From Lacrimispora indolis DSM 755 (GTDB lineage: Bacteria > Bacillota > Clostridia > Lachnospirales > Lachnospiraceae), in NCBI RefSeq assembly GCF_000526995.1, contig NZ_AZUI01000001.1:2046001-2110000 (forward strand): a stretch of 64,000 nt of DNA. Direction: 5' to 3'. Positions 1-64,000 of the stretch are shown here, piece by piece. The position numbers and the translations under genes were made by a program. Numbering within the stretch: position 1 is the stretch's first letter; every line of letters begins with the position of its first letter. Under the pieces are notes generated by a model. The model was given only the letters and a program-made list of their open reading frames with translations. It was not told where the DNA came from and ran no database searches.

Positions 1-66
1 GAGCCTTTCCGCTTCCCTCAGACCCTGCTGGATTCTGGTCAAGAAACTGTTGTCTGTAGTTCCCAT
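1..66 (-). CDS. N-terminus of an unidentified protein, cut by window edge
   Basis: An ATG at 64-66 on the minus strand opens a frame that stays open for 22 codons to the window edge. It is preceded by a strong AAAGGAGG ribosome binding site about 7 bases upstream, which is the main support. The visible residues start MGTTDNSFLTRIQQGLREAE and are charged and helix-like; no family is recognisable. It lies just outside the decayed prophage that begins near 165, so it is probably host DNA. Confidence 0.55.
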   Translation of the reverse strand, partial: MGTTDNSFLTRIQQGLREAERL

Positions 67-164
67 ATATTTCCTCCTTTGCAAAGACGGTTGTATTCCA
101 ATATACAGATATTATACTAGATTATTGTAAATTGCGCACCTGTTATTTTGTCGTTTTTTGATTT

Positions 165-183
165 GTAAGAGAAAAGTAAAAAA
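165..183. repeat. Left 19-bp direct repeat of decayed prophage (attL-like)
   Basis: GTAAGAGAAAAGTAAAAAA occurs here and again, identical and in the same orientation, at 2597-2615. This copy lies 59 bases from the stop codon of an integrase remnant, the usual place for an attachment core. The pair encloses only phage-derived debris. The A-rich composition leaves some chance of coincidence. Confidence 0.5.
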
Positions 184-241
184 TATACAGGGATTCCCTA
201 TAAAATAAAGGAATTCCTGTATTTTAAAGTTATCTGTGATA

Positions 242-650
242 CTACTTTGATACTAAATCCTGTAATTTGTTTGCGACCTCGCTGTGCTTATTGGGATATA
301 AATGTCCATAAATATTGTTTACCATATCCACTGAATCACCTATGCGCTCTGCTATAAGATAAGGAGAGAAGCCCATATCTATTAATAGGGAAACATGGCT
401 GTGGCGGATGTCATGAATGCGTATTGGTTTAATTCCGGAAGATGCGCAGGCGCCTTTTAAGCAAATTCCTAATTTATACCGGGAAAATTGAAAAGCCTAT
501 CCTCAGCTTTTACTCCATAATTCTTATCTATGTACTCTTTCAGACATTCTGTGAGAAATGGAGGTATGGTTACAAGTCTTGTACCGCCTGCTGTTTTGGG
601 AGATGTAATAACGTCGTTTTGATCATGGCGGTGATAAGTTTTTGAATATC
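242..650 (-). pseudogene. Phage tyrosine recombinase (integrase), frameshifted C-terminal remnant
   Basis: Read on the minus strand, two overlapping frames together give the catalytic part of a tyrosine integrase. The upstream frame holds the ...PKTAGGTRLVTIPPFL... region and the downstream frame holds HDIRHSHVSLLIDMG (the H-x-x-R box) and the tyrosine region near IYGHLYP, ending at a stop at 242-244. The frames join at about 485-495 through a one-base shift, and everything N-terminal of the catalytic domain is missing, with homology ending near 650. Integrase identity is clear from the motifs; the protein cannot be active. It would have acted on the neighbouring 19-bp repeat. Confidence 0.85.
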
Positions 651-662
651 AATGATGCATGT

Positions 663-806
663 ATGACAAACATTCAAAATGCAGTTGCATTGGCAGATGA
701 AAGAGTAGCGGAAGCGTTCCAGGAATGCTTATGGCAGTCTGGTATGCCTGAAGAAATAATTCGCGAGTGTGAGGTTAATGTCCTTGTTAGAGAAAGTTAT
801 ATTTGA
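663..806 (+). CDS. Small phage-type protein, probable gene fragment
   Basis: A 47-codon frame from ATG 663 ends at TGA 804-806. The same frame is open upstream through the junction with the integrase remnant (for example from TTG 642), so this is probably the tail of a longer gene whose start was deleted. The product (MTNIQNAVALADERVAEAFQ...) is acidic and helical with no recognised domain. No convincing ribosome binding site precedes the ATG. Confidence 0.35.
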   Translation: MTNIQNAVALADERVAEAFQECLWQSGMPEEIIRECEVNVLVRESYI

Positions 807-997
807 ACGTACATGTTGAAGAGTAAACAGGAGGCGGTCAACCCCGTCTCTTTTTAATACCCAAAACGACACTTATCCACAATGTTGTGGAAACAATTGT
901 GGATTGAGTGTTAATATCTGAAAATACGACACAAAACTGCAAATTATTACAGGGTTTTAGTCGCTTGTTATGCACAAATTGAAAGGAAGTGAGCCAG

Positions 998-1525
998 ATG
1001 GCGTTGTCAGCCAAACAGAAATTATTTGCAGATGAGTACCTGATTGACCTTAATGTCACCAGGCCTTACAAGGCAGCATATACCAAGGTCAAGAAAGATG
1101 AAACAGCCAAAGCGGCTGCAAGCAGAATGTTAACCAATGTTAACGTTGCGGCTTATGTTGAAAAGCGAATGAAGGACCGGGAAAAACGTACTGAGATCAC
1201 CCAGGACATGGTTTTAAAGGAGCTTGCTAAGATCGGTTTCGCAGATATTACTGACTTTGTGACGATTGAAAGCAAAGGAAGCTATAAAGCAGTGCAGATA
1301 AAATCCCCAGATGAAATGCTAAGGGATAAGTTAGGGGTCATTGCCGGAATCAAGGAAGGTGCCAATGAGATAGAAATTAAACTGAATAATAAGGAAAAAG
1401 CCCTGGAACTGATTGGCAGGCACTTAGGTATGTTTAAGGATAAGCTGGAAGTGTCTGGCATTCTGGAGACTGAGAAAACGAAGCTTGATGATTTGATTAA
1501 GCAGATGCGCCGCGGTGATGGATAA
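998..1525 (+). CDS. terS: Phage terminase small subunit
   Basis: A 175-aa protein of the Terminase_2 type, which recognises phage DNA and hands it to the large terminase for packaging. The N-terminal part (ALSAKQKLFADEYLIDLN, then AAYTKV and ASRMLTNVNV) is the typical helix-turn-helix region of this family, followed by a helical oligomerisation region and a charged tail. ATG 998 is preferred over GTG 989 because AAGGAAG lies 8 bases upstream of it, whereas 989 is inside that site. The gene looks intact although its neighbours are broken: the large subunit starts in a TAATG overlap and is destroyed after 17 codons. Confidence 0.85.
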   Translation: MALSAKQKLFADEYLIDLNVTRPYKAAYTKVKKDETAKAAASRMLTNVNVAAYVEKRMKDREKRTEITQDMVLKELAKIGFADITDFVTIESKGSYKAVQIKSPDEMLRDKLGVIAGIKEGANEIEIKLNNKEKALELIGRHLGMFKDKLEVSGILETEKTKLDDLIKQMRRGDG

Positions 1526-1815
1526 TGAGTGATGAGCGCCTGCTTCTGTCAGAGAAGTATAAAACCTTTCTAAAATGAGATGGTCCGGTAGAGTTCCTGG
1601 AAGTGACCACGGCTGCGGGGACAAGAAGAAATGGCAGAAGGCCCTGGATTACGGTAACATGGGAAGAATATGTTGGTGGGGCAAATGAACTATATATCCG
1701 GGGAGCAAATAAAGCAGGTTTTGTAGGAGAATCTTATATTTCATTTGAAACTGCCCAAATTACGATAAACTATGGTACTGTTGGAGGCGGATGCAATCAG
1801 GGATTGGTATTTTGA
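1525..1815 (+). pseudogene. Terminase large subunit, N-terminal remnant with in-frame stop
   Basis: ATG 1525 overlaps the terS stop (TAATG), the normal terS-terL junction. The frame reads MSDERLLLSEKYKTFLK, meets TGA at 1576-1578, and continues in the same frame as DGPVEFLEVTTAAGT, which matches the start of the packaging ATPase with its Walker A region degraded (the expected GKT is lost). After about 1640 the frame is open to 1815 but no longer resembles terminase, so the rest of the gene was replaced by unrelated sequence. Confidence 0.75.
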
Positions 1816-1953
1816 GGAGGCTACGGTGCAGGCAGCTATTGAACTGACCAAGGAGCTGATGGAGCCATGGTGAAGGGCCTGCAATCTTCTGGCGGAAAGT
1901 GGTATTACTTGGATCAGGATGGAGCGCTGCAGTATCCAGGGCTGGATGAATAG
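1790..1953 (+). pseudogene. Endolysin scrap: amidase fragment plus one cell-wall-binding repeat
   Basis: From 1790 one frame reads DWYFEEATVQAAIELTKELM, characteristic of the middle of N-acetylmuramoyl-L-alanine amidases (Amidase_2), and stops at 1871-1873. A second frame, 1876-1953, reads GGKWYYLDQDGALQYPG, a choline/cell-wall-binding repeat. Both are remnants of a modular lysin. A related scrap ending with a similar DQDG...LQ.PGL stretch lies at 51.3-51.6 kb. Confidence 0.7.
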
Positions 1954-2092
1954 GGTCCCAATGGAATTTGTAAGATATTATTAATAGTACAGTCTTAAGT
2001 TGGAACATATAATTATACTGGCAGGTACAAACTGCTGGCAATCGTGTATAGGATGGTAGGCCTCGATTCTACATAGAATGGAGGTGTTGCTC

Positions 2093-2179
2093 ATGAAGTA
2101 TTTTGACTTTAAGGATTTAATGTCTTTTGGCATGTTCTTTCTGGCACTGCTGACATTCGTCTTATTGACGTGTCGCTAA
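2093..2179 (+). CDS. Putative holin-like toxin (type I toxin peptide)
   Basis: A 28-residue peptide, MKYFDFKDLMSFGMFFLALL followed by TFVLLTCR: a short polar N-terminus, one hydrophobic transmembrane helix and a basic end. This matches the small holin-like toxin family (Hol_Tox) of Firmicute chromosomes and prophages, whose translation is normally blocked by an antisense RNA. ATG 2093 has GGAGGTG nine bases upstream. A strong terminator follows 4 bases after the stop, and minus-strand -10 like sequence (TATAAT, about 2267-2277) lies just beyond it, where an antitoxin RNA could start. The peptide family call is fairly secure; the antitoxin is inferred. Confidence 0.7.
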   Translation: MKYFDFKDLMSFGMFFLALLTFVLLTCR

Positions 2180-2183
2180 ATAC

Positions 2184-2224
2184 AAAAAACCTTCCCTGTA
2201 CTTTGGCCGGTTGGGAAGGTTTTT
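2184..2224. terminator. Bidirectional terminator after the toxin gene
   Basis: AAAAACCTTCCC at 2185-2196 pairs with GGGAAGGTTTTT at 2213-2224 around a 16-base loop. It has A and T tracts on both sides, so it can stop transcription from either direction, as in convergent toxin/antitoxin RNA pairs. Confidence 0.85.
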
Positions 2225-2738
2225 GCTTTTCTAATTAGCCAACCACCCTGTGGCGATTGCCTTTTTTATTATATTATACTTACTTTTAAAATATTACAAG
2301 TAAAGGAATCTTTACAAAAAATAAGGGTGATTGCGGCAAAGAATATAGGTAGGTGTCAGATTGCATTTTATCCCCATTCCCCCAAGTATGTTTCAGTTTC
2401 GTCAGCATTAACTCTACTTTTATCAACAAATTGCTGCGAGTAACCGTTATTTCGGGCCAGCCCATTACATAAAGTCGTGATACTATTATGATACAAAAAA
2501 AACATATAAACAGTATAAAACATTTGTTTTTATGCGAATTATCTTTAGAATTGCTGTAAAAACAGGGGGTGTCGTGGCTAAAATATGATGGGCTTCGTAA
2601 GAGAAAAGTAAAAAAAACAGGAAAATGGGTCTGTGGGGTTAAATTAATAGGGTTTATGCAGACATTGTCGGAAGCGATTAGAAATCAGAAGGGATATAAA
2701 TGACATAAGAACCGTTAATCTCCTCATAAAGGAGAGGT
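2225..2738. other. Gene-free stretch at the right end of the decayed prophage
   Basis: No frame here has a credible start, ribosome binding site or recognisable product. A short inverted repeat (CCACCCTGTGG) lies at about 2245-2255 and AT-rich promoter-like sequence on the minus strand at 2265-2300. The right prophage repeat is at 2597-2615. Confidence 0.5.
2597..2615. repeat. Right 19-bp direct repeat of decayed prophage (attR-like)
   Basis: Identical to 165-183 and in the same orientation. Trivial continuation of the A tract follows. Together the two copies bound 2.4 kb of integrase, terminase and lysin debris. Confidence 0.5.
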
Positions 2739-2869
2739 GCCGGCAAGATTGGAGGAATCCTGCCGGCAATATGAAAAAAGTTTATTTATAAGGATATTAC
2801 CTGTAACAAGTATTAATATACCGGGCTGTTGTGTAGAAAAGTTGTGGAAGATGTGAACAGTTTGTGAAA
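2739..2869 (-). ncRNA. Small-RNA-like element with phased TTCACA boxes, copy 1
   Basis: Read on the minus strand, hexamers TTCACA (2863-2868), TTCACA (2852-2857), a degenerate third box (2841-2846) and TACACA (2830-2835) are spaced exactly 11 bases apart. After 9 bases comes a -10 box TATATT (2815-2820). The predicted RNA starts near 2808, forms a weak AGG/CCT hairpin and ends in GCCGGCAGGATT...AATCTTGCCGGC (2739-2767). That stem pairs completely only on the minus strand, where the one non-Watson-Crick pair is G-U rather than A-C. Copies 2 (42997) and 3 (48726) share the layout. No U tract follows directly. Confidence 0.55.
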
Positions 2870-2981
2870 GGGAAGTGCAGCAGCTTGATCTGTGCTTACT
2901 CAGATACATTCAGGATGATCCGGAGACAGCGGCAGAGCCTGTAAAATTATCAGGCTGGAGGCGGAAAAATAAACGGCAAAC

Positions 2982-3011
2982 TTGCGTTCCCTGTACCATG
3001 TATGATACAAT
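2982..3011 (+). promoter_or_regulatory. Likely trmB promoter
   Basis: TTGCGT (2982-2987) and TACAAT (3006-3011) separated by 18 bases, 55 bases upstream of the trmB start. Confidence 0.4.
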
Positions 3012-3065
3012 CGATCAGGCAATGTATGTTTTCATTAAGATGAATTTATTTGGAGGAATTTTAAG

Positions 3066-3704
3066 ATGAGGTTGCGTCATATACAAGGCTCGGAAGAGGA
3101 GATTGCGAACAGTCCGTATGTTGTCCAGAATCCTTTTGATAAAAAAGGCTGCTGGAAGGAAGTGTTTGGCAATGAAAATCCTATTGAAATAGAGGTTGGC
3201 ATGGGTAAGGGCCGTTTTATCATGGAGCTGGCCGCCATGAACCCGGAAATCAATTATGTGGGCATTGAGAGATATCCCAGCGTTCTTTTGAGGGGTTTGC
3301 AGAAGCGGGCTCAGATGGAGCTTGATAATATATTCTTTATGTGCGTGGATGCAAAAAACCTGGGTGATATATTTGCCCTCGGAGAGGTACAGAGGGTGTA
3401 CTTAAACTTTTCTGATCCTTGGCCAAAGGACCGTCATGCTAAACGCAGGCTCACATCAGAGGATTTTATGGCGGTTTATGACCGGATTTTAAAGCCTGAC
3501 GGCACTGTGGAATTTAAAACCGACAACAAAGGCCTGTTTGATTACTCCCTGGAATCCATTCCTAGAGCCGGCTGGCAGGTTAAGGAATTTACCTATGACC
3601 TTCATCACAGCCAGATGGGAGAGGGGAACGTGATGACAGAGTATGAAGAGAAATTTTCCTCCAAGGGGAATCCCATTTATAAATTGACAGCAGGAAGAAG
3701 ATAA
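3066..3704 (+). CDS. trmB: tRNA (guanine-N7-)-methyltransferase TrmB
   Basis: A 212-aa cytoplasmic enzyme that methylates G46 in the variable loop of tRNAs with S-adenosylmethionine. The SAM-binding motif IEIEVGMGKGRF is near residues 38-49, the acidic turn VGIERYPS follows, and the family signature SDPWPKDRHAKRR lies near residues 118-130; the length matches the family. GGAGG sits 9 bases upstream of ATG 3066. The gene appears monocistronic, with its own terminator at 3714 and a tRNA-Lys gene 350 bases downstream. Confidence 0.95.
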   Translation: MRLRHIQGSEEEIANSPYVVQNPFDKKGCWKEVFGNENPIEIEVGMGKGRFIMELAAMNPEINYVGIERYPSVLLRGLQKRAQMELDNIFFMCVDAKNLGDIFALGEVQRVYLNFSDPWPKDRHAKRRLTSEDFMAVYDRILKPDGTVEFKTDNKGLFDYSLESIPRAGWQVKEFTYDLHHSQMGEGNVMTEYEEKFSSKGNPIYKLTAGRR

Positions 3705-3713
3705 TATTTTTTT

Positions 3714-3753
3714 AAAACCGGTGTTTGGTTTCTATAACCATAATGCCGGTTTT
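3714..3753 (+). terminator. trmB terminator
   Basis: AAAACCGG at 3714 pairs with CCGGTTTT at 3746-3753, with an inner TGGTT/AACCA helix. It begins about 10 bases after the trmB stop. Confidence 0.8.
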
Positions 3754-3792
3754 GCATATAATAAAACAAAATCAGTTGTGGGAGCAGCGGTT

Positions 3793-3945
3793 ATGGGAAT
3801 GAAAGACAAGGTCACAAGCAAGCTTCTTCAAGCTACCAGTGATAAGACGGAATTAAATAAGAAAATGCTGACCTGGAACAAATCTTTTGTAGATGTGAAC
3901 AAAACCCTGAGCGGAAATATACAAAAAAATAAGAAAAATAAATAA
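3793..3945 (+). CDS. Small hypothetical protein (doubtful)
   Basis: A 50-codon frame from ATG 3793 gives a lysine-rich product (MGMKDKVTSKLLQATSDKTE...) with no known domain. There is no clear ribosome binding site. A GTG at 3721 would extend it, but that start lies inside the trmB terminator. It could be a real small gene or a chance frame. Confidence 0.25.
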   Translation: MGMKDKVTSKLLQATSDKTELNKKMLTWNKSFVDVNKTLSGNIQKNKKNK

Positions 3946-3981
3946 ATTCGAAAAAGTTGTAAATTATTTGTAAAAAAGGTG

Positions 3982-4010
3982 TTGACTTTTGTTGGATACG
4001 GTTATATAAT
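3982..4010 (+). promoter_or_regulatory. Promoter of tRNA-Lys
   Basis: TTGACT (3982-3987), a 17-base spacer and TATAAT (4005-4010), 46 bases upstream of the tRNA 5' end. Confidence 0.8.
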
Positions 4011-4056
4011 TACACACGTGCTCAAGACGAGAGTACAGTGTAGAAACGAAAGACAA

Positions 4057-4129
4057 GCGCCTTTAGCTCAGTTGGTAGAGCAGTAGACTCTTAATCTATT
4101 TGTCCGGGGTTCGAGCCCCCGAAGGCGCA
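4057..4129 (+). tRNA. tRNA-Lys (anticodon CTT)
   Basis: A 73-nt cloverleaf: acceptor GCGCCTT (4057-4063) pairs with AAGGCGC (4122-4128), the D arm is GCTC/GAGC, and the anticodon stem GTAGA/TCTAT encloses loop CTCTTAA with anticodon CTT. The T arm CCGGG-GTTCGAG-CCCCG is standard and the discriminator base is A. The 3' CCA is not encoded. The 3' half, from the anticodon loop onward, is duplicated at 18278, so the gene is the integration site of the following island. Confidence 0.95.
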
Positions 4130-4195
4130 TCAAAAGTTCCGGTTTTGCAGACAGAGAGCTGCGGGGTTGGGGCTTTTATTTTGTTTGGATTTATG
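4087..4195 (+). repeat. Left direct repeat (attL-like) of the tRNA-Lys island
   Basis: Positions 4087-4184 are identical to 18278-18375 (98 bp). After one mismatch the identity continues to 4195/18386. The repeat begins in the anticodon loop, the usual crossover point for tRNA-targeted integrases, and includes the tRNA 3' half and its terminator. Confidence 0.9.
4132..4180 (+). terminator. tRNA-Lys terminator
   Basis: AAAAGTTCCGGTTTTGCAG pairs with CTGCGGGGTTGGGGCTTTT through many G-U pairs around an 8-base loop, followed by TTATTTT. It starts immediately after the tRNA and is copied with it at the right end of the island. Confidence 0.7.
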
Positions 4196-4343
4196 CGGAG
4201 TTGCTGGTGTTTGTTATGTTAAAATTGAATTGGTTGGAGAGCGGATGCTGGGTGAGCGTCCGCTTTTTTTCTTTTAGGGAAAAATATTTCTTTGCAAATT
4301 CAATGCAAATTTTTTTCCTTTGGTGTTGTGGAAGATTTGAAAA

Positions 4344-4784
4344 ATGGATGTAGCTGTCACCTTTATGAGAATGAAGGATGACCACATGAAAAACGGGCTG
4401 CTCAAGCCAGCCTATAATGTACAGATAGCAGTGGAGAATTATTTTATTATTCATAGCTATATCAGCAGTGAACGAACGAATTACAATACCTTGATTACCG
4501 TATTGGAAAAACACCAACGGGTTTTTTGGCACGATCCAAAGCAAACAACTGCAGACAGTGGCTATTGCAGGGAAAAGAATATGATTTATCTAAAGGAGCA
4601 GGGAATTAAAAGCTACATCAGGCTGCAGATGCACGAAAAGACGAAAATCAAGGCATACAAGGAAGACATCGGAAAGCATTACAACATGATGTACATGATA
4701 GAAGAAGACACACATTATTATCAATATCATAATGGAAGAAGCCTTACCTATATCCGTACCGAAATAAGTCATCAGGAAGAGTGA
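4344..4784 (+). pseudogene. IS1182-type transposase, internal remnant
   Basis: The frame reads DVAVTFMRMKDDHMKNG, LKPAYNVQIAVENYF and DPKQTTADSGYCREKN, the conserved middle of IS1182/DDE_Tnp_1 transposases (the second catalytic Asp lies in TADSGY). The N-terminal third, with the first Asp, and the C-terminal part, with the Glu, are missing. After about 4770 the sequence diverges. No terminal inverted repeats are visible. It is where an island integrase might have been expected. Confidence 0.75.
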
Positions 4785-4936
4785 TTCTCAAAGAAAGCAT
4801 AAAAACATCCCCGAAGGAAAACCGAACACCTGAAAAGTGTGGATTCCTGCGAGGATGTTCTTATTTGGGGACAAATGGATTAAAAAATACCATTACCCGA
4901 CTGCCCCTTTTTGATTATTTTCATGAAATATATCGG

Positions 4937-5914
4937 TTAGGCTGCCTCTTTGTTCCCATCAGCTTCCGTACTTTTCGATTTGTTCGAGATTACCCTGCAC
5001 ATAACGGCGGATATCAGGGTTGTAATCAAAAAGGTGAGAGCAAGCAAGGAAACCGCTTCTGGTACATATGCTGTGTATGCCTCATTGCCTGCCGCCATGA
5101 GAGAAGGATCCACACAGGCGACTCCTGTGGTAGCACACAGACCGGCACCAACCCAGCCGGGTCTCTTTAAGATAACTTTGTCGGCTAGAAAATACATAAA
5201 CACCAGATTGATAACAAATATAACCAGTGCGAGAATAATCCCGCGTATACCAGCATGGAAAGCAGTCTTTAAATTAATAGCGGCTCCAAATACAAAGCCC
5301 ATCAGCACGAGACAGATGGTGGAAGCCGGCTTGATAAATTTAATAAATTCCGGATCCAGATTTCCCAGCAGCATACCAAGAAAGAATGGTATCAATACAT
5401 TAATGGCAGACATCCAGTTGACAGCATCCGAGCCGCCGGAAAGGTTGAATACGAGGATGGACCAGACGGACATGCAGAAAAGCTGTGGGAGCAGCATCAT
5501 GCCGATATCCTCAGGCTCTCCGTATTGCTGTGCCAGTGAGATAAATAATCCGGGGTTCATATAGCAGATGGCGGGAATAAAAGCGAAGGCAGAGATACCC
5601 CAGATCCCATCCACACCAAAAAAGCGCAGAAACAGAGTTCCGATACCGAAAATGATAAGCAGCTTAAATATGGCATAAGTAGCACCGTATTTCAAAATCT
5701 TACCTATTTTCGAAAAGGAAACGGTAGCACCGCTGGAAAACAGCATAAGTCCGATGACGCAGTATGTACCAGATTTGAAAAGACCTTCGCTGGGCCCTCC
5801 CAGTGTGGTCCAGAATGTAGGAAAGAGTGTGTTAAATACGGCGGATATCAGTAAAGGAATAATTAATAGCCCACTGGGGATTTTATGCATGGTTTTCATA
5901 ATGTTTAATTTCAT
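4937..5914 (-). CDS. KdgT-family 2-keto-3-deoxygluconate-type permease
   Basis: A 325-aa integral membrane protein of the KdgT family, which in enterobacteria imports 2-keto-3-deoxygluconate by cation symport. The length matches (about 327 in E. coli), and about ten hydrophobic segments and the motifs FAFIPAICYMNPGLF, GYATGVACVDPS-like ATTGVACVDPS and the acidic loop PEAV are seen. ATG 5914 is preceded by AGGAG at 7 bases. It is transcribed away from the IclR gene from a promoter covered by two palindromic operators that also occur before the 7.4-15.8 kb operon, so it probably imports that pathway's substrate. The real substrate need not be KDG; a related carboxylate is equally likely. Confidence 0.8.
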   Translation of the reverse strand: MKLNIMKTMHKIPSGLLIIPLLISAVFNTLFPTFWTTLGGPSEGLFKSGTYCVIGLMLFSSGATVSFSKIGKILKYGATYAIFKLLIIFGIGTLFLRFFGVDGIWGISAFAFIPAICYMNPGLFISLAQQYGEPEDIGMMLLPQLFCMSVWSILVFNLSGGSDAVNWMSAINVLIPFFLGMLLGNLDPEFIKFIKPASTICLVLMGFVFGAAINLKTAFHAGIRGIILALVIFVINLVFMYFLADKVILKRPGWVGAGLCATTGVACVDPSLMAAGNEAYTAYVPEAVSLLALTFLITTLISAVMCRVISNKSKSTEADGNKEAA

Positions 5915-5972
5915 TGTAATCTCCTCTCATTTTCCAAAAAGTGATAGTTAAACTATCAAAATATGTTATTTG

Positions 5973-6041
5973 CACTATACCGAATAGTGGGACTGCTATA
6001 CCGTATAGTGGGATCATAACAAAAAAGTTAGAAAAATGCAA
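5973..6041 (-). promoter_or_regulatory. Permease promoter with two IclR-type operators
   Basis: On the minus strand TTGCAT (6036-6041), a 17-base spacer and TATGAT (6013-6018) form a promoter. Directly downstream are palindromes CTATACCGTATAG (5996-6008) and CACTATACCGAATAGTG (5973-5989), each followed by GGGA on the plus strand, in a position that would block transcription start. A third palindrome, GATAGTTAAACTATC, lies in the leader at 5943-5957. Confidence 0.7.
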
Positions 6042-6198
6042 GTGTAAAAATACAAATTTCACAAAACACAGAAGTTACATTATAAAACTTTGAGTGGTAT
6101 CAGAATAGATTGCTTTTTTTGTAAATTAATAATATGATAATAGAAACTGATGGTACAGCAAAAGAGTGTGCCAAAACTTTTTAGAACGGATGGTTAAT

Positions 6199-6930
6199 AT
6201 GGTAGAGAAGATTTTTACAGTACTTGAGGCAGTAGGACAGACAAAAGGGAACAACAGCGTGAGCGTGATCCAAAAGCTGACAGGATTTCCAAGAAGTACA
6301 GTTCACAGGACGCTTCAGAGTATGGAGAAAGCGGGAATGATTGTTTATGTACAGGATCAAGGTTATTCCATCTCCCAGAAACTTCAGCTCCTATGCTTAA
6401 GTTACAATCAGAACACAGATTTCCTGGAGGTAATGATTCCGCTGGTCAAGAATATTTCGGAAAAAACCCAGGAAACCGTTTCTGTGAATGTTATAAATGA
6501 TATAGAGCGTATCTGCGTTTACAGAGCTGAGGGGCACAAACGTGCCATCAGCAATGTGCATATGGGGGACAGAGGCCCTCTTTTCATTGGTTCTACGGGG
6601 CGTATGCTTGCGGCATCACTTTCTTCTTCAAAATTTGAGGAGGCTTTTCAATATAGTGAAAAAAATGGGATCATCACTGCAGCGAATAAAAAAGAGATCC
6701 TTGAAAAAATTGAAAAATGCCGTCAGGACGGGTATGCCGTTAGTAAAGAGGAGCTTTATACCGGCTGCTGGTCCATTGCTGTTCCAATCATTAGTGTGAT
6801 TACAAAAGAGATAATAGGAGCCCTTTCAATCAACAGTGTGATATCTTTTTACTCGGAAGAAGTGAAAAAAATGTATATAGAAATGCTTCAGGAAGCTGTG
6901 GATGAGGCAAGCGTTAAATTATTAAGATAA
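6199..6930 (+). CDS. IclR-family transcriptional regulator
   Basis: A dimeric DNA-binding protein of about 243 aa. The N-terminal winged helix-turn-helix contains VIQKLTGFPRSTVHRTLQSM, typical of IclR proteins. The C-terminal two thirds is the IclR effector domain, with the characteristic GDRGPLFIGSTGRMLAA loop. ATG 6199 is taken because GGATGG lies 5 bases upstream; ATG 6190 and GTG 6166 are in frame alternatives. It sits between the divergent permease and the same-direction catabolic operon, and the shared CTATACCGTATAG palindromes at both promoters are the likely binding sites. The position of those sites after the -10 boxes suggests repression relieved by a pathway metabolite. Confidence 0.9.
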   Translation: MVEKIFTVLEAVGQTKGNNSVSVIQKLTGFPRSTVHRTLQSMEKAGMIVYVQDQGYSISQKLQLLCLSYNQNTDFLEVMIPLVKNISEKTQETVSVNVINDIERICVYRAEGHKRAISNVHMGDRGPLFIGSTGRMLAASLSSSKFEEAFQYSEKNGIITAANKKEILEKIEKCRQDGYAVSKEELYTGCWSIAVPIISVITKEIIGALSINSVISFYSEEVKKMYIEMLQEAVDEASVKLLR

Positions 6931-6980
6931 AAGGTGACAATAAAATACAGAGATGAACCGTTTTATCCTGTAGACAAAGT

Positions 6981-7011
6981 TGGAGTTAGGGCACAAGCCC
7001 TAACTCCATTT
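6981..7011 (+). terminator. iclR terminator
   Basis: GGAGTTAGGGC, loop acaa, GCCCTAACTCC, then ATTTTGT. It is an 11-bp perfect stem about 50 bases after the regulator stop. Confidence 0.85.
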
Positions 7012-7234
7012 TGTCATTATTCATTATAAAATTTTGTATCATTTGGGCAAATATAGTAATCATAATACTTATCATATATATTTATATTTCTTAAAAAATC
7101 TACTTTTCGTCTTTGGTCTTTAATGCAGAAACAACGGCTGTATTTGATCATCTAGTATCAGCTTCGCTATCGCCTGTGTTCGATGACCCGAATCCCTAAT
7201 TAAGGTTTCGCTATTTTTCTATCTTAAAACAGAC

Positions 7235-7262
7235 AAAATCCAGGGTGCAAGCCCTGGACTTT
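7235..7262. terminator. Terminator hairpin upstream of the operon
   Basis: AAAATCCAGGG, loop tgcaag, CCCTGGACTTT. It is one of three strong hairpins between iclR and the operon. Bases 7012-7234 hold no credible gene. Confidence 0.6.
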
Positions 7263-7274
7263 GTTTACAGTCTG

Positions 7275-7302
7275 AGACGGTTATATGAACCGTCTTTTTT
7301 TA
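7275..7302 (+). terminator. Second terminator upstream of the operon
   Basis: AGACGGTT, loop, AACCGTCT followed by TTTTTT. It insulates the operon promoter at 7320 from upstream transcription. Confidence 0.75.
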
Positions 7303-7319
7303 ACACTTTAAAAAACATC

Positions 7320-7375
7320 TTGCAATAGTAAAAAGAAAGTGATATATTGATAAATGGGACAGCTATACCGTATAA
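7320..7375 (+). promoter_or_regulatory. Catabolic operon promoter with IclR-type operator
   Basis: TTGCAA (7320-7325), a 17-base spacer and TATATT (7343-7348). The operator CTATACCGTATAA (7363-7375), flanked by GGGACAG and TGGGAC, lies at the start point. Its core and flanks match the operator 5996-6008 in front of the permease gene. Confidence 0.75.
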
Positions 7376-7404
7376 TGGGACAACAATGGAGGAGGTTATT
7401 AAAG

Positions 7405-8580
7405 ATGAGTTCGTTAAAAATTGATGTTGGTGGTTTTGAAATGAAAAACCCGTTAATGATTGCTTCAGGTCCGATCAGTTCTAAACTTGACCATTTAAAA
7501 CAGGCTGATGAAAACGGATTTGCCGCCGTAAGCTTAAAGCACACCATGACCTGGCAAAAATTTGCAGCAAAGCCAAGATGGTACAGCGATAGCAAGATTG
7601 GGGTAATTGTAAGTGGGGATCCGCGCTTGGATCCTGAATACACCTTAGATATGATTAGAAAGGCCAAGGAACAGACATCGCTTAAAATAGCGGTGAATCT
7701 GTCCGGAACTCCCAATAACGTGGCATCCTGGGGAGAACTGTCCCATATGATGGAACAGGCGGGAGCAGATGCAATTGAACTGAATTTTAACTGCCCGAAT
7801 TTATTGACAGCTGATGCAAAGACAAAGGCGGTTCTTGGTGCTAATCTTGGCGCTGATCCGGATTCCTGCAGGACTGTTGTGTCAGAGGTTAGAAAGTCAG
7901 TGAAGATTCCGGTGATTGCCAAATTAAATACAGAGAGCGGAAAGCTGATGCCGGTATCCAAAGCCGTGGCAGAAGCGGGCGCTGATATTCTGAATATTCA
8001 TGCGTCTTACCGTAGTGCTCCCGGGCTGGACATTTATAATGGCGGAAAGATGCTGTATCCGGGAAGTGAAAAAGGAAACTTTGGCGCTATTAGCGGCGTA
8101 TGGTCCAAACGGGCCTCAAACCGTTTCATAAATGATGTATATAGAGCTAATACGGGAAAAGCCGTCATCGGCGGCAGCGGATTATATACGTGGCAGGATG
8201 TAGTGGAAACTATCATGTATGGGGCTTCTGCTGTTCAGATGTGCGTCCCTGTTATGCAAAAGGGCTTTGGACTTGGCAAAGAGATTTTAAAGGGTTTGGA
8301 ACAGTTCATGGACGAGTGTGGCTACAGCTCTATAGATGAGATGGTAGGGATTGCATCCAAATATGTGTGTGCTCCGGGAGAGATGGACTACGCAGATGTT
8401 ACAGCACTGATAGATGAGAAACGCTGTATCGGCTGTAAGCAGTGCTTGCCGATTGCACATTGTGATGCGATTACTTATGACAGCGATGCGAAAAAGTGTG
8501 TTGTTGAGGAAGATAAATGCATTGGCTGTGGATTTTGCCGCGGCGTATGTCCGAGAGATGCATTTACATATGTGTTATAG
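7405..8580 (+). CDS. PreA/dihydroorotate-dehydrogenase-like flavoprotein with two Fe-S motifs
   Basis: A 391-aa cytoplasmic protein. Residues 1-300 form a DHODH-type FMN barrel (ASGPISS, IELNFNCPN, KLNTESG, GGSGLYTWQDVVE), and the last 60 residues carry ferredoxin-like motifs CIGCKQCLPIAHC and CIGCGFCRGVCP. This is the layout of PreA, which reduces a ring double bond in pyrimidines. The partner flavoprotein PreT is not nearby, so electrons may come from ferredoxin. Where DPD enzymes have a catalytic Cys (ACGQD) this protein has ANLGAD, so the substrate or chemistry probably differs. ATG 7405 is used because GGAGGAGG precedes it; the in-frame start at 7354 lies over the operator. First gene of the operon. 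Confidence 0.85.
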   Translation: MSSLKIDVGGFEMKNPLMIASGPISSKLDHLKQADENGFAAVSLKHTMTWQKFAAKPRWYSDSKIGVIVSGDPRLDPEYTLDMIRKAKEQTSLKIAVNLSGTPNNVASWGELSHMMEQAGADAIELNFNCPNLLTADAKTKAVLGANLGADPDSCRTVVSEVRKSVKIPVIAKLNTESGKLMPVSKAVAEAGADILNIHASYRSAPGLDIYNGGKMLYPGSEKGNFGAISGVWSKRASNRFINDVYRANTGKAVIGGSGLYTWQDVVETIMYGASAVQMCVPVMQKGFGLGKEILKGLEQFMDECGYSSIDEMVGIASKYVCAPGEMDYADVTALIDEKRCIGCKQCLPIAHCDAITYDSDAKKCVVEEDKCIGCGFCRGVCPRDAFTYVL

Positions 8581-8595
8581 AAAGGATAGCAGAAC

Positions 8596-9837
8596 ATGAA
8601 TATAACTGAAAAAATATTAGCCAAAGCGGCTGGACTGGATCGTGTGGAGCCAGGACAAATTATAGAGGTTAAAGTAGATGCGGCATTTACGGTGGAAAAG
8701 CAGGGCCCTTTGTTTTTTTCAGAATTCCGTAAGCTGGGTTTGAAAATATGGGATAAAGAGAAGGCCATTATTCTGGTGGATCATGGCACGCCTCCCAGCA
8801 AGGTTATGGATGCAGATTTAATTACCGACACCATCCGTTTTGCAGAAGAATATGATTTACCCCTTTATAACTCTGAGGGAATCTGTCATCAGATCATGCC
8901 GGAGAAAGGCCATATCCTTCCAGGCTATGCCTATGTGGGAACAGATTCTCACACCACGACTTATGGCGCGTTAGGCGCATTTTCCACAGGAATTGGAGCT
9001 ACTGAGATGGCCTGGGTATTTAATAAGGGCAGCATCTGGATGAAGGTTCCCAGTTCGATTCTCATCAATATTGAGGGAGAGCTTTCTGAATATGTATGTG
9101 GAAAAGATGTGGCGCTTTATGTGATGACCCTTTTAGGAACGGATGGGGCAAGCTATAAAGCCATTGAGTACAGAGGCAGCAGCATCCGCCAGCTCAGCAT
9201 TGATTCCCGTTCCTCTCTTTGCAATATGGCTGTGGAAGCGGGAGCAAAAAATGGGATTATCGAAGCTGATGAGAAAACAGTGGAATATATCAAGGAACGA
9301 TCAGAACGCAGTTTTGAAATCGTCCACTCTGACCCTGATGCAGTCTATGAAAAGGTAATCAATATTGACGGAAGCAAGCTAGAGCCTATGGTGGCGAAGC
9401 CAGGCGGTTCCCAGCATTCTGTTCCAGTCAGTGAAGTGGTGGGAACGCCATTTACAAGAGCGCTTCTTGGAACCTGTACCAACGGAAGAATGGAAGATTT
9501 CCACATTGCCCGTGATATCATCAAAGGTAAAAAGATTTCTCCAAGTGTACGCCTTCAGGTGATCCCAGGATCCAGAACCATTTTCAGGCAGTGTGTTGAA
9601 GAAGGAATTGTTCAGGACTTTCTGGATGCGGGAGCGATCTGGTGCAATCCTCAGTGCGGACCATGTGCAGGCGGCCATTACGGACTTCTGGGAAAAAATG
9701 AAGTATGTCTGAGCACCTCCAACCGGAATATGGTTGGAAGAATGGGAGATCCCACATCTCAGGTTTACTTAACGTCCCCGGCAGTTGTGGCAGCGTCTGT
9801 TATAAGCGGCAGGATTACAGATCCTAGAAAGATTTGA
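8596..9837 (+). CDS. Aconitase-superfamily large subunit (LeuC/homoaconitase type), Fe-S intact
   Basis: A 413-aa hydro-lyase large subunit of the LeuC/HacA/dimethylmaleate hydratase group, which moves or adds water on a hydroxy-di- or tricarboxylate. The substrate loop VDHGTPPSK, the GTDSHTTTYGALGAF motif near residue 117 and all three [4Fe-4S] ligands are present: Cys near 293 in GTCTNG and the two Cys near 354 and 357 in CGPC. It starts 15 bases after the preceding gene and is followed 11 bases later by its small subunit. Leucine synthesis is unlikely because leuA and leuB are absent. The exact substrate cannot be read from sequence. Confidence 0.88.
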   Translation: MNITEKILAKAAGLDRVEPGQIIEVKVDAAFTVEKQGPLFFSEFRKLGLKIWDKEKAIILVDHGTPPSKVMDADLITDTIRFAEEYDLPLYNSEGICHQIMPEKGHILPGYAYVGTDSHTTTYGALGAFSTGIGATEMAWVFNKGSIWMKVPSSILINIEGELSEYVCGKDVALYVMTLLGTDGASYKAIEYRGSSIRQLSIDSRSSLCNMAVEAGAKNGIIEADEKTVEYIKERSERSFEIVHSDPDAVYEKVINIDGSKLEPMVAKPGGSQHSVPVSEVVGTPFTRALLGTCTNGRMEDFHIARDIIKGKKISPSVRLQVIPGSRTIFRQCVEEGIVQDFLDAGAIWCNPQCGPCAGGHYGLLGKNEVCLSTSNRNMVGRMGDPTSQVYLTSPAVVAASVISGRITDPRKI

Positions 9838-9848
9838 GGTGACTAACT

Positions 9849-10349
9849 ATGGTGATACATAACAAAGTATTTGGTGTTTACGGACCCAATGTGGCGGCAG
9901 AGCAGATTGCATCTTCTACCCATGTGACAGCAGTAACGCCTGAGGGTCTGGCAGCGGCATGTATGAAGGACATTGATTCTCAGTTTCATGAGAAACTAAA
10001 GGATGGGAATATTATGGTGGCCGCACAGAATTTCGGCTGCAACTCCAGCCGTGAGTGGGCTCCCAGAGCTCTTAAATTTTCAGGGGTAAATCTTGTAATC
10101 GCAGACAGTTTTGCAAGAATATTTTTTCGGAATGCCATTAATATAGGATTTCCAATTATTGAATGTGACAATATCTGTGATTTTTGTAAAGAGGGAGATG
10201 AGCTTGAAGTGGATCTCTCAAAGGGAATCATCAAGAACGTAACCCAGAAAACAGAGACTAAGGGTACGGTGCTTCCGGACTTCCTTCTGGATATTATGAC
10301 CGCAGGCGGTTTGTTGAATAAGCTGAAGGCCGAAACGGAGGGGAAATAG
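9849..10349 (+). CDS. Aconitase-superfamily small subunit (LeuD type)
   Basis: A 166-aa partner of the preceding large subunit; it supplies the swivelling domain of the active site. The signature NFGCNSSREWAPRALK near residues 58-73 matches the canonical GCGSSREHAP box with its catalytic Ser and Arg. The length is normal for LeuD-type proteins. ATG 9849 has a GAGGTGA site. The gene abuts the M24-like gene (1-base gap). Confidence 0.88.
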   Translation: MVIHNKVFGVYGPNVAAEQIASSTHVTAVTPEGLAAACMKDIDSQFHEKLKDGNIMVAAQNFGCNSSREWAPRALKFSGVNLVIADSFARIFFRNAINIGFPIIECDNICDFCKEGDELEVDLSKGIIKNVTQKTETKGTVLPDFLLDIMTAGGLLNKLKAETEGK

Positions 10350-10350
10350 A

Positions 10351-11445
10351 ATGAAAGTTCAGAAAATCGGACTGCTCAGGACGATAACCTCTGAGCTAGA
10401 GGCAGATGGATTTCTCGTCTACAGCCCCCAGTGGCACAAGGAAAATTACCGTTTTCTGACAGAACAGAATTTTATCGGACCATTTGGAATTGTCCTGTAT
10501 CTGGCAAAAACAGATAGGACCTATGTGATTTATGGCTCAGAGTGGGATCAATGTAAAAATGAACCCTTATTAAAGGGAGTGACTGTTTACAGCGCAGATC
10601 CTTACGGTACAGTAACCCGGCTTTTAAAAGAGGCTGGGGTGAAGAACATGGCAATATCAGGAAAAAGATATATGCCTCTTAATCTGGCTCAGGCTGTTGA
10701 AGCGGCAGGCGTCTCCTGTATCCCGGGCGAAGGGAAGCTTGAGACTGCCAGAATGCAGAAAACAGAGGAAGAGATCGGCTATTTAAGACAGGCCGTAAGC
10801 CTGGCAGATCAGGCATGGATCGTATTTATGAAGGGCGTGGCCGACGGTCTTAATGAGTACCAGATTGTGGCTGAGGTTGAGCATTACATCAAGCGCCATG
10901 GCGCCGAGGATTCCTTTATGCTGCTGGCCACAGGCGGGGAAGATGTGTATGGTATGACGCCGCCCATGATGCGTGTAGCCCAGCCTGGTCAGATGGTGCG
11001 TACAGAGATAACGCCCCAGGTCAATGGCTGGTGGGCCCAGATCTGCCGTACCTGTGTGAAGGGGAAGGCTAATGATAATCAGAAGAAAGCCTTTGACATT
11101 TTCCTGGAGGCAGAACAGGCCGGCTTTGACATGATACGCCCCGGCGTGAATATCAGTGATGTGGCCAAAGCAGAAAATGATGTGTTCCGTAAGTATGGCT
11201 ATGGTGAATACTGTACTGAGAAATATACCAGAGTGAGAGGCCACGGACATGGCCTAGACTTAGATGAGATGCCTCTGGTATTAGAGTCTACTGATTTGGT
11301 GTTAAAGGAAAACATGGTGGTAGTGATTCATCCCAATACCTTCAGTCCGCTGTGTGGCTACATGGTATTTGGGGATCCTGTACTGATCACAAAGGATGGA
11401 TATGAGCTGCTTTCCGTTACAGAGCGTAAGCTGTTTGAGGTGTAG
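10351..11445 (+). CDS. Creatinase/M24-like protein lacking metal ligands
   Basis: A 364-aa two-domain protein of the creatinase/Xaa-Pro dipeptidase fold: an N-terminal creatinase_N-like domain (about 1-125) and a pita-bread M24 domain (about 130-364). The family places two Asp, one His and two Glu on the metals. Here the regions read RTEITPQVNGWWAQICRT (Glu and Gln at the Asp positions, near 218-229), GHGHGLDLDEMP (His kept, near 297), VVIHPNTF (His for Glu, near 325) and VFGDPVL (Asp for Glu, near 339). Classical metallopeptidase activity is therefore unlikely. Creatinase and ectoine hydrolase show that this fold can hydrolyse small C-N bonds, a reasonable but unproven role. Confidence 0.8.
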   Translation: MKVQKIGLLRTITSELEADGFLVYSPQWHKENYRFLTEQNFIGPFGIVLYLAKTDRTYVIYGSEWDQCKNEPLLKGVTVYSADPYGTVTRLLKEAGVKNMAISGKRYMPLNLAQAVEAAGVSCIPGEGKLETARMQKTEEEIGYLRQAVSLADQAWIVFMKGVADGLNEYQIVAEVEHYIKRHGAEDSFMLLATGGEDVYGMTPPMMRVAQPGQMVRTEITPQVNGWWAQICRTCVKGKANDNQKKAFDIFLEAEQAGFDMIRPGVNISDVAKAENDVFRKYGYGEYCTEKYTRVRGHGHGLDLDEMPLVLESTDLVLKENMVVVIHPNTFSPLCGYMVFGDPVLITKDGYELLSVTERKLFEV

Positions 11446-11457
11446 AAGGAGGATTAT

Positions 11458-12468
11458 ATGAAGCGTGGATATATGGATTGGGATAAAAATCTGCTGCCTC
11501 TGTCTGCCCTTGAGGAAAGAAGGCAGGCACTGATGAAAGAGGCTGCCAAGATGAATGTACAGGCAGTAGTGGTTTACGGTGATGTGTATTCAGCAGATGA
11601 ACTATCCTATTATGTGAATTATGCACCTTACTGGTGTAACAGTGTGGCAGTGATAACTGAAAAAGAGGTTTATATGGTGACAGGCCATAATAACCGTGTC
11701 AATCCCTGGATACATACTCTGACCGGAATTGAAGAGGAGAAGCTGTTAGCCTCAGGCTTTAAGGTGCCGGCCCGGACAGCGCAGTCCTTAAAGGAACGTT
11801 TCCCTCAGGGCGGACGGATTGGAATGATAGGAAAATATATCATGGCAGATTTGGGAGATGCATTGAAAGTGCAGGGATTTGAACTGGTTGCCATAGATGA
11901 TATACAAACGAAACTTATGCAGACAACAGATGACTCCTACAGAGAGATGGCTTCAAAAGCAGCCGTAATCCTGCACCAGGCATTTGAACGGGGGGCAGAA
12001 GAATATGCCCGGAGCGGAAGTTCCAAAACCGTGACTGCAGAAATCGAGTATGGAGCCAGGAAAAATGGTGCAATGGATATCGTACTCTATGTTTCCCATG
12101 AGGGGAATTCCTTTGGTCTTCCTGTTACAATGGAGGATGCAGGTGGTAAATGGACGGTCTGCGGGTTGATGCAGTACTTAGGTATTTGGGTCAAGCTGAC
12201 GAAGACCTTTGGTGCAGTTACGACAGCAGTGGACAGACAGCTGGAAGCAGTGGCTCTTGAGCTGTTACCTGGAAGAGCAGTACCTTGTGGGGCGGAAGGC
12301 TTTGAGATTATCGTTGAGGTATTGTCGGACGTCATCTCAGATCTGAACCAGGCGGCATGTGAGATTACTACAGATCAGGTTCTATATGTGGCGGTGCATG
12401 AAAAGAAAAGTGGTATTTGTTGCAGCAATATGTACCGTATTACAGAGAAGGGAGCAGTTGTTTTATGA
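11458..12468 (+). CDS. Second creatinase/M24-like protein, strongly diverged
   Basis: A 336-aa protein with a creatinase_N-like first half (SALEERRQALMKEAAKMNV..., ELSYYVNYAPYW) followed by a shortened M24-like half (EIEYGARKNGAMDIVLYVSHEG...). None of the usual metal-ligand motifs can be found in the second half. It is a distant paralogue of the preceding gene and might form a heteromer with it. AAGGAGG lies 6 bases before ATG 11458. The stop overlaps the next start (ATGA), indicating translational coupling to the second hydratase set. Function unknown. Confidence 0.7.
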   Translation: MKRGYMDWDKNLLPLSALEERRQALMKEAAKMNVQAVVVYGDVYSADELSYYVNYAPYWCNSVAVITEKEVYMVTGHNNRVNPWIHTLTGIEEEKLLASGFKVPARTAQSLKERFPQGGRIGMIGKYIMADLGDALKVQGFELVAIDDIQTKLMQTTDDSYREMASKAAVILHQAFERGAEEYARSGSSKTVTAEIEYGARKNGAMDIVLYVSHEGNSFGLPVTMEDAGGKWTVCGLMQYLGIWVKLTKTFGAVTTAVDRQLEAVALELLPGRAVPCGAEGFEIIVEVLSDVISDLNQAACEITTDQVLYVAVHEKKSGICCSNMYRITEKGAVVL

Positions 12469-13724
12469 ATATGATAGAAAAAATCCTGGCCAAGGCCAGC
12501 GGGAGAAAGGAAGTAAAGCCTGGAGACGTGGTGGTAGCCAATGTAGATACCCTTTTGCTTCATGACCTAAGCGGTTATATTACCGCCAATGTATTTGACA
12601 ATGAAGTAAAAAAGGAGATGCGTTATCCGGAACGTGTGGCAATGGTATTTGATCATCATTTCTCACCACCTACGGAGCAGAGGGCGGAGGTGTTGGAGAG
12701 AAATCGTGAGTTTGCCAGAAGGTACCACATTAACCTGTTTGACTGTGGCTCCGGTAATATCCACAACGTAGGAGAAAGAACTGGCTTTGTACGTCCGGGA
12801 ACCATTGTGGTAGGCTCTGACAGCCATACTCCTGTGCACGGAACTATGGGCTGCTTTGCTACTGGACTGGGAAATAATTCCAACGCAGCTACTGTAATGG
12901 CTTATGGAAAAGCCTGGTTTATGGTGCCAAAGACCATCAAAATTGAACTGACCGGCCATACAAAGCCAGGAGTGACCCCAAGAGATGTGGCATTGTGGCT
13001 CACCGGCCAGATCGGAGAGGGCGGGGCTGTTTACCGTGCAATTCATTTTACCGGCCAATTTATAAAAGATCTGGATGTATGGGACAGATGGCTGTTTCCG
13101 TTAATCACGATTGATGTGGGAGGCAAATGTGCTTTTATCGATCCGGATGAGAAAACCATTGAATTTATTAAGAAATATACGGATGAGCCTTTCGACGTGA
13201 TTACCTCTGATCCTGACTGTGAGTATGAGAAAGTGATGAGCTTTGACATCAGCAGTCTGGAACCCCAGGTTGCAGCATCTCCCACCCTTGGAAATGTAAA
13301 GCCAGCCGGTGGCTTTGCCGGAAAACCGGTTCAGTGGGCAGAGCTGGGCGGCCACGGCGGTGGTCGTATAGAAGATTTCAGACAGGCGGCAGAGATTTTA
13401 AAGGGACGTAAACTGGCTTCCGGCGTAAAATTCAATGCTGTTCCAAGCAGCAGGGAGACTTTCCAGCAATGTCTGGAAGAAGGTATCGTGGAAATCTTCC
13501 ATCAGGCAGGGGCTTCCTGGTTCCCGGCCAGTACCGGATCCAACCAGGCTATCAATATGGGAGCTTTGTCAAAGAATGAGGCTATGATTTCCACCCATGC
13601 CCGCAACTTCCCGGGAAGAAACGGCAGTCCTGAGGCAATCATGTATCTGAGCTCTGCATACACTGTGGCGGCATCTGCTGTAAAAGGCTGTGTGGCAGAT
13701 CCCAGAGAGTTTTTGGAGGGTTGA
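12465..13724 (+). CDS. Aconitase-superfamily large subunit without Fe-S cysteines
   Basis: A 419-aa paralogue of the large subunit at 8596. The fold motifs are kept (FDHHFSPPT, GSDSHTPVHGTMGCFATGLG near residue 118, FKNAVPSSR-like FNAVPSSRETFQQ). All three cluster ligands are gone: the GTCTNG region reads LGGHGGGRIEDF near 295, and the CGPC region reads PASTGSNQAINMG near 353. The reading frame is intact and well conserved elsewhere, so this is not simple decay. It may act without a cluster, or as a non-catalytic partner. ATG 12465 overlaps the stop of the previous gene. Two LeuD-type genes follow directly. Confidence 0.82.
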   Translation: MNMIEKILAKASGRKEVKPGDVVVANVDTLLLHDLSGYITANVFDNEVKKEMRYPERVAMVFDHHFSPPTEQRAEVLERNREFARRYHINLFDCGSGNIHNVGERTGFVRPGTIVVGSDSHTPVHGTMGCFATGLGNNSNAATVMAYGKAWFMVPKTIKIELTGHTKPGVTPRDVALWLTGQIGEGGAVYRAIHFTGQFIKDLDVWDRWLFPLITIDVGGKCAFIDPDEKTIEFIKKYTDEPFDVITSDPDCEYEKVMSFDISSLEPQVAASPTLGNVKPAGGFAGKPVQWAELGGHGGGRIEDFRQAAEILKGRKLASGVKFNAVPSSRETFQQCLEEGIVEIFHQAGASWFPASTGSNQAINMGALSKNEAMISTHARNFPGRNGSPEAIMYLSSAYTVAASAVKGCVADPREFLEG

Positions 13725-13727
13725 GAA

Positions 13728-14225
13728 ATGGAGAGAGAAGGACGATGCTGGAAATTCGGTGACAATATTCCCACAGACCAGATTGTGAAAGCAGACAGAG
13801 TCCTGCTCAGCCTTGACGAGATGGCCAAACATGTGTTGGAAAACTTAAATCCTGATTTTCCTAAAAACGTAAAAAAGGGTGATATCCTGGTGGCAGGGAA
13901 GCATTTTGGACAGTCCTCAGGCCGCGCCGTAGCACCAAAGGCGATCAAAGCCACAGGCGTGGGCGCAGTGATTGTAGAGTATGCATCACGGCTGTTTTAC
14001 AGGAACAGTTTTGAGATAGGACTTCCCCTTCTGGAATGTGTGGGAATTACCCAGGGAGTCAGTGACGGAGATATCATTTCTGTCAATATGGAAAACGGTC
14101 TGATTGTCAACAAAACCACAGGAAAGGAATTTCATGCCAGACCCATTGATCCGTTCCTGATGGAAATGCTGGATGCCGGAGGTCTGATAGCTTTCGGACC
14201 AAAGATTGATGAATATCAAATATAA
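13728..14225 (+). CDS. Aconitase-superfamily small subunit, second set (copy a)
   Basis: A 165-aa LeuD/HacB-type small subunit 3 bases after the cluster-less large subunit. Motifs: WKFGDNIPTDQIVKADR at the N-terminus, and GKHFGQSSGRAVAPKAIKAT near residues 57-76. The last replaces the canonical GCGSSREHAP box, keeping the two Ser but moving the Arg by one place. It is a close tandem paralogue of the next gene (most of the central 60 residues are identical) and differs from the small subunit at 9849. Confidence 0.85.
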   Translation: MEREGRCWKFGDNIPTDQIVKADRVLLSLDEMAKHVLENLNPDFPKNVKKGDILVAGKHFGQSSGRAVAPKAIKATGVGAVIVEYASRLFYRNSFEIGLPLLECVGITQGVSDGDIISVNMENGLIVNKTTGKEFHARPIDPFLMEMLDAGGLIAFGPKIDEYQI

Positions 14226-14243
14226 TGATTTGGTGGTGATATA

Positions 14244-14747
14244 GTGAGTGAGATAAAAGGAAGAGTGTGGAAATTTGGTGACAATATTCCCACAGATCAG
14301 ATAGTAAGAGTGGATCGAGCCTTGGGTGATATGGCGGAGATGGCCAAACACGTTTTGGAAAACTATAATCCGGAATTCCCGAAGAAGGTTCAGAAAGGGG
14401 ATATTCTTGTAGCTGGAAAGCATTTTGGCCAGTCCTCAGGCAGGGCCGTGGCACCAAAGGCGATCAAGGCTACCGGCGTGGGTGCCGTGGTGGTAGAGTA
14501 TGCTTCCAGGTTATTTTACAGAAATGCTTTTGAAGTAGGACTACCCCTTGTAGAATGTCCGGGAATTACAGATCATGTATCAGAAGGGGATTGTCTGTCC
14601 GTGGACATGGCAACAGGAAAGGTGAAAAATGAGACCACCGGTGATGTGTTGCAGGCACAGCCGGTAGATTCTTTCCTGATGGAGATGTTAGATGCCGGCG
14701 GTCTCATTGCCTTTGGTCCCAGAATTGATGAGTGGAAGGCTGACTGA
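14244..14747 (+). CDS. Aconitase-superfamily small subunit, second set (copy b)
   Basis: A 167-aa tandem duplicate of the previous gene, sharing WKFGDNIPTDQIV, GKHFGQSSGRAVAPKAIKAT and the terminal LIAFGPRIDEW. GTG 14244 is the start, with GGTGGTG just upstream. Differences are concentrated in the substrate-facing middle and the last third, so the copies may serve different substrates with the one large subunit or form a mixed complex. The stop overlaps the next ATG by one base. Confidence 0.85.
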   Translation: MSEIKGRVWKFGDNIPTDQIVRVDRALGDMAEMAKHVLENYNPEFPKKVQKGDILVAGKHFGQSSGRAVAPKAIKATGVGAVVVEYASRLFYRNAFEVGLPLVECPGITDHVSEGDCLSVDMATGKVKNETTGDVLQAQPVDSFLMEMLDAGGLIAFGPRIDEWKAD

Positions 14748-15763
14748 TGGAGTTCGCTGTTGGTTTTATATTATTCTGGTGTGTAAGTTATCTGGGATAT
14801 CTGGGAGGCAGACACTTAAAAGTGTCTGCCCCTGCTATTTTAGGCCCTGTTGCCTGTTTTATGATCCTGACCCTTCTCGGGATTCGCCTTCCGGTTCCTT
14901 CATTCCAGAAACCACTTTTATCGGTGATCACAGGAGTGTTTCTGGGGCTGCGGATGAACCACAGTTTAAAAGGCGTGTACAGGCAGCTGCTAGTGTATGT
15001 TACTGGGCTTATTTTGTTATCCCTGGCGGGCATCTGGGTTCTGACAACTATGGGAATTGACAGGGAGACAGCCTTTTTTGCAGCTATGCCCGGCGGTATG
15101 GCTGAAATTACCCTGATGTCCCTCAATTATCATTCCGACCCCTTTGTGACCGTATTGCTTCAATCCTCCAGAATGCTGATCTCCATGACATTTTTCTCCT
15201 CTTTGGCTGCAAAATACAGGAGGTGCCCGGAGGAGAGAACAGATAACATGAGGTCAGTAAGCGGAAAAAAGATCTCCTTGCTTCTGTGGGGCATTCTAAT
15301 TCTGATTTCCCTGGCGGCTGCTAAGCTCTTAGATCTATTTCACATGCCGGCGGCTAATATTCTGGGCTCTATGCTGGTGGTGGGAGCGGCTGTAAGGAAA
15401 GCGAACCTGGAATGTAAAATAAACAGGAAATTACAGACTATGGTGCAGATTGGGATTGGTGGCTTGACAGGGGTTTCCATATCCAGGGAGAGTATGATGG
15501 AATTTCCCCACTATGTGTTACCTGTCATTTTGCTGAGTCTGCTTGTGGTGGGCTTTGGACTTTTGATGGCATATCTCCTGATGAAGCTGACGGGTTGGGA
15601 TAAGCTTACCTGTATTTTAAGCTGCTGCCCGGCAGGACTTTCTCCTACAATCATGGTGGCCATGGAATATGGGGCGGATACAGATATTGTAACGATCTTT
15701 CAGGTGATTCGAATGGTGACAGTGCTTCTCATGACTCCAGTGATGATCAGGTTTTTGGTATAG
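14747..15763 (+). CDS. AbrB-family (duplicated-domain) membrane protein, putative transporter
   Basis: A 338-aa polytopic membrane protein with about ten hydrophobic segments in two related halves, the AbrB/'putative ammonia monooxygenase' family (PF05145). The family signature FFAAMPGGMAEITLMS appears in half one (about residues 108-123) and a related SCCPAGLSPTIMVAM in half two. Members often sit with carboxylate catabolism genes and are thought to be transporters or regulators of export; no substrate is established. It is the last gene of the operon, overlapping the previous stop. Confidence 0.75.
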   Translation: MEFAVGFILFWCVSYLGYLGGRHLKVSAPAILGPVACFMILTLLGIRLPVPSFQKPLLSVITGVFLGLRMNHSLKGVYRQLLVYVTGLILLSLAGIWVLTTMGIDRETAFFAAMPGGMAEITLMSLNYHSDPFVTVLLQSSRMLISMTFFSSLAAKYRRCPEERTDNMRSVSGKKISLLLWGILILISLAAAKLLDLFHMPAANILGSMLVVGAAVRKANLECKINRKLQTMVQIGIGGLTGVSISRESMMEFPHYVLPVILLSLLVVGFGLLMAYLLMKLTGWDKLTCILSCCPAGLSPTIMVAMEYGADTDIVTIFQVIRMVTVLLMTPVMIRFLV

Positions 15764-15839
15764 GTTAGCGAACATGAAGGGTATGCGGAAGTGCGCAGGT
15801 AAGCCATGTGCTGAGTGCCAGGCTGAGTAGCCGCCCAAT

Positions 15840-16052
15840 GGATCGCTTTCGCCGGAATTAGCTCAGGGACAGTGGTTATTAGACAGTGGAGAATGGAAAT
15901 ATCTGCGGAATGATAATACATATGCCATATCTTGCTGGGTAAAGAATCCAGCAGATGGCAAGTGGTATCACTTTGATGGAAATGGCTATATGAATAAGGG
16001 GTGGTTCCAGGATATGGATGGAAAATGGTATTACGATTATGGATTCAGCTGA
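15840..16052 (+). pseudogene. Cell-wall-binding-repeat remnant
   Basis: An open frame without a start codon or ribosome binding site reads GEWKYLRNDNTYAISCWVKN, DGKWYHFDGNGYMNKGWF and DGKWYYDYGFS, then stops at 16050. These are two to three choline-binding-type repeats from the end of a surface or lysin protein. The N-terminal enzymatic part is missing. It lies between the operon and the MATE gene, a junction of pasted segments. Confidence 0.7.
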
Positions 16053-16131
16053 GCCACTTGCAAACCGATTATAAGAGGCTTATAATTAATTACAAAATAT
16101 ACTAAAAAGATATCGGGATGAGGTAAATTCG

Positions 16132-17499
16132 TTGAATGATTTTACAAAGGGCAGTATAACCAAACAGATTATATCATTTTCAATTCCCATGTTGATTGGC
16201 AATGTCTTTCAGCAGCTATACAGTATGGTTGACGCGATGGTGGTCGGCCGTTATGTTGGCAGCAACGCACTGGCGGCGGTCGGTGTGGCGATGAGTATTC
16301 TGCAATTTCTTGTATCTGTGTTGATTGGCTTAACGACAGGTGCTTCGGTTCTGATTTCCCAGTATTATGGTGCCAGGAAGTATGATAAAATGAAACGGAT
16401 GGTGTCTACCAGCGTTGTGTTTCTGGGGGTGTTCTCTGTTGTGGTGGCAGTGGCCGGAATTTTGTTTTCACCGCATCTACTGCGTTGGCTGGATGCTACG
16501 CCGGAAATTATGGATGATGCAGTATTGTATCTGCGCTTTTTGATGGGCGGTATGCTGTTTCCTGTTTTTTATAATATGTACACAGCTTATCTGCGGGCCT
16601 TGGGAGATTCGCGCAGTCCGCTGCTGATTCTGATTTTATGTACCATTATCAATACTGTATTGGATCTTGTTTTTGTTATGCAGTTTCATATGGGTGTTTT
16701 GGGTGCGGCAGTGGCTACCCTGATTGCTCAGGCGGTCTCAGCAGTTTTATGCTATTTATATACTTTGCACAAGGTGCCGTTATTACATGTTACCAGCCTT
16801 ACCTTTGATCCGAAGCTGTTTACTGAAATCTTAAAATATGGAACCCCTGCAGCGATTCAGCTTTCAGTGGTAAGTCTTGCTAACTTGACAATTACCAAGT
16901 TGATCAACTCGTTTGGAGCCGCAGTGATGGCAGGCATTACAGCTGCTGCGAAGATTGATCAACTTGCGATTATGCCGGTGAGCAATGTCAGCATGGCCCT
17001 CTCCACCTTTGTGGCCCAGAATATGGGGGCGGGCCAGGAAGACCGGGCGAGAAAAGGTCTGCGGTTTGCTATTGTTATGATGGTAGTGCTGGCGATATTT
17101 ATTTCCGTTGTGCTCATATCATTGGGGCCATGGCTGATTTCTATGTTCTTAAACCGGAAGGATATAAACGCTGGTATCATTGCAGAGGTAGGGCTGAATT
17201 ATTTAAATATCATGGTAATCTTTTATTTCTTATTTGCGTTTTTGTTTGCTTTCAACGGTTTCTTCCGCGGTGTCGGCGATTCTGTTATGGCCATGGTATT
17301 TCCGGTGGCGAGTTTATTTGTCCGTGCGGTATTGGCGCATCTGCTGGTATTATTCGCAGGTATGGGTCCGGAAGCCTTAGCCTGGTCAATACCGGTCGGC
17401 TGGGCGCTTTCTTCTCTGGCTGCCTGGATATATTATTACAAACGGCTGTGGGGCGGTAAGATGTTGGTCCAGGCCGGCAACATTGAAAATGGCAATTGA
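16132..17499 (+). CDS. MATE-family multidrug/cation efflux pump
   Basis: A 455-aa membrane protein with twelve predicted helices in two MatE halves, exporting drugs or metabolites in exchange for Na+ or H+. Typical features are IPMLIGNVFQQLYSMVDAMVVG at the start of helix 1, the GASVLISQYYGA turn, and VSMALSTFVAQNMGAG in the second half. The proposed start is TTG 16132 (MNDF...), with GAGG eight bases upstream. It has the same strand as the operon but is separated by a pseudogene, so it is probably a separate unit. Confidence 0.9.
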   Translation: MNDFTKGSITKQIISFSIPMLIGNVFQQLYSMVDAMVVGRYVGSNALAAVGVAMSILQFLVSVLIGLTTGASVLISQYYGARKYDKMKRMVSTSVVFLGVFSVVVAVAGILFSPHLLRWLDATPEIMDDAVLYLRFLMGGMLFPVFYNMYTAYLRALGDSRSPLLILILCTIINTVLDLVFVMQFHMGVLGAAVATLIAQAVSAVLCYLYTLHKVPLLHVTSLTFDPKLFTEILKYGTPAAIQLSVVSLANLTITKLINSFGAAVMAGITAAAKIDQLAIMPVSNVSMALSTFVAQNMGAGQEDRARKGLRFAIVMMVVLAIFISVVLISLGPWLISMFLNRKDINAGIIAEVGLNYLNIMVIFYFLFAFLFAFNGFFRGVGDSVMAMVFPVASLFVRAVLAHLLVLFAGMGPEALAWSIPVGWALSSLAAWIYYYKRLWGGKMLVQAGNIENGN

Positions 17500-17973
17500 A
17501 TTTATAAAAGTTAAGGAAAATTTGGAAAGAGATGAGTCGTTAGAATGGTATCGTAATATTGATTTGTTTATGAGTTCTGGATTTACAAAGATATACTCTT
17601 TGATTGTTAGAGATTTTGTAATATATGATAGTAGGGTTGGGGCTGCTTTATGTTATTTGGTAAGAAAATTTTGTCAAGAAAGTGGGTTGGATATGACTCC
17701 AGAAGAATTAAAATTTTCTTAGGGAGTTTTAAGAATGAATACTAAATCAAAAATAGGTGAAAATCCAAGAAATCCAAACAAAGGAATATACAAATTTTCA
17801 ATAATTACAAATCATTATAATTCACATTTAGAAAATAATATTAGAGCAAATTGGTTAGTAAAAGAGTTATATAGGAAAGATGTAGAATCATTTGGAAAAC
17901 TTGATATAAAAGATGGGTTAAGAGCTATAAGGCAGCTTTGTTTATGATTGGTTATAAAATAAGAACTGAATAA
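17489..17973 (+). pseudogene. Decayed gene of unknown function (in-frame stop plus frameshift)
   Basis: ATG 17489 opens a frame (MAIEFIKVKENLERDESLEW...) that meets TAG at 17720 and continues in the same frame as GVLRMNTKSKIGENPRNPNK, so a TGG to TAG change is likely. Near 17930 a one-base shift moves to ...AALFMIGYKIRTE ending at TAA 17971. Rejoined, it would encode about 160 residues including IYDSRVGAALCYLVRKFC and NHYNSHLENNIRANWLVKEL. I do not recognise the family. Base composition is more AT-rich than its neighbours, consistent with transfer. Confidence 0.6.
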
Positions 17974-18277
17974 TATTTAATAATTTAAGCTCCACAGTTA
18001 GAAATTCGTTATTTCCTCTTATATTACATAGGATTAGGCAATTTAGCAGCTCCAATTGGTGAGGTCCTTATAAAAACGATTATTGAAATATATACGTCTA
18101 GTACACAAATTTAGGAAAGTGCATTTAAAGGAAATGTAGGATAGAATATACAAGCGTTCTTTGCAAAGTCTATGCAAATTAAAAATATTAAGACATAAAA
18201 TAAAGGATTTATAAGCCTGAATCGAATCCAAAACAATGAAAGAGCATAAAAAATTACTCTAAAAACCTGGTAATGGA
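17974..18277. other. AT-rich gene-free stretch at the right end of the island
   Basis: No frame has both a start signal and a plausible product, and no repeats or RNA genes were seen. It separates the decayed gene from the right island repeat. Confidence 0.5.
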
Positions 18278-18386
18278 ACTCTTAATCTATTTGTCCGGGG
18301 TTCGAGCCCCCGAAGGCGCATCAAAAGTTCCGGTTTTGCAGACAGAGAGCTGCGGGGTTGGGGCTTTTATTTTGTCTGGATTTATG
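18278..18386 (+). repeat. Right direct repeat (attR-like) of the tRNA-Lys island
   Basis: A second copy of the tRNA-Lys 3' half and its terminator. It is identical over 98 bp to 4087-4184 and matches with one mismatch over 109 bp. The sequence to its left is unrelated to a tRNA 5' half, so this is not a tRNA gene. Confidence 0.9.
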
Positions 18387-18485
18387 GATTTTTGCCAATA
18401 GAATCAGCTGAGTATTCGGTGACTGTATTCCCATAGAAATTTATAAGAAAACGCGGCCAGGCAGTGAAACAGGCTGCTGACAACA

Positions 18486-18526
18486 AAAAGGCTGTATACT
18501 CCTTCTACGGGAGCATACAGCCTTTT
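18486..18526. terminator. Bidirectional terminator at the end of the methionine operon
   Basis: AAAAGGCTGTATACTCC (18486-18502) pairs with GGGAGCATACAGCCTTTT (18509-18526) and has A and T tracts on both sides. It would end the leftward operon that finishes at 18651. Confidence 0.85.
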
Positions 18527-18650
18527 GCTGTTACACTGCACAGAGCCCTGCTAAAGCGGTGTCTTATGTGATACAACAGTTCATATTTATTTGATTTTCA
18601 CCCTTATTCCCAGCTGTTTTACAGCTTTCCTCCATATCACCCCATTACTG

Positions 18651-19829
18651 TTATAAGTCTGCCTGTCTCACAGGTATCTTTTCCCTGATCAATGAGAGCC
18701 TGTTCAAGGCTTCTATTAAGGTTTCGTCCCGCTTTGCAAAGTGGAAGCGGATCAGGTGATTGACCGGCTCCTTAAAGAAGCTGGAACCGGGTACGGCGCC
18801 TACGCCCACGTCTTTTGCCAGTACCTCGCAGAACTCCAAATCACTTTTAAAATGAAATTCAGAAATATCCATCATAACGTAATAAGCCCCTTCCGGCACC
18901 GTATGGACCAGTCCCAGGTCATCAAGGCCTTTTAAGAACAGCTCCCGCTTCCCGGTATACTTTTCAAGAAGAGAATCGTAGTAATCCTGACCGAATTTAA
19001 GCCCGGGAATGACCGCTTCCTGTAAGGGAGCCGCAGCGCCTACAGTCAAAAAGTCATGGACCTTTCTCGCCACATCTACGATCTCCGGCGGCGCGATGAT
19101 ATAGCCCAAACGCCAGCCTGTGATGGAATATGTCTTTGATAAGGAGCTGCAGGAAATGGTCCTCTCCCACATTCCCGGCAGGGAAGCGAAATAAACGTGC
19201 TTATGAGGCGCGTAGACGATGTGCTCATAAACCTCGTCCGTGATGACGTACACATCATATTTTTGGGCAAGCCCGGCGATATAAGTCAGTTCTTCCAGGG
19301 TAAAAACCTTGCCGCAGGGATTGGACGGATTGCAGAGGATCAGGGCCTTGGGCTGCTGCTGAAAGGCAGCCTCCAGCTCTTGCGGATCAAAGTTGAATAA
19401 AGGAGGGTGAAGGGGCACGTAAATGGGCTCCGCCCCCGAAAGAATGGCATCCGCCCCATAATTTTCATAAAACGGCGAAAATACAACGACCTTATCTCCC
19501 GGATTTGCCACGGTCATCATGGCGGCCATCATGGCTTCCGTGCTGCCGCATGTAACGACGATTTCTTTTGCCGGATCGATATCACGGCCCATTGGCTCTG
19601 ACTGCTTGGCGGCCAGCGCCTGCCGGAAATTCTCCGCTCCCCAGGTGATGGAATACTGATGGAAGTCACCATAGGCAACCTCACAAAGCCGGTCCAGAAT
19701 CTCCTTTGGCGGTTCAAAATCAGGGAAGCCCTGGGACAAATTAACAGCCCCGTACTGGTTGCTGATCCTGGTCATGCGACGTATGACGGAGTCTGTAAAG
19801 CTTGCCGTCCGGTCAGATAATTTCTGCAT
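18651..19829 (-). CDS. PLP-dependent class I/II aminotransferase (methionine/aromatic type)
   Basis: A 392-aa fold-type I aminotransferase, interconverting an amino acid and its 2-keto acid. Seen: YGAVNLSQGFPDFEPP at the N-terminus, NPSNPCGKVF near residue 167, the DEVYEHIVY motif and the PLP-binding Lys in SSLSKTYSITGWRLG near residue 235, with the C-terminal Arg in LIRFHFAK. It is the last gene of the operon and overlaps glcD by 17 bases, so the two are co-translated. With the methionine ABC importer and two hydroxyacid enzymes upstream, methionine to 4-methylthio-2-oxobutanoate is the likeliest reaction. Confidence 0.88.
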   Translation of the reverse strand: MQKLSDRTASFTDSVIRRMTRISNQYGAVNLSQGFPDFEPPKEILDRLCEVAYGDFHQYSITWGAENFRQALAAKQSEPMGRDIDPAKEIVVTCGSTEAMMAAMMTVANPGDKVVVFSPFYENYGADAILSGAEPIYVPLHPPLFNFDPQELEAAFQQQPKALILCNPSNPCGKVFTLEELTYIAGLAQKYDVYVITDEVYEHIVYAPHKHVYFASLPGMWERTISCSSLSKTYSITGWRLGYIIAPPEIVDVARKVHDFLTVGAAAPLQEAVIPGLKFGQDYYDSLLEKYTGKRELFLKGLDDLGLVHTVPEGAYYVMMDISEFHFKSDLEFCEVLAKDVGVGAVPGSSFFKEPVNHLIRFHFAKRDETLIEALNRLSLIREKIPVRQADL

Positions 19830-21216
19830 TGCTCTCTCCTTCTGTGATATAGGATTTTCGGTTGTTCAAGATGTGGAGAGGGTCTAAGGCATCCTTGATC
19901 CGGTTCATGACCAAAAGGTTCTCTCCTGCTGTTTCCGTAAGAAAATAGGGACGTTTGCTGATCCCGATGCCGTGCTCGCCGGAGGTCAGCCCTCCCAGCT
20001 CGTAAGCCTTTTTGTAGATCTTTTCCATGTTCTTCTTAAGTTCCTTTTGCCACCTTTCTTCGTCCCGGTTTCCCCGTACCACGCATAGGTGGACATTGCC
20101 ATCTCCGGCGTGGCCGAAGCTGACCATCTGCATGGACGTATCCCGTTCCAGCTCATTGATGTATTGAATGAAAATATGGCTTTTATCGATAGGCACCACG
20201 ATGTCAACCGGTTCCTGTTCGGACACAGCTTCCACAGCATTCACAAGAGCTCCGCGTACCTTCCAGATTCCTGCCGCTAAATCCGGGTCTGTCAGGACCA
20301 CATAGTCAAGGGCGCCGTGTTCTGTCACAAGGCGTTTTACTTGCTCTATCGAGGAATCCACCTCCGCCTTCCTGCCGTCAAAGGTCAGAAGAATATAGGA
20401 GCCTGCATCCGGCCTTGGATAACGGAACTCCATGAATTCCTCTCCCAGGGAAATGACCTTTCTCTCTACAAATTCCACTGCCGTTGGGTTCACGTTGGCC
20501 CTTAAGATGGACAGGACATTTTCCATGCCGATTCTTAAATCAGGAAATGGGACAAGCACGCTGACGGAGGTTTCCGGCTTCGGAATCACCTTTAAGATGC
20601 ATTTGGTGATGACGGCCAGAGTTCCTTCAGAACCAATGATTAAGTTCTTAAGGGAAAGGCCGCTGGCGTCCTTGACGTTTTTGCTGCCCACCTGTAAAAT
20701 GGTGCCGTCTGCCAGGACGATTTCCAGGCCTCTGACGTAATCTCTGGTCACTCCGTATTTTACCGCCCTCATCCCTCCTGCATTGGTGCTGATGTTTCCG
20801 CCCAGGGAGGAGGCCTTTTCACCCGGATCCGGGGGATAGAAAAATCCTTCCCTTTCCACAAATGCCTGAAAATCCTGAAGCAGAACCCCAGGCTCTGCTG
20901 TTGCAGTAAAGGTGTCCTTATCCAGTTCCAGGATGCGGTTCAGCCTGGAGAGGTCCAGAATAATTCCCCCTTCCACCGGAACGGTGGAGCCCACCAGATT
21001 GGTCCCCGCACCTCTGGGAGTCACGGGAATCCGGTTTTCGTGGGCGTATCGGAGAATTTTGCTGACCTCTCCGGCGGAGGCCGGAAATACCAGTGCTTCT
21101 GCATTTCCGGTCAGCCGTCCTAACGTGTCGCTTAAGAAACGGGGCTCTATGTGTTCGAACACCAGCCGTTTTGGGTCCTGAATGATGGAACACAGGGCAT
21201 TTTTATCTATGTTCAT
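19813..21216 (-). CDS. FAD-linked 2-hydroxyacid oxidoreductase (GlcD/D-lactate dehydrogenase family)
   Basis: A 467-aa flavoprotein that oxidises a D-2-hydroxy acid to the 2-keto acid. The FAD_binding_4 (PCMH) domain spans about residues 35-210, with PVTPRGAGTNLVGSTVP and PGEKASSLGGNISTNAGGMR. The C-terminal FAD-oxidase_C domain includes the VSFGHAGDGNVHL and SGEHGIGISKR motifs. In anaerobes such proteins often work with electron-transfer flavoproteins, but no etfAB genes are in view. In this operon it could recycle 2-hydroxy-4-methylthiobutanoate or another hydroxy acid to the keto acid used by the aminotransferase. Confidence 0.88.
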   Translation of the reverse strand: MNIDKNALCSIIQDPKRLVFEHIEPRFLSDTLGRLTGNAEALVFPASAGEVSKILRYAHENRIPVTPRGAGTNLVGSTVPVEGGIILDLSRLNRILELDKDTFTATAEPGVLLQDFQAFVEREGFFYPPDPGEKASSLGGNISTNAGGMRAVKYGVTRDYVRGLEIVLADGTILQVGSKNVKDASGLSLKNLIIGSEGTLAVITKCILKVIPKPETSVSVLVPFPDLRIGMENVLSILRANVNPTAVEFVERKVISLGEEFMEFRYPRPDAGSYILLTFDGRKAEVDSSIEQVKRLVTEHGALDYVVLTDPDLAAGIWKVRGALVNAVEAVSEQEPVDIVVPIDKSHIFIQYINELERDTSMQMVSFGHAGDGNVHLCVVRGNRDEERWQKELKKNMEKIYKKAYELGGLTSGEHGIGISKRPYFLTETAGENLLVMNRIKDALDPLHILNNRKSYITEGESNAEII

Positions 21217-21237
21217 AACTGCCTCCGGTAAAATATC

Positions 21238-22170
21238 TTATTTGCTCAGTAAATCCTCGTCCCAGCCCTGCTTGATGAAATAGCCGCCGTAGGTATCGTT
21301 GAATATCTTCTCTGTTTCCGGTGACTGGAATGCTTCCACGACCTTCCGGTATAACTCCGCCTTTTCCGGATCACTTAAATCGTCAGTGCGGGCCGCCACC
21401 AGGTTCCAGTATTTTTCTTCTCCAAGGCTGGTGTCAGCGAATATGGCTTCTTCTGTCTTTAAGCCGAAATCCAGGGCATAATTTCCGTTGATGATGGCCG
21501 CTGTCACATCCGCCAGAGCAGAAGGAATGGTGTTGGCAGCCAGCTCTTCTATTTTAATCTGAACATTGTAGGTCTCAATGTCGTCGGTGGTAGGATTAAA
21601 GCCTGCATCCGCCTTGATCTTGATTAAGCCTGCCGCCTCAAGCACCTTTAATGCACGGCCGCCGTTGGTCACGTCGTTTGGAATGGCTACGGTGTCTCCG
21701 TCTTTGATTTCCTCAACGGAAGTGACCTTTTTGGAATAGAGGTTTAACGGAATAATAAAGGTGTTGCCTATGTTCTGGATTTTATAGCTGTAGCTTTGAA
21801 TTTCATTGTCCAGATAAATGCGGTGCTGGAATGCATTTAAATTGATTTCCCCGTTGGCAAGAGCGTTGTTGGGGGTCACATAGTCGGAGAACTGAACAAT
21901 GTCCAGGTTGATGCCTTCTGACTTTAATGCTTCTTTTGCGGGAGCCCATAAGTCTTCATAAATGCTTCCCACCACGCCCAGCGTTATGGTAACCGGGTCT
22001 CCGGTCTTTTCGGCGGCAGTGTTCTCCGGGGCCTGGGAAGTGCTTTCTGCAGACTTGGTGCTTTCCGTGGCCTGGGTGCTGCTGCCGCTTGATGATGCGC
22101 CGCAGGCGGTAAGGGATAAGACCAGGGCCGAAGCGGATAATAAAATTGCGGTAAGTTTTCTGTTTTTCAT
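21238..22170 (-). CDS. metQ: Methionine ABC transporter substrate-binding lipoprotein MetQ
   Basis: A 310-aa NlpA/MetQ-family lipoprotein. The signal peptide ends in lipobox LTAC with Cys23, followed by a Ser/Thr-rich linker to about residue 55. The mature domain has the family motifs VTITLGVVGSIYEDLW, LNLDIVQFSDYVTPN-like NLDIVQFSDY, NAFQHRIYLD and the DPEKAELYRKVV end. It catches D/L-methionine for MetNI. An unusual point is the gene order: a hydroxyacid dehydrogenase gene separates it from metI. Confidence 0.92.
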   Translation of the reverse strand: MKNRKLTAILLSASALVLSLTACGASSSGSSTQATESTKSAESTSQAPENTAAEKTGDPVTITLGVVGSIYEDLWAPAKEALKSEGINLDIVQFSDYVTPNNALANGEINLNAFQHRIYLDNEIQSYSYKIQNIGNTFIIPLNLYSKKVTSVEEIKDGDTVAIPNDVTNGGRALKVLEAAGLIKIKADAGFNPTTDDIETYNVQIKIEELAANTIPSALADVTAAIINGNYALDFGLKTEEAIFADTSLGEEKYWNLVAARTDDLSDPEKAELYRKVVEAFQSPETEKIFNDTYGGYFIKQGWDEDLLSK

Positions 22171-22239
22171 AATTGTTTCCTCCGTTTTGAAATTTTGATT
22201 ATTTTAAATGATTGGTTGCTTTGAATCATTGACTCCATA

Positions 22240-23199
22240 TTAAAGCGTCAGCGCCAGCTGGAAATTCTCCTTCATAGTCTGGCAGGACTTCTGAAACAGC
22301 GCTGCTTCTGCCTCTGTCAGCCGCAATTCCACTACCTGGGACACTCCGTGCCGGTTTAGTACTGCAGGAACACTGGCATAAACATCTGTCTGGCCGTACT
22401 GTCCTGTCAGCATAGTGGAAACGGGAAGGATCCGATCCTCATCTCCGAATACCGCCCGGACCACTTCGGCAATGGCGGCTCCTATTCCAAACTCTGTGGA
22501 GCCTTTTCCGGCCAATATATGCCAGCCGCCGGCCTTTCCTTCTGCCGCAATGGCTTCCAAATTCAATTTTCCGTATGTGTCCGGCTGTTCCTCCATAAGC
22601 TGGAACAGAGGCTTTCCGGCCACAGTTACCGATGACCAGGGAACCATCTGGCTTTCCCCGTGCTCTCCTAAGGCGTAGGCCTGAATGGATTTCTGGTCAA
22701 TGCCGATGGCCTGGGAAATGGCCCTCCGCAGCCTGGCGCTGTCTAGGGTAGTGCTTGTAGAAAATATTTTCTGGACCGGATAGTCCAGTACGTGCTGAAT
22801 ATAATGGGTGACCACATCAGCAGGGTTTGAGATGTTCAGGATGATCCCGTTAAAGCCGGAAATGCGGATATGGTCAGTGATGTCTTTAACGATTTCAATG
22901 GTCTGCTTTAAGGTATCCATTCTGGTCTGACCCTTGCTCATGTCAGGCAAAGGTCCTGCTGCAACCATGATCAGCTCCGCATCAGCGGCGTCCTCATAGC
23001 TGCCGGCACGGACCATGGCCCGTTTCGGCAAGTAGACGGTGGAGTCGAAAAGGTCTAAGGCTTGAGCCGCTGCCTTTTTCTCGTCGATATCAATGTAGAC
23101 GATTTCCTCTGCAAGTCCCTGGGATAACAGAGCGTAGCCTCCATGAGATCCAACGTGGCCTGCGCCGATGATTACGATTTTTCTTTTTTGAATTTCCAT
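22240..23199 (-). CDS. L-2-hydroxyacid (lactate/hydroxyisocaproate-type) dehydrogenase
   Basis: A 319-aa NAD-dependent LDH/MDH-superfamily enzyme reducing 2-keto acids to L-2-hydroxy acids. The Rossmann motif IIGAGHVGSHGGYAL, the NAD ribose-binding acid in YIDIDE, LNISNPADVVTHYIQ, SARLRRAIS and the catalytic His in ALGEHGES are present. ATG 23199 is preferred over 23205 because the spacing from CCGGAGG is 8 rather than 2 bases. Its place between metI and metQ points to a branched or sulphur-containing keto acid such as 4-methylthio-2-oxobutanoate rather than pyruvate. Confidence 0.85.
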   Translation of the reverse strand: MEIQKRKIVIIGAGHVGSHGGYALLSQGLAEEIVYIDIDEKKAAAQALDLFDSTVYLPKRAMVRAGSYEDAADAELIMVAAGPLPDMSKGQTRMDTLKQTIEIVKDITDHIRISGFNGIILNISNPADVVTHYIQHVLDYPVQKIFSTSTTLDSARLRRAISQAIGIDQKSIQAYALGEHGESQMVPWSSVTVAGKPLFQLMEEQPDTYGKLNLEAIAAEGKAGGWHILAGKGSTEFGIGAAIAEVVRAVFGDEDRILPVSTMLTGQYGQTDVYASVPAVLNRHGVSQVVELRLTEAEAALFQKSCQTMKENFQLALTL

Positions 23200-23228
23200 T
23201 TTCATTTCCTCCGGAAAGCTCCTTATTT

Positions 23229-23909
23229 TTAATGGGTGCTCTTTTTAACGACTTGATTTCCTATAATCTGAACTACGCTGACCATGAGTACCAGGACCAG
23301 GACCGTGATATAGGTCACGTCGGTCTGATTCCGGTCATGGCCGTAGCGGATGGCGAAATCTCCAAGGCCTCCTGCACCGACAGCTCCCGCCATGGCGGTC
23401 AGGCCTAAAAGGCTGATGGCCGTAATCGTCGTGCTGCGGGCAATTCCCGCGATGCTCTCCCGAAGATAGACCCGGAAAATGATTTCCAGAGGGCTGAGTC
23501 CCATGGAAAGGGCTGCTTCTACCAGCCCGTGGTCTACCTCTGCCAGAGCGCTCTCAATCTGACGGGCAAAAAACGGGACTGTTCCGAAAATCAAGGGAAC
23601 GATTGCCCCCTTCACACCGATAGCCGTTCCCATAATGAGCCGAGAAATAGGCATGACACCTGTCAGAAGGATGATAAAGGGAATGGAACGAAAAAAGTTG
23701 ATGACCTTATCAAGCACCTGGAAGACGGCTTTATTTTCCAGGATTCCTTTCGGTCTGGTGACCGTGATGATGACTCCAAGAATTAAGCCCAGCAAAAAGG
23801 AAATGGACCCGGACCAAAAAGTCATGACCAGGGTGTCCCTGATGGCCTTATAAAAATCCGGCAGCTTGCCCGCCACATTGGGCACGATATCAAGAAACAA
23901 TTCCTGCAT
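23229..23909 (-). CDS. metI: Methionine ABC transporter permease MetI
   Basis: A 226-aa inner-membrane permease of the methionine importer, with five hydrophobic segments. The BPD_transp_1 signature near residues 135-155 includes EAALSMGLSPLEIIFRVYL, the EAA loop that contacts MetN. The segment TTITAISLLGLTAMAGAVGAG is typical of MetI. It overlaps metN by 20 bases. Confidence 0.92.
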   Translation of the reverse strand: MQELFLDIVPNVAGKLPDFYKAIRDTLVMTFWSGSISFLLGLILGVIITVTRPKGILENKAVFQVLDKVINFFRSIPFIILLTGVMPISRLIMGTAIGVKGAIVPLIFGTVPFFARQIESALAEVDHGLVEAALSMGLSPLEIIFRVYLRESIAGIARSTTITAISLLGLTAMAGAVGAGGLGDFAIRYGHDRNQTDVTYITVLVLVLMVSVVQIIGNQVVKKSTH

Positions 23910-24942
23910 CTTTTATCACCTCCACTCCTACATTTTTTTCAATCAGGTAATTGATGGCCTGGTTGATTCTGTCCCTGTCACCGTCTACAATGGCAACAGT
24001 ACCTCCGATAGGTGCGTCCTGAACGATTTCCACATCTGAAAATATGATGTTCAGATTGATGTCAAACTTTCGTGAAACCGTAGATATAAGGGGTTCTGAG
24101 ACATTTTTCTGCACATAGGTCAGACGGACGATCAGTTCTCCCGGCTTCAGCCGTGTGACCGGAGAGTCTTCAGCCAAAAGCCCTTCGATCTTCTGTAAGT
24201 TGGAAGTGGTACGGATAAAATCCCTTGTCACATTCTCTCTGGGATTTGCAAAAATGGAGAATACTTCTCCTTCCTCCACCACTTTTCCATTTTCCATGAC
24301 AGCCACACGGTTGCAGATTTCCTTGATAACAGCCATTTCATGGGTGATGACCACCACAGTGATGCCCAATTGCCTGTTGAGCTTCTGGAGAAGCCGGAGA
24401 ATGGACTGGGTGGTCTGTGGGTCTAAGGCACTGGTTGCTTCGTCGCATAAAAGGACCTTGGGATCATTGGCTAAGGCCCTGGCAATGGCCACTCTCTGTT
24501 TCTGTCCGCCGGAAAGCTGGGCCGGATAAGCATTTTCTTTATCCGCAATATCCACAAGCTTCAGCAGCTCCCTCACCTTTTTTACCGTCTCCTCTTTTGA
24601 AAGGCCGCTGCCCTTTAAGGGAAAGGCCACGTTCCCGAACACGGTTCTGGAACGCATCAGGTTGAAATGCTGAAAAATCATGCCGATACGCTTTCTGGCG
24701 GCCCGCAGGGCCTTGGGCGGCAGACCGGTGAGCACTTGTCCGTCTACGGTGACGGTCCCGCTGGTAGGCGCCTCCAACAAGTTGATACATCGGACCAGAG
24801 TGGATTTTCCGGCTCCGGAGAATCCGATGATCCCGAATATTTCCCCTTTTTCAATGAACAGCGACACATCATGGACCGCATGGACTTCGACAGACCCTGT
24901 CCCAAAGGTTTTTGAGATATTTTCTAATTGAATCACAGTCAT
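23890..24942 (-). CDS. metN: Methionine ABC transporter ATPase MetN
   Basis: A 350-aa ATPase driving methionine import. Seen in order: Walker A GFSGAGKST near residue 38, the Q-loop IFQHFNLM, signature LSGGQKQRVAIARAL near 142, Walker B VLLCDEATSALD, and the switch His in VVITHEM. The C-terminal NIL domain (about 265-345), which in E. coli MetN binds methionine and shuts the transporter down, is present. ATG 24942 follows GGAGG at 4 bases, and that site lies immediately after the T tract of the attenuator-like terminator. Confidence 0.93.
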   Translation of the reverse strand: MTVIQLENISKTFGTGSVEVHAVHDVSLFIEKGEIFGIIGFSGAGKSTLVRCINLLEAPTSGTVTVDGQVLTGLPPKALRAARKRIGMIFQHFNLMRSRTVFGNVAFPLKGSGLSKEETVKKVRELLKLVDIADKENAYPAQLSGGQKQRVAIARALANDPKVLLCDEATSALDPQTTQSILRLLQKLNRQLGITVVVITHEMAVIKEICNRVAVMENGKVVEEGEVFSIFANPRENVTRDFIRTTSNLQKIEGLLAEDSPVTRLKPGELIVRLTYVQKNVSEPLISTVSRKFDINLNIIFSDVEIVQDAPIGGTVAIVDGDRDRINQAINYLIEKNVGVEVIKDAGIVS

Positions 24943-24952
24943 TTCCTCCTAT

Positions 24953-24986
24953 AAAAAAACGGGCAGCTTTCAGGCTCCCGTTTTTG
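24953..24986 (-). terminator. Attenuator-like terminator between leader ORF and metN
   Basis: On the minus strand, ACGGGAGCC and GGCTGCCCGT-type arms close a small loop and are followed by eight T, ending only a few bases before the metN ribosome binding site. GGGAGC in its 5' arm (24974-24979) is complementary to GCTCCC within the leader coding region (25066-25071), so an alternative antiterminator pairing is possible. Confidence 0.7.
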
Positions 24987-25029
24987 GTCTGCTGTGTTTG
25001 CATGTATGAAATACACATTGATTGTGAAA

Positions 25030-25170
25030 TCAGCGCTGCAATGACAGATCCTTATCTACCGGATTGGGAGCACAGGAAACAAAATGAGTGCAACACATCA
25101 GGGACATGGCAGTTGACATGTCCTTAAACATACACATGGTAACATGGATTGGGGCTGCAGATTTTTTCAT
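25030..25170 (-). CDS. Met/Cys-rich leader peptide of the methionine transport operon
   Basis: A 46-residue ORF with an excellent CAGGAGG site 9 bases upstream of ATG 25170. The product holds Met at positions 1, 12, 14, 18, 22 and 25 and Cys at 13, 26, 27 and 33, far above normal usage, and has no domain. It lies between a strong promoter (25229-25257) and a terminator placed right before metN. This is the layout of a ribosome-controlled attenuator: scarce methionyl-tRNA would stall the ribosome and alter folding downstream. That role is inferred. The sequence contains no recognisable S-box or T-box. Confidence 0.65.
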   Translation of the reverse strand: MKKSAAPIHVTMCMFKDMSTAMSLMCCTHFVSCAPNPVDKDLSLQR

Positions 25171-25228
25171 AAGTGTGTTCCTCCTGTAGAATGAATCATT
25201 ACCTACTAAACATATTGGATTTATATGT

Positions 25229-25257
25229 ATAATAGCTCTGAGAAATGAAATTGTCAA
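25229..25257 (-). promoter_or_regulatory. Promoter of the methionine operon
   Basis: On the minus strand: TTGACA (25252-25257), a 17-base spacer and TATTAT (25229-25234). It lies 59 bases upstream of the leader ORF. Confidence 0.85.
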
Positions 25258-25596
25258 CCAGAATGTGAAAAAACCAGGATTTTTTTTAGTGGAAAGCAGA
25301 TGAGGGACGGCCTTCTTTCTTTATCTGTCTGACGGATTCACGAAAATCCCGGACATGATCAGTGCAGCACTTGTCCGGAAGGCGGCACAAGACTACCGGC
25401 TTTTATTAGCAACAGATAAATTTAAAACGTATGGTAAAGCGCCTGGGATGACAACATATCACATGAGAGTGAAATATCCTGATTTGCAAACCTAAAAAAA
25501 GAATAAGAATCATGTAAATCGTTTATTCCATTCATTTGGTTTTTCCTTTATAATAGAAGTAAACAAAATAATTTATCATGGAAGAGGGGGAATGAG
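25258..25596. other. Intergenic region between divergent units
   Basis: No gene is supported. TATAAT at 25549-25554 is a plausible -10 box for the downstream gene but lacks a good -35 partner. Confidence 0.5.
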
Positions 25597-27615
25597 ATGT
25601 CAAAGGCACAATATTTTGAAAACCGGAACAATTATATCACTCAGGAGGATAAGGCCTGGGTCACAGAGTATTGTCAAAAGAACTGGCCGGAGGAAGTGGG
25701 CCATATCCTGAGGATTGCAGATGATGCTGCGAAGCACACGTTTTTGTTCGATCTGAGGTGGGATATGGAACGAACCTATGAGCCGGTCCATTTTGATGGG
25801 GAAGTGGTATGGGACTATATGCCGGGTGATGATCCGGAATTTATCTTCCAGTTTAACCGCCACCAGTTTTTTATATGCCTGGGACAGGCATACGCCATAA
25901 CAGGCGATGAGAAATATGCAAAGACTTTTGCAGAGCTGCTGGATTCCTGGATAAAAAATAACCCTCTGACAGAAGAAACTAAGAATACCACATGGAGGAG
26001 TATTGAAGCAGGGATCCGGGCCGAAACCTGGGTAAAGGCCATGGGCTATTTTAAAGACAGTCCCTCTGTGAATGACGGACTTTTGAAGGCTTATATGGAT
26101 TGCCTGACAGTTCATGGGGAGTACCTTATGACAACCTATAAGCATTTCCAGATCAAGAGCAACTGGGGAGTGATTGAGAACAGGGGACTGATGGAGATCG
26201 CCCTGGCCCTTCCTATCTGCGACAGGACAAGGGAGTATCTGGATTCCGCCCTAATGCGCCTTAGCGAAGAGATTGGGGTGCAGGTCGCTGATGACGGAGT
26301 GCACTGGGAACAGTCTCCCATGTATCATAATGAAGTGTTCCACTGTTATCTGGAAGTGATGCGGTTAGCCAGACGGTACAGCATTAAGCTTCCCAAGAAA
26401 ATGAAGGAAAAGATCCGGCAGATGGCCTATGCAAACATTGCATGGAAAAAGCCAAACCACTGCCAGCCCATGCAGGGGGACAGCGATGAAACCGATCTCA
26501 GGGACTTACTGGCACAAAGCGCCTGGCTTTTTTCAGACCCGGTGTTAAAATTCAGTGCCTATGACAAGATGGATTATGACGGAGCCTGGGATTTCTTAAA
26601 AGAAGGGATCGAAGGCTACGGGAAATTGGATTCACAGGAACCGGATTTTTTAGACAGGGTCATGGAAAGCACCGGAAATCTTTTTATCCGGTCCGGTTGG
26701 GATGAAAACGCGGATTATTTTCATTTCCGCTGCGGATTCCTGGGAGGAGGCCATGGCCATTCCGACAAGCTGCATGTGGATCTTGTGATCAACGGAGAGG
26801 ACATGCTTATGGATACAGGGCGCTATCATTATGTGCCCGGTGAAGCAAGAACCTGGTTTAAAAGCGCTCTGGGCCACAATGTTCCCCTGGTGGATGGCCG
26901 TGATTATTTAACATGCCGGGATGCCTGGGCAGTAGATAACATGTCTGCAGCGTATTTTGGCGGCTATAAGACAAAGGACGGGTACCGTTATGTCCAGGGA
27001 AGTCACGGCGGATATTTAAACGGAGACGGGGGAAATGTGTGGATCACCAGAAAAGTGCTGGCAATTGATACGGATCTTTATCTGATTGCTGATGAGTTCT
27101 TTTCCAGAGAAACCCATACCTATCAGCAGCTTTTCCATTTTAATAATCATGGAAAGATCTCCCGTTCCGGGCGTACTGTGCGCTACTCCGGCATTCAGGC
27201 GGACGGGGAACTGACTGTTCTCACGGACGGGTGCGAGATGAAACTGTCGGAAGGATGGATTTCCAGAAATTATAACCAGATGGAGACGGGAAAACAGCTT
27301 TTGGCCGGCAAAGAAACAGAAGGCTTTTCTTCCATCATAACCGTTGTTTCAGGGGGGGAAAAGAAGAAATACAAGGCGCCGGAACTTTCCATGCTCCCCG
27401 TATTCGGGGCTGATCCCACCGTTCCCTTAAGCCCGTCTGATGCGGAAGCAATATCCATTGGCTGGAAGGGAAAGAAATATGTTGTCATTTTAGCCCACAG
27501 AGATATTGGGGGTTCCTGTGACTTACTGACGGCAGGAGGCGTGAAGGGGCTTGGAACAGTCATCGTGTTTGATACGGAGAAACAGAAGGTAGGAGGCACG
27601 GTCCTTCACTGGTAG
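25597..27615 (+). CDS. Heparinase II/III-family protein (polysaccharide lyase-like)
   Basis: A 672-aa protein with an alpha/alpha-barrel N-terminal half (about 40-330) and a beta-sandwich Heparinase_II_III domain (about 350-560), the architecture of lyases for uronic-acid polymers such as heparin or alginate. HFQIKSNWGVIENRGL and the GGGHGHSDKLHVDL motif near residue 388, with its conserved His residues, support the family. There is no signal peptide, so it acts in the cytoplasm, probably on imported oligosaccharides. ATG 25597 follows GAGGGGG. It is monocistronic, ending at a bidirectional terminator. The substrate cannot be assigned. Confidence 0.85.
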   Translation: MSKAQYFENRNNYITQEDKAWVTEYCQKNWPEEVGHILRIADDAAKHTFLFDLRWDMERTYEPVHFDGEVVWDYMPGDDPEFIFQFNRHQFFICLGQAYAITGDEKYAKTFAELLDSWIKNNPLTEETKNTTWRSIEAGIRAETWVKAMGYFKDSPSVNDGLLKAYMDCLTVHGEYLMTTYKHFQIKSNWGVIENRGLMEIALALPICDRTREYLDSALMRLSEEIGVQVADDGVHWEQSPMYHNEVFHCYLEVMRLARRYSIKLPKKMKEKIRQMAYANIAWKKPNHCQPMQGDSDETDLRDLLAQSAWLFSDPVLKFSAYDKMDYDGAWDFLKEGIEGYGKLDSQEPDFLDRVMESTGNLFIRSGWDENADYFHFRCGFLGGGHGHSDKLHVDLVINGEDMLMDTGRYHYVPGEARTWFKSALGHNVPLVDGRDYLTCRDAWAVDNMSAAYFGGYKTKDGYRYVQGSHGGYLNGDGGNVWITRKVLAIDTDLYLIADEFFSRETHTYQQLFHFNNHGKISRSGRTVRYSGIQADGELTVLTDGCEMKLSEGWISRNYNQMETGKQLLAGKETEGFSSIITVVSGGEKKKYKAPELSMLPVFGADPTVPLSPSDAEAISIGWKGKKYVVILAHRDIGGSCDLLTAGGVKGLGTVIVFDTEKQKVGGTVLHW

Positions 27616-27642
27616 AGAGCCTGAAGATAAAATAAAAAAGAG

Positions 27643-27679
27643 AAAGCAGCGTTTTCCTTTATGGATAAACGCTGCTTTT
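27643..27679. terminator. Shared convergent terminator
   Basis: AAAGCAGCGTTT (27643-27654) and AAACGCTGCTTT (27667-27678) form a 12-bp perfect stem between convergent genes, with T-rich sequence on one side and A-rich on the other. Confidence 0.85.
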
Positions 27680-27717
27680 GCTATGGCCTGAAACTGAATG
27701 CGATAATATTCGTTCTC

Positions 27718-28527
27718 CTAACTGGAAATCCGCTCCTGGATCCAGTGAAGGACATCATTGATAACCTCATCCCTGCAGTATTCATTAAAAATCTCATGGA
27801 ACAAGCCGCCGTAAATTTTCATCTGCTTATCCTTTGAAGGAGCAGCTGCAAAAAACTCATAAGTATCCTGAACGCTTACCAGGCCATCCTTTTCTCCGTG
27901 GAGCATGAGAATGGGGTACTGAAACCTTGTGACGGCCTCCTCAAACCAGGTGATTCCCTGGCAGAGAGCGTAGCATAAGCCGGTGGTAAAGGTTTTGGTG
28001 TTATGGGGATCCTTGCCGTACCAGTCCACAACTTCGGCTACAGAGCACACGCCTGCTCCCAGCTCATTGGGAAGCATGGTGTGGGGATCCAGGCCTTTGG
28101 GAACACTGCTTATAAGCCCGGCGATATCCTTTGTCAATGCTCCGCTGGTGATGATGCCCCGAAGCTTCTTGTCCGTATATTTTGCGCCGTATAAGGAAAC
28201 GGTGAAACCTCCCATGCTGTGGCCGATTAAGAATACGGGAATATCCGGATTTTCCCGTATAGCCATGTCAACCACCACATTGGTGTCATCAAGCAGCTGG
28301 TTAAAATCTTCATAGTGGGTCCGTTCCCCTTGGGAGCGCCCGTGGCCTCTGTGATCAAAGCGGTAGGTTGCGATCCCGGCCTTGTGAAACTGCTCTGCAA
28401 CGTAATCGTACCTTCCCTGATGCTCACATAGTCCATGAACGATGACGGCCGTCCCCCTGGCAGCCTCTGGAGCCTCCCTGTTTAAAAACAGCATGGTTCC
28501 GTCAAATGAAGAAATCATTTCTCCCAT
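27718..28527 (-). CDS. Alpha/beta hydrolase, monoacylglycerol-lipase/lysophospholipase type
   Basis: A 269-aa cytoplasmic serine hydrolase (Hydrolase_4 family). Seen: VIVHGLCEHQGRYDYVAEQF near residue 28, YRFDHRGHGRSQG, the nucleophile elbow GHSMGGF near residue 104, the acid in LHGEKDGLV, and the catalytic His in GGLFHEIFNE near the C-terminus. This set of motifs is typical of monoglyceride lipases. ATG 28527 has AAAGGAGG 7 bases upstream. It is monocistronic, convergent with the heparinase-like gene. Confidence 0.88.
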   Translation of the reverse strand: MGEMISSFDGTMLFLNREAPEAARGTAVIVHGLCEHQGRYDYVAEQFHKAGIATYRFDHRGHGRSQGERTHYEDFNQLLDDTNVVVDMAIRENPDIPVFLIGHSMGGFTVSLYGAKYTDKKLRGIITSGALTKDIAGLISSVPKGLDPHTMLPNELGAGVCSVAEVVDWYGKDPHNTKTFTTGLCYALCQGITWFEEAVTRFQYPILMLHGEKDGLVSVQDTYEFFAAAPSKDKQMKIYGGLFHEIFNEYCRDEVINDVLHWIQERISS

Positions 28528-28963
28528 AGTAATACCTCCTTTGATGCATTTTAATTTATATTTACCTTATTATACCAGATTCATGTCCATTTTAATAGGA
28601 AGAAAGACATGAAAGGAAGGAAAATAAGTTTACAAGGTATTTGTGGGATTTGATAGCTCTATGGGTTTTGATAGTTGAGTGAATATCTCTTTTCCCTATC
28701 TATTCTTATCTAATTATAATTGTGTTAGGCACTAATGACGGTGAAATAAAAAATCAAAAAAAAAACGCCGTCAAAATTCACAAATTATTAGAAAAAAATT
28801 CTACATAAAACCCAGAAAATTGGCTGAAAAGAAAACACTTTATGATTTGCTTATATTTTGAATTAAAAAATTAATAAAAATTTTAGATTCTCATAGGATA
28901 AAATTGTTTTAATTGTTCAAACAAGTAGTGGCATTAACAGGATGTTACGAATTCTGCAAAAAG
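28528..28963. other. AT-rich intergenic region before the ATP synthase operon
   Basis: No gene is supported. GACGGTG (28737) and CGCCGTC (28766) could form a weak hairpin around an A-rich loop. The rest is AT-rich leader sequence. Confidence 0.5.
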
Positions 28964-28992
28964 TTGACAATTCCTGAAGATGAAAGTATGAT
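28964..28992 (+). promoter_or_regulatory. ATP synthase operon promoter
   Basis: TTGACA (28964-28969), a 17-base spacer and TATGAT (28987-28992), about 90 bases before atpB. Confidence 0.8.
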
Positions 28993-29080
28993 ACACGGTA
29001 TACCTCCTGTAACATTGTATATTTAGGAGTACAATTTACAAAATTGGTAATATTTAAGAGGAGGACGGTTAAGAAAGGAA

Positions 29081-29776
29081 GTGAGCATTACGGAGGATTT
29101 GGCAGAGAAGTTATTAGAGGAACTGAACTGCGAAACGGTTTTTACCATTCCCATATTCGGTGGGATCCCCATTGCTGAATCAGTAGTGGTATCATGGATT
29201 ATCATGGCAGCTCTGACGCTCCTTTCCATCATTCTGGTGAGAAATCTTAAGGTTGAGAATCCTGGGAAGAAGCAGTTGGCGCTTGAAATGGCAATCGGCG
29301 GAATTTACAATTTTTTTGAAGACCTGGTGGGAGAAGAGGGAAAACGATATATCCCGTATCTCATATCCGTGGCCATTTATATCGGAGTAGCCAATTTAAT
29401 TGGCATGGTGGGATTCAAGCCGCCTACCAAGGATTTAAATGCCACCGCAGCGCTTGCTGTTATGAGCATTCTGCTGATAGAATATTCGGGCTTTCACAAA
29501 AAAGGGGTAAAGGGTTTTTTTAAGAGCTTCGGGGAGCCGTTGCCTCTTCTTGCCCCCATGAACGTTCTGGAAATATTAATCAGGCCGCTTTCCCTGTGCA
29601 TGCGGTTGTTTGGTAATGTTTTGGGATCATTCGTAGTTATGGAGCTGATTAAGCAGCTTGTCGGGCCAATCGTACCAATTCCGTTCACCTGTTATTTTGA
29701 TATCTTTGACGGATTGATACAGGCTTATGTATTTGTATTTTTAACTGCACTTTTTATCAGGGAAGCAGTGGAGTAA
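29081..29776 (+). CDS. atpB: F1Fo ATP synthase subunit a
   Basis: A 231-aa membrane subunit forming the ion half-channels next to the c-ring. The essential Arg lies in RPLSLCMRLFGNVLGS (about residue 178), and FDIFDGLIQAYVFVFL is the conserved last helix. Start GTG 29081 is used, although the AAAGGAA site is unusually close to it. First gene of the operon; no atpI precedes it. Confidence 0.92.
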   Translation: MSITEDLAEKLLEELNCETVFTIPIFGGIPIAESVVVSWIIMAALTLLSIILVRNLKVENPGKKQLALEMAIGGIYNFFEDLVGEEGKRYIPYLISVAIYIGVANLIGMVGFKPPTKDLNATAALAVMSILLIEYSGFHKKGVKGFFKSFGEPLPLLAPMNVLEILIRPLSLCMRLFGNVLGSFVVMELIKQLVGPIVPIPFTCYFDIFDGLIQAYVFVFLTALFIREAVE

Positions 29777-29791
29777 GTCATTAAAAACTAA

Positions 29792-30025
<234 letters not shown>

Positions 30026-30079
30026 TTCGCAAGGTCGGAATGAAAGCGGAAAAAATAAAAAGAAAGGCAGGCGGTACAG

Positions 30080-30580
30080 ATGCTTAGACTGGATATGAAC
30101 TTTGTGTGGAATATCGTAAACCTCATCGTCCTGTATCTTCTGCTTAAGCATTTCCTCATAGGGCCGGTTATGGATGTGATGAATAAGCGGCGGGGTATGA
30201 TTGAGCAGAGCATTTCGGATGCCAGGAATAAGGAAGGTCAGGCAGCGGAGCTTAGAAAGCAGTATGAAGAAAAGCTGGCTGCCTCCTCTGAAGAAGGATC
30301 AAGGCTTATTGAAGAGGCGAGAACCCAGGCAAAGGCCCAGTATGACCGGATCTTAAAGGATGCGGGGGAGGATGCAGGCCGTCTGATGGCCGAAGCCAGG
30401 AAACAAGCGGAGGCTGATCAGGAAAAGGCCATGCGTGAGGCCAAGGCACAGATCGCGGGCTTGGTTATCGCAGCTGCAGCCAAGGTGGTTAATCAGGAGG
30501 TGAGCGCCAGGGCGAATCAGGCGCTTTACGATTCATTTATAGCAGAAGCAGGTGATTTCCATGATGCAGGCAGCAATTAA
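30080..30580 (+). CDS. atpF: F1Fo ATP synthase subunit b
   Basis: A 166-aa peripheral stalk subunit with one N-terminal membrane helix (VWNIVNLIVLYLLLKHFLIG) and a long charged coiled coil, ending in the delta-binding region. The length is normal. Its end overlaps atpH by 20 bases. Confidence 0.92.
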   Translation: MLRLDMNFVWNIVNLIVLYLLLKHFLIGPVMDVMNKRRGMIEQSISDARNKEGQAAELRKQYEEKLAASSEEGSRLIEEARTQAKAQYDRILKDAGEDAGRLMAEARKQAEADQEKAMREAKAQIAGLVIAAAAKVVNQEVSARANQALYDSFIAEAGDFHDAGSN

Positions 30581-31064
30581 TTACGGGCAGGTGCTCTTTG
30601 AGCTTTCTGTTCCTGAAACAGCCATTGAGGAAACAGCTCTGGCACTAAGGACTGTGCCGGAGCTTAAGCGCGCCCTTAACAGTCCTGTGGTGGCAAGGAG
30701 CAGCAAACACCGTGTCATTGACCGTGTATTTCCTGTTGAGATCAGGACCTTTTTAAAGGTTCTGGTGGATCGCCGGGATATGGATCTTGCAGATGACATT
30801 TTTAAGGCATGGCGTGCCTGTGTTTGCAGACAGGAAGGGATTCTGGAGGCTTCTCTTTACTATGTGACAGAACCGGAAGAAGAACAGCTTCAGGAAATCA
30901 AGGGAATGCTGCGTAAAAAATATGATAAAAAAGATGTAAGGCTTCGTCTGATCCTTGATCAAGGTTTGATCGGCGGATTCATCATCCGCGTAGGAGATGT
31001 GGAGACTGACTGGAGTTTAAAGGGACGTCTTAAAGAATTGGAACAAAAAATAATGCGGAGGTGA
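30561..31064 (+). CDS. atpH: F1Fo ATP synthase subunit delta
   Basis: A 167-aa OSCP/delta subunit that joins the b stalk to F1. It has the N-terminal helical domain ([12 protein letters not shown]...) and the C-terminal [15 protein letters not shown] motif. ATG 30561 is chosen for the AGGTG six bases upstream; GTG 30552 and ATG 30564 are alternatives. Translationally coupled to atpF. Confidence 0.9.
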
Positions 31065-31069
31065 AAAAC

Positions 31070-32578
31070 GTGGCTTCCATCAATTCAGATGAAATTATTT
31101 CTATATTGAGAAGTGAGATTGAAGATTATGACGCTCATGCCAGGGACCAGGAAGTGGGAACGGTTATAAGCGTTGGCGATGGCATTGCGACGGTTTATGG
31201 AATTGACCGTGCAATGTACGGAGAAATTGTTATTTTTGATAACGGAATCAAGGGCATGGTACAGGATATCAGAAGAGAAGATATCGGCTGCATCCTGTTT
31301 GGTTCCGACCGGGACGTCCGGGAAGGCTGTAAGGTAACAAGAACAAAGAAGCGCGCAGGAATCCCCGTGGGCGAAGGATTTGTTGGAAGAGTGGTCAATG
31401 CTCTTGGTGCACCCATTGACGGAAAGGGAGAGATCATCTCTGACGATTACCGCCCCATTGAACATGAAGCGCCTGGCATTATTGAACGTAAGAGCGTATC
31501 CGTTCCCATGGAAACAGGAATTCTTGCCATTGACTCCATGTTCCCCATCGGACGGGGGCAGAGAGAGCTGATCATCGGCGACCGTCAGACCGGTAAGACT
31601 TCCATTGCCATTGATGCCATTTTAAACCAGAAGGGTAAGGGTGTGATCTGCGTTTATGTTGCCATTGGCCAGAAGGCTTCCACCGTTGCAAAGCTGGTGA
31701 ATACCCTTACTCATTACGGCGCGATGGATTATACTATTGTGGTGTCATCCACGGCCAGTGAACCGGCTCCCTTACAGTATATTGCTCCTTATGCAGGGAC
31801 GGCTTTGGCGGAGTATTTTATGTACCAGGGAAAAGATGTGCTGATCGTTTATGATGATTTGTCAAAGCATGCAGTGGCTTACCGTTCCCTGTCTCTGCTT
31901 TTGGAGCGGTCTCCGGGACGTGAGGCTTATCCTGGCGATGTATTTTATCTTCATTCCAGACTTCTGGAGCGTTCCAGCCGGTTGAACGAGGAAGCAGGAG
32001 GCGGTTCCATTACCGCTCTGCCCATTATTGAGACCCAGGCCGGTGATGTATCCGCTTATATTCCCACCAATGTTATTTCCATTACTGACGGACAGATATT
32101 CTTAGAAAGCGATCTGTTTTTCGCCGGCATGAGACCGGCGGTCAATGTTGGTCTTTCCGTATCACGTGTAGGCGGCGCGGCACAGACCAAGGCCATGAAA
32201 AAGGCTGCTGGAAGCATTCGTATCGACCTGGCCCAGTGCCGGGAGATGGAGGTGTTTACCCAGTTCAGCTCGGATTTAGATCCGGCTACCAAGGAGCAGA
32301 TTCAATATGGAAAGGGGCTTACAGAGCTGTTAAAGCAGCCCTTAGGCCATCCTTTAAGCCTTCATGCCCAGGTGATCAGTCTGGTTGTGGCCAATAACCG
32401 GCTGCTTTTGGATGTGGAAGCTTCTAAGATCAAAGAATTTCAGAGAGAATTGCTGGCCTTCTTTGATGAGTCTCATCCGGAAATCGGAAAGGAAATCGAA
32501 GAAAGCAAGGCGTTGTCCGACGAGCTGAAGCAGAAAATTCTTGATGCAACAGCCGAATTTAAACAGAAACGGGTGTAG
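31070..32578 (+). CDS. atpA: F1Fo ATP synthase subunit alpha
   Basis: A 502-aa nucleotide-binding F1 subunit. Walker [10 protein letters not shown] lies near residue 168, and the alpha signature [17 protein letters not shown] near 360. Start GTG 31070 is preferred since GGAGG ends 9 bases upstream; GTG 31061 overlaps that site and the atpH stop. Length and motifs are complete. Confidence 0.93.
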
Positions 32579-32581
32579 GAT

Positions 32582-33478
32582 ATGGCAAATGCGAGAGAGA
32601 TACAAAGCAGGATGAACAGCATTAAAAGCACTATGAAGATAACCAATGCGATGTATACCATTTCCTCGTCAAAGCTGAAAAGGGCAAGGAAAGCCCTGAC
32701 TGATACGGAGCCTTATTTCTATGCGCTGCAAAGGACCATTAGCAGGATCATAAGGCATACGCCCGACATTGACGACCCCTATCTGGATACCAGGCCGCAT
32801 ATTAAAAAAGAAGAACGAAAGATCGGATACATCGTGGTAACGGCTGACAAAGGGCTTGCTGGTTCTTATAATCATAATATTTTTAAACTGGCTCAGGAGC
32901 AGATTGACAAGGGCGGAAATCCCATGCTGTTTGTTGTGGGCGATTTGGGACAGCAGTATTTTTTGAAAAAAGGCATACCCGTAGAACAGGATTTCCGGTA
33001 TACCGTACAGAAGCCCAATATGAGCCGGGCCAGGATCATTGAAGAAAAAATCGTGGATTACTTCCTGTCCGGAAAGCTGGATGAGGTGTATATGATCTAC
33101 ACCAGAATGGTGAATGCCATGAAAATGGAAGCTGAGATCGAGCAGCTTCTTCCTCTTCCCAAGCACCGGTTAAGCCAGAGCGTTCCCATTAACGTGCATC
33201 TGGAGGAGATCACCATGAAGCCGTCTCCGCAGGCAGTGATCGATGCCATTGTGCCCAATTACATCGCAGGCTTTATCTATGGAGGTCTGGTGGAATCTTA
33301 TTCCAGTGAACAGAATTCCAGAATGATGGCAATGCAGGCGGCAACAAAAAGCGCCCAGGAAATGCTTGACGAGCTGGCAATCACCTACAACAGGGTCCGC
33401 CAGGCAGCCATTACCCAGGAGATCACCGAGGTAATCAGCGGTGCAAAGGCTCAGAAAAAGAAAAGGAAGAAAGCGTAA
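32582..33478 (+). CDS. atpG: F1Fo ATP synthase subunit gamma
   Basis: A 298-aa rotor shaft subunit. The N-terminal REIQSRMNSIKSTMKITNAM and the C-terminal SRMMAMQAATKSAQEMLDEL and ITQEITEVISGA segments, which form the central coiled coil, are conserved. An extended basic tail (KAQKKKRKKA) follows the usual end. It starts 3 bases after atpA. Confidence 0.93.
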   Translation: MANAREIQSRMNSIKSTMKITNAMYTISSSKLKRARKALTDTEPYFYALQRTISRIIRHTPDIDDPYLDTRPHIKKEERKIGYIVVTADKGLAGSYNHNIFKLAQEQIDKGGNPMLFVVGDLGQQYFLKKGIPVEQDFRYTVQKPNMSRARIIEEKIVDYFLSGKLDEVYMIYTRMVNAMKMEAEIEQLLPLPKHRLSQSVPINVHLEEITMKPSPQAVIDAIVPNYIAGFIYGGLVESYSSEQNSRMMAMQAATKSAQEMLDELAITYNRVRQAAITQEITEVISGAKAQKKKRKKA

Positions 33479-33560
33479 TTTGAATGCAGCCTGCGAATGT
33501 CCGTTTCACCGGATGTTCCGGTTGACTTTAGAGAGGAGGAGTCCTCACGACTGTGAGTAA

Positions 33561-34961
<1,401 letters not shown>

Positions 34962-34977
34962 CTTGGAGGTGCTGCCT

Positions 34978-35394
34978 GTGAGTACAAAAACATTTTTCCT
35001 TCAGGTTCTTGCCAGTGATAAGATATTTTATAAAGGCCAGTGCCAAAAGCTTATCATACCTCTTGCGGATGGTGAGAAGGCGGTTCTTCCCCATCATGAG
35101 GATATGGTTATTGCAGTATCCATAGGGGAGATGCGTCTGATGGATGAAAGCGGCCAGTGGATTCATGCCGTTGTAGGCAATGGCTTCATCCAGATCATCA
35201 ATAACCGGGTGACGCTTCTTGTTGATACTGCAGAGCACCCGGAGGACATTGATGAACGCCGGGCTGAGGAAGCCAGAGAAAGGGCGGCCGAGCAGCTAAG
35301 GCAGGGTAAAAGCATTCAGGAGCATTCTCATTTTGAGGCTTCTTTAGCCAGATCCTTAGCCAGACTGCGCACAAAGCATAAATATAACCTTTGA
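34978..35394 (+). CDS. atpC: F1Fo ATP synthase subunit epsilon
   Basis: A 138-aa subunit with the N-terminal beta-sandwich (FFLQVLASDKIFYKGQCQKL, HEDMVIAVSIGEMRL) and a helical C-terminal hairpin ending in a basic tail. GTG 34978 is taken because GGAGG lies 8 bases upstream; TTG 34963 is also in frame but overlaps that site. Last gene of the operon. Confidence 0.9.
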   Translation: MSTKTFFLQVLASDKIFYKGQCQKLIIPLADGEKAVLPHHEDMVIAVSIGEMRLMDESGQWIHAVVGNGFIQIINNRVTLLVDTAEHPEDIDERRAEEARERAAEQLRQGKSIQEHSHFEASLARSLARLRTKHKYNL

Positions 35395-35414
35395 CAGGAA
35401 AACATATGTAAAAT

Positions 35415-35464
35415 AAAAAAGGATATCCGGGAGGAACAAGTCTGTCTCCCGGATATCCTTTTTT
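35415..35464. terminator. ATP synthase operon terminator (bidirectional)
   Basis: AAAAAAGGATATCCGGGAG pairs with CTCCCGGATATCCTTTTTT. It is a very strong stem shared with the convergent ZIP transporter gene. Confidence 0.9.
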
Positions 35465-35465
35465 A

Positions 35466-36272
35466 TTACCCTAAAGCTACATCTAAAATCATCATGATTA
35501 AAAATCCAACCATAACACCAAGGGTTCCTGCATTGGAATGTTCTCCCAGGTGGGCCTCAGGTATCAGCTCTTCCACCACCACGTACATCATGGCGCCTGC
35601 GGCAAAGGACAGAAGCCAGGGCATGAGCGGCTGGATACTGCCTGCAACGATTACGGTAAGGATTCCGAATACAGGCTCTACAATGCCGGACATGCTGCCC
35701 CGGAAAAATGCCTTTCCCGTAGAAAGACCTTCCTGTCTGAGGGGCAGTGAAATGGCGGCGCCTTCCGGAAAGTTCTGAATACCGATTCCAATGGCAAGGG
35801 CCATGGCAGCAGTGTAAAGGGCCGGATCACTTCCGTGCTGGGCTGCCAGGGCAAAAGCAAGCCCAACGGCCATGCCCTCCGGAATGTTATGTAGTGTCAC
35901 GGCCATGACCAGCAGGGTGGTCCGCTTCCAGGTAGAAGAAATTCCTTCTGCTTCATTGTTTCCATGAGCGTTCATATCAGGATGCAGGTGAGGAAGGAGG
36001 GTATCCAACACGATGAGAAAAACGACTCCTAAAATAAATCCTCCGGCAGCAGGCATCCAGCCTGGAATCCCCTTTGCTTCGGCTTCTTCAATGGCCGGAA
36101 TAAGCAGCGACCAGACAGAGGCCGCGATCATGACACCGGCGGCAAAACCTAAGAAGATCCTTTGGACAGACTGGTTTACCTCTTTTCGAAAGAAGAATAC
36201 AACGGAAGCTCCCAAAGTGGTCATGAGGAATGTAAAGCCGGTACCGCCGGCAGCCCACAAGATCGGTGACAT
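35466..36272 (-). CDS. ZIP-family divalent metal transporter (ZupT-like)
   Basis: A 268-aa membrane transporter with about eight helices that takes up Zn2+ or related metals. The signature helices contain AVTLHNIPEGMAVG (about residues 137-150) and GIQNFPEGAAISLPL, with the His, Asn and Glu metal ligands. A His-rich cytoplasmic loop (LLPHLHPDMNAHGNN) precedes them. ATG 36272 follows AAAGGAGG; an upstream ATG would add 39 hydrophilic residues lying across the promoter, so it is rejected. Confidence 0.9.
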   Translation of the reverse strand: MSPILWAAGGTGFTFLMTTLGASVVFFFRKEVNQSVQRIFLGFAAGVMIAASVWSLLIPAIEEAEAKGIPGWMPAAGGFILGVVFLIVLDTLLPHLHPDMNAHGNNEAEGISSTWKRTTLLVMAVTLHNIPEGMAVGLAFALAAQHGSDPALYTAAMALAIGIGIQNFPEGAAISLPLRQEGLSTGKAFFRGSMSGIVEPVFGILTVIVAGSIQPLMPWLLSFAAGAMMYVVVEELIPEAHLGEHSNAGTLGVMVGFLIMMILDVALG

Positions 36273-36330
36273 AAAAATCCCTCCTTTTCTGTTTAAAGTC
36301 AGCGGTTCTGACTGTATTTTCACTGCTTTA

Positions 36331-36359
36331 ACTATATCATAACCTCTGTTTGGGCGCAA
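36331..36359 (-). promoter_or_regulatory. ZIP transporter promoter
   Basis: On the minus strand TTGCGC (36354-36359), a 17-base spacer and TATAGT (36331-36336), about 60 bases before the start codon. No Zur-like palindrome was recognised. Confidence 0.5.
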
Positions 36360-36422
36360 TGAGATAAATTCCCTTTCCCTTTCCGACAAATTTATGTTAA
36401 AATAGACCTGGTTTTACATAAA

Positions 36423-36526
36423 AAGCACCCTTCGGGTATCCCTTTATGCTCAAAGGACATGGGCAATAATTAGGAAGCACCCTTCGGGTATCCCTTTATG
36501 CCCAAAAAGCGTGGGCAATAATTAGG
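36423..36526 (+). repeat. Two tandem 52-bp repeats, each with two small hairpins
   Basis: AAGCACCCTTCGGGTATCCC begins at 36423 and again at 36475. Each unit contains ACCC-ttc-GGGT and a second stem (TGCCCA...TGGGCA in unit 2, with a G-U pair in unit 1) and ends GGGCAATAATTAGG. The pair ends 15 bases before the start codon of the lipoprotein gene, so it would form the mRNA leader. Not matched to a known riboswitch. Confidence 0.7.
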
Positions 36527-36541
36527 AAAGGAATTTGGTTT

Positions 36542-38074
36542 ATGAACATAAAAATAAGATGGAAGAGGCGTTCGGCCTATTCTGTGTTTCTGGCAGCGGC
36601 AGCAGCGTCCCTGCTGGCAGGCTGCGGTGAAAAGTCAGCGGTCACGGAACTTAGAAAAGATGCTACGCCCTCCATTGCTATAGTAACGGAACAAAAAAAG
36701 GAGATCCAGCCCATTGAGATACTCACGCCCGGCGGGGATTTAATGCCAAGGCTGCTTATGGTGCCGGAACAAAAGGAAAACCCCATTCCCGAGTATTTGC
36801 GCAATGGAGTGGAGCATCCGGTGGTGGCCAGCCTTCAGGAGCGATTGATGAATTTAGGCTTTATGGATAACGATGAACCTACCCATTATTTTGGAAATGT
36901 GACGGAGGCAGCTGTTAAAACCTATCAGCGCCAGAACGGTCTGACCCAGGACGGAATCGTAGGGCCTGAGACCTTAAATTCCATTATGTCCCCATCCGCC
37001 AAATATTACGCCGTGTCAAAGGGGGTGGAAGGGGAGGACATATCACGGATCCAGAACCGCCTTTATGAATTAGGGTATCTGGCAAGCGCAGGCCAGGTAT
37101 CCAGCTGCTTTGGGGATGAAACGGAGGCTGCGGTCAAGAAGCTTCAGGAAGTCAACGGCTTAAACATAGACGGAAAAGTGGGACGTCAGACCATAAACCT
37201 TCTTTACAGCGAAGAGATCAAGCCCAACTTTCTGGCTTATGGGGAAAAAAGTGATGTGGTTTTATCCAGCCAGCAGCGCCTTAAAGACCTTGGGTATTTA
37301 ACCACCACTCCGGACGGGGCTTACGGAGCTGATACAGTGACAGCGGTGAAGCAGTTCCAGTCCAGGAATGACCTGGTTGTGGATGGATATTTAGGGCCTT
37401 CCACCAGGATCACCTTAATGAGCGCAGAAGCGCAGCCAAACGGCTTTACCCTTGGTGAACAGGGAGAATCGGTTACCAGGATCCAGCAGCTGTTAAATAA
37501 ATACGGGTACTTAGCTTCCGCCAATGTGACAGGATATTACGGTGAGGTGACAGAGAAGGCGGTTAAGGCCTTTCAGAGCAACAATGGTCTGACAGCGGAT
37601 GGTTCCGTGGGACAGCTTACCATGAGCAAGCTTACGGGAAGCAGCATAAAATCTGCAGGCTCTTCCGGTTCCTCAGGCGGTTCAACCAAGGGAGGCACCG
37701 TTAAGGGAGGCTCCGGCGTAAGCGGTCTGCTTTCCATTGCCAGATCCAAGCTGGGACGCCCTTATGTATGGGGAGCCAAAGGATCGGAGTCCTTTGACTG
37801 TTCGGGATTTGTCTACTGGTCACTCAACCAGGCAGGAGTGAGGCAGAGCTACTTAACTTCTTCCGGCTGGAGAAATGTTGGGAAATATACGAAAATCACC
37901 AGCTTTGGAAGTTTGAAGGCAGGGGATATCATTGTGGTGAGCGGCCATGTGGGAATCGTGGCCGGAGGCGGAAGTGTCATCGATGCTTCCTCCAGTAACG
38001 GACGGGTAGTGGAACGTACTTTAAGCTCCTGGTGGAAGAACAACTTTATTTGCGGCTGGCGAATATTTGGATAG
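36542..38074 (+). CDS. Lipoprotein with peptidoglycan-binding repeats and NlpC/P60 hydrolase domain
   Basis: A 510-aa surface-anchored cell wall endopeptidase. The signal peptide ends in lipobox LLAGC with Cys28. Four PG_binding_1 repeats follow between about residues 85 and 370 (each with a GYL.....G.G..T..AVK.FQ pattern), then a Ser/Gly linker, then NlpC/P60 at about 392-510 with catalytic Cys near 420 (SFDCSGFVYW) and His in SGHVGIV. It would cut stem peptides during growth or sporulation. GGAAAGG lies before ATG 36542. The following MATE gene is 15 bases away, but functional linkage is doubtful. Confidence 0.9.
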   Translation: MNIKIRWKRRSAYSVFLAAAAASLLAGCGEKSAVTELRKDATPSIAIVTEQKKEIQPIEILTPGGDLMPRLLMVPEQKENPIPEYLRNGVEHPVVASLQERLMNLGFMDNDEPTHYFGNVTEAAVKTYQRQNGLTQDGIVGPETLNSIMSPSAKYYAVSKGVEGEDISRIQNRLYELGYLASAGQVSSCFGDETEAAVKKLQEVNGLNIDGKVGRQTINLLYSEEIKPNFLAYGEKSDVVLSSQQRLKDLGYLTTTPDGAYGADTVTAVKQFQSRNDLVVDGYLGPSTRITLMSAEAQPNGFTLGEQGESVTRIQQLLNKYGYLASANVTGYYGEVTEKAVKAFQSNNGLTADGSVGQLTMSKLTGSSIKSAGSSGSSGGSTKGGTVKGGSGVSGLLSIARSKLGRPYVWGAKGSESFDCSGFVYWSLNQAGVRQSYLTSSGWRNVGKYTKITSFGSLKAGDIIVVSGHVGIVAGGGSVIDASSSNGRVVERTLSSWWKNNFICGWRIFG

Positions 38075-38089
38075 GAATGGTTCAGAATA

Positions 38090-39451
38090 ATGAGTATGAA
38101 AACACAGAGAAAAGCAATTGATATGATAACAGATTCACCGGGAAGGGCACTTTTGCTCTTTGCCCTTCCCATGATTCTTGGAAATTTATTTCAGCAGTTT
38201 TATAATATCATAGACTCCGTGGTGGTAGGGCGGTTTGTAGGGGAGGAAGCGTTGGCTTCGGTAGGGGCTTCCTATTCCATTACAAACGTGTTTATTGCCA
38301 TTGCGGTAGGTGGCGGAATCGGAAGCTCGGTGGTTGTGTCCCAGTTTTTAGGGGCAAAACAGACAGGAAACATGAAAACCGCCATATCTACCACCCTTAT
38401 AAATTTTCTTTTGATCGGTGTGATATTAGGCGGTCTGGGGCTTCTTTTCAATCACCGGATTTTAAGCTTCATGAATACCCCTGAGAATGTATTTGATGAT
38501 GCTGCGGTGTATCTGGGCATTTATTTTATGGGGCTGCCTTTTTTATTCATGTATAATGTGCAGGCCTCGGTTTTTCAGGCCCTGGGAGATTCAAAGACTC
38601 CTCTGTACTTACTGGTCTTTTCTTCTCTCTTAAATGTTGGATTGGACCTGCTGTTTGTGGTCCAGTTTTTCATGGGAGTAGCCGGTGTAGCAATCGCCAC
38701 GCTGATCGCCCAGGGGCTTTCCGCAGTCCTGTCATTTTTCATTCTGATGAGAAGGTTAAAGAAGTATGAAACAACGGAACAGTTCCGGCTCTATGACTGG
38801 AATATGATGCTTCATATGATGCGGGTAGCAATTCCCTCCACCCTTCAGCAGTCCATAGTTCATATCGGAATGCTTCTCGTACAATCCGTTGTCAATGTAT
38901 TCGGTTCTGCGGTCATGGCGGGCTTTGCGGCAGGGACCAGGATCGAATCCATCTGCATTGTTCCCATGCTGGCTCTGGGAAATGCAATGTCCACCTATAC
39001 TGCCCAGAATATAGGTGCAGGAAGGACAGACCGGGTGAAAAAGGGCTACCGTTACTGTTATTTCATGGTGGGTGTTTTTGCTGTGATCATCTGTATCATC
39101 ATGGAAACGTGGGGAGATTGGTTCATAAGAAGCTTTTTAAATGAAGGAAGTGCGGAAACGGCATTTAAGACGGGAATGGATTATGTCCGGTTCATCTCAT
39201 TCTTTTACGTGTGCATTGGTCTTAAAGCGACCACAGACGGGCTTTTAAGGGGGGCAGGAGATGTGGTGGTGTTTACTGCAGCCAATCTGGTAAACCTTGC
39301 GATCCGGGTGTCAGTGGCTGCTTTGCTGGCCCCCGTTATTGGCGTCCAGGCCGTTTGGTTTGCGGTTCCAATGGGCTGGACGGCCAATTATATCATATCT
39401 TTTTTCCGCTACCTGACGGGAAAGTGGGAGAGGATAAGGCTTATTTCTTAA
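38090..39451 (+). CDS. MATE-family efflux pump
   Basis: A 453-aa twelve-helix transporter of the NorM/DinF-like MATE group. LFALPMILGNLFQQFYNIID in helix 1, GGGIGSSVVVSQFLGA, and GNAMSTYTAQNIGAGR in the second half are typical. It is a paralogue of the pump at 16132, with the same spacing of motifs, but clearly diverged. ATG 38090 lies 15 bases after the lipoprotein stop. The 3' end overlaps the convergent kinase gene by 11 bases. Confidence 0.9.
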   Translation: MSMKTQRKAIDMITDSPGRALLLFALPMILGNLFQQFYNIIDSVVVGRFVGEEALASVGASYSITNVFIAIAVGGGIGSSVVVSQFLGAKQTGNMKTAISTTLINFLLIGVILGGLGLLFNHRILSFMNTPENVFDDAAVYLGIYFMGLPFLFMYNVQASVFQALGDSKTPLYLLVFSSLLNVGLDLLFVVQFFMGVAGVAIATLIAQGLSAVLSFFILMRRLKKYETTEQFRLYDWNMMLHMMRVAIPSTLQQSIVHIGMLLVQSVVNVFGSAVMAGFAAGTRIESICIVPMLALGNAMSTYTAQNIGAGRTDRVKKGYRYCYFMVGVFAVIICIIMETWGDWFIRSFLNEGSAETAFKTGMDYVRFISFFYVCIGLKATTDGLLRGAGDVVVFTAANLVNLAIRVSVAALLAPVIGVQAVWFAVPMGWTANYIISFFRYLTGKWERIRLIS

Positions 39452-41708
39452 TGGGGAAGGCAACGCCTGCCTTAAATAAATCTCCGTCAATGTAAAGCCT
39501 TAAATCTCCGCCCTGGAGCTCGGCCAGGCTTTTGGCGATGGAGATCCCAAGGCCGCTTCCTTCCGTTGTCCGGGCAACATCGCCGCGGACAAAGCGTTCG
39601 GTCAGTTCATCAGCCCGGATGTTTAAGGGGTTTTGGGAAATGTTTTTCATGGTAAAGACTGCCATATTCCCTTCCACGGTAATGTCCACGTATACCCGGC
39701 TGTGTTCCATGGCATACTTAAACGCATTATTATAAAGGTTTTCAAGCACCCTCCACAGATACCGGCCGTCCGCCTCAATCAGGATGGATTCGGCCGGTAA
39801 GCTGGAGACCAGTTCTAAGTGGCGGAGGGCAAACTTTTCTTCAAATTCTCCATTAGTTTGATGGATGAGTTCTACAAAATCAATGCTGGTGATCTCCAGC
39901 TTTAAATTCCCTGAACTTGCCTTTGAGGCTTCTACCAGGTCTTCTGTCAAAGTCTTTAGCCTCTGGGACTTTTGTTCCAGAACTTCCAAATATCCCTGAA
40001 TCTTTGGATCCTGTATCTGCTCCCTTTTTATAAGGTCCACATAGTTTATGATGGATGTAAGGGGAGTCTTGATATCATGGGACACATTGGTGATCAAGTC
40101 TGCTTTTAAGCGCTCGCTACGCACCTTTTCCTGGAGGGCTGTCTCAAGTCCTGTGCTGATGTGATTGATATGCTCAGCCAGCTCCCGTTCTTTCCCGTTA
40201 AATGCCATGGTTTCGATCTTATAGGTGGTATCTCCATTAGAAATGTTTAAAAGAGCTTCGTTGATCTGGTCGGTTTCCCATGCATTCTTGTACATCTGAT
40301 GAAATACGAGAAAATCCAGGCAGAAAAACAATACGGCAACTGCACCCATAAGGATCCTGGATTCCAGGCTGCTATAGGTAAACAGAAGAAAAGCAAAAGC
40401 CATTGTCATTCCAATGTTAAAAACCAGGAACAGGATATAGAAAAGCATGATCCGGGTGGTGAAGCGGTGGTTCTTTACATACAGGGACAGGTTTCGAAAT
40501 CCCCGGTACGTTAGGCTTCCGGTCCAGAGATTACCTTCCTTATACCGCTTTAAAAGGCTTAAGGCAGCTGACAGTCCGGCTGCGTAATAAATAAGAATAC
40601 GCAGTGCCAATTCTCCGTAATCCCATAGTTCATCAGAAAGGAAAAGATGAATGATCTTATATGCCACCTGGTTTGCAAGAAACAGGGTCAGAATGGCAGC
40701 GCCGGCAAACAGAAGCATGCAGCTTTCTGCCGGGAGCCGGTGGATCCGCTCCATAGGACCAGAGCCATGTTCCTTATCCGGATGCCCGATGTGGTTTACG
40801 AGGGCGTAAAGGGTTGCTGCACAGCCTAAAATCCCCAGGCACAGGCTTATCATTCCAATGATGAACAGCAGGCGCATCCGGTCATAGGAGGCGGAAGCCT
40901 GGGCGTAAGCGTCATCAAAGGGATAGGAAGTGTCCACGGCTATGGTCATATGGTAATTGCCGTTGTTATAGGGATTCATCTTTTCAAGCTGGGAAGAAAC
41001 ATTTTTCGGAACATTACTTAAATTGGAATCCACGTAAAGGGCTTCTCCGGTTACGTAAAGATATTTTCCCATGGCCTTAAAGTCATTTACTGTTTTTCCG
41101 GAAACATTGCTGTAAAGCTTATAATCTTCCTCCGTGTTATGATAGAGAATTTCGAACTTCAGATTACTGGGATTCTGGATAAAGCGGTAATAAAAAGAAT
41201 AGTAATTGCCCAGGTGGGTCAGCACCTCATAGGCCAGCTGGTCCATGGTGAGAAATGCTTCCCCAGGCTCCGTGATCTTAAAATCCGGTTCATATGCCCG
41301 GTAATCCACCCGTACATAGGAATCTCCGTCATTGGAGGCCGGCTGTCCTCCGCTCACTTTAAACTGTTCATTCAGATAAAAGCCCAGGGACTTGGCCCTG
41401 CGTATCATCTCATCTACCGTATATTCCGTTGTGGTCCCAGGACCTTCCATAACCCTGGCAATGGGCTTGGAATAATCAAGCTTTCCGTTGGTTTCAAATA
41501 CTTCCTTATATTTTACATAGTTAAAAATATCATCAATATCGGATTTGAGCTGGCGGGTGAAGTCAGGCGTGTCCTCATAGGTTTCATGGGTGATCCAGCG
41601 GATGCCCTCTCCGTAGTGGGAATTGCTGTACATGATGGAGACGCCGATGACAACAAGAAGGGAGAAGAGCATGTGCAGGAAGACTGCAAAATCTGTTCTT
41701 TTTTTCAT
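39441..41708 (-). CDS. Membrane sensor histidine kinase (VanS-like group)
   Basis: A 755-aa sensor. An N-terminal helix, a large extracellular region (about 35-270), and a cluster of about six further membrane helices (about 275-455) precede a HAMP-like linker. The HisKA domain has the phosphorylated His in NVSHDIKTPLTSIINYVDLI (about 548), and the HATPase_c domain has the N box NNAFKYAMEHS and the G box GSGLGISIAKSLAE. The full set of catalytic motifs is intact. The gene is 8 bases downstream of its response regulator. The signal is not evident from sequence. Confidence 0.9.
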   Translation of the reverse strand: MKKRTDFAVFLHMLFSLLVVIGVSIMYSNSHYGEGIRWITHETYEDTPDFTRQLKSDIDDIFNYVKYKEVFETNGKLDYSKPIARVMEGPGTTTEYTVDEMIRRAKSLGFYLNEQFKVSGGQPASNDGDSYVRVDYRAYEPDFKITEPGEAFLTMDQLAYEVLTHLGNYYSFYYRFIQNPSNLKFEILYHNTEEDYKLYSNVSGKTVNDFKAMGKYLYVTGEALYVDSNLSNVPKNVSSQLEKMNPYNNGNYHMTIAVDTSYPFDDAYAQASASYDRMRLLFIIGMISLCLGILGCAATLYALVNHIGHPDKEHGSGPMERIHRLPAESCMLLFAGAAILTLFLANQVAYKIIHLFLSDELWDYGELALRILIYYAAGLSAALSLLKRYKEGNLWTGSLTYRGFRNLSLYVKNHRFTTRIMLFYILFLVFNIGMTMAFAFLLFTYSSLESRILMGAVAVLFFCLDFLVFHQMYKNAWETDQINEALLNISNGDTTYKIETMAFNGKERELAEHINHISTGLETALQEKVRSERLKADLITNVSHDIKTPLTSIINYVDLIKREQIQDPKIQGYLEVLEQKSQRLKTLTEDLVEASKASSGNLKLEITSIDFVELIHQTNGEFEEKFALRHLELVSSLPAESILIEADGRYLWRVLENLYNNAFKYAMEHSRVYVDITVEGNMAVFTMKNISQNPLNIRADELTERFVRGDVARTTEGSGLGISIAKSLAELQGGDLRLYIDGDLFKAGVAFPIKK

Positions 41709-41716
41709 AAATACAC

Positions 41717-42412
41717 CTATTGTTTTTCAATCTTATAGCCAACACCCCATACCACTTTTAAATAACGGGGTTCTCTTGGATTGATTTCGATTTTTTCCCG
41801 GATGTGCCGGATGTGCACGGCAACGGTATTATCGGCGCCGATGGCTTCTTCATTCCATATCTGTTCATAGATCTCGTCAATGGAAAATACTTTACCGGCG
41901 TTCTTTACCAGGAGCAGCAGGATGTTGTACTCAATGGGAGTCAGCTTGATCAGCTCGCCTTCCACGGCAACTTCCTTGTTGTCGTCATTGATGGCCAGGC
42001 CTCCGCATTTATACACTTGTCCTGCCGGCTGCTGGTTCATATTACCAAGCTGGGTATAGCGGCGCAGCTGGGATTTTACCCTGGCTACCAGTTCCAGCGG
42101 GTTAAATGGCTTGGTAATATAATCATCAGCCCCGATGTTTAATCCCAGGATCTTATCCGTGTCCTCGGATTTGGCGGAGAGGATGATGATGGGAATACTG
42201 CTTGTCTCACGGACTTTTAAGGTGGTCCTGATCCCGTCAAGCCCCGGCATCATCACATCCAGGATCATTAAATCCACCTCGTGATCCTCCAGAAGCTTCA
42301 GGGCGTCATAACCGTCATAGGCTTTGATCACATGAAATTCTTCTCCTGTTAAATATATATCAATGGCTTCCACGATTTGTTTGTCATCATCACATACTAA
42401 AATATTCTGCAT
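41717..42412 (-). CDS. OmpR-family response regulator (VanR-like)
   Basis: A 231-aa regulator. The receiver domain (1-118) has the acidic pair CDDD, the phosphoacceptor Asp in DLMILDVMMPG near residue 53 and Lys in ITKPFNP. The Trans_reg_C winged helix (about 130-231) contains LTPIEYNILLLLVKN and TVAVHIRHIREKIE. ATG 42412 is chosen because AAAGGAGG lies 7 bases upstream. It is cotranscribed with the sensor kinase. Regulators of this family bind tandem hexamers with an 11-bp step; the TTCACA arrays at 2.8, 43.1 and 48.8 kb have that geometry, but a link is speculative. Confidence 0.92.
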   Translation of the reverse strand: MQNILVCDDDKQIVEAIDIYLTGEEFHVIKAYDGYDALKLLEDHEVDLMILDVMMPGLDGIRTTLKVRETSSIPIIILSAKSEDTDKILGLNIGADDYITKPFNPLELVARVKSQLRRYTQLGNMNQQPAGQVYKCGGLAINDDNKEVAVEGELIKLTPIEYNILLLLVKNAGKVFSIDEIYEQIWNEEAIGADNTVAVHIRHIREKIEINPREPRYLKVVWGVGYKIEKQ

Positions 42413-42504
42413 ACGAAAACCTCCTTTTTCAATATTATACAACGAAGGCCGTAAAAAAGCACATTACATTTTTATGATTTTTCTAAACCCTTTATTTATG
42501 CGTA

Positions 42505-42720
42505 TTAGAAAGCTGCTATTTTATCATTGTCTGCATTATAATATGACTCCAGTTTATCCACTTTTACATACACGTATCCAAAATGAAAGTAAGTGTCCAG
42601 AGAGATATTGGGTCTGATTATTATCCACTTCAGCTTTGTATAGATTGCTCTCACAGGTATGCCGGAAGATATGCGCAGTAATATCACTTGCCAGGGGCAC
42701 AGAAAGAAGTACTGGAATGG
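42505..42720 (-). pseudogene. C-terminal scrap of a tyrosine integrase
   Basis: Two minus-strand frames give ASDITAHIFRHTCESNLYKA and HFGYVYVKVDKLESYYNA, matching the catalytic end of the intact integrase at 53566 (DDITAHTFRHTYASDLYKAG and HFGYADVKVDKLEAYYNA) with a frameshift between. Just beyond the stop the shared sequence AACCCTTTATTTATGCGT resembles the intact gene's AACCCTTTGTTTATGCGT. The N-terminal four fifths is gone. It marks a former integration near here. Confidence 0.8.
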
Positions 42721-42990
42721 CTGATTCAAGTGGAAAAATTGATGAAGTTCTCAAGGAAGGCAGTAAACTAAAATAAACGGTATCACTGGAGAAGAAGCCA
42801 ACTCCAGAGATGTGGGAAGATTTTCAGAACAGGTGAACTGCCTGAATATTGCATTGGACGCAGAGGAAGCAGTAAATATGGGGCCATATGTTTTTGATGA
42901 TGTCGGAAGCGTATTGCAGCGGCTGGTTTAACATCAAACCAATACGATAGAGAAGTCGGCAACGGGGAGTAAAACAAACCCATAAAAATA
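42721..42990. other. Mobile-element debris without intact genes
   Basis: A frame without start (about 42781-42932) reads ITGEEANSRDVGRFSEQVNC and ends LQRLV before TAA; it is acidic and unrecognised. No ribosome binding site or promoter is evident. Confidence 0.4.
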
Positions 42991-42996
42991 GAGGAA

Positions 42997-43125
42997 CCGG
43001 CAAGATCGGGAATCCTGCCGGCTGAAGTGTGAAAAAGATTTATGTATAAAGGCCATTGCCTATTTGTAATTAATATACCTGGAAATTGTGACAGGAATTT
43101 GATGGATCTGTGAAGAGTTTGTGAA
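42997..43125 (-). ncRNA. Small-RNA-like element with phased TTCACA boxes, copy 2
   Basis: On the minus strand the boxes TTCACA (43120-43125), TTCACA (43109-43114), ATCAAA (43098-43103) and GTCACA (43087-43092) are exactly 11 bp apart. Nine bases later comes TATATT (43072-43077). The predicted RNA, from about 43065, has an AGGC-aat-GGCCT hairpin and then CCGGCAGGAT-tcccg-ATCTTGCCGG (42997-43021) and a T-rich stretch ending TATTTTT. As in the other copies the stem is complete only on this strand. Four hexamers of this type and spacing resemble PhoP/OmpR-family binding regions. Confidence 0.6.
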
Positions 43126-43151
43126 AAAGCAGGTACATTGAGAACTTAATA

Positions 43152-43180
43152 TTGATAGTTAATAAGTATGGTGATATTCT
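43152..43180 (+). promoter_or_regulatory. Promoter repeat of gene unit A
   Basis: TTGATA (43152-43157), a 17-base spacer and TATTCT (43175-43180) within the conserved start element also seen at 45433 and 46830. Confidence 0.75.
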
Positions 43181-43507
43181 ACTCATGAAGAATATTGATA
43201 AAATGTCAACTTCAGATTAATTATATCTTTTACAGGAGGTTGTACCTATGAAGATAGCACTCATAGATGTTATTTCCGAAGAGGTTGTTAAACTCTTTTC
43301 AGAACAAGATAATTTTATGATAGAGTTTCTCGGCGGTGATAGTGTTTATTATACCCGCTATAGCAAAAATGAAAACATAGAAAATGTTTGGGTGGCCTAC
43401 TTTGGCGACTTGCCAATCGGATGCGTTGCTTATCGAAAAAAATCTATTGGTGTTGGCGAGGTTAAACGTATGTTTATTAAGCATGAATATCGTGGACGAG
43501 GAATATC

Positions 43508-44870
43508 GATAGTGTCAAGATTTTTTCGCAAATTGTATTTCAACCGTCTGGTAGCCGGTAGTTAGCCGGCTATGATATCAGACTCGTTTTGGAGATCCAT
43601 TTCTTTTAGATGCTCCATATTCATGTAGCGCTTTGTACCCCATTGGGTCCCTGCTACGTGTCGTAGTCTGGCACATACAAGCATTAAAGCACTTTGCCCA
43701 TCAGGAAAAGCGCCAATTGCCCGGGTTCTACGTTTGATTTCCCTATTAAGTCTTTCGATGGTGTTGTTGGTGCGAATTCTAGTCCAGTGCTGGCTAGGAA
43801 AATCCATGTATGTAAGGGTTTCCTCGATTCCGTCTTCGACCTTTTTAGCTGCCGAAGCTAATTTCATCTCGCGAAGTTTATCAGCTACTTGTTTTGCCTT
43901 TTCCTTTGCAGATACCTTACACTCTTGAGCATGAATAGCCTTTAGCAGCATAGAGACTTCTTTCATCTTATTACGAGGAGTGGCCGAAAATATATTCCGA
44001 TAGAAGTGAACCGTACATCTTTGATACTTTGCATCCGGAAATACTTCTGGAATGGATTCGAGCATCCCAAGGCATTTATCACCAATAATTAGGCGCACTC
44101 CAGCCAGGCCACGTTCTTTTAACCATACAAAGAATGTCCTCCAGCTTTCACGATCTTCTTTCATACCTTCTGCTGTGCCAATGATTTCACGGCATCCATC
44201 TTCATTGACACCAATAGCAACAAGGATAGAGACATTTTGAACTTCACCACCCCAGCTGCGCTTTAAGTAAACACCGTCAACATAAACATATGGATAAGAA
44301 CCGCTAAGTTTGCGGCTTCTCCATGTTTCAATGTGTTCATAAGCTTTTTTATTAAGATTACTTATTGTTCCAGGTGAAATTTTAGTTCCCCATAATGCCT
44401 CGGTGATATCTTCAACACGGCGAACAGAAACACCCGCGAGATACATTTCAATGAGAGCCTCTTCTACGGAGCATTCTCTGCGGCGATAGCGTTCAATAAT
44501 GGCAGTTTCGAACGGAACACCCTTTAGCTTTGGCATCTTTAATTTGACCTCACCAGCTGTGGTTTGAAAGTTCCTGCTGTAATGGCCGGAACGATATCCC
44601 TTGCGTTCACCGGAACGTTCGTATTTTTCCGCATTAACGAGTTCTTCTGCTTCATGATCCAGCAAGGCATTGAGGGTTTCCTCAACGCTGTTGCGTACTA
44701 AATCTTTCAATTCGTTATGGATAAGTTCCTGATTTAATTGTATAATATTATCAGACATGTTCTATAGCCTCCTTTGAGAGTATTTTGTGTGGTAACTTAA
44801 TTCTACCAAACGGCTATAGACCATGTCTATTTTTATGAAATTAAATTTGCGAAATTAATTATACGTCATC
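43508..44870 (-). mobile_element. IS256-family insertion sequence, complete
   Basis: A 1363-bp element with 8-bp target duplications GGAATATC at 43500-43507 and 44871-44878. The ends are imperfect inverted repeats that start GAT and share TTTCGCAAATT and ATTTCA at the same distances from both tips. It contains a single intact transposase gene on the minus strand. Identical target repeats and an otherwise clean interrupted gene indicate a recent insertion. Confidence 0.93.
43562..44758 (-). CDS. IS256-family transposase (Transposase_mut)
   Basis: A 398-aa DDE transposase. The catalytic Asp are in YVYVDGVYLKRSW and LIIGDKCLGM, and the Glu is in RTNNTIERLNREIKRRTRAIG; the CTVHFYRN motif between them is diagnostic of the family. 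The N-terminal region binds the inverted repeats. ATG 44758 is preceded by AAAGGAGG. The gene fills the element and is uninterrupted, so the element may be mobile. Confidence 0.95.
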   Translation of the reverse strand: MSDNIIQLNQELIHNELKDLVRNSVEETLNALLDHEAEELVNAEKYERSGERKGYRSGHYSRNFQTTAGEVKLKMPKLKGVPFETAIIERYRRRECSVEEALIEMYLAGVSVRRVEDITEALWGTKISPGTISNLNKKAYEHIETWRSRKLSGSYPYVYVDGVYLKRSWGGEVQNVSILVAIGVNEDGCREIIGTAEGMKEDRESWRTFFVWLKERGLAGVRLIIGDKCLGMLESIPEVFPDAKYQRCTVHFYRNIFSATPRNKMKEVSMLLKAIHAQECKVSAKEKAKQVADKLREMKLASAAKKVEDGIEETLTYMDFPSQHWTRIRTNNTIERLNREIKRRTRAIGAFPDGQSALMLVCARLRHVAGTQWGTKRYMNMEHLKEMDLQNESDIIAG

Positions 44871-45109
44871 GGAATATCAAAATCATTGCTTGATATGGTT
44901 GAAAAACATGCAAAGCAGTGTGGTGACCAAGCGTTACATTTGAGTACCCGCATTACACTTGAACCCGCCATTACATTGTACCGACATTCTGGATTTTATG
45001 AAACATTTCGCAATGATCTTTATGTGGAAATGGAAAAGAAGTTGTAATTACAACTTATACTAATGAGCATAACACGGAACCGATAAAATCGAATATGTAA
45101 AGATGACCC

Positions 45110-45140
45110 CTAACTATCAGGATTAAGCTGGTAGTTTTTT
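45110..45140 (+). terminator. Terminator repeat of gene unit A
   Basis: CTAACTATCAG and CTGGTAGTTTTTT form a stem with one G-U pair around GATTAAG. The left arm is the inverse of the promoter repeat at 43150 (TTGATAGTTA). Confidence 0.75.
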
Positions 45141-45432
45141 GTTGCCAGAAAGAAATGTTGTATTTGAACTTTGTGCGAATGAAGCAGATTAGGATGGAGA
45201 GTTTAGGAAATCATTTTCTTAGATACTTAATGCAGCATAGGAAAACCATGACATATACAATATACTTAAATATTTCAAGTGACTGTGCGAATAGCAAAAA
45301 ATAAGAAATCATAAAAACCTCCAAATTTTTTTAATTTAAGTATAACAGGTTATTTGAAATTGATAGTAGGTTGGTAATTTGAGTGTGAAAAAATTAGCAT
45401 TTAATAGAGAAATGTACATTGAAAACTTCATA

Positions 45433-45461
45433 TTGATAGTTAGTAAGTATGGTGGTATTCT
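45433..45461 (+). promoter_or_regulatory. Promoter repeat of gene unit B
   Basis: TTGATA (45433-45438), a 17-base spacer and TATTCT (45456-45461). The surrounding 50 bases closely match the element at 43140-43190. Bases 45141-45432 hold no gene. Confidence 0.75.
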
Positions 45462-45498
45462 GTTCATGTAGCTAATTTATATACAAGGGGGAACAAAT

Positions 45499-45975
45499 AT
45501 GGAATTCAGAATTATATCATTGCCACCATTTAAGGCATCTACATCAGGTGTATCAAATGAGTGTGATTTTGCACCGGGAAGTATTTTGAACAAATTCGAC
45601 AAGTATTTTTCAGCCATTAAATTGTGCCCAAGAGATAGCTTTAGACCTCGTGATTTTTTGTATTTTGATAATGAGAAACAAGGAATGGTGTGGATGTGGG
45701 CTTTAAGTGAGGATATTGATGACGGTGGTAATGAGGTAATTAATTTTGATGGCGGCTATTACCTAACCTATGCCTATAAGGATGGTGATGAAGAAACAAA
45801 CGGGAAATTATATAGGGAAGCGATAAATTTTATTGTAAACTCAAAAATATTAGAGTTAGATATTCGCTCAAATCATTATGCAATGGGACACATCATTACA
45901 CCACAAGAGATTATAAATGCTCAAGGCTGGGCACAAATGGAAACGTTTATTCCTGTTAAATTAAAAAACATATAA
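45499..45975 (+). CDS. GyrI-like / AraC effector-binding-domain protein
   Basis: A 158-aa stand-alone protein of the GyrI-like small-molecule-binding superfamily. It starts MEFRIISLPPFKASTSG, contains DSFRPRDFLYFDNEKQGMVW and GGYYLTYAYKDGDEETNG, and ends AQGWAQMETFIPVKLK, a pattern seen in AraC-regulator C-terminal domains and free SAV-type binding proteins. There is no DNA-binding domain, so it probably binds or sequesters a hydrophobic compound. GGGGGAAC precedes ATG 45499. It is the only gene of unit B between a promoter repeat and a terminator repeat. Confidence 0.75.
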   Translation: MEFRIISLPPFKASTSGVSNECDFAPGSILNKFDKYFSAIKLCPRDSFRPRDFLYFDNEKQGMVWMWALSEDIDDGGNEVINFDGGYYLTYAYKDGDEETNGKLYREAINFIVNSKILELDIRSNHYAMGHIITPQEIINAQGWAQMETFIPVKLKNI

Positions 45976-46023
45976 CTTCCTGTTATGTGCATAATGCAAA
46001 GTTAATAAAGTGAACATGTAAAG

Positions 46024-46062
46024 AAAACTACTAACTATCAGTATTAAGCTGGTAGTTTTTTT
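46024..46062 (+). terminator. Terminator repeat of gene unit B
   Basis: ACTAACTATCAGTATTAAG followed by CTGGTAGTTTTTTT. The 19-base left part is the exact inverse of CTTAATACTGATAGTTAGT at the start of unit C (46823-46841). Confidence 0.8.
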
Positions 46063-46099
46063 AAATCACATAAAGCTGATATTTTAAGGAGGATGAACG

Positions 46100-46213
46100 A
46101 TGGATAAAAACGATTTCTTAAAACAGGCATCTTATAAACCACAAAAAGCTTCATGGTGCTGTACATGTGCAATGCGTATTACCTGCCAGGACAAGGACGC
46201 GGTAACCATATAA
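46100..46213 (+). CDS. Small Cys-containing protein, possibly truncated
   Basis: A 37-aa frame from ATG 46100 with GGAGGATG six to eight bases upstream. It reads MDKNDFLKQASYKPQKASWC and then CTCAMRITCQDKDAVTI. The four Cys (CCTC...C) are suggestive of a metal site, but no family is recognised. A possibly related open stretch (KDFLKEIVSGFVEADQEQ...) follows out of frame to 46315, so this may be the start of a broken longer gene. Confidence 0.35.
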   Translation: MDKNDFLKQASYKPQKASWCCTCAMRITCQDKDAVTI

Positions 46214-46482
46214 AAGGATTTCCTCAAAGAGATAGTTTCAGGCTTTGTAGAAGCAGATCAGGAGCAATGCGTCCGGTATGTCCGGCATTACATAACCTTC
46301 CGGCCTAATCAGGCCTGACCGGGCCGGAAGTAGAAAGAAACATGAAAGAATAGCAGTGGATTCCGGTGTAAGATGTGTTCATGACGGATACTATCTATTA
46401 GATACCGGATTTAATTGAAGTAATGTTGCCGCATGGGCTCCAAAAGATGTTCTTAAACCATATTTAAACCGTGGTGCACTTT
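46214..46482. other. Gene debris between units B and C
   Basis: Only short start-less frames are present, including one ending in WAPKDVLKPYLNRGA-like residues near 46480. An inverted repeat TTCCGGCC...GGCCGGAA lies at 46297-46330. Confidence 0.4.
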
Positions 46483-46767
46483 TTAATTGCAATCAAAAAT
46501 AGTCTTGGCTGCAAGATATTGTCCGAAATCATCCTTCCATTTTTTATGGACCTCCGATGAATCCCATACATTCAGAGTTTCCGGTTCCAAAACCATTTTT
46601 ATCATTAAATCATAGCGGTTTGCCCTGTCAATACAAGATGAGAACAACTGAACCTGATGGACTCCAGGGATCTCAGTTGCATGTGAAAACAGATCCTTAA
46701 TTTGGCTGATTAATTCTTCTTTATTAGAAACAGTATCTAGAAATTTTACAATGATATGGTGTGTCAT
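46483..46767 (-). CDS. Dabb-domain (stress-responsive A/B barrel) protein
   Basis: A 94-aa dimeric ferredoxin-like barrel protein. The family pattern is clear: MTHHIIVKFLDTVSNKEELI at the start, the EIPGVHQVQLFSSC strand with the PGV motif, YDLMIKMVLE, and VHKKWKDDFGQYL in the last helix. GAGGCAC lies before ATG 46767. Dabb proteins range from stress proteins to small cyclases; no partner genes reveal the role here. It is the only minus-strand gene between units B and C. Confidence 0.85.
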   Translation of the reverse strand: MTHHIIVKFLDTVSNKEELISQIKDLFSHATEIPGVHQVQLFSSCIDRANRYDLMIKMVLEPETLNVWDSSEVHKKWKDDFGQYLAAKTIFDCN

Positions 46768-46829
46768 AGTGCCTCCTTATATAGTTTTGTTTTATAATAG
46801 CATATTTTACAGGTATTGAAAACTTAATA

Positions 46830-46858
46830 CTGATAGTTAGTTGGAGATAAAATAATCT
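46830..46858 (+). promoter_or_regulatory. Promoter repeat of gene unit C
   Basis: CTGATA (46830-46835), a 17-base spacer and TAATCT (46853-46858). The upstream half TTGAAAACTTAATAC matches the other units; the downstream half has diverged. Confidence 0.55.
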
Positions 46859-46936
46859 TTAATTACTATGCCGAGAAAAAATATTTGTAACGAATTCGAT
46901 CTTCCGTAGTCTTATGTATGAAAGCGAGGTGAAAAA

Positions 46937-47419
46937 GTGGAGGACTTCAATGAAATATACATTCTTTACTTCAAGGATGTCTATAAATATGTTTTGTCGA
47001 TAAGCAGGGATGAAATGATTGCGGAAGAAATAACACAAGAGACATTTTTTAAGGCTTTAAAAAACATCGATAAATTTGATGGGAAGTGCAAACTCTATGT
47101 GTGGTTATGTCAAATTGCAAAAAATACATTTTTCACCTACAAAAAGAAAGAAAAGTGTCTTAAAGACTTGACTGAGGCGGAAGATATTCTTGCTGATTCA
47201 ACGTTAGAGCAGAGCCTGTTATCGAAAGAATCTGTATATAAAATTCACAAAGAGCTTCATAGTTTAGGCGAACCCTATAAGGAGGTTTTTATGCTACGGG
47301 TGTTTGGAGACTTATCCTTTTCACAGATAGGGAGCTTATTTGAAAAAACAGAAAGCTGGGCGAGGGTCACTTACCATCGAGCAAAAATGAAATTAAAGGA
47401 GAGGATAGAATGCGAATAA
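46937..47419 (+). CDS. ECF-type RNA polymerase sigma factor
   Basis: A 160-aa sigma factor. Region 2 (about 5-75) includes YILYFKDVYKYVLSI and AEEITQETFFKALKNI; region 4 (about 105-155) has the helix-turn-helix LGEPYKEVFMLRVFGDLSFSQIG. Regions 1 and 3 are absent, as in ECF sigmas. Its gene overlaps the next by 10 bases, and that gene has the zinc-finger layout of the cognate anti-sigma. GCGAGGTG precedes the start near 46937. Targets are unknown, but the promoter repeats of the three units are sigma-A-like, so they are probably not its targets. Confidence 0.9.
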   Translation: MEDFNEIYILYFKDVYKYVLSISRDEMIAEEITQETFFKALKNIDKFDGKCKLYVWLCQIAKNTFFTYKKKEKCLKDLTEAEDILADSTLEQSLLSKESVYKIHKELHSLGEPYKEVFMLRVFGDLSFSQIGSLFEKTESWARVTYHRAKMKLKERIECE

Positions 47420-47847
47420 CCTGCGAAATAATAAAGGACCTGCTACCATTGTATCACGATAATGTATGCAGTGAGGACAGCCGCAAATTAATTGAAGAGC
47501 ATTTATCAACCTGTGAAAGGTGCCGTGGCGAGCTGAAGCAAATTGATATAGAGATAAAAGCGGTTAAAAATACGGAGGATGTAAAAATTATGAATAATAT
47601 TGCAAAGAAATGGAAACAGGACAGATTGTCATCTTTTTTCACAGGCACATTACTTTTTTCGATTATTGCCAGTGTGGGGTGCCTGGTGGCATTTAATATG
47701 ATCGGCAGTTATGTAACTGCAGAAGGATTTCTGGTGGAACCGTTTGCTTTGATTCCGCTATCCTACCTGTTTGGATTGGCTGCACTGTTGTCAGGCCTTG
47801 TTCTAGGGATTCTGGCTATAAAAAGGCGCATGCTAAATGCTAAATAA
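47410..47847 (+). CDS. Membrane anti-sigma factor with zinc-finger (zf-HC2) domain
   Basis: A 145-aa protein with an N-terminal anti-sigma zinc-binding motif (CEIIKDLLPLYHDNVCS followed by HLSTCERCRGEL, His-x3-Cys-x2-Cys) and two transmembrane helices in the C-terminal half (about 77-100 and 112-136). It would hold the sigma factor at the membrane until a signal releases it. Start ATG 47410 lies within the sigma gene, giving translational coupling. Confidence 0.88.
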   Translation: MRITCEIIKDLLPLYHDNVCSEDSRKLIEEHLSTCERCRGELKQIDIEIKAVKNTEDVKIMNNIAKKWKQDRLSSFFTGTLLFSIIASVGCLVAFNMIGSYVTAEGFLVEPFALIPLSYLFGLAALLSGLVLGILAIKRRMLNAK

Positions 47848-47903
47848 TTATTTGAAAGATATTGCTCATTATGTATAGCCAATAATATAAATAGGTTAAA
47901 GAA

Positions 47904-48022
47904 CTACTAACTATCAGTATGATATACTCCCCTTGTAGCAGACTATTTAAATGTAAAATTGTTTATTCTTTAACACTGTCTACTTGTCAGGGAGCAGTTC
48001 AGTATTTTGCTGGTAGTTTTTT
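47904..48022 (+). terminator. Terminator repeat of gene unit C, split by a small insertion
   Basis: ACTAACTATCAGTA (47906-47919) and GTATTTTGCTGGTAGTTTTT (from 48002) together match the terminators of units A and B once the 82-bp insertion and one GTA are removed. The stem arms are now about 90 bases apart. Confidence 0.75.
47920..48001. mobile_element. 82-bp MITE-like element with 3-bp target duplication
   Basis: It starts TGATATACTCCCC and ends, on the other strand, TGAACTGCTCCC; both tips continue to AGAC at about base 24. GTA is duplicated on both sides (47917-47919 and 48002-48004). The tips resemble those of IS3-family (IS150 group) elements, which make 3-4 bp duplications. It has no coding capacity. 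Confidence 0.7.
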
Positions 48023-48073
48023 ATTGCGGTAAATCCAGAAGACTGATACTTACAGAGAAAGGAAGGCGTAACT

Positions 48074-48223
48074 ATGAGAGTGGCGGTTACAGTTGATATT
48101 GACGTTAAAGGATCCGGATTAAATGAAGAGTTCTCATTAAAAGATAACATCATTTTTTACAAGGGATTTATTAATAAATGGAGCAGCCATACAGGAAAAG
48201 GGACTTACTCTTTGAGCGGTTGA
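48074..48223 (+). CDS. Small hypothetical protein
   Basis: A 49-aa frame from ATG 48074 with AAAGGAAGG about 7 bases upstream. It reads MRVAVTVDIDVKGSGLNEEF, SLKDNIIFYKGFINKWSSHT, then GKGTYSLSG. It is hydrophilic with alternating residues suggestive of beta strands, and no family is recognised. It follows unit C. Confidence 0.45.
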   Translation: MRVAVTVDIDVKGSGLNEEFSLKDNIIFYKGFINKWSSHTGKGTYSLSG

Positions 48224-48365
48224 TTATTCAGCATAATTAGGTTTACAGAAAAAAGAAACCTAACTATGGTACACGACAAGAAACTGATTAAAAAGGCCAA
48301 ATGATCCCACTGTAAAATCTGCCAGGAATGCATAACAGGTGCTGGAAAGATGATGCAAAGAATAA

Positions 48366-48389
48366 CAAGGGAGATTTAAATCTCCCTTG
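48366..48389. terminator. Terminator of the 58-codon minus-strand gene
   Basis: A 24-base perfect palindrome, CAAGGGAGATTTAAATCTCC then CTTG, 17 bases beyond the stop of the minus-strand gene, followed on that strand by TTATTCTTT. Confidence 0.65.
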
Positions 48390-48405
48390 CGTAACTGGAT
48401 GATGC

Positions 48406-48582
48406 TTAATTGGATGTAATTCTAGGTTTAGGGCCTTCACCCGGAGGAGTATAAAATGGATCAATATAATCGCTATTTAATGCGGTTTTCGAACGATGAT
48501 CTGTAAGGGTAACATTTTTATTACTGGCATTATTGTCTGTTGCACTGCCCTGTTTGTTGGAAGATATATCTTTGTTATTCAA
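48406..48582 (-). CDS. Small hydrophilic protein (58 aa), spore-type composition
   Basis: TTG 48582 starts a 58-codon frame with GAAAGGAGC ten bases upstream. The product is rich in Asn, Ser, Thr and Lys (MNNKDISSNKQGSATDNNAS...) with a Pro-rich tail (FYTPPGEGPKPR). Such composition is seen among small disordered or spore-associated proteins, but no family is assigned. The small-RNA-like element copy 3 points toward it from 140 bases upstream and might supply its promoter. Confidence 0.55.
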   Translation of the reverse strand: MNNKDISSNKQGSATDNNASNKNVTLTDHRSKTALNSDYIDPFYTPPGEGPKPRITSN

Positions 48583-48725
48583 GATTGATGCTCCTTTCGC
48601 TTTTCAGTAGTGTCTGCAGAACAAAAAATAATATGCAAAATGCTAAGAATTTAACTCAATAGAGGGGGAAGAAACATATTATAAAAATTATGATTTTCCG
48701 AAGTATTTGCCTTAAAACGAAAGGG

Positions 48726-48862
48726 GCCGGCAAGGAGACGAAACCCTGCCGGCTGAAGCATGAAAAGAAGCTATATATTAAAGGGTTATTAACCTCTTTG
48801 TGATTATTAATATACCTGGAAATTGTGACAGGAATTTGATGGATATGTGAAGAGATTGTGAA
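48726..48862 (-). ncRNA. Small-RNA-like element with phased TTCACA boxes, copy 3
   Basis: On the minus strand: TTCACA (48857-48862), TTCACA (48846-48851), ATCAAA (48835-48840), GTCACA (48824-48829), all 11 bp apart; 9 bases; TATATT (48809-48814). The predicted RNA, from about 48802, has an AAAGAGGTT-aat-AACCCTTT hairpin. It ends in GCCGGCAGGG...CCTTGCCGGC (48726-48753), then CCCCTTTCGTTTT. The first hairpin differs in sequence from copy 2 but is still paired, which supports a structured RNA. Confidence 0.6.
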
Positions 48863-48871
48863 AGTATTTGA

Positions 48872-49471
48872 CTAATTATTAGCTTGTTCGATTATTTGGC
48901 CACGAAGTAATTCCCTGCCAACCCTATATGATGATTGTACTTCATGCACCATGCTTTCATAGAAAGATATTGCAGCTGCCCGACGTTCCGATGCAACTTC
49001 TAGCCCCCTGCTTGTGTAAAAACGGGAATAGAGTGGTTCAGATACCTGTCCTTTGTAAAAAATGGTACGTGCTATACCGAGAGTCCCTGTTGCGTCTATT
49101 TTGTCAGCATCAAATAAAATTTTCGCTTCTATACTTTGTGGTGGTGCATCGGTACGAAATCGGTGTGTTTTTATACAAGAACTTACATGTGTGGCATATT
49201 CGGCTTTATAACCATTAGAAATTAAAAAGTTATATGCTTTTTGGGAGCCAATAGCAGCGTGGCATAATTTGGGGTTTTTAAATTGTTCATTCCGGCCTAT
49301 GTCGTGAAGCAGACAGGCACAAATCAGCACATCGTAATTTACATTACATTCCTGGCTGGCAATGTCTAATGCAACATATAAGACCCTGTAAATATGATCT
49401 TTATCGTGTGCGCTATCTTTCATACATGAAAGCATGTAATCCTCAAGTACCTTGTATTTTTGTAAATCCAA
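48872..49471 (-). CDS. HD-domain phosphohydrolase
   Basis: A 199-aa metal-dependent phosphohydrolase. The HD motifs are HDKDHIYRVLYVAL (first His), ICACLLHDIGR (His-Asp pair), CHAAIGSQKA and FDADKIDATGTLGIAR (last Asp). Proteins of this layout hydrolyse nucleotides or related phosphates. TTG 49471 is chosen because AAGGGGGG lies 8 bases upstream; longer starts give residues with no family resemblance. It ends 10 bases before the small-RNA-like element copy 3. Confidence 0.8.
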   Translation of the reverse strand: MDLQKYKVLEDYMLSCMKDSAHDKDHIYRVLYVALDIASQECNVNYDVLICACLLHDIGRNEQFKNPKLCHAAIGSQKAYNFLISNGYKAEYATHVSSCIKTHRFRTDAPPQSIEAKILFDADKIDATGTLGIARTIFYKGQVSEPLYSRFYTSRGLEVASERRAAAISFYESMVHEVQSSYRVGRELLRGQIIEQANN

Positions 49472-49960
49472 TAGTGTTACCCCCCCCCTTATAATAATGT
49501 AATTATCCATAATATTTGTGTTAATTCGCATCGTATCATATTGTGTAATAGAATTCAATAAGTATAAAGATGTAAGGTGGTTTTTTATTATTATAAAGAG
49601 AGTAGAAATCATTATTACATTATCCCGGCAGCAAGAAACGAATCGCCCCTGGATAATCGGAAATATGCCAGAGCACCATAGCAATCTGGGTCCATACTTT
49701 AGAGGGGAAATGTTAAAGGCAGGAGAATGGATTGATAAGACCCATGAAATAGCGGATGCCTTAGAGCATGAGGCAAAGCTGCAGTGTAGTAAAGAAGTTG
49801 AAAGAGCAACGGCTGATAGAGATGGCTATATATAGGCATGTGAAGATTTTGCAAGGGAAATACTCCATGGGATAAGCAATAATCAAGGCTAAGCCATAAA
49901 GCTTGTTAATATGTCGAATATGCATAACAGGCAATTTTCATAAAAATAATATGTTGTTTC
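49472..49960. other. Intergenic region with one unrecognised gene remnant
   Basis: A plus-strand frame to a stop at 49833 contains NRPWIIGNMPEHHSNLGPYF and GEMLKAGEWIDKTHEIADAL, which look like coding sequence (helical, phage-like), but it has no ribosome binding site and its upstream part is AT-rich nonsense. It is likely the end of a lost gene. Confidence 0.4.
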
Positions 49961-50116
49961 TTATCCGCTTTTATTGCGGTCACTTATTAGACCAATTATC
50001 ATGCCTATAATGATACCAAAGGCGAGATTATCAAATAGTAACCCAAATATCAAGCCTAGACTCATTCCGGTAGCTAAACCAGAGTTAGAATAATTATTTT
50101 TATTATTTTTAGACAT
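49961..50116 (-). CDS. Small glycine-zipper-like membrane protein
   Basis: A 51-aa frame from ATG 50116 with GAAAGGAAAA about 7 bases upstream. After a polar Asn/Lys start (MSKNNKNNYSNSG) come two close hydrophobic stretches (LATGMSLGLIFGLLF and LAFGIIIGMIIGLI) with Gly every four residues. It is probably a membrane hairpin; the function is unknown. Confidence 0.6.
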   Translation of the reverse strand: MSKNNKNNYSNSGLATGMSLGLIFGLLFDNLAFGIIIGMIIGLISDRNKSG

Positions 50117-50838
50117 AATAGTTTTCCTTTCTGAATTATATAAAACTAGTTTACATTAGTTGTACAAATAAGTACATGGGAATTTTTACAAGAAGCAGAA
50201 CTACATTGAGAAAATCATCAAAAGAGCGCCGGGTTCAATTTGTGCAAGCACAAAGGATTCCCTTTGCAGAAGCAGATATATCCATAAAACCGACTCCATT
50301 TATGACCTTATCAGTAATGATGTCCCGCTATCCCCCTATCCGTGTACATGATTATGCCCAGATCCGGTGCTTTGGGAGCCGCTGGTAAGGAGAAAGAAAG
50401 CAAAATGTGAAACTGAAAGATAAAAAGATAATTATGGTTCAGGTGTATCTTGTCAGGAAGTTTGGAACTATGATTGGTAGCCATGAAGGACTGATTGATA
50501 TGCGGCTTAATCGTGGCAAAGGAATTTGAAAAGTCCCGGAAAAAGAATAAGCGGGTAAATGGGTTTTCGAATGCCAAAAAGCTGAGGGAGAATAATAATC
50601 GGATTTGCCAGAGTGCTCAGAAGGGGTGATGGAGATATCAGATGCGGCTTGCGGCCGGGGCGGAGAAGATTGTATATCCTGCAGATGGCCAGTCGTGCCG
50701 GCATAATCCTGCGGCTGACATATCCCTGATAATTAAAAAAGCTATGCTCCATACCTCATACCATATTACTTACAGGAATAGTTTATAAACATATCTGGCA
50801 CAAACTGCCTTTATGACATAGGAGAAAGGAGCTAAGGG
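50117..50838. other. Debris region without intact genes
   Basis: Several short frames lack ribosome binding sites. One stretch, 50506-50628, reads AKEFEKSRKKNKRVNGFSNA and may be the end of a lost phage or plasmid protein. No RNA genes or repeats were seen. Confidence 0.4.
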
Positions 50839-51279
50839 ATGAATCAGGCGTTTAAATATGTATTTCTCTGGTTTACAGGCGGGATCATTTATATAGGTAT
50901 GGAACTGGCATTCCGCAGCCGCTCACATTGGACCATGTTTCTTTTAGGCGGCATCTGCTTTGTGGTTTTGGGCCTGATCAACGAGTTGATACCTTGGCAG
51001 ATGCCCCTCTTCCAGCAAATGATCATAGGTATGATTATAATTACATACTTTGAGTTATTAACCGGCTGTATAGTAAATATATGGCTCGGTTGGGGAATAT
51101 GGGATTACAGCCACATGCCAGGTAATATCCTGGGACAGATCTGCCCGGAATTTTCCTTTTTATGGTTCTGGATTAGCGGTGCTGGGATCGTGTTAGATGA
51201 CTGGCTTAGATATTGGCTGTTCGGAGAAGACCGACCGCATTATACGTTTTTTAAAAAATCTATAATTAAGAAAGTTTGA
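50839..51279 (+). CDS. CmpB-type (putative ABC-transporter type IV) membrane protein
   Basis: A 146-aa membrane protein with four hydrophobic segments. GGIIYIGMELAFRSRSHWTM near the N-terminus, LTGCIVNIWLGWGIWDYSHMP in the middle and GNILGQICPEFSFLWFW toward the end fit the ABC_trans_CmpB family (PF06541), small integral membrane proteins of uncertain role. GAAAGGAGC precedes ATG 50839. No ABC ATPase is nearby. Confidence 0.75.
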   Translation: MNQAFKYVFLWFTGGIIYIGMELAFRSRSHWTMFLLGGICFVVLGLINELIPWQMPLFQQMIIGMIIITYFELLTGCIVNIWLGWGIWDYSHMPGNILGQICPEFSFLWFWISGAGIVLDDWLRYWLFGEDRPHYTFFKKSIIKKV

Positions 51280-51303
51280 GAAAATGAGAATGAAAAATGT
51301 ATT

Positions 51304-51634
51304 ATGTACAGCCGCAGGCAAAGTATGATATTCCTGCAGATCACATGATCTGACACTGCGATGTGGCAGGGAAGATATATCCGGATCCATATGTATTTAG
51401 CCATACAACGCATACTTGGGCAGCCTTTAAGATATCTACGGCGGCAGTTCCGGAGAAGAAATACGGCTGGTATCAGAAAGATGGTGACTGGAGATTCTAT
51501 AATGGAATTACCGGTCAGCCGGTCTGGCATGATTTGCTTCAGGGTCAGGAGGGAAAATGGCTATGGATTTGGTAACAATCACAACTGATCAGGATGGCAC
51601 ACTGCAGCATCCAGGATTGGCGGAGTAAAATGAA
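51304..51634 (+). pseudogene. N-acetylmuramoyl-L-alanine amidase C-terminal remnant with wall-binding repeat
   Basis: One frame reads AKYDIPADHMI, stop (TGA for an expected Arg at 51350-51352), HCDVAGKIYPDPYVF and HTTHTWAAFK, the end of an Amidase_2 domain, then KYGWYQKDGDWRFYNGITGQ, a wall-binding repeat. It stops at 51575. Another frame resumes with TTDQDGTLQHPGL, which parallels the scrap at 1900-1950. The N-terminal half is absent. Confidence 0.75.
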
Positions 51635-51672
51635 TATAGAAGAGGTGGAAACCATTGATTGGCTGCCAATGG

Positions 51673-51837
51673 TCACTTTTCCAACTCTTTACGAATTTTC
51701 GGTTCAATACCTCTTTGTTCCATTTCTTTCAGTATTTTTTTAAATTCTCCTGCTGGAGCCTTCGGAGCTTTAACACCTTCACTGACTTTTTTTAATCGAT
51801 CAAATTCTGCTGCCAGATTTCTTTCTATAAAATTCAT
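51673..51837 (-). CDS. Small hypothetical protein (54 aa)
   Basis: ATG 51837 with GAGGTGAT seven bases upstream starts a 54-codon, charged helical product (MNFIERNLAAEFDRLKKVSE..., ending KIRKELEK). No domain is recognised. The good ribosome binding site supports expression; it could be a small regulatory or structural protein. Confidence 0.6.
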   Translation of the reverse strand: MNFIERNLAAEFDRLKKVSEGVKAPKAPAGEFKKILKEMEQRGIEPKIRKELEK

Positions 51838-51993
51838 AGTAATCACCTCATAGTGAATTATAAAATAGGTAATGCAATAACTTAAGTGGAAATGTCTGGA
51901 AATTGCTCCATTCTCAAACTTTTCTGAATTCACAACTTGTCTGTTTGTCCCATAGTATACAGTGTAAAGTTTAATAAAAAGAGGTGTTGCATT

Positions 51994-52194
51994 ATGTGCT
52001 GCTTTAACTGGGGTAATAGAAGGAATTGCTGTAGATGCTGTTGCAGATGTTGGAACAACTGTGGTAACATTAATAATGATCCTTGCGCAGAGGAAAAACG
52101 AAGATGTTATTGGCAGGGATACCGAGACGGGTGCAGAAATGCTCCTTGCCGCTGGATTAATGAAGAGAATTGCAACAACGAGAGTGATTGCTAG
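51994..52194 (+). CDS. Cysteine-rich small protein (66 aa, 15 Cys)
   Basis: ATG 51994 (AGAGGTG seven bases upstream) starts MCCFNWGNRRNCCRCCCRCW, followed by NNCGNINNDPCAEEKRRCYW. Fifteen of 66 residues are Cys, with Asn and Arg also frequent. No modifying enzyme or transporter gene adjoins it. The adjacent LysM-GH18 gene encodes a likely spore cortex or coat protein, so a disulphide-rich spore coat component is plausible. A metal-binding role or peptide precursor cannot be excluded. Confidence 0.7.
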   Translation: MCCFNWGNRRNCCRCCCRCWNNCGNINNDPCAEEKRRCYWQGYRDGCRNAPCRWINEENCNNESDC

Positions 52195-52202
52195 TTAGTA
52201 TG

Positions 52203-52238
52203 AAAGGCGGGCATCCGGTATTCCGGACCCCGCCTTTT
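52203..52238 (+). terminator. Terminator of the Cys-rich gene
   Basis: AAAGGCGGG and CCCGCCTTTT, with an inner CCGG/CCGG pairing, 8 bases after the stop. Confidence 0.85.
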
Positions 52239-52348
52239 ACATAGCAGAACATATCATTTTCTGAACAGCCCTGAAAAGATGTCTCTTTCTGTCATGTTTC
52301 GGATTTTTTCAACATATGCTTTACCAATTCTGGTAAAAGGATGCTACT

Positions 52349-53494
52349 ATGAGAATATATGTGGTAAAGCGGGGGGACAGTGTGGACACCATTGCCGCTT
52401 CCCAGGGCATTCCGGTAGAAAGCCTGATATTTGATAACCAGATCGGTTATCCGTACCGCCTGGCTGTCGGCCAGGCACTTTACATTCGTGATGAAAGTCC
52501 CTCGGAAGATAGGACGCCTCTTTATGTGTTCGGCTATGCATACCCGATCATCAGTCAGGATAATCTGCAAAATACTCTTCCATATCTGACCGATCTTTAT
52601 GTGTTTTCCTATGGATTTACCATGGAGGGGGATCTGGTGCCGCCCATGAGCCCTGATGACTGGATGATAGAAAGGGCCTGGCAACTTGGAGTGCGCCCGA
52701 TTTTGACACTCACCCCTCTTGGACCTGACGGGCATTTTAACAACAACTTGGTTACTACGGCGGTACATAATATGGAGGTCCAGCAGAGGATGACCTGGAA
52801 CTTAGGCCTTAAGATGCTGGAAAAGGGATTCGCAGGCCTGGATTTTGATTTTGAATATATTATGGCGGATGACCGTATTGGCTATGCGGAATTGGTGAGA
52901 CGGACCACTCAGATCATGAACCAGTTCGGCTATCAGGTCACGGTGGCCCTGGCTCCCAAGACATCGGCTACTCAGAGCGGGCTTTTGTATGAAGGTGTTG
53001 ATTACAGGCTTTTAGGAGAAGCAGCTAACAGGGTTTTGCTTATGACTTATGAGTGGGGGTATACATTCGGCCCGCCAATGGCCGTAGCACCAATCAACAT
53101 GGTCAGAAGAGTGGTGGATTATGCCTTGACAGAGATCCCGAAGGAAAAGATCAGCCTTGGCATCCCCAACTATGGGTATGACTGGCCTCTGCCCTATGAG
53201 AGAGGTGTGACAAGGGCAAGAACCATAAACAATTTGGAAGCGGTCCAGATTGCCATTGATCATGGTGTGGAGATTCAGTTTGATGAGGTCGCTATGTCCC
53301 CATTTTTCCGCTATTGGCAATATGGAGTCCAGCATGAGGTATGGTTTGAGGATGTGAGAAGCTATAAGGCCAAGTTTGACTTAATCAAGGAATACGGCCT
53401 GACCGGGGCAGGGTACTGGCAGATCATGCAATTTTTCCGGGCAAACTGGCTGCTATTGGAGCAAATGTTTGATATTATAAAGTTTGTAAACTGA
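52349..53494 (+). CDS. LysM-GH18 glycoside hydrolase (spore cortex SleL/YaaH-like)
   Basis: A 381-aa protein without a signal peptide. One LysM peptidoglycan-binding module (about 2-47, IYVVKRGDSVDTIAASQGIP) is followed by a GH18 barrel (about 55-375). The catalytic D-x-D-x-E motif is FAGLDFDFEYI near residue 170, and SLGIPNYGYDW and GAGYWQ are conserved. This is the layout of Bacillus SleL/YaaH N-acetylglucosaminidases, which depolymerise spore cortex during germination, and absence of a signal peptide is usual for them. It supports a spore-forming host. Confidence 0.88.
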   Translation: MRIYVVKRGDSVDTIAASQGIPVESLIFDNQIGYPYRLAVGQALYIRDESPSEDRTPLYVFGYAYPIISQDNLQNTLPYLTDLYVFSYGFTMEGDLVPPMSPDDWMIERAWQLGVRPILTLTPLGPDGHFNNNLVTTAVHNMEVQQRMTWNLGLKMLEKGFAGLDFDFEYIMADDRIGYAELVRRTTQIMNQFGYQVTVALAPKTSATQSGLLYEGVDYRLLGEAANRVLLMTYEWGYTFGPPMAVAPINMVRRVVDYALTEIPKEKISLGIPNYGYDWPLPYERGVTRARTINNLEAVQIAIDHGVEIQFDEVAMSPFFRYWQYGVQHEVWFEDVRSYKAKFDLIKEYGLTGAGYWQIMQFFRANWLLLEQMFDIIKFVN

Positions 53495-53546
53495 TTTTTG
53501 TCTGTTTTCAGAAAAAGTCCGTTGCACTTTTGCTATTGCCGATACA

Positions 53547-53585
53547 TACCCATGAAACCCTTTGTTTATGCGTGTTTCATGGGTA
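53547..53585. repeat. 12-bp inverted repeat at the integrase 3' end
   Basis: TACCCATGAAAC (53547-53558) and GTTTCATGGGTA (53574-53585) surround CCTTTGTTTATGCGT. It overlaps the last codons of the integrase and could serve as its terminator or as part of the attachment region, which is normally next to the integrase. Confidence 0.6.
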
Positions 53586-54699
53586 TTACTTTTCTCTCTG
53601 ACTGCATTTTGACTGCATTGTAATAAGCCTCTAACTTATCAACCTTTACATCTGCGTATCCGAAATGGGTGTAGGTATCTAAAGTGGTTTTGATATCATC
53701 ATGTCCTAAAAGATATTGCGCTTGCTTAATATCTACTCCTGCCTTATATAAATCACTGGCATAAGTATGCCTAAACGTATGCGCGGTAATATCGTCAGGG
53801 AGAGGCTTGTCACTAACCGCCTGGAGCTTATTGATAAATTGCTTCCAGCGCCTAAAAAAATAATTTAACCCGATATAGCTTCCATATTTTGAGGGAAATA
53901 AAATCCCGTCTTTATGGGAAATATAATCTTTCAAAATAGGGTATAGAGGCATTGGTATGGGCACCTGCCGCTTGCCAGCTTTGGTTTTGGGGTAGTCTTG
54001 TAAGCAATCAGTAACGCTCTTACTTGATACAAGGGTCTTGCAGACATTAATCTTTCTCTTCTTCAAGTCTATGTCAGATACATTCAGGGCTAGTGCTTCG
54101 CTTTTTCGCAGTCCGGTGTAGAGCAGGAGATTTGCGAGGCAGTATTCAAATTCGTTTAAGTCTGCTTTTTCAATCAAGTCTCGCTCTTCTTGAGTGAGAG
54201 ATCTTCTTTCTTTTCTGTGATAATTAACTCGTGACATTCCACCTGTAATATCCTTTGCCATAATATCTTTGTGGACTGCGTATTTTATAATTGCCCGGAT
54301 TGTGGATAAACATTTATTGTATCTGTCTACCTTCCCGGATTCAATTAATACTTTACGGAATTCCTCAATGTGACTCTGCTTAAGATTTTTTACTTTAATA
54401 TCTCCAATGTAAGAATTGATAGTTTTCAGCCGGCTTTTGATGACTGTGATTGATTGCTCCTTAACGCTTCCTACTTTTTCATTCGTGAGCCACAGGTCAG
54501 ATAATTCACGAAAGGTCATGTTCTCCTCTTGCAAGATAATCCCTTTGTCCTTAAGACTCATAAAATCCCTATAATTCTTGTCCAGTTCTTTTTGTGTTTT
54601 TCCATATATGGTTTTTCGGATTGGCTTACCGTTCCTTAGTCCTATGGTCACCTGTTTGGAGTATCGTCCATCCTTTCTTTTCTTCTTTTTCTCAGCCAT
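53566..54699 (-). CDS. int: Prophage tyrosine integrase
   Basis: A 377-aa site-specific recombinase. An AP2-like arm-binding region (about 1-55, basic), a core-binding SAM-like domain (about 62-145) and the catalytic domain (about 165-365) are seen. Catalytic residues lie in LLYTGLRKSEALAL (Arg), TAHTFRHTYASDL (His-x-x-Arg), LLGHDDI (His) and TLDTYTHFG (Tyr). TAGGAGG precedes ATG 54699. It marks the left end of a prophage that extends rightward past the window. A scrap of a close homologue lies at 42.5 kb. Confidence 0.95.
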   Translation of the reverse strand: MAEKKKKRKDGRYSKQVTIGLRNGKPIRKTIYGKTQKELDKNYRDFMSLKDKGIILQEENMTFRELSDLWLTNEKVGSVKEQSITVIKSRLKTINSYIGDIKVKNLKQSHIEEFRKVLIESGKVDRYNKCLSTIRAIIKYAVHKDIMAKDITGGMSRVNYHRKERRSLTQEERDLIEKADLNEFEYCLANLLLYTGLRKSEALALNVSDIDLKKRKINVCKTLVSSKSVTDCLQDYPKTKAGKRQVPIPMPLYPILKDYISHKDGILFPSKYGSYIGLNYFFRRWKQFINKLQAVSDKPLPDDITAHTFRHTYASDLYKAGVDIKQAQYLLGHDDIKTTLDTYTHFGYADVKVDKLEAYYNAVKMQSERKVIPMKHA

Positions 54700-54828
54700 A
54701 ATATCATTCCTCCTAAAAATGGGTAAAATAAATACGCCCTCTTGCCAGAGCGTTCCAGAAATGATATAATTCCATTGATGAGATGGATATATCTTTCCGG
54801 AAGTCCGGTAAGAGAAAATCTATGTAAA

Positions 54829-54862
54829 GCCGTTCAGCATTGCGAGTGCTGGGCGGTTTTTC
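54829..54862 (+). terminator. Terminator-like hairpin between integrase and SHOCT gene
   Basis: GCCGTTCAGCA pairs with TGCTGGGCGGT (two G-U pairs), then TTTTT. The T tract is on the plus strand, while both flanking genes run minus. Confidence 0.5.
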
Positions 54863-54865
54863 GTA

Positions 54866-55588
54866 TTATTGATTAAGCAACTGTTTTTTCTTTGTGTCGA
54901 ATTCTTCTTGAGTGATAGCTCCCATATCTAGAAGCTCCTTTAGTGCCTTAATTCCTTTAAGAGAATCTGATATTTCTTTTGATGAAGAAGAGATTGAAAG
55001 TTCTTTCTCTATTTTAAAACACTGAATTTGAGAATCGGTCTTCGAGTTGCAGGCGATGGTAATTGGAAAGACTGTCCCATCGCTTATTCTTTGTAATTTA
55101 AGTATAGCTGTATTATCTTTTTCAACTTGCTTATGTACTTGTTGTGTAGCAGACTCGTTTGTGGATTGAGTCTTTGCCTTGCTTTTTCCTCCTGCCCCAA
55201 TAGCAGCACCAACAACCGTACCGACACCAGGGAAAAGCACTGTGCCGATAATAGCCCCAGTAGCCATTTTTCCCGATTTTCCTTTTTTGGTTGTTTCACT
55301 GTTTGTAGAGCCTTTTGTGTTCGCTGTCATCACAGAATCATAAGTAGGTCCATTCCAATGGTAATCTACAATCTTATAAATTTCTGAATCGTCATAGTTA
55401 AAGTATGTGGCACCGTCTAACTTCTGGCGAAGTGTGGCGGAGGGACCGAGTCCAAGTTCTTTAAATCCAAAAGACATACTTAAAGGAATACTTCTGTCTT
55501 TTGAGCACTCTGCCTGTTTCAAGGCCTTTGCTTTAGTGTTTTCAATTTCATTTTTGGCCAAACCAACCAGATTGTCCATTATCCCCAT
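54866..55588 (-). CDS. SHOCT-domain protein with glycine-zipper segment
   Basis: A 240-aa prophage protein. The middle has a Gly-rich hydrophobic segment (MATGAIIGTVLFPGVGTVVG, about residues 109-128), likely membrane-inserting. The C-terminal 30 residues form a SHOCT motif (IKALKELLDMGAITQEEFDT). Such proteins are common beside phage immunity genes; the role is unknown. AAAGAGG precedes ATG 55588. It is transcribed with the lysogeny genes. Confidence 0.75.
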   Translation of the reverse strand: MGIMDNLVGLAKNEIENTKAKALKQAECSKDRSIPLSMSFGFKELGLGPSATLRQKLDGATYFNYDDSEIYKIVDYHWNGPTYDSVMTANTKGSTNSETTKKGKSGKMATGAIIGTVLFPGVGTVVGAAIGAGGKSKAKTQSTNESATQQVHKQVEKDNTAILKLQRISDGTVFPITIACNSKTDSQIQCFKIEKELSISSSSKEISDSLKGIKALKELLDMGAITQEEFDTKKKQLLNQ

Positions 55589-55646
55589 ATTTATTACCTC
55601 TTTTCTTTTTTATCTATTTACAATTTTCTATAAAATCACAGCATTT

Positions 55647-56117
55647 TTACTCACTTGACATTTTGCAAATATTAAATGGCTCAAATAATATTATGTATTC
55701 GCCTTTTTGAAAACCAAGGCCATACTTTGAACGATAACAATCTATGGCCTCTTGAAGAAAAGATTCAGTTACATTAAGATGCTCTGCGATTTCATACCGG
55801 TTAGAGCAACCAGCTTCCTTGGCAGAAATTAATTTTTCTATTGTAACCATTTTATTATAGGCCCATAGCCTTGCGGAATTTTCCTGTTTCTGATTGACAG
55901 CACTTTCCATATTTAAAATTATACCAGAAGAAGTATGAAAGTGTCCTAATTCTTCTGCAAGTATACATGCTCTTTCAACACACGTATCAATGTGATTACT
56001 AATTGCTATAGACCCATCGCAGTATAAACCTTTAATATTTTCGCTCTTAAAAGGGACATAATCGATTTGTAAACCGATGTCTGTCGCTTCCTGTTCTTCT
56101 TTTTCTAAGTCATTCAT
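55647..56117 (-). CDS. ImmA/IrrE-type protein of the lysogeny module
   Basis: A 156-aa protein resembling ImmA/IrrE metallopeptidases, which cleave the phage repressor to start induction. The helix ACILAEELGHFHTSSG occupies the place of the HExxH site; the first His is replaced by Glu (EELGH), a variant often seen in clostridial phage versions, so catalytic ability is uncertain. The C-terminal part resembles a winged helix (RYEIAEHLNVTESFLQEAID). It lies 23 bases downstream of the repressor gene in the same transcript. Confidence 0.8.
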   Translation of the reverse strand: MNDLEKEEQEATDIGLQIDYVPFKSENIKGLYCDGSIAISNHIDTCVERACILAEELGHFHTSSGIILNMESAVNQKQENSARLWAYNKMVTIEKLISAKEAGCSNRYEIAEHLNVTESFLQEAIDCYRSKYGLGFQKGEYIILFEPFNICKMSSE

Positions 56118-56140
56118 TACTCTGTAGTCCCCGTGTAATA

Positions 56141-56458
56141 CTATTTTTTACGTCTACTTTTTACAAACGCAACATAATTCATAATTTCTTCCATTTCTTC
56201 CTCTGAAAGTTTTTCTCCTTCAAAATGAGCTGCTAGGGTTTCAATCCGCGAAGTTTCAGGATTAGATTCTTGTCCTGTTAGCAGGAAATCGACAGAAACG
56301 CCCAAAAATTCTGCAATCTTTTGCAATTTGTCTCCGCTCGGCATGTTTTTATTAAATTTATTAATGGAGCTACGAGCAAACCCGAGTTCTTGTTCCAGCC
56401 GATTGACGGAATAACCTTTCAATTTGGCAGTATCACGTATACGTTCATATAATCCCAT
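56141..56458 (-). CDS. Phage repressor, XRE-family (CI-like)
   Basis: A 105-aa DNA-binding protein with an HTH_3 domain (about 5-60: IRDTAKLKGYSVNRLEQELG, RSSINKFNKNMPSGDKLQKI) and a short acidic C-terminal extension. It should hold the lytic promoter at 56494 in check by binding the repeated TTGCG/CGCAA sites between 56466 and 56660. The gene is read leftward from a promoter at 56599-56627, giving a leader of about 130 bases that crosses the lytic promoter. Confidence 0.88.
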   Translation of the reverse strand: MGLYERIRDTAKLKGYSVNRLEQELGFARSSINKFNKNMPSGDKLQKIAEFLGVSVDFLLTGQESNPETSRIETLAAHFEGEKLSEEEMEEIMNYVAFVKSRRKK

Positions 56459-56465
56459 TTTTGTT

Positions 56466-56660
56466 ATACCTCAAAATTTTGCGCAATTAACTATTGACAT
56501 TCGCAAAATTTTATGTATAATAAAATTATGAGTTGCGCAAGATTTTGCGAATGTCATGTTGTAAGCGTATATTCTTAAATTGATTATTGGCACTTCTGAT
56601 TCTAGAATATTTTACGCAAAATGTCAAGCTAAATTCATAAAATATTACGCAACTACAAAA
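56466..56660. promoter_or_regulatory. Prophage switch region: face-to-face promoters and repeated operators
   Basis: Rightward promoter: TTGACA (56494-56499), 16-base spacer, TATAAT (56516-56521). Leftward promoter: TTGACA (56622-56627 on the plus strand as TGTCAA), 17-base spacer, TAGAAT (56599-56604). They point toward each other, so transcripts overlap by about 80 bases. Related operator sites with TTTTGCG or CGCAAAAT cores lie at about 56474-56485, 56501-56512, 56533-56552, 56611-56622 and 56645-56652, overlapping both promoters. Confidence 0.8.
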
Positions 56661-56678
56661 ATTGTAGGAGGTGAAGCT

Positions 56679-56876
56679 TTGCTATATGACAATATTAAGG
56701 CTCTGTGCGATAAACAAAATATCCCTATTTCACAACTAGAAAGACGCCTTGAATTTCCGAGGAGCAGTATTTGTAAATGGGATGAAAATGAACCAAGTGT
56801 ATGGAGGGTGCACAGAGTTGCCAGGCTATTAGGCGTAACCGTAGACAGCTTACTGGAAGACACCCAGGACGCGTAA
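56679..56876 (+). CDS. Cro-like XRE-family regulator
   Basis: A 65-aa helix-turn-helix protein starting at TTG 56679, which has GTAGGAGG 7 bases upstream. The HTH spans IKALCDKQNIPISQLERRLE and FPRSSICKWDENEPSVWRVH. It is closely related in layout to the leftward repressor (both have the F.RSSI recognition helix), so the two probably read the same operators. First gene of the rightward early transcript. Confidence 0.8.
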   Translation: MLYDNIKALCDKQNIPISQLERRLEFPRSSICKWDENEPSVWRVHRVARLLGVTVDSLLEDTQDA

Positions 56877-56944
56877 CAGCGCATCGAAAAAGAGGAGGGC
56901 AAGACTGGACGGTCGGGGCCGTGGACAAGCAGTAGAAAGGGGAG

Positions 56945-57112
56945 GTGAGAGAGATAAAGATAAAGAAAAACAGCCTCGCATTATTATTAACACTCAGCTG
57001 CTTTTTCATTTTGAAAATGATTTTTGGCTTTGATGGTGAGATTCTTTCAAAGTATCAATCGTCTGTACTATTTATGCTTGTCTATTTATCAGTTCATAAG
57101 CTTTTGGATTAA
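56945..57112 (+). CDS. Small membrane protein (55 aa), early prophage region
   Basis: GTG 56945 opens a 55-codon frame with a basic start (REIKIKKNS) and two hydrophobic segments (LALLLTLSCFFILKMIFGF and SVLFMLVYLSVHKLL). The AAAGGGGAG site is very close to the GTG, which weakens the start choice. Its 3' end overlaps the convergent gene by 24 bases. Function unknown. Confidence 0.45.
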   Translation: MREIKIKKNSLALLLTLSCFFILKMIFGFDGEILSKYQSSVLFMLVYLSVHKLLD

Positions 57113-57652
57113 GGCTGATATTAAAACTTTTATTTCTGTTGAATAAAGGCTGATTGCAAGGGATAAAAGCCAGCCGCCAAGGTTTATAACTCTTGAAGCT
57201 ACTGCAGAGGGATTAAATCCTATCAATTCAATTAAATTGCTTGGGAATGAAAAAAGTGTTTTTAATGTCCGTACTGGATTAAAAGAAGATTTAAAGTCTT
57301 GAAGAAGATAGTTTCGTTTCATCAGCAGATAATTGCAAATATTTATAGCAGCTCTATAATTTTCTACATCGGAAGCCCCATATTCAAGTGAATCGCCATA
57401 ATCACCGTAGTATTTTTGTATCGTTGGGAATTTAAGCAGGGTTTCATTAAGACATTGTTGATAATTTTCTTTCTTATCAAATTGAAGGCTTATTCTATCT
57501 ATTCTTGCGGAATTTATGTATCTTAATAGACACTTTAAACATTTTAATATTTCGTTAAGCTTCATAAATGATTTTACAATTTTAACAATGTATGCAGTAA
57601 CAAAAAAAAGCAGTAGGAAAAACTTTAATGAAACATTGATTAGAGGAACCAT
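57089..57652 (-). CDS. Unrecognised membrane protein, minus-strand cargo gene in prophage
   Basis: A 187-aa protein with an N-terminal membrane helix (FFLLLFFVTAYIVKIV), a charged central region (about 35-110) and a hydrophobic C-terminal part (LGGWLLSLAISLYSTEIKVL). AGGAG lies 7 bases before ATG 57652. It runs against the surrounding early genes, has higher AT content and no phage family resemblance, so it looks like a lysogenic cargo ('moron') gene. Superinfection exclusion or another membrane role is possible but only a guess. Confidence 0.65.
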   Translation of the reverse strand: MVPLINVSLKFFLLLFFVTAYIVKIVKSFMKLNEILKCLKCLLRYINSARIDRISLQFDKKENYQQCLNETLLKFPTIQKYYGDYGDSLEYGASDVENYRAAINICNYLLMKRNYLLQDFKSSFNPVRTLKTLFSFPSNLIELIGFNPSAVASRVINLGGWLLSLAISLYSTEIKVLISALIQKLMN

Positions 57653-57734
57653 TTTTTTCTCCTATCATATATATTCCAGATGGCAGTCTGGTACTTACAT
57701 TATAAGGAGAAATGGAAAATTTTACAAGAAAGGA

Positions 57735-57929
57735 ATGGTGATACATATAGAAATTACATATTCATGCAAGTCCTGCCGGTACCGCAACCGCTGTCTGGAA
57801 CGGAGCAGGCGGTATCCATGCAAAGATTATGAGAGGAGGGAAAATAAAGTTGGACAAGCAATTCCTAACAATCAAGGACTGCGTAGAGCGCCACGGCATA
57901 AGTCACAACACAATAGAGTCCCTGTTTAA
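57735..57929 (+). CDS. Small Cys-rich prophage protein
   Basis: A frame starting at ATG 57735 or GTG 57738, just after AAGAAAGGA, encodes IEITYSCKSCRYRNRCLERS followed by RRYPCKDYERR. The C-x2-C...C...C spacing suggests a zinc site. The frame remains open to 57929, overlapping the next gene by 80 bases, so the last 25 residues may be non-homologous. Function unknown. Confidence 0.45.
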   Translation: MVIHIEITYSCKSCRYRNRCLERSRRYPCKDYERRENKVGQAIPNNQGLRRAPRHKSQHNRVPV

Positions 57930-58032
57930 AAGAAAAGGATCTCCAGCAATCCGCGTTGGCCGTAGATGGCAAGTGGATGTAAATAAATGGGATCAGTATC
58001 TGCTAAAATTGGCAGAAGAGAGTAAGGGGTAA
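57850..58032 (+). CDS. Excisionase/MerR-like helix-turn-helix protein
   Basis: A 60-aa protein from TTG 57850, with GAGGAGGG 10 bases upstream. FLTIKDCVERHGISHNTIES and PAIRVGRRWQVDVNKWDQYL are the helix-turn-helix and wing of the excisionase-like HTH_17 family, which bends DNA or recruits integrase. It probably assists excision with the integrase at 53566, though small regulators share this fold. Confidence 0.75.
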   Translation: MDKQFLTIKDCVERHGISHNTIESLFKRKGSPAIRVGRRWQVDVNKWDQYLLKLAEESKG

Positions 58033-58037
58033 ATCTC

Positions 58038-58190
58038 ATGAAAAAGTACTATGACAATTTAGATGATTACACCGATCACAGCAGGCACCCACTAATGGAC
58101 AAAGCCATATGCTACGTCCGGATGACAATCATATTTTTCTGTTGTCTGGCCGTGCTGTTTGCGGTATGTGGCTCGTTGGAAGTGATGTGA
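58038..58190 (+). CDS. Small membrane protein (50 aa)
   Basis: ATG 58038 has AAGGGG 8 bases upstream and follows the previous stop by 5 bases. The product has a polar start (MKKYYDNLDDYTDHSRHPLM) and one membrane helix (MTIIFFCCLAVLFAVCGSL). Unknown function; the position in the tight early gene series supports it. Confidence 0.55.
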   Translation: MKKYYDNLDDYTDHSRHPLMDKAICYVRMTIIFFCCLAVLFAVCGSLEVM

Positions 58191-58208
58191 GAGGAGAGCA
58201 ATTGAAAT

Positions 58209-58493
58209 ATGAAAAAAATTAACAATATTGACTTGACAGTAAGCGCAGGACGGGAACTTGAAAATTACAAGGAATGGATTGATAAGGCAGAGACTATTGA
58301 AAGAGCAAAAGCAGCTGGAAATGCTGCACTTGGTTTTATCAATGGTATGAACATGACAGTCAATGCAATGATCTGTACTGAAAATAATGATTTTACTGGT
58401 GACTTCGGTGAATGGCTGGATGAACAAAAACAGTTAGTCATGATAGCGGTTAGACAAAAATGTTTCATGCTCGTTGATGAAATCGAAATTTAA
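58209..58493 (+). CDS. Prophage hypothetical protein (94 aa)
   Basis: ATG 58209 lies 12 bases after a GAGAGGAG site. The product is acidic and helical (MKKINNIDLTVSAGRELENY..., GDFGEWLDEQKQLVMIAVRQ), without a recognised domain. Part of the closely packed early operon. Confidence 0.65.
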   Translation: MKKINNIDLTVSAGRELENYKEWIDKAETIERAKAAGNAALGFINGMNMTVNAMICTENNDFTGDFGEWLDEQKQLVMIAVRQKCFMLVDEIEI

Positions 58494-58512
58494 TGAGAGG
58501 AGGAGAGGGGTC

Positions 58513-58827
58513 ATGATAAATGAAGATCGTCTGAACTATTACTTAACGGAATTGCAAAACCGGAAAGGATCGCCTTACGGCATGGCTAATGAAGCACTTG
58601 CGGATGAATTATTTCCGTATGTTCAAGCAGAGTTTCCGGAGGCAATCATGGTAAAGCAGGGAATCGGCCAATACATTGTAGTGACTAAGCGGGCCAGAAC
58701 TGCATTGCTCAAACGGTTTCAGGTTTCTAAACTGGAGTACGAAAAAGCAATTTCAGAAATTGATGGAGTCATACAGACTCTAAAAACTGAAACCCCAGGA
58801 GCGGCAACTCCCAGGGAATCAAGGTAA
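58513..58827 (+). CDS. Prophage hypothetical protein (104 aa)
   Basis: ATG 58513 is preferred over an upstream in-frame ATG because AGGAGAGGGG ends 2-8 bases before it. The protein (MINEDRLNYYLTELQNRKGS..., VKQGIGQYIVVTKRARTALL) is helical with a basic centre; no family is recognised. Same operon. Confidence 0.65.
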   Translation: MINEDRLNYYLTELQNRKGSPYGMANEALADELFPYVQAEFPEAIMVKQGIGQYIVVTKRARTALLKRFQVSKLEYEKAISEIDGVIQTLKTETPGAATPRESR

Positions 58828-58879
58828 CACGTAAATATTTCACATCCCTATTATAGGGAATCTATCGGAGGAAATCAAG

Positions 58880-59062
58880 ATGGAAGAAAAAATAATAATG
58901 GTATATGTTCCTTTGAATGAGTACGCAAAAGGACAAGCTGCCATAGCGAGGCTTGAAGCCTTGAAATCTTTTACTATAAAAAGTGATTACAGCATTTCGC
59001 AGGAGGACATTGCCAGTATTTTGGGGTTTGAGCTGCCGGAAAAAAGGGTGGGACATGAATAA
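58880..59062 (+). CDS. Prophage hypothetical protein (60 aa)
   Basis: ATG 58880 follows CGGAGGAAATCAAG. The product starts MEEKIIMVYVPLNEYAKGQA and includes ISQEDIASILGFELPEKR, a possible small helix-turn-helix-like segment. It overlaps the next gene by 8 bases. Confidence 0.6.
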   Translation: MEEKIIMVYVPLNEYAKGQAAIARLEALKSFTIKSDYSISQEDIASILGFELPEKRVGHE

Positions 59063-59204
59063 GTATCGTAAGCTCTGGGTTCTTCTCAGGGAAAAACTGA
59101 CTGATTATGAAAACAATGAGAAGGATCCGGAGGACAAGGAAATCTATCATTTTGTACTAACTGAGATGGCCCAGATGGAGGCTGCAGAGTTTTTGGAGGA
59201 TTAA
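59055..59204 (+). CDS. Prophage hypothetical protein (49 aa)
   Basis: ATG 59055 lies inside the end of the previous gene with GGGTGGGA upstream. The protein is acidic and helical (MNKYRKLWVLLREKLTDYEN..., EMAQMEAAEFLED). Unknown function. Confidence 0.6.
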   Translation: MNKYRKLWVLLREKLTDYENNEKDPEDKEIYHFVLTEMAQMEAAEFLED

Positions 59205-59207
59205 AGT

Positions 59208-59393
59208 ATGGACAGGCATAAATGCGACATGTGCGGCCTGCATCTGGATTCAGATGGAGCAGCGTGTGAGGAATGTATCAATAAATCGAGGATTACTAAG
59301 AAAGTGGCTCGCGGAAGCCAGATAGGAGTGGATTATGAACAATATGGAACTGAAAGTAACAACGGTGAATGCGGAGATCACAGCAAACTTTGA
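59208..59393 (+). CDS. Small zinc-finger-like prophage protein
   Basis: ATG 59208 has GGAGG 8 bases upstream. The first 25 residues contain CDMCGLHLDSDGAACEECI, a C-x2-C...C-x2-C zinc ribbon. The frame overlaps the next gene by 59 bases. Possibly a DNA-associated accessory protein. Confidence 0.6.
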   Translation: MDRHKCDMCGLHLDSDGAACEECINKSRITKKVARGSQIGVDYEQYGTESNNGECGDHSKL

Positions 59394-60249
59394 AGATTTT
59401 GAAAAATGGATAGAAGAACGTACCCATGAGTACGATGGTGTTGTTTTCACAGAGGACCAGAAAGCAGCTGCCAAGAAGTCTGTAGCCGATCTCAGAAAAA
59501 CAAAAAAGTCTGTAGATGACAGCCTTAAAACTACAAAAAAGTTATGGATGGAACCATATGAAAGGTTTGCAGATAAGGTCAAGGCTCTGTCTGCAAAGCT
59601 TGATATCCCTATTGATTACATACTTAGACAAGTTGAGGAGTTTGAAAATAAACGTATTGCAGAGCGTGAGGCCGATATCCAGAGAATCTATAATGAAACT
59701 ATCGGAGACATGATTGAATTCCTTCCGCTGTATAAAATCAAGTCGGATAAGTGGACCAATGCCAGTACAAGCCTTAAGGCTCTGGCAAAGGAAATGACAG
59801 AGATTATTACCAATGCCAGGACAGGAAAAGCGGCTATTGAGGCTATGCAGTCAGAAGCTGTACCAGAAGCGTTGAGAAAGTTTCAGTCCACCCTTAATCT
59901 TGCGGATGCTCTGGGACATATAAACCGGTATGAAATTCAGAAGGCTGAAATTCTCAAAAGGGAGGAGGAGCACCTTAAGAGAGAAGAGGAGCGCAGATAT
60001 CAGGCGGAAATTGAGCGTGTGAAGTCAGAGGAACGTCAGAGGGTTGCCGAAGAGGAGCGGATTCGCAGGGAAACCGAGGAAAACACGAAAGCGAAAATTA
60101 CTTCCGTAGATACAGTTGCCGCGGCCCCTCTGACAGCTCCAGAATCCCGTACAGCAGTTTATACAGTGCTTGGGACGGAGTGTGAGCTGGCAGAGCTTGA
60201 AATGGCCATGAACAGTCTTGGGCTTTACTTTGAAAGAAAGGATGTATAA
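59335..60249 (+). CDS. DUF1351-type phage protein of the recombination module
   Basis: A 304-aa protein matching DUF1351, common in Gram-positive phages next to single-strand annealing recombinases. N-terminal: LKVTTVNAEITANFEDFEKW; central: KKLWMEPYERFADKVKALSA; then a long charged coiled coil (about 195-250, rich in RxxEE), and a C-terminal domain from about 265. GAGTGGATT precedes ATG 59335. The following ERF gene suggests an accessory role in recombination. Confidence 0.82.
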   Translation: MNNMELKVTTVNAEITANFEDFEKWIEERTHEYDGVVFTEDQKAAAKKSVADLRKTKKSVDDSLKTTKKLWMEPYERFADKVKALSAKLDIPIDYILRQVEEFENKRIAEREADIQRIYNETIGDMIEFLPLYKIKSDKWTNASTSLKALAKEMTEIITNARTGKAAIEAMQSEAVPEALRKFQSTLNLADALGHINRYEIQKAEILKREEEHLKREEERRYQAEIERVKSEERQRVAEEERIRRETEENTKAKITSVDTVAAAPLTAPESRTAVYTVLGTECELAELEMAMNSLGLYFERKDV

Positions 60250-60261
60250 GGAGGTGTTTGC

Positions 60262-60996
60262 ATGAATATCCAGGAAAAACTCCTGCAAGTACAAGCTGGC
60301 CTTAAAGCACCCAAGAGCCAGTACAACATATTTGGTAAATATTATTACCGGAATTGCGAAGATATCCAAGAGGCGGCAAAGCCGCTTCTTGGAGAGGTGA
60401 AGGCTGTTCTGATCGTAGGAGACGAACTGGTTCAGATGGGAGAGCGGTTTTACATAAAAGCCACAGCCCGGTTTGTGGACTGCGAATCCGGTGATGAGAT
60501 CAAGAATACAGCTTTCGCCCGTGAAGAGCTGGACAAGAAGGGAATGGACGCTTCCCAGATTACAGGGAGTACCAGCAGCTATGCCAGAAAATATGCGCTG
60601 AATGGCCTGTTCTGCATTGACGATGTGAAGGATGCGGATCACCAGGGCGGGACAGATGAGGGCAAAGCAGAAAACAACAAAACTTCCGGAAAAGGAAGGA
60701 GTTCTTCTTCCAATACAGGTGGTTCTGGAAAGAATGCGGGACAGGGAAAAGGTCCAGCCAATCCTCCCGCTGCAGAGTCTATTCCGAACGGAGCAAAGAC
60801 ATCGGATAAAGTTACAGATCCGATGATTACTTCTGTCAAGTCATTGATTGAAAAATACAGTGATAAGGGGCTGAAGATGGACAAGATCCTGGCCATGTAC
60901 AAGATTAAAAAGATTGAAGAAATGACTTTGGAGAATTACAAGGACTGTATGAACAAACTGAAGCTTTACGAGAAGGAGGATATAAAGCATGAATAA
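60262..60996 (+). CDS. erf: ERF-family single-strand annealing recombinase
   Basis: A 244-aa recombinase of the ERF superfamily, which anneals complementary single strands during phage replication and circularisation. The conserved domain is residues 1-125 (QAGLKAPKSQYNIFGKYYYR, then ITGSTSSYARKYALNGLFCI and DDVKDAD). A Gly/Ser-rich linker (about 135-180) leads to a C-terminal helical tail. AAGGAGG lies 9 bases before ATG 60262. Overlaps ssb by 8 bases. Confidence 0.9.
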   Translation: MNIQEKLLQVQAGLKAPKSQYNIFGKYYYRNCEDIQEAAKPLLGEVKAVLIVGDELVQMGERFYIKATARFVDCESGDEIKNTAFAREELDKKGMDASQITGSTSSYARKYALNGLFCIDDVKDADHQGGTDEGKAENNKTSGKGRSSSSNTGGSGKNAGQGKGPANPPAAESIPNGAKTSDKVTDPMITSVKSLIEKYSDKGLKMDKILAMYKIKKIEEMTLENYKDCMNKLKLYEKEDIKHE

Positions 60997-61411
60997 TGTG
61001 CAGCTTGTGGGAAGATTCACCAGGGATCCGGAAGTACGGTATTCAGACGGCGGCACAACGGTTGCCCGGTTTACTCTTGCAGTAGACCGGCGCTTCCGTA
61101 AAGAGGGACAGCAAGAAGCAGATTTTATTTCCTGTGTTGCTTTTAGCAAGACCGCAGAATTTATTGAAAAGCACTTCCGGAAAGGTATGCGCATCGGCCT
61201 GATCGGGCGCATTCAGACCGGATCCTATACGAATCAGGATGGGCAGAAAATTTATACAACAGATGTCTGCACGGACAATGTGGAATTTGTGGAGAGTAAG
61301 GGATCTTCTGAGAGCAGTCAAGGAGACTCCAGGCCGGAGCCTTCCAGCGCAGGAGATGGTTTCATGCATATTCCTGATGACGTGGGGGATGAAGGACTTC
61401 CCTTTAATTAG
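60989..61411 (+). CDS. ssb: Single-stranded DNA-binding protein
   Basis: A 140-aa SSB with an OB fold (1-105: NNVQLVGRFTRDPEVRYSDG, VARFTLAVDRRF, ADFISCVAFSKTAEFI) and a disordered acidic tail ending DDVGDEGLPFN, close to the usual DDIPF tip that recruits partner proteins. The last residue after Phe is Asn. Works with the ERF protein encoded just upstream. Confidence 0.93.
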   Translation: MNNVQLVGRFTRDPEVRYSDGGTTVARFTLAVDRRFRKEGQQEADFISCVAFSKTAEFIEKHFRKGMRIGLIGRIQTGSYTNQDGQKIYTTDVCTDNVEFVESKGSSESSQGDSRPEPSSAGDGFMHIPDDVGDEGLPFN

Positions 61412-61424
61412 GCGGTGATATTGA

Positions 61425-61943
61425 TTGAATATACAGATAGACAGCCGGGAGAAGGCCAAAGCAATTAAGAAGATCCTGGCAGAGTTTGACTGCCAGAGAG
61501 TGGATTACTATGTATCTAAGCTGTATGTCGGGGATTACATGAACCTGGACAATCCCAGGCTGATCATCGACCGGAAACAGAATCTGACGGAGCTCTGCAA
61601 TAACGTCTGTCAGGATCATGACCGCTTCCGGAATGAGCTGATCCGTGCAAATGAAGCCGGTATCGATGTGATTATCTTGTGTGAGCATGGGAAGGGCATG
61701 GAGCGCCTAGAGGATGTGATCTGGTGGGATAATCCCCGGCGCCATAAGCGGATACAGGATCCGGATACAGGAAAATGGAAAGATATCACAACCAAGGCAA
61801 TCACCGGGGAAAAGCTGTATAAGATCCTTTGCACCTTACAGAGAAAATATCAGTGCCGGTTTGAGTTTTGCGACAGGATAGAGACAGGAAAACGGATCAT
61901 AAAGCTGCTGGGAGGTGTTCCGGGTGACGGTGGAAGAGATTAA
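61425..61943 (+). CDS. ERCC4-domain nuclease
   Basis: A 172-aa nuclease of the ERCC4/XPF type that cuts branched or flap DNA. The nuclease core IDSREK (near residue 5), LYVGDYMN and LIIDRKQNLTELCNN contains the D-x-n-E-R-K-like active site (IDRKQ). It starts at TTG 61425 with GGCGGTG 7 bases upstream. Its end overlaps the next gene by 20 bases. It probably resolves recombination intermediates. Confidence 0.85.
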   Translation: MNIQIDSREKAKAIKKILAEFDCQRVDYYVSKLYVGDYMNLDNPRLIIDRKQNLTELCNNVCQDHDRFRNELIRANEAGIDVIILCEHGKGMERLEDVIWWDNPRRHKRIQDPDTGKWKDITTKAITGEKLYKILCTLQRKYQCRFEFCDRIETGKRIIKLLGGVPGDGGRD

Positions 61944-62415
61944 GGAGAAATACAGTATGAGGGACATTGTGGCCCGGTACGGTTTTCAACCAAACCACAG
62001 AGGATTCATTTCATGTCCCTTTCATTCGGGCGACAGGCAGGCTTCTCTAAAGGTGTATGACCGGGACTTCCACTGCCATGCCTGTGGAGCCAACGGAGAC
62101 ATTTTTTCTTTTGTCCAGCTGATGGAAAATATTTCCTTTAAGGAGGCTTTTCAGGCCCTGGGAGGTGCTTATGAAAAGCCGACATTCTCTTCCAAACTTA
62201 CTGTTTACCGGTCCCAGAAACACCGGAGTATGCTGCAAAAAGAACGGGAGAGGCTTGGCAGAAAGAAATGGCTTAACTGTATGCTTATAGGTATTTTCCG
62301 GGCATATATAGACCATTCAGAGCCTTTCAGTGACGTCTGGTGTGATAGTTACAATGCCTTGCAATATCAGCTCTATGTACAGGCAGAATTAAATGAAATA
62401 GAAGCGAGGTGGTAG
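61924..62415 (+). CDS. CHC2 zinc-finger primase-domain protein
   Basis: A 163-aa protein from GTG 61924 (GGGAGG 9 bases upstream). Residues 8-85 form a DnaG-type CHC2 zinc finger: FISCPFHSGDRQASLKVYD and FHCHACGANGDIFSFV with ligands C-x2-H...C-x2-C. The TOPRIM polymerase domain is absent, so this is only the DNA-recognition part, likely acting with the large protein encoded next. Confidence 0.88.
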   Translation: MTVEEIKEKYSMRDIVARYGFQPNHRGFISCPFHSGDRQASLKVYDRDFHCHACGANGDIFSFVQLMENISFKEAFQALGGAYEKPTFSSKLTVYRSQKHRSMLQKERERLGRKKWLNCMLIGIFRAYIDHSEPFSDVWCDSYNALQYQLYVQAELNEIEARW

Positions 62416-62416
62416 C

Positions 62417-64000
62417 ATGGTGCCGTTGAATGAGCTCACGGCAGAAACAATATTATCCAGTACAATTTTAACAGAAGTTTTTGACCAGGAAGATGAGCTG
62501 TATCGAGCGGAGCTTCTTGCTTCCCTTGGCTTAAGAGCTACGGAATTAAAAGTAAAAACAGAATTCAGGGACATGGTGGCGGCCTATAAAAAGGTTGAAA
62601 AGGAAATGAAGCGCCAAGAGAGGGAGAAGAGTAAAACTCCCTGCTATCTGGACAACTGGACGAATTTCACAGGTCCCTATGAAAATATGCAATGCAAGGA
62701 ATGGCTCGCTACGGAAAGCGGGATCTGCCTCAGAAATCCATCAACAGGCTATACGGATATCCTGGCCTGTTATCACCCGATCCTCCCGATCGAACGCCTG
62801 AAGAACCTGGAGACGGGCGAGGAGCAGATCAAACTGGCTTATAAACGGAACGGCCGGTGGGATGAAATCATTGTTCCTAAGACCATGGTCACATCGGCCA
62901 ATAAGATCGTTTCTCTATCGGGTCGCGGGATCGCCGTTACCAGTGAGAACGCAAAGTATCTGGTGAGATATCTGGCTGATGTGGAAAATGCCAATGAGGA
63001 GCACATCACAGTGCAGTATTCCACATCGAAGCTGGGCTGGATCCGGGGCGGATTCCTCCCCTATGATACGGAAATTGTCTTTGATGGGGACGCGCGCTTC
63101 CGGCAAATATATGAGAGCATCGGACAGGATGGAAGCCGGACAAAGTGGTTTGATCATGTGTCAGCCCTGCGTAAGGCCGGAAGAATAGAAGTTAAATTCA
63201 TGCTGGCTGCGGCGTTTTCCAGTGTATTGGTTCAGCCGCTTGGGGGCCTCCCGTATTTTGTTGATCTCTGGGGAGAGACAGAAGGCGGTAAAACAGTATC
63301 CCTAATGGTGGCTGCGTCGGTCTGGGCCGATCCTGATGAGAGCGCCTACATAAAGGACTATAAAGGCACGGAGGTTGGCTTGGAGGCCATCTGCGACCTG
63401 TTAAATAACCTTCCACTTGTCCTGGACGATTCCAGCAAAAAGAACCGGAAAATTGAAGATAACTTTGAGGGATTGGTATATGATCTGTGTTCCGGAAAGG
63501 GAAAAACCCGCTCTAACAAGGAGCTGGGGCTAAACCGGGAGAATCATTGGAAGAACTGCATCCTTACAAACGGAGAGAGGCCTTTAAGCTCTTATGTGAC
63601 CCAGGGCGGAGCCATTAACCGTATTCTTGAAATAGAGTGCGGGGAACGTGTTTTTGAAAGCCCTGGCTATACAGCAGAGCTTGTTAAGCGAAATTACGGT
63701 CATGCAGGCAGGGAGTTTATTGAGATTATAAAAGAGTTGGGAATTGAGAAGATCAGGGAGATCCAGCAGGAATTTGCAAAGCTTCTGGCCGATGACGAGA
63801 AGATGCAGAAGCAGAGCCTGTCTCTGTCAATCGTCCTGACGGCGGATAAGCTGGTCACAGATTATTTGTTTAAAGATGGACAATACATAAGCCTGGAAGA
63901 GGCTAGGGAAGTTCTGGTGGATCGAAACGAGCTTTCCGACAATGAACGCTGCTATCAGTTTATTCTGGATAAGATTGCCATGAATCCAGCTCGGTTTGAT
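62417..64000 (+). CDS. DUF927-type phage helicase/ATPase, 3' end outside window
   Basis: ATG 62417 (GAGGTGG upstream) opens a frame that stays open for 528 codons to the window edge. The middle matches DUF927 replication proteins: TGICLRNP-like GICLRNPSTGYTDI, SEHITVQYSTSKLGW-like EHITVQYSTSKLGWIRGG, and a P-loop DLWGETEGGKTVS near residue 285. Later comes LPLVLDDSSKKNRK, a Walker B-like acidic pair. With the CHC2 protein it forms a primase-helicase pair for phage replication. Confidence 0.85.
   Translation, partial: MVPLNELTAETILSSTILTEVFDQEDELYRAELLASLGLRATELKVKTEFRDMVAAYKKVEKEMKRQEREKSKTPCYLDNWTNFTGPYENMQCKEWLATESGICLRNPSTGYTDILACYHPILPIERLKNLETGEEQIKLAYKRNGRWDEIIVPKTMVTSANKIVSLSGRGIAVTSENAKYLVRYLADVENANEEHITVQYSTSKLGWIRGGFLPYDTEIVFDGDARFRQIYESIGQDGSRTKWFDHVSALRKAGRIEVKFMLAAAFSSVLVQPLGGLPYFVDLWGETEGGKTVSLMVAASVWADPDESAYIKDYKGTEVGLEAICDLLNNLPLVLDDSSKKNRKIEDNFEGLVYDLCSGKGKTRSNKELGLNRENHWKNCILTNGERPLSSYVTQGGAINRILEIECGERVFESPGYTAELVKRNYGHAGREFIEIIKELGIEKIREIQQEFAKLLADDEKMQKQSLSLSIVLTADKLVTDYLFKDGQYISLEEAREVLVDRNELSDNERCYQFILDKIAMNPARFD

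Follow-up and report, generated by a model that had tools for sequence, protein, structure and literature searches.

A multi-copy sRNA gene family of Lachnospiraceae with phased OmpR-type promoter boxes and predicted pairing to translation starts

The window analysed here, a 64,000-nt stretch of the Lacrimispora indolis DSM 755 genome, contains three copies of a gene for what is probably a trans-acting sRNA of a multi-copy family, activated by an OmpR-family regulator and sealing the Shine-Dalgarno (SD) sequence together with the start codon of mRNAs, mostly for exported proteins. By computation, we found a gene family with phased-box promoters, a covarying hairpin and constant unpaired segments that are complementary to translation starts. 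The family, to which copy 1 belongs, is one of Lachnospiraceae and apparently has not been described before; a search of the open literature (as distinct from subscription papers) found no description of it. The accessible part of a transcript-mapping paper of a Lachnospiraceae member, C. phytofermentans, mentions non-coding RNAs and the Rfam sRNA sau-50 (PMC5171806).

Copy 1 lies on the minus strand (43125 down to 42983) and consists of the array TTCACA-N5-TTCACA-N5-ATCAAA-N5-GTCACA, nine bases, TATATT, an ~85-nt RNA, a hairpin and a pyrimidine-rich tail (Table 1). All coordinates of the original prediction—four hexamers at an exact 11-bp step, nine bases, TATATT and a terminal hairpin—check, and the layout it saw repeated near 2.7k and 48.7k is indeed there, with the same promoter at both places. 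The boxes are the presumed site of an OmpR-family activator, and we infer a transcription start near 43065 and a transcript reaching to ~42980. As the U-run starts only after 6–8 pyrimidine-rich nt, the terminator-like hairpin would make a weak canonical terminator. The layout is not a chance arrangement, since the exact pattern of two boxes, spacing and GTATATTAA occurred at four sites in the 6.38-Mb genome (none for the reversed-pattern control) and the four-box pattern, allowing ≤3 mismatches, at 10 sites (control, 0).

Table 1. Features of the three sRNA gene copies in the window (window coordinates, contig coordinates in brackets).
Feature	Position	Strand	Basis and remarks
Copy 1, phased boxes TTCACA/TTCACA/ATCAAA/GTCACA	43087..43125	-	11-bp step; sequence and controlled pattern searches; also in relatives
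Copy 1, single boxes	TTCACA 43120-43125, TTCACA 43109-43114, ATCAAA 43098-43103, GTCACA 43087-43092	-	sequence
Copy 1, -10 element TATATT	43072..43077	-	9 bp past last box; sequence; conserved as TATATTAAT
Copy 1, sRNA region	42983..43077 (2088983-2089077)	-	model R1 match, 82.6 bits; copy 1 is among the seven source sequences of R1
Copy 1, short first hairpin AGGC-AAUG-GCCU	43050..43061	-	fold; weak covariation in helix 1
Copy 1, putative anti-start segment CUUUUUCACAC	43027..43037	-	family consensus CUUUUUUUCAUAC; conserved columns in alignments A4 and A5; pairing calculations used the consensus
Copy 1, terminator-like hairpin GCCGGCAGGAU-UCC-CGAUCUUGCCGGU	42995..43023	-	13 pairs; fold and covariation
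Copy 1, putative anti-SD tail CCUCUAUUUUUA	42983..42994	-	consensus CUCCUCCCUUUUU; tail conserved in A4 and A5
Copy 2, promoter	2815..2868	-	phased boxes 2830-2868, TATATT 2815-2820
Copy 2, sRNA	2726..2817 (2048726-2048817)	-	model R1 match, 92.5 bits
Copy 3, promoter	48809..48862	-	phased boxes 48824-48862, TATATT 48809-48814
Copy 3, sRNA	48713..48811 (2094713-2094811)	-	model R1 match, 88.0 bits

In total, the genome of L. indolis holds about ten copies of the sRNA gene. BLAST with copy 1 returned seven having both promoter and hairpin, plus further partial ones, and a covariance model built from seven own-genome transcripts with the boxes left out (R1) gave 13 matches at E≤5. Each of the window's three RNAs folds better than all 200 of its dinucleotide shuffles (z = –3.6, –4.7 and –4.2). 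One copy (L012) lacks, by eye, exactly one 11-bp unit with the phase kept, as expected if helical phase matters. Others have decayed: L015 is reduced to the hairpin, and in L014 (own genome, ~2650 kb) an internal deletion joins the box region to the hairpin; judged by eye, the DNA beside it is similar to that beside copy 1, and the two may share ancestry. Near copy 2, a phage terminase small-subunit gene (window 989–1525) suggests a prophage remnant.

R1 matched all 25 same-genus (Lacrimispora-group) genomes, with 4–14 matches each at E≤0.1. Of 397 Lachnospiraceae genomes, 31 were found by a two-helix model (R2, E≤1e-4) and 99 by a 55-nt core model (R3, E≤0.001), the latter leaving 298 without a match under strict filters. 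When R3 was applied to a class-wide draw, nine of 391 genomes matched, all nine of them Lachnospiraceae, which makes this draw a good specificity control. Outside the genus, 81 of the 97 R3-matching genomes showed a single match and four showed 4–6. The covariance-model search of the family proposed earlier has thus recovered relatives, with covariation in the further copies. Rfam 15 at gathering score, run over the window and 19 loci, likewise bore the original prediction out in that only nearby tRNAs, and no family for the sRNA, were returned; at E≤5, one sub-threshold snoRNA match lay on the opposite strand, outside the element. Three partial copies were excluded before clustering, and a Bacillaceae locus returned by one search (L174) was left out of the analysis.

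The terminator-like stem carries compensatory changes both within and beyond the genus. Among 39 genus members (alignment A4, from 40 representatives; L072:4020, which lacks the U-rich segment, was excluded and L061 trimmed), double changes occurred at 10 of 12 pairs. In 32 family-wide members with very different stems (alignment A5, hand-picked from 62 core sequences, with the mis-cut L217 excluded), they affected 10 of 11 pairs in 75 cells, 92.7% of cells were paired, and the covariation score was reached by none of 500 shuffles. The stem also pairs better when read leftward, clearly so in the genus set (94.2% of 467 cells vs. 88.0% on the other strand; 39 G-U, 10 A-C) and by a small difference in the wider set (92.7% vs. 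90.4% of 343 cells; 13 G-U, 5 A-C). In line with this, the one non-canonical hairpin position previously reported as G-U on the minus strand was seen by eye in all three window copies. The claim that the first hairpin varies yet stays paired was the weakest statement of the earlier account: the hairpin does exist, yet pairing reaches just 84% of its cells, with double changes at three of six pairs, in four cells in all. Taken as a whole, the proposal of a multi-copy, leftward-read regulatory RNA is supported by the copies, the conserved OmpR-type direct-repeat promoter, the covarying structure and the lack of an Rfam match.

Phased boxes also lie upstream of the RNA, although the model that found the copies did not contain them. 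Of 112 distinct copies with upstream DNA, 64 had four phased TCA boxes, 19 three, 25 two, two a single box and two none. Among 92 distinct arrays at a fixed distance from the –10 element, C occupied position 3 of boxes 1 to 4 in 81, 83, 87 and 87 cases, counted without filtering. The box matrix, by contrast, drew on 81 of these arrays, chosen by their box 1 or 2, and in this subset the T preceding the C varied more in boxes 3 and 4. At 26 of 37 R3 core loci, the upstream four-box score was reached by at most two of 200 mononucleotide shuffles, and 11 had no array above the shuffle threshold; same-genus loci in this set are not independent, and at least two (L298, L302) come from the Lacrimispora group itself. 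The promoters have direct repeats of ~11 bp close to the –10 element and no –35 element, and by analogy this geometry (11-bp direct repeats, 9–10 bp before –10) is that of OmpR-family activators such as CiaR.

The original prediction was right in seeing a regulatory RNA and overlooked what is likely its mechanism, namely an anti-start-codon and an anti-SD segment flanking the hairpin. The hairpin is bordered by CUUUUUUUCAUA on its 5′ side and by CUCCUCCC on its 3′ side; both remain constant while the stem changes, and both are single-stranded. CAUA is near-invariant in the 32 diverse members with differing stems, which were picked by models that include the segment. CUUUUUUUCAUA complements AUGAAAAAG or UAUGAAAAAG, in which lysine codons follow the start codon. 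CUCCUCCC complements the SD sequence GGGAGGAG; the order of the segments allows simultaneous pairing with start and SD, with the hairpin bulging out. In copy 1, the anti-start segment has CAC where the consensus has CAU, so GUG starts would be its match.

Across unselected starts (150 of 291 genes), predicted pairing averaged –9.0 kcal/mol; sites within these genes averaged –4.0, and swapping the two segments gave –7.6. On 80 such starts, none of 40 segment shuffles reached the real value. A search for GGAGG-N3-14-TATGAAAAA gave 55 genome matches, two of which share one start, vs. four in the control; the first 30 loci in genome order were fetched and yielded 28 frames, the other two being the reverse strand of copy 2 and a 3-residue frame. 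These 28 starts paired at a mean of –15.1 kcal/mol (shuffles, mean –7.7 and best –12.0; one shuffle engaged both segments on 28/28), energies that are circular and illustrate anatomy only, because the starts were chosen by complementarity.

By a rule combining hydropathy, charge and lipobox, 20 of the 28 frames were exported-like and 12 lipobox-bearing (15 by eye; the rule figure is used). For comparison, 290 genes were sampled by running a crude gene caller on the window and on Lacrimispora loci; the same rule called 32 of them exported-like and five lipobox-bearing (Fisher's test, p = 7e-12 and p = 8e-11, respectively). Pfam detected solute-binding families in nine of 20 motif proteins scanned; choline-binding-repeat proteins, a transport permease and others made up further results, and three had no family at the cut-offs used. 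It is the AUGAAAAA motif itself that carries this enrichment for exported proteins. Exported lipoproteins as a class commonly start with AUGAAAAA, and the point of the target class would be that the conserved segment of the RNA reads such a start. Among the unselected genes, exported-like proteins made up five of 14 with ATGAAAAA starts and 27 of 276 with other starts.

A mechanism can be proposed in which transcription, regulator, repression and target class are all inferred. A phosphorylated OmpR-family response regulator would bind the four 11-bp-phased TTCACA boxes, which replace a –35 element, and activate the TATATT promoter, giving a transcript of ~75–100 nt that ends at the terminator-like hairpin. 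CUUUUUUUCAUA would then anneal to AUGAAAAAG, covering the start codon and the lysine codons that come first, and CUCCUCCC to the SD sequence, the hairpin bulging out to face the spacer between the paired sites. Such pairing would block ribosome entry on mRNAs that here mostly encode exported proteins, notably ABC solute-binding lipoproteins, and several near-identical copies could add up to a strong response. More tentatively, we suggest that the sRNA may act throughout Lachnospiraceae, its two-part seed reading a generic exported-lipoprotein start (SD plus AUGAAAAAG, the lysine-rich beginning of the signal peptide), so that a two-component system sensing the envelope or nutrients could turn down the ABC solute-binding lipoproteins all at once, as a whole class.

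Other explanations of the locus appear less probable. That the family is OmpR-activated, with C-rich and U-rich segments serving mainly a protein partner (an Hfq-like chaperone or an RNase) or termination, and with few and specific targets, is unlikely. Chaperone-bound sRNAs typically have such U-rich, pyrimidine-rich tails, and when lipoprotein preference was assessed on unselected genes, of which only five in 290 were lipobox genes, the anti-start segment gave p = 0.26 and the anti-SD segment p = 0.23; yet the segment is more than U-rich, given the near-invariant CAUA (in members found by models that include it), and none of 40 shuffles suited translation starts as well as the real order and sequence of the segments. 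A dispersed, MITE-like repeat carrying promoter and terminator by chance, which we consider very improbable, would account for the 4–14 matches per same-genus genome, for the decayed copies L014 and L015 and for a Mutator-type transposase gene ~440 bp from copy 1. Covariation already disfavors it, as compensatory stem changes go along with constant unpaired segments; moreover, 81 of 97 R3-matching genomes outside the genus hold a single match, and no neighboring gene family recurred in more than 10 of the loci compared (at most 10, 6, 6 and 5 loci for aldolase, whiA, HPr and cyclophilin, by eye). Still more remote is a cis-acting leader, or attenuator, of the downstream gene: the nearest downstream frame is co-directional for five of 11 own-genome members, e.g. 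L063 before a phosphofructokinase-like gene (by eye), but opposite in five and absent in one, and three of the five co-directional frames are shorter than 95 aa and probably spurious. An opposite-strand small protein (SD-like GGGAGGAG, then ATGAAAAAAAG) was rejected, the SD-like run lying behind the hairpin, ~30 nt off, and the frames, in 103 of 112 copies, ending anywhere between 4 and 33 residues (36 of them at 6), with no length shared throughout.

Regarding the regulator, it had been suggested that the boxes are those of PhoP and the RNA one of phosphate starvation, which now looks improbable. B. subtilis PhoP boxes are TT(A/C/T)A(C/T)A repeats with ~5-base gaps; the TTCACA boxes fit this loose consensus, and the pstS promoters likewise have an 11-bp repeat. 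PhoP is nevertheless not favored, because the pstS promoters of 25/25 same-genus genomes carry TTTACA-N5-TTTACA instead, in a different register to the –10 element; the sRNA boxes have C at position 3 in 81–87 of 92 arrays, neither pstS locus of the own genome scores with the box matrix, and the boxes can equally be read as the CreB/BlrA tag TTCACN6TTCAC, as given in the accessible part of the source (PMC4689548). The TTTACA repeat, conserved right before a TATACT-like –10 element (L139, L344–L367), is a candidate Pho box of this genus. About 540 bp beyond the downstream end of copy 1, the same strand encodes a two-component pair (window 39441–42442) that is VanR/VanS-like but falls short of the NCBIfam cut-offs for the true proteins. 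As a dedicated regulator it was rejected: in tblastn at E≤1e-8 against the loci compared, with the regulator and the last part of the kinase as queries, the regulator matched beside copy 1 only, and the kinase gave one weak match (22% identity, L148); family loci added afterwards yielded nothing more than a weak match at an edge (L311/L228). The array matrix, run over 29 Trans_reg_C loci of the own genome with 1.5-kb flanks, found a full array only beside copy 1's neighbor. Autoregulation was likewise discarded as a pointer to the regulator, the best three-box upstream score being a weak, unconvincing site (L255; in L244, the kinase frame was taken), and an NCBIfam scan of 20 of the 29 loci (one being the L244 kinase) gave no PhoP or CreB at E≤1e-70.

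Returning to the reading as a start-sealing sRNA, its closest known counterparts, as far as the accessible parts of the sources go, are the csRNAs and LhrC. The csRNAs of Streptococcus, controlled by CiaRH, are multi-copy, have strong promoters with TTTAAG-N5-TTTAAG at an 11-bp step 10 nt before –10, and expose unpaired anti-SD and anti-AUG sequences, with CAU in 53 of 61 (PMC3091779). The present family shares the multiple copies, the OmpR-type 11-bp repeat before –10 and the unpaired anti-SD and anti-start segments; unlike csRNAs, it has four TTCACA-type boxes rather than the CiaR repeat NTTAAG-N5-TTTAAG, occurs in another bacterial class and lacks an Rfam match, and its two segments flank the terminator-like hairpin instead of lying unpaired between two stem-loops. 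Several copies per genome were found within the genus, but 81 of 97 other matching genomes show one. LhrC1–5 of Listeria monocytogenes are multi-copy, need the two-component system LisRK and block the SD of the mRNA for the cell-wall protein LapB (lapB) through a C-rich motif; the accessible part of the source describes three UCCC motifs that are redundant and located in loops and single-stranded RNA, and mentions no anti-start segment (PMC4132741). Multiple copies, presumed two-component control and a C-rich anti-SD motif are shared with LhrC, and no similarity in sequence or structure was found, with only tRNA at Rfam gathering score. The sRNA is filed under neither csRNA nor LhrC, because box sequence and layout differ and Rfam matches are confined to tRNA. 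LhrC itself is an Rfam family. Boxes 1 and 2 form the same 11-bp direct repeat as the cre/blr tag, which the accessible source places upstream of creD in Gram-negative bacteria (PMC4689548); here, in contrast, four boxes precede an sRNA.

In enterobacteria, the single sRNA GcvB represses many mRNAs for ABC-transporter binding proteins. The predicted targets here are of the same kind, whereas regulator, sequence and chaperone dependence differ from those of GcvB. By analogy, the sRNA would work like csRNAs and LhrC as an OmpR-driven, translation-start-blocking type, with a two-part seed around a terminator-like hairpin and a spread through Lachnospiraceae as its own traits. Members of the family can now be detected with models, its promoter code is defined, and its target rule lends itself to testing; should the interpretation hold, the family would be a case of convergent evolution of the csRNA/LhrC scheme and offer a handle on how Lachnospiraceae, which rank among the most common bacteria of the gut, throttle their many nutrient-uptake lipoproteins.

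Several loci deserve mention in their own right. Two members without boxes of their own, L062 1501–1589 (own genome 5282300–5282388) and L120 1582–1668, place U-rich segment, hairpin and anti-SD tail shortly past a gene's stop codon, the same in both genomes, as if the RNA were cut from the 3′ end of the gene; the gene upstream of the L062 member encodes 154 aa and is cupin-like by eye. Five phased degenerate boxes (L135 ~1501–1539, own genome 953918–953956, minus) lie upstream of a gene named by eye as an ABC-transporter ATPase, with no sRNA; this gene may belong to the regulon as one of its protein-coding members. In three genomes (L064, L124, L127), one divergent copy precedes a same-strand tRNA gene array by ~140–156 bp. 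Next to copy 1, a short GNAT-type acetyltransferase frame (window 43248–43565) abuts the Mutator-type transposase gene (43562–44758) and may have been cut short by its insertion. Finally, a divergent sRNA-like locus not listed by R1 (L133 from 1501, own genome 1763386, plus) comprises boxes, TATACT, TTTTTCATA, a hairpin and TCTCC, and ~550 bp downstream of it lies a P-type cation ATPase gene whose start has the full SD+GTATGAAAAAA target motif.
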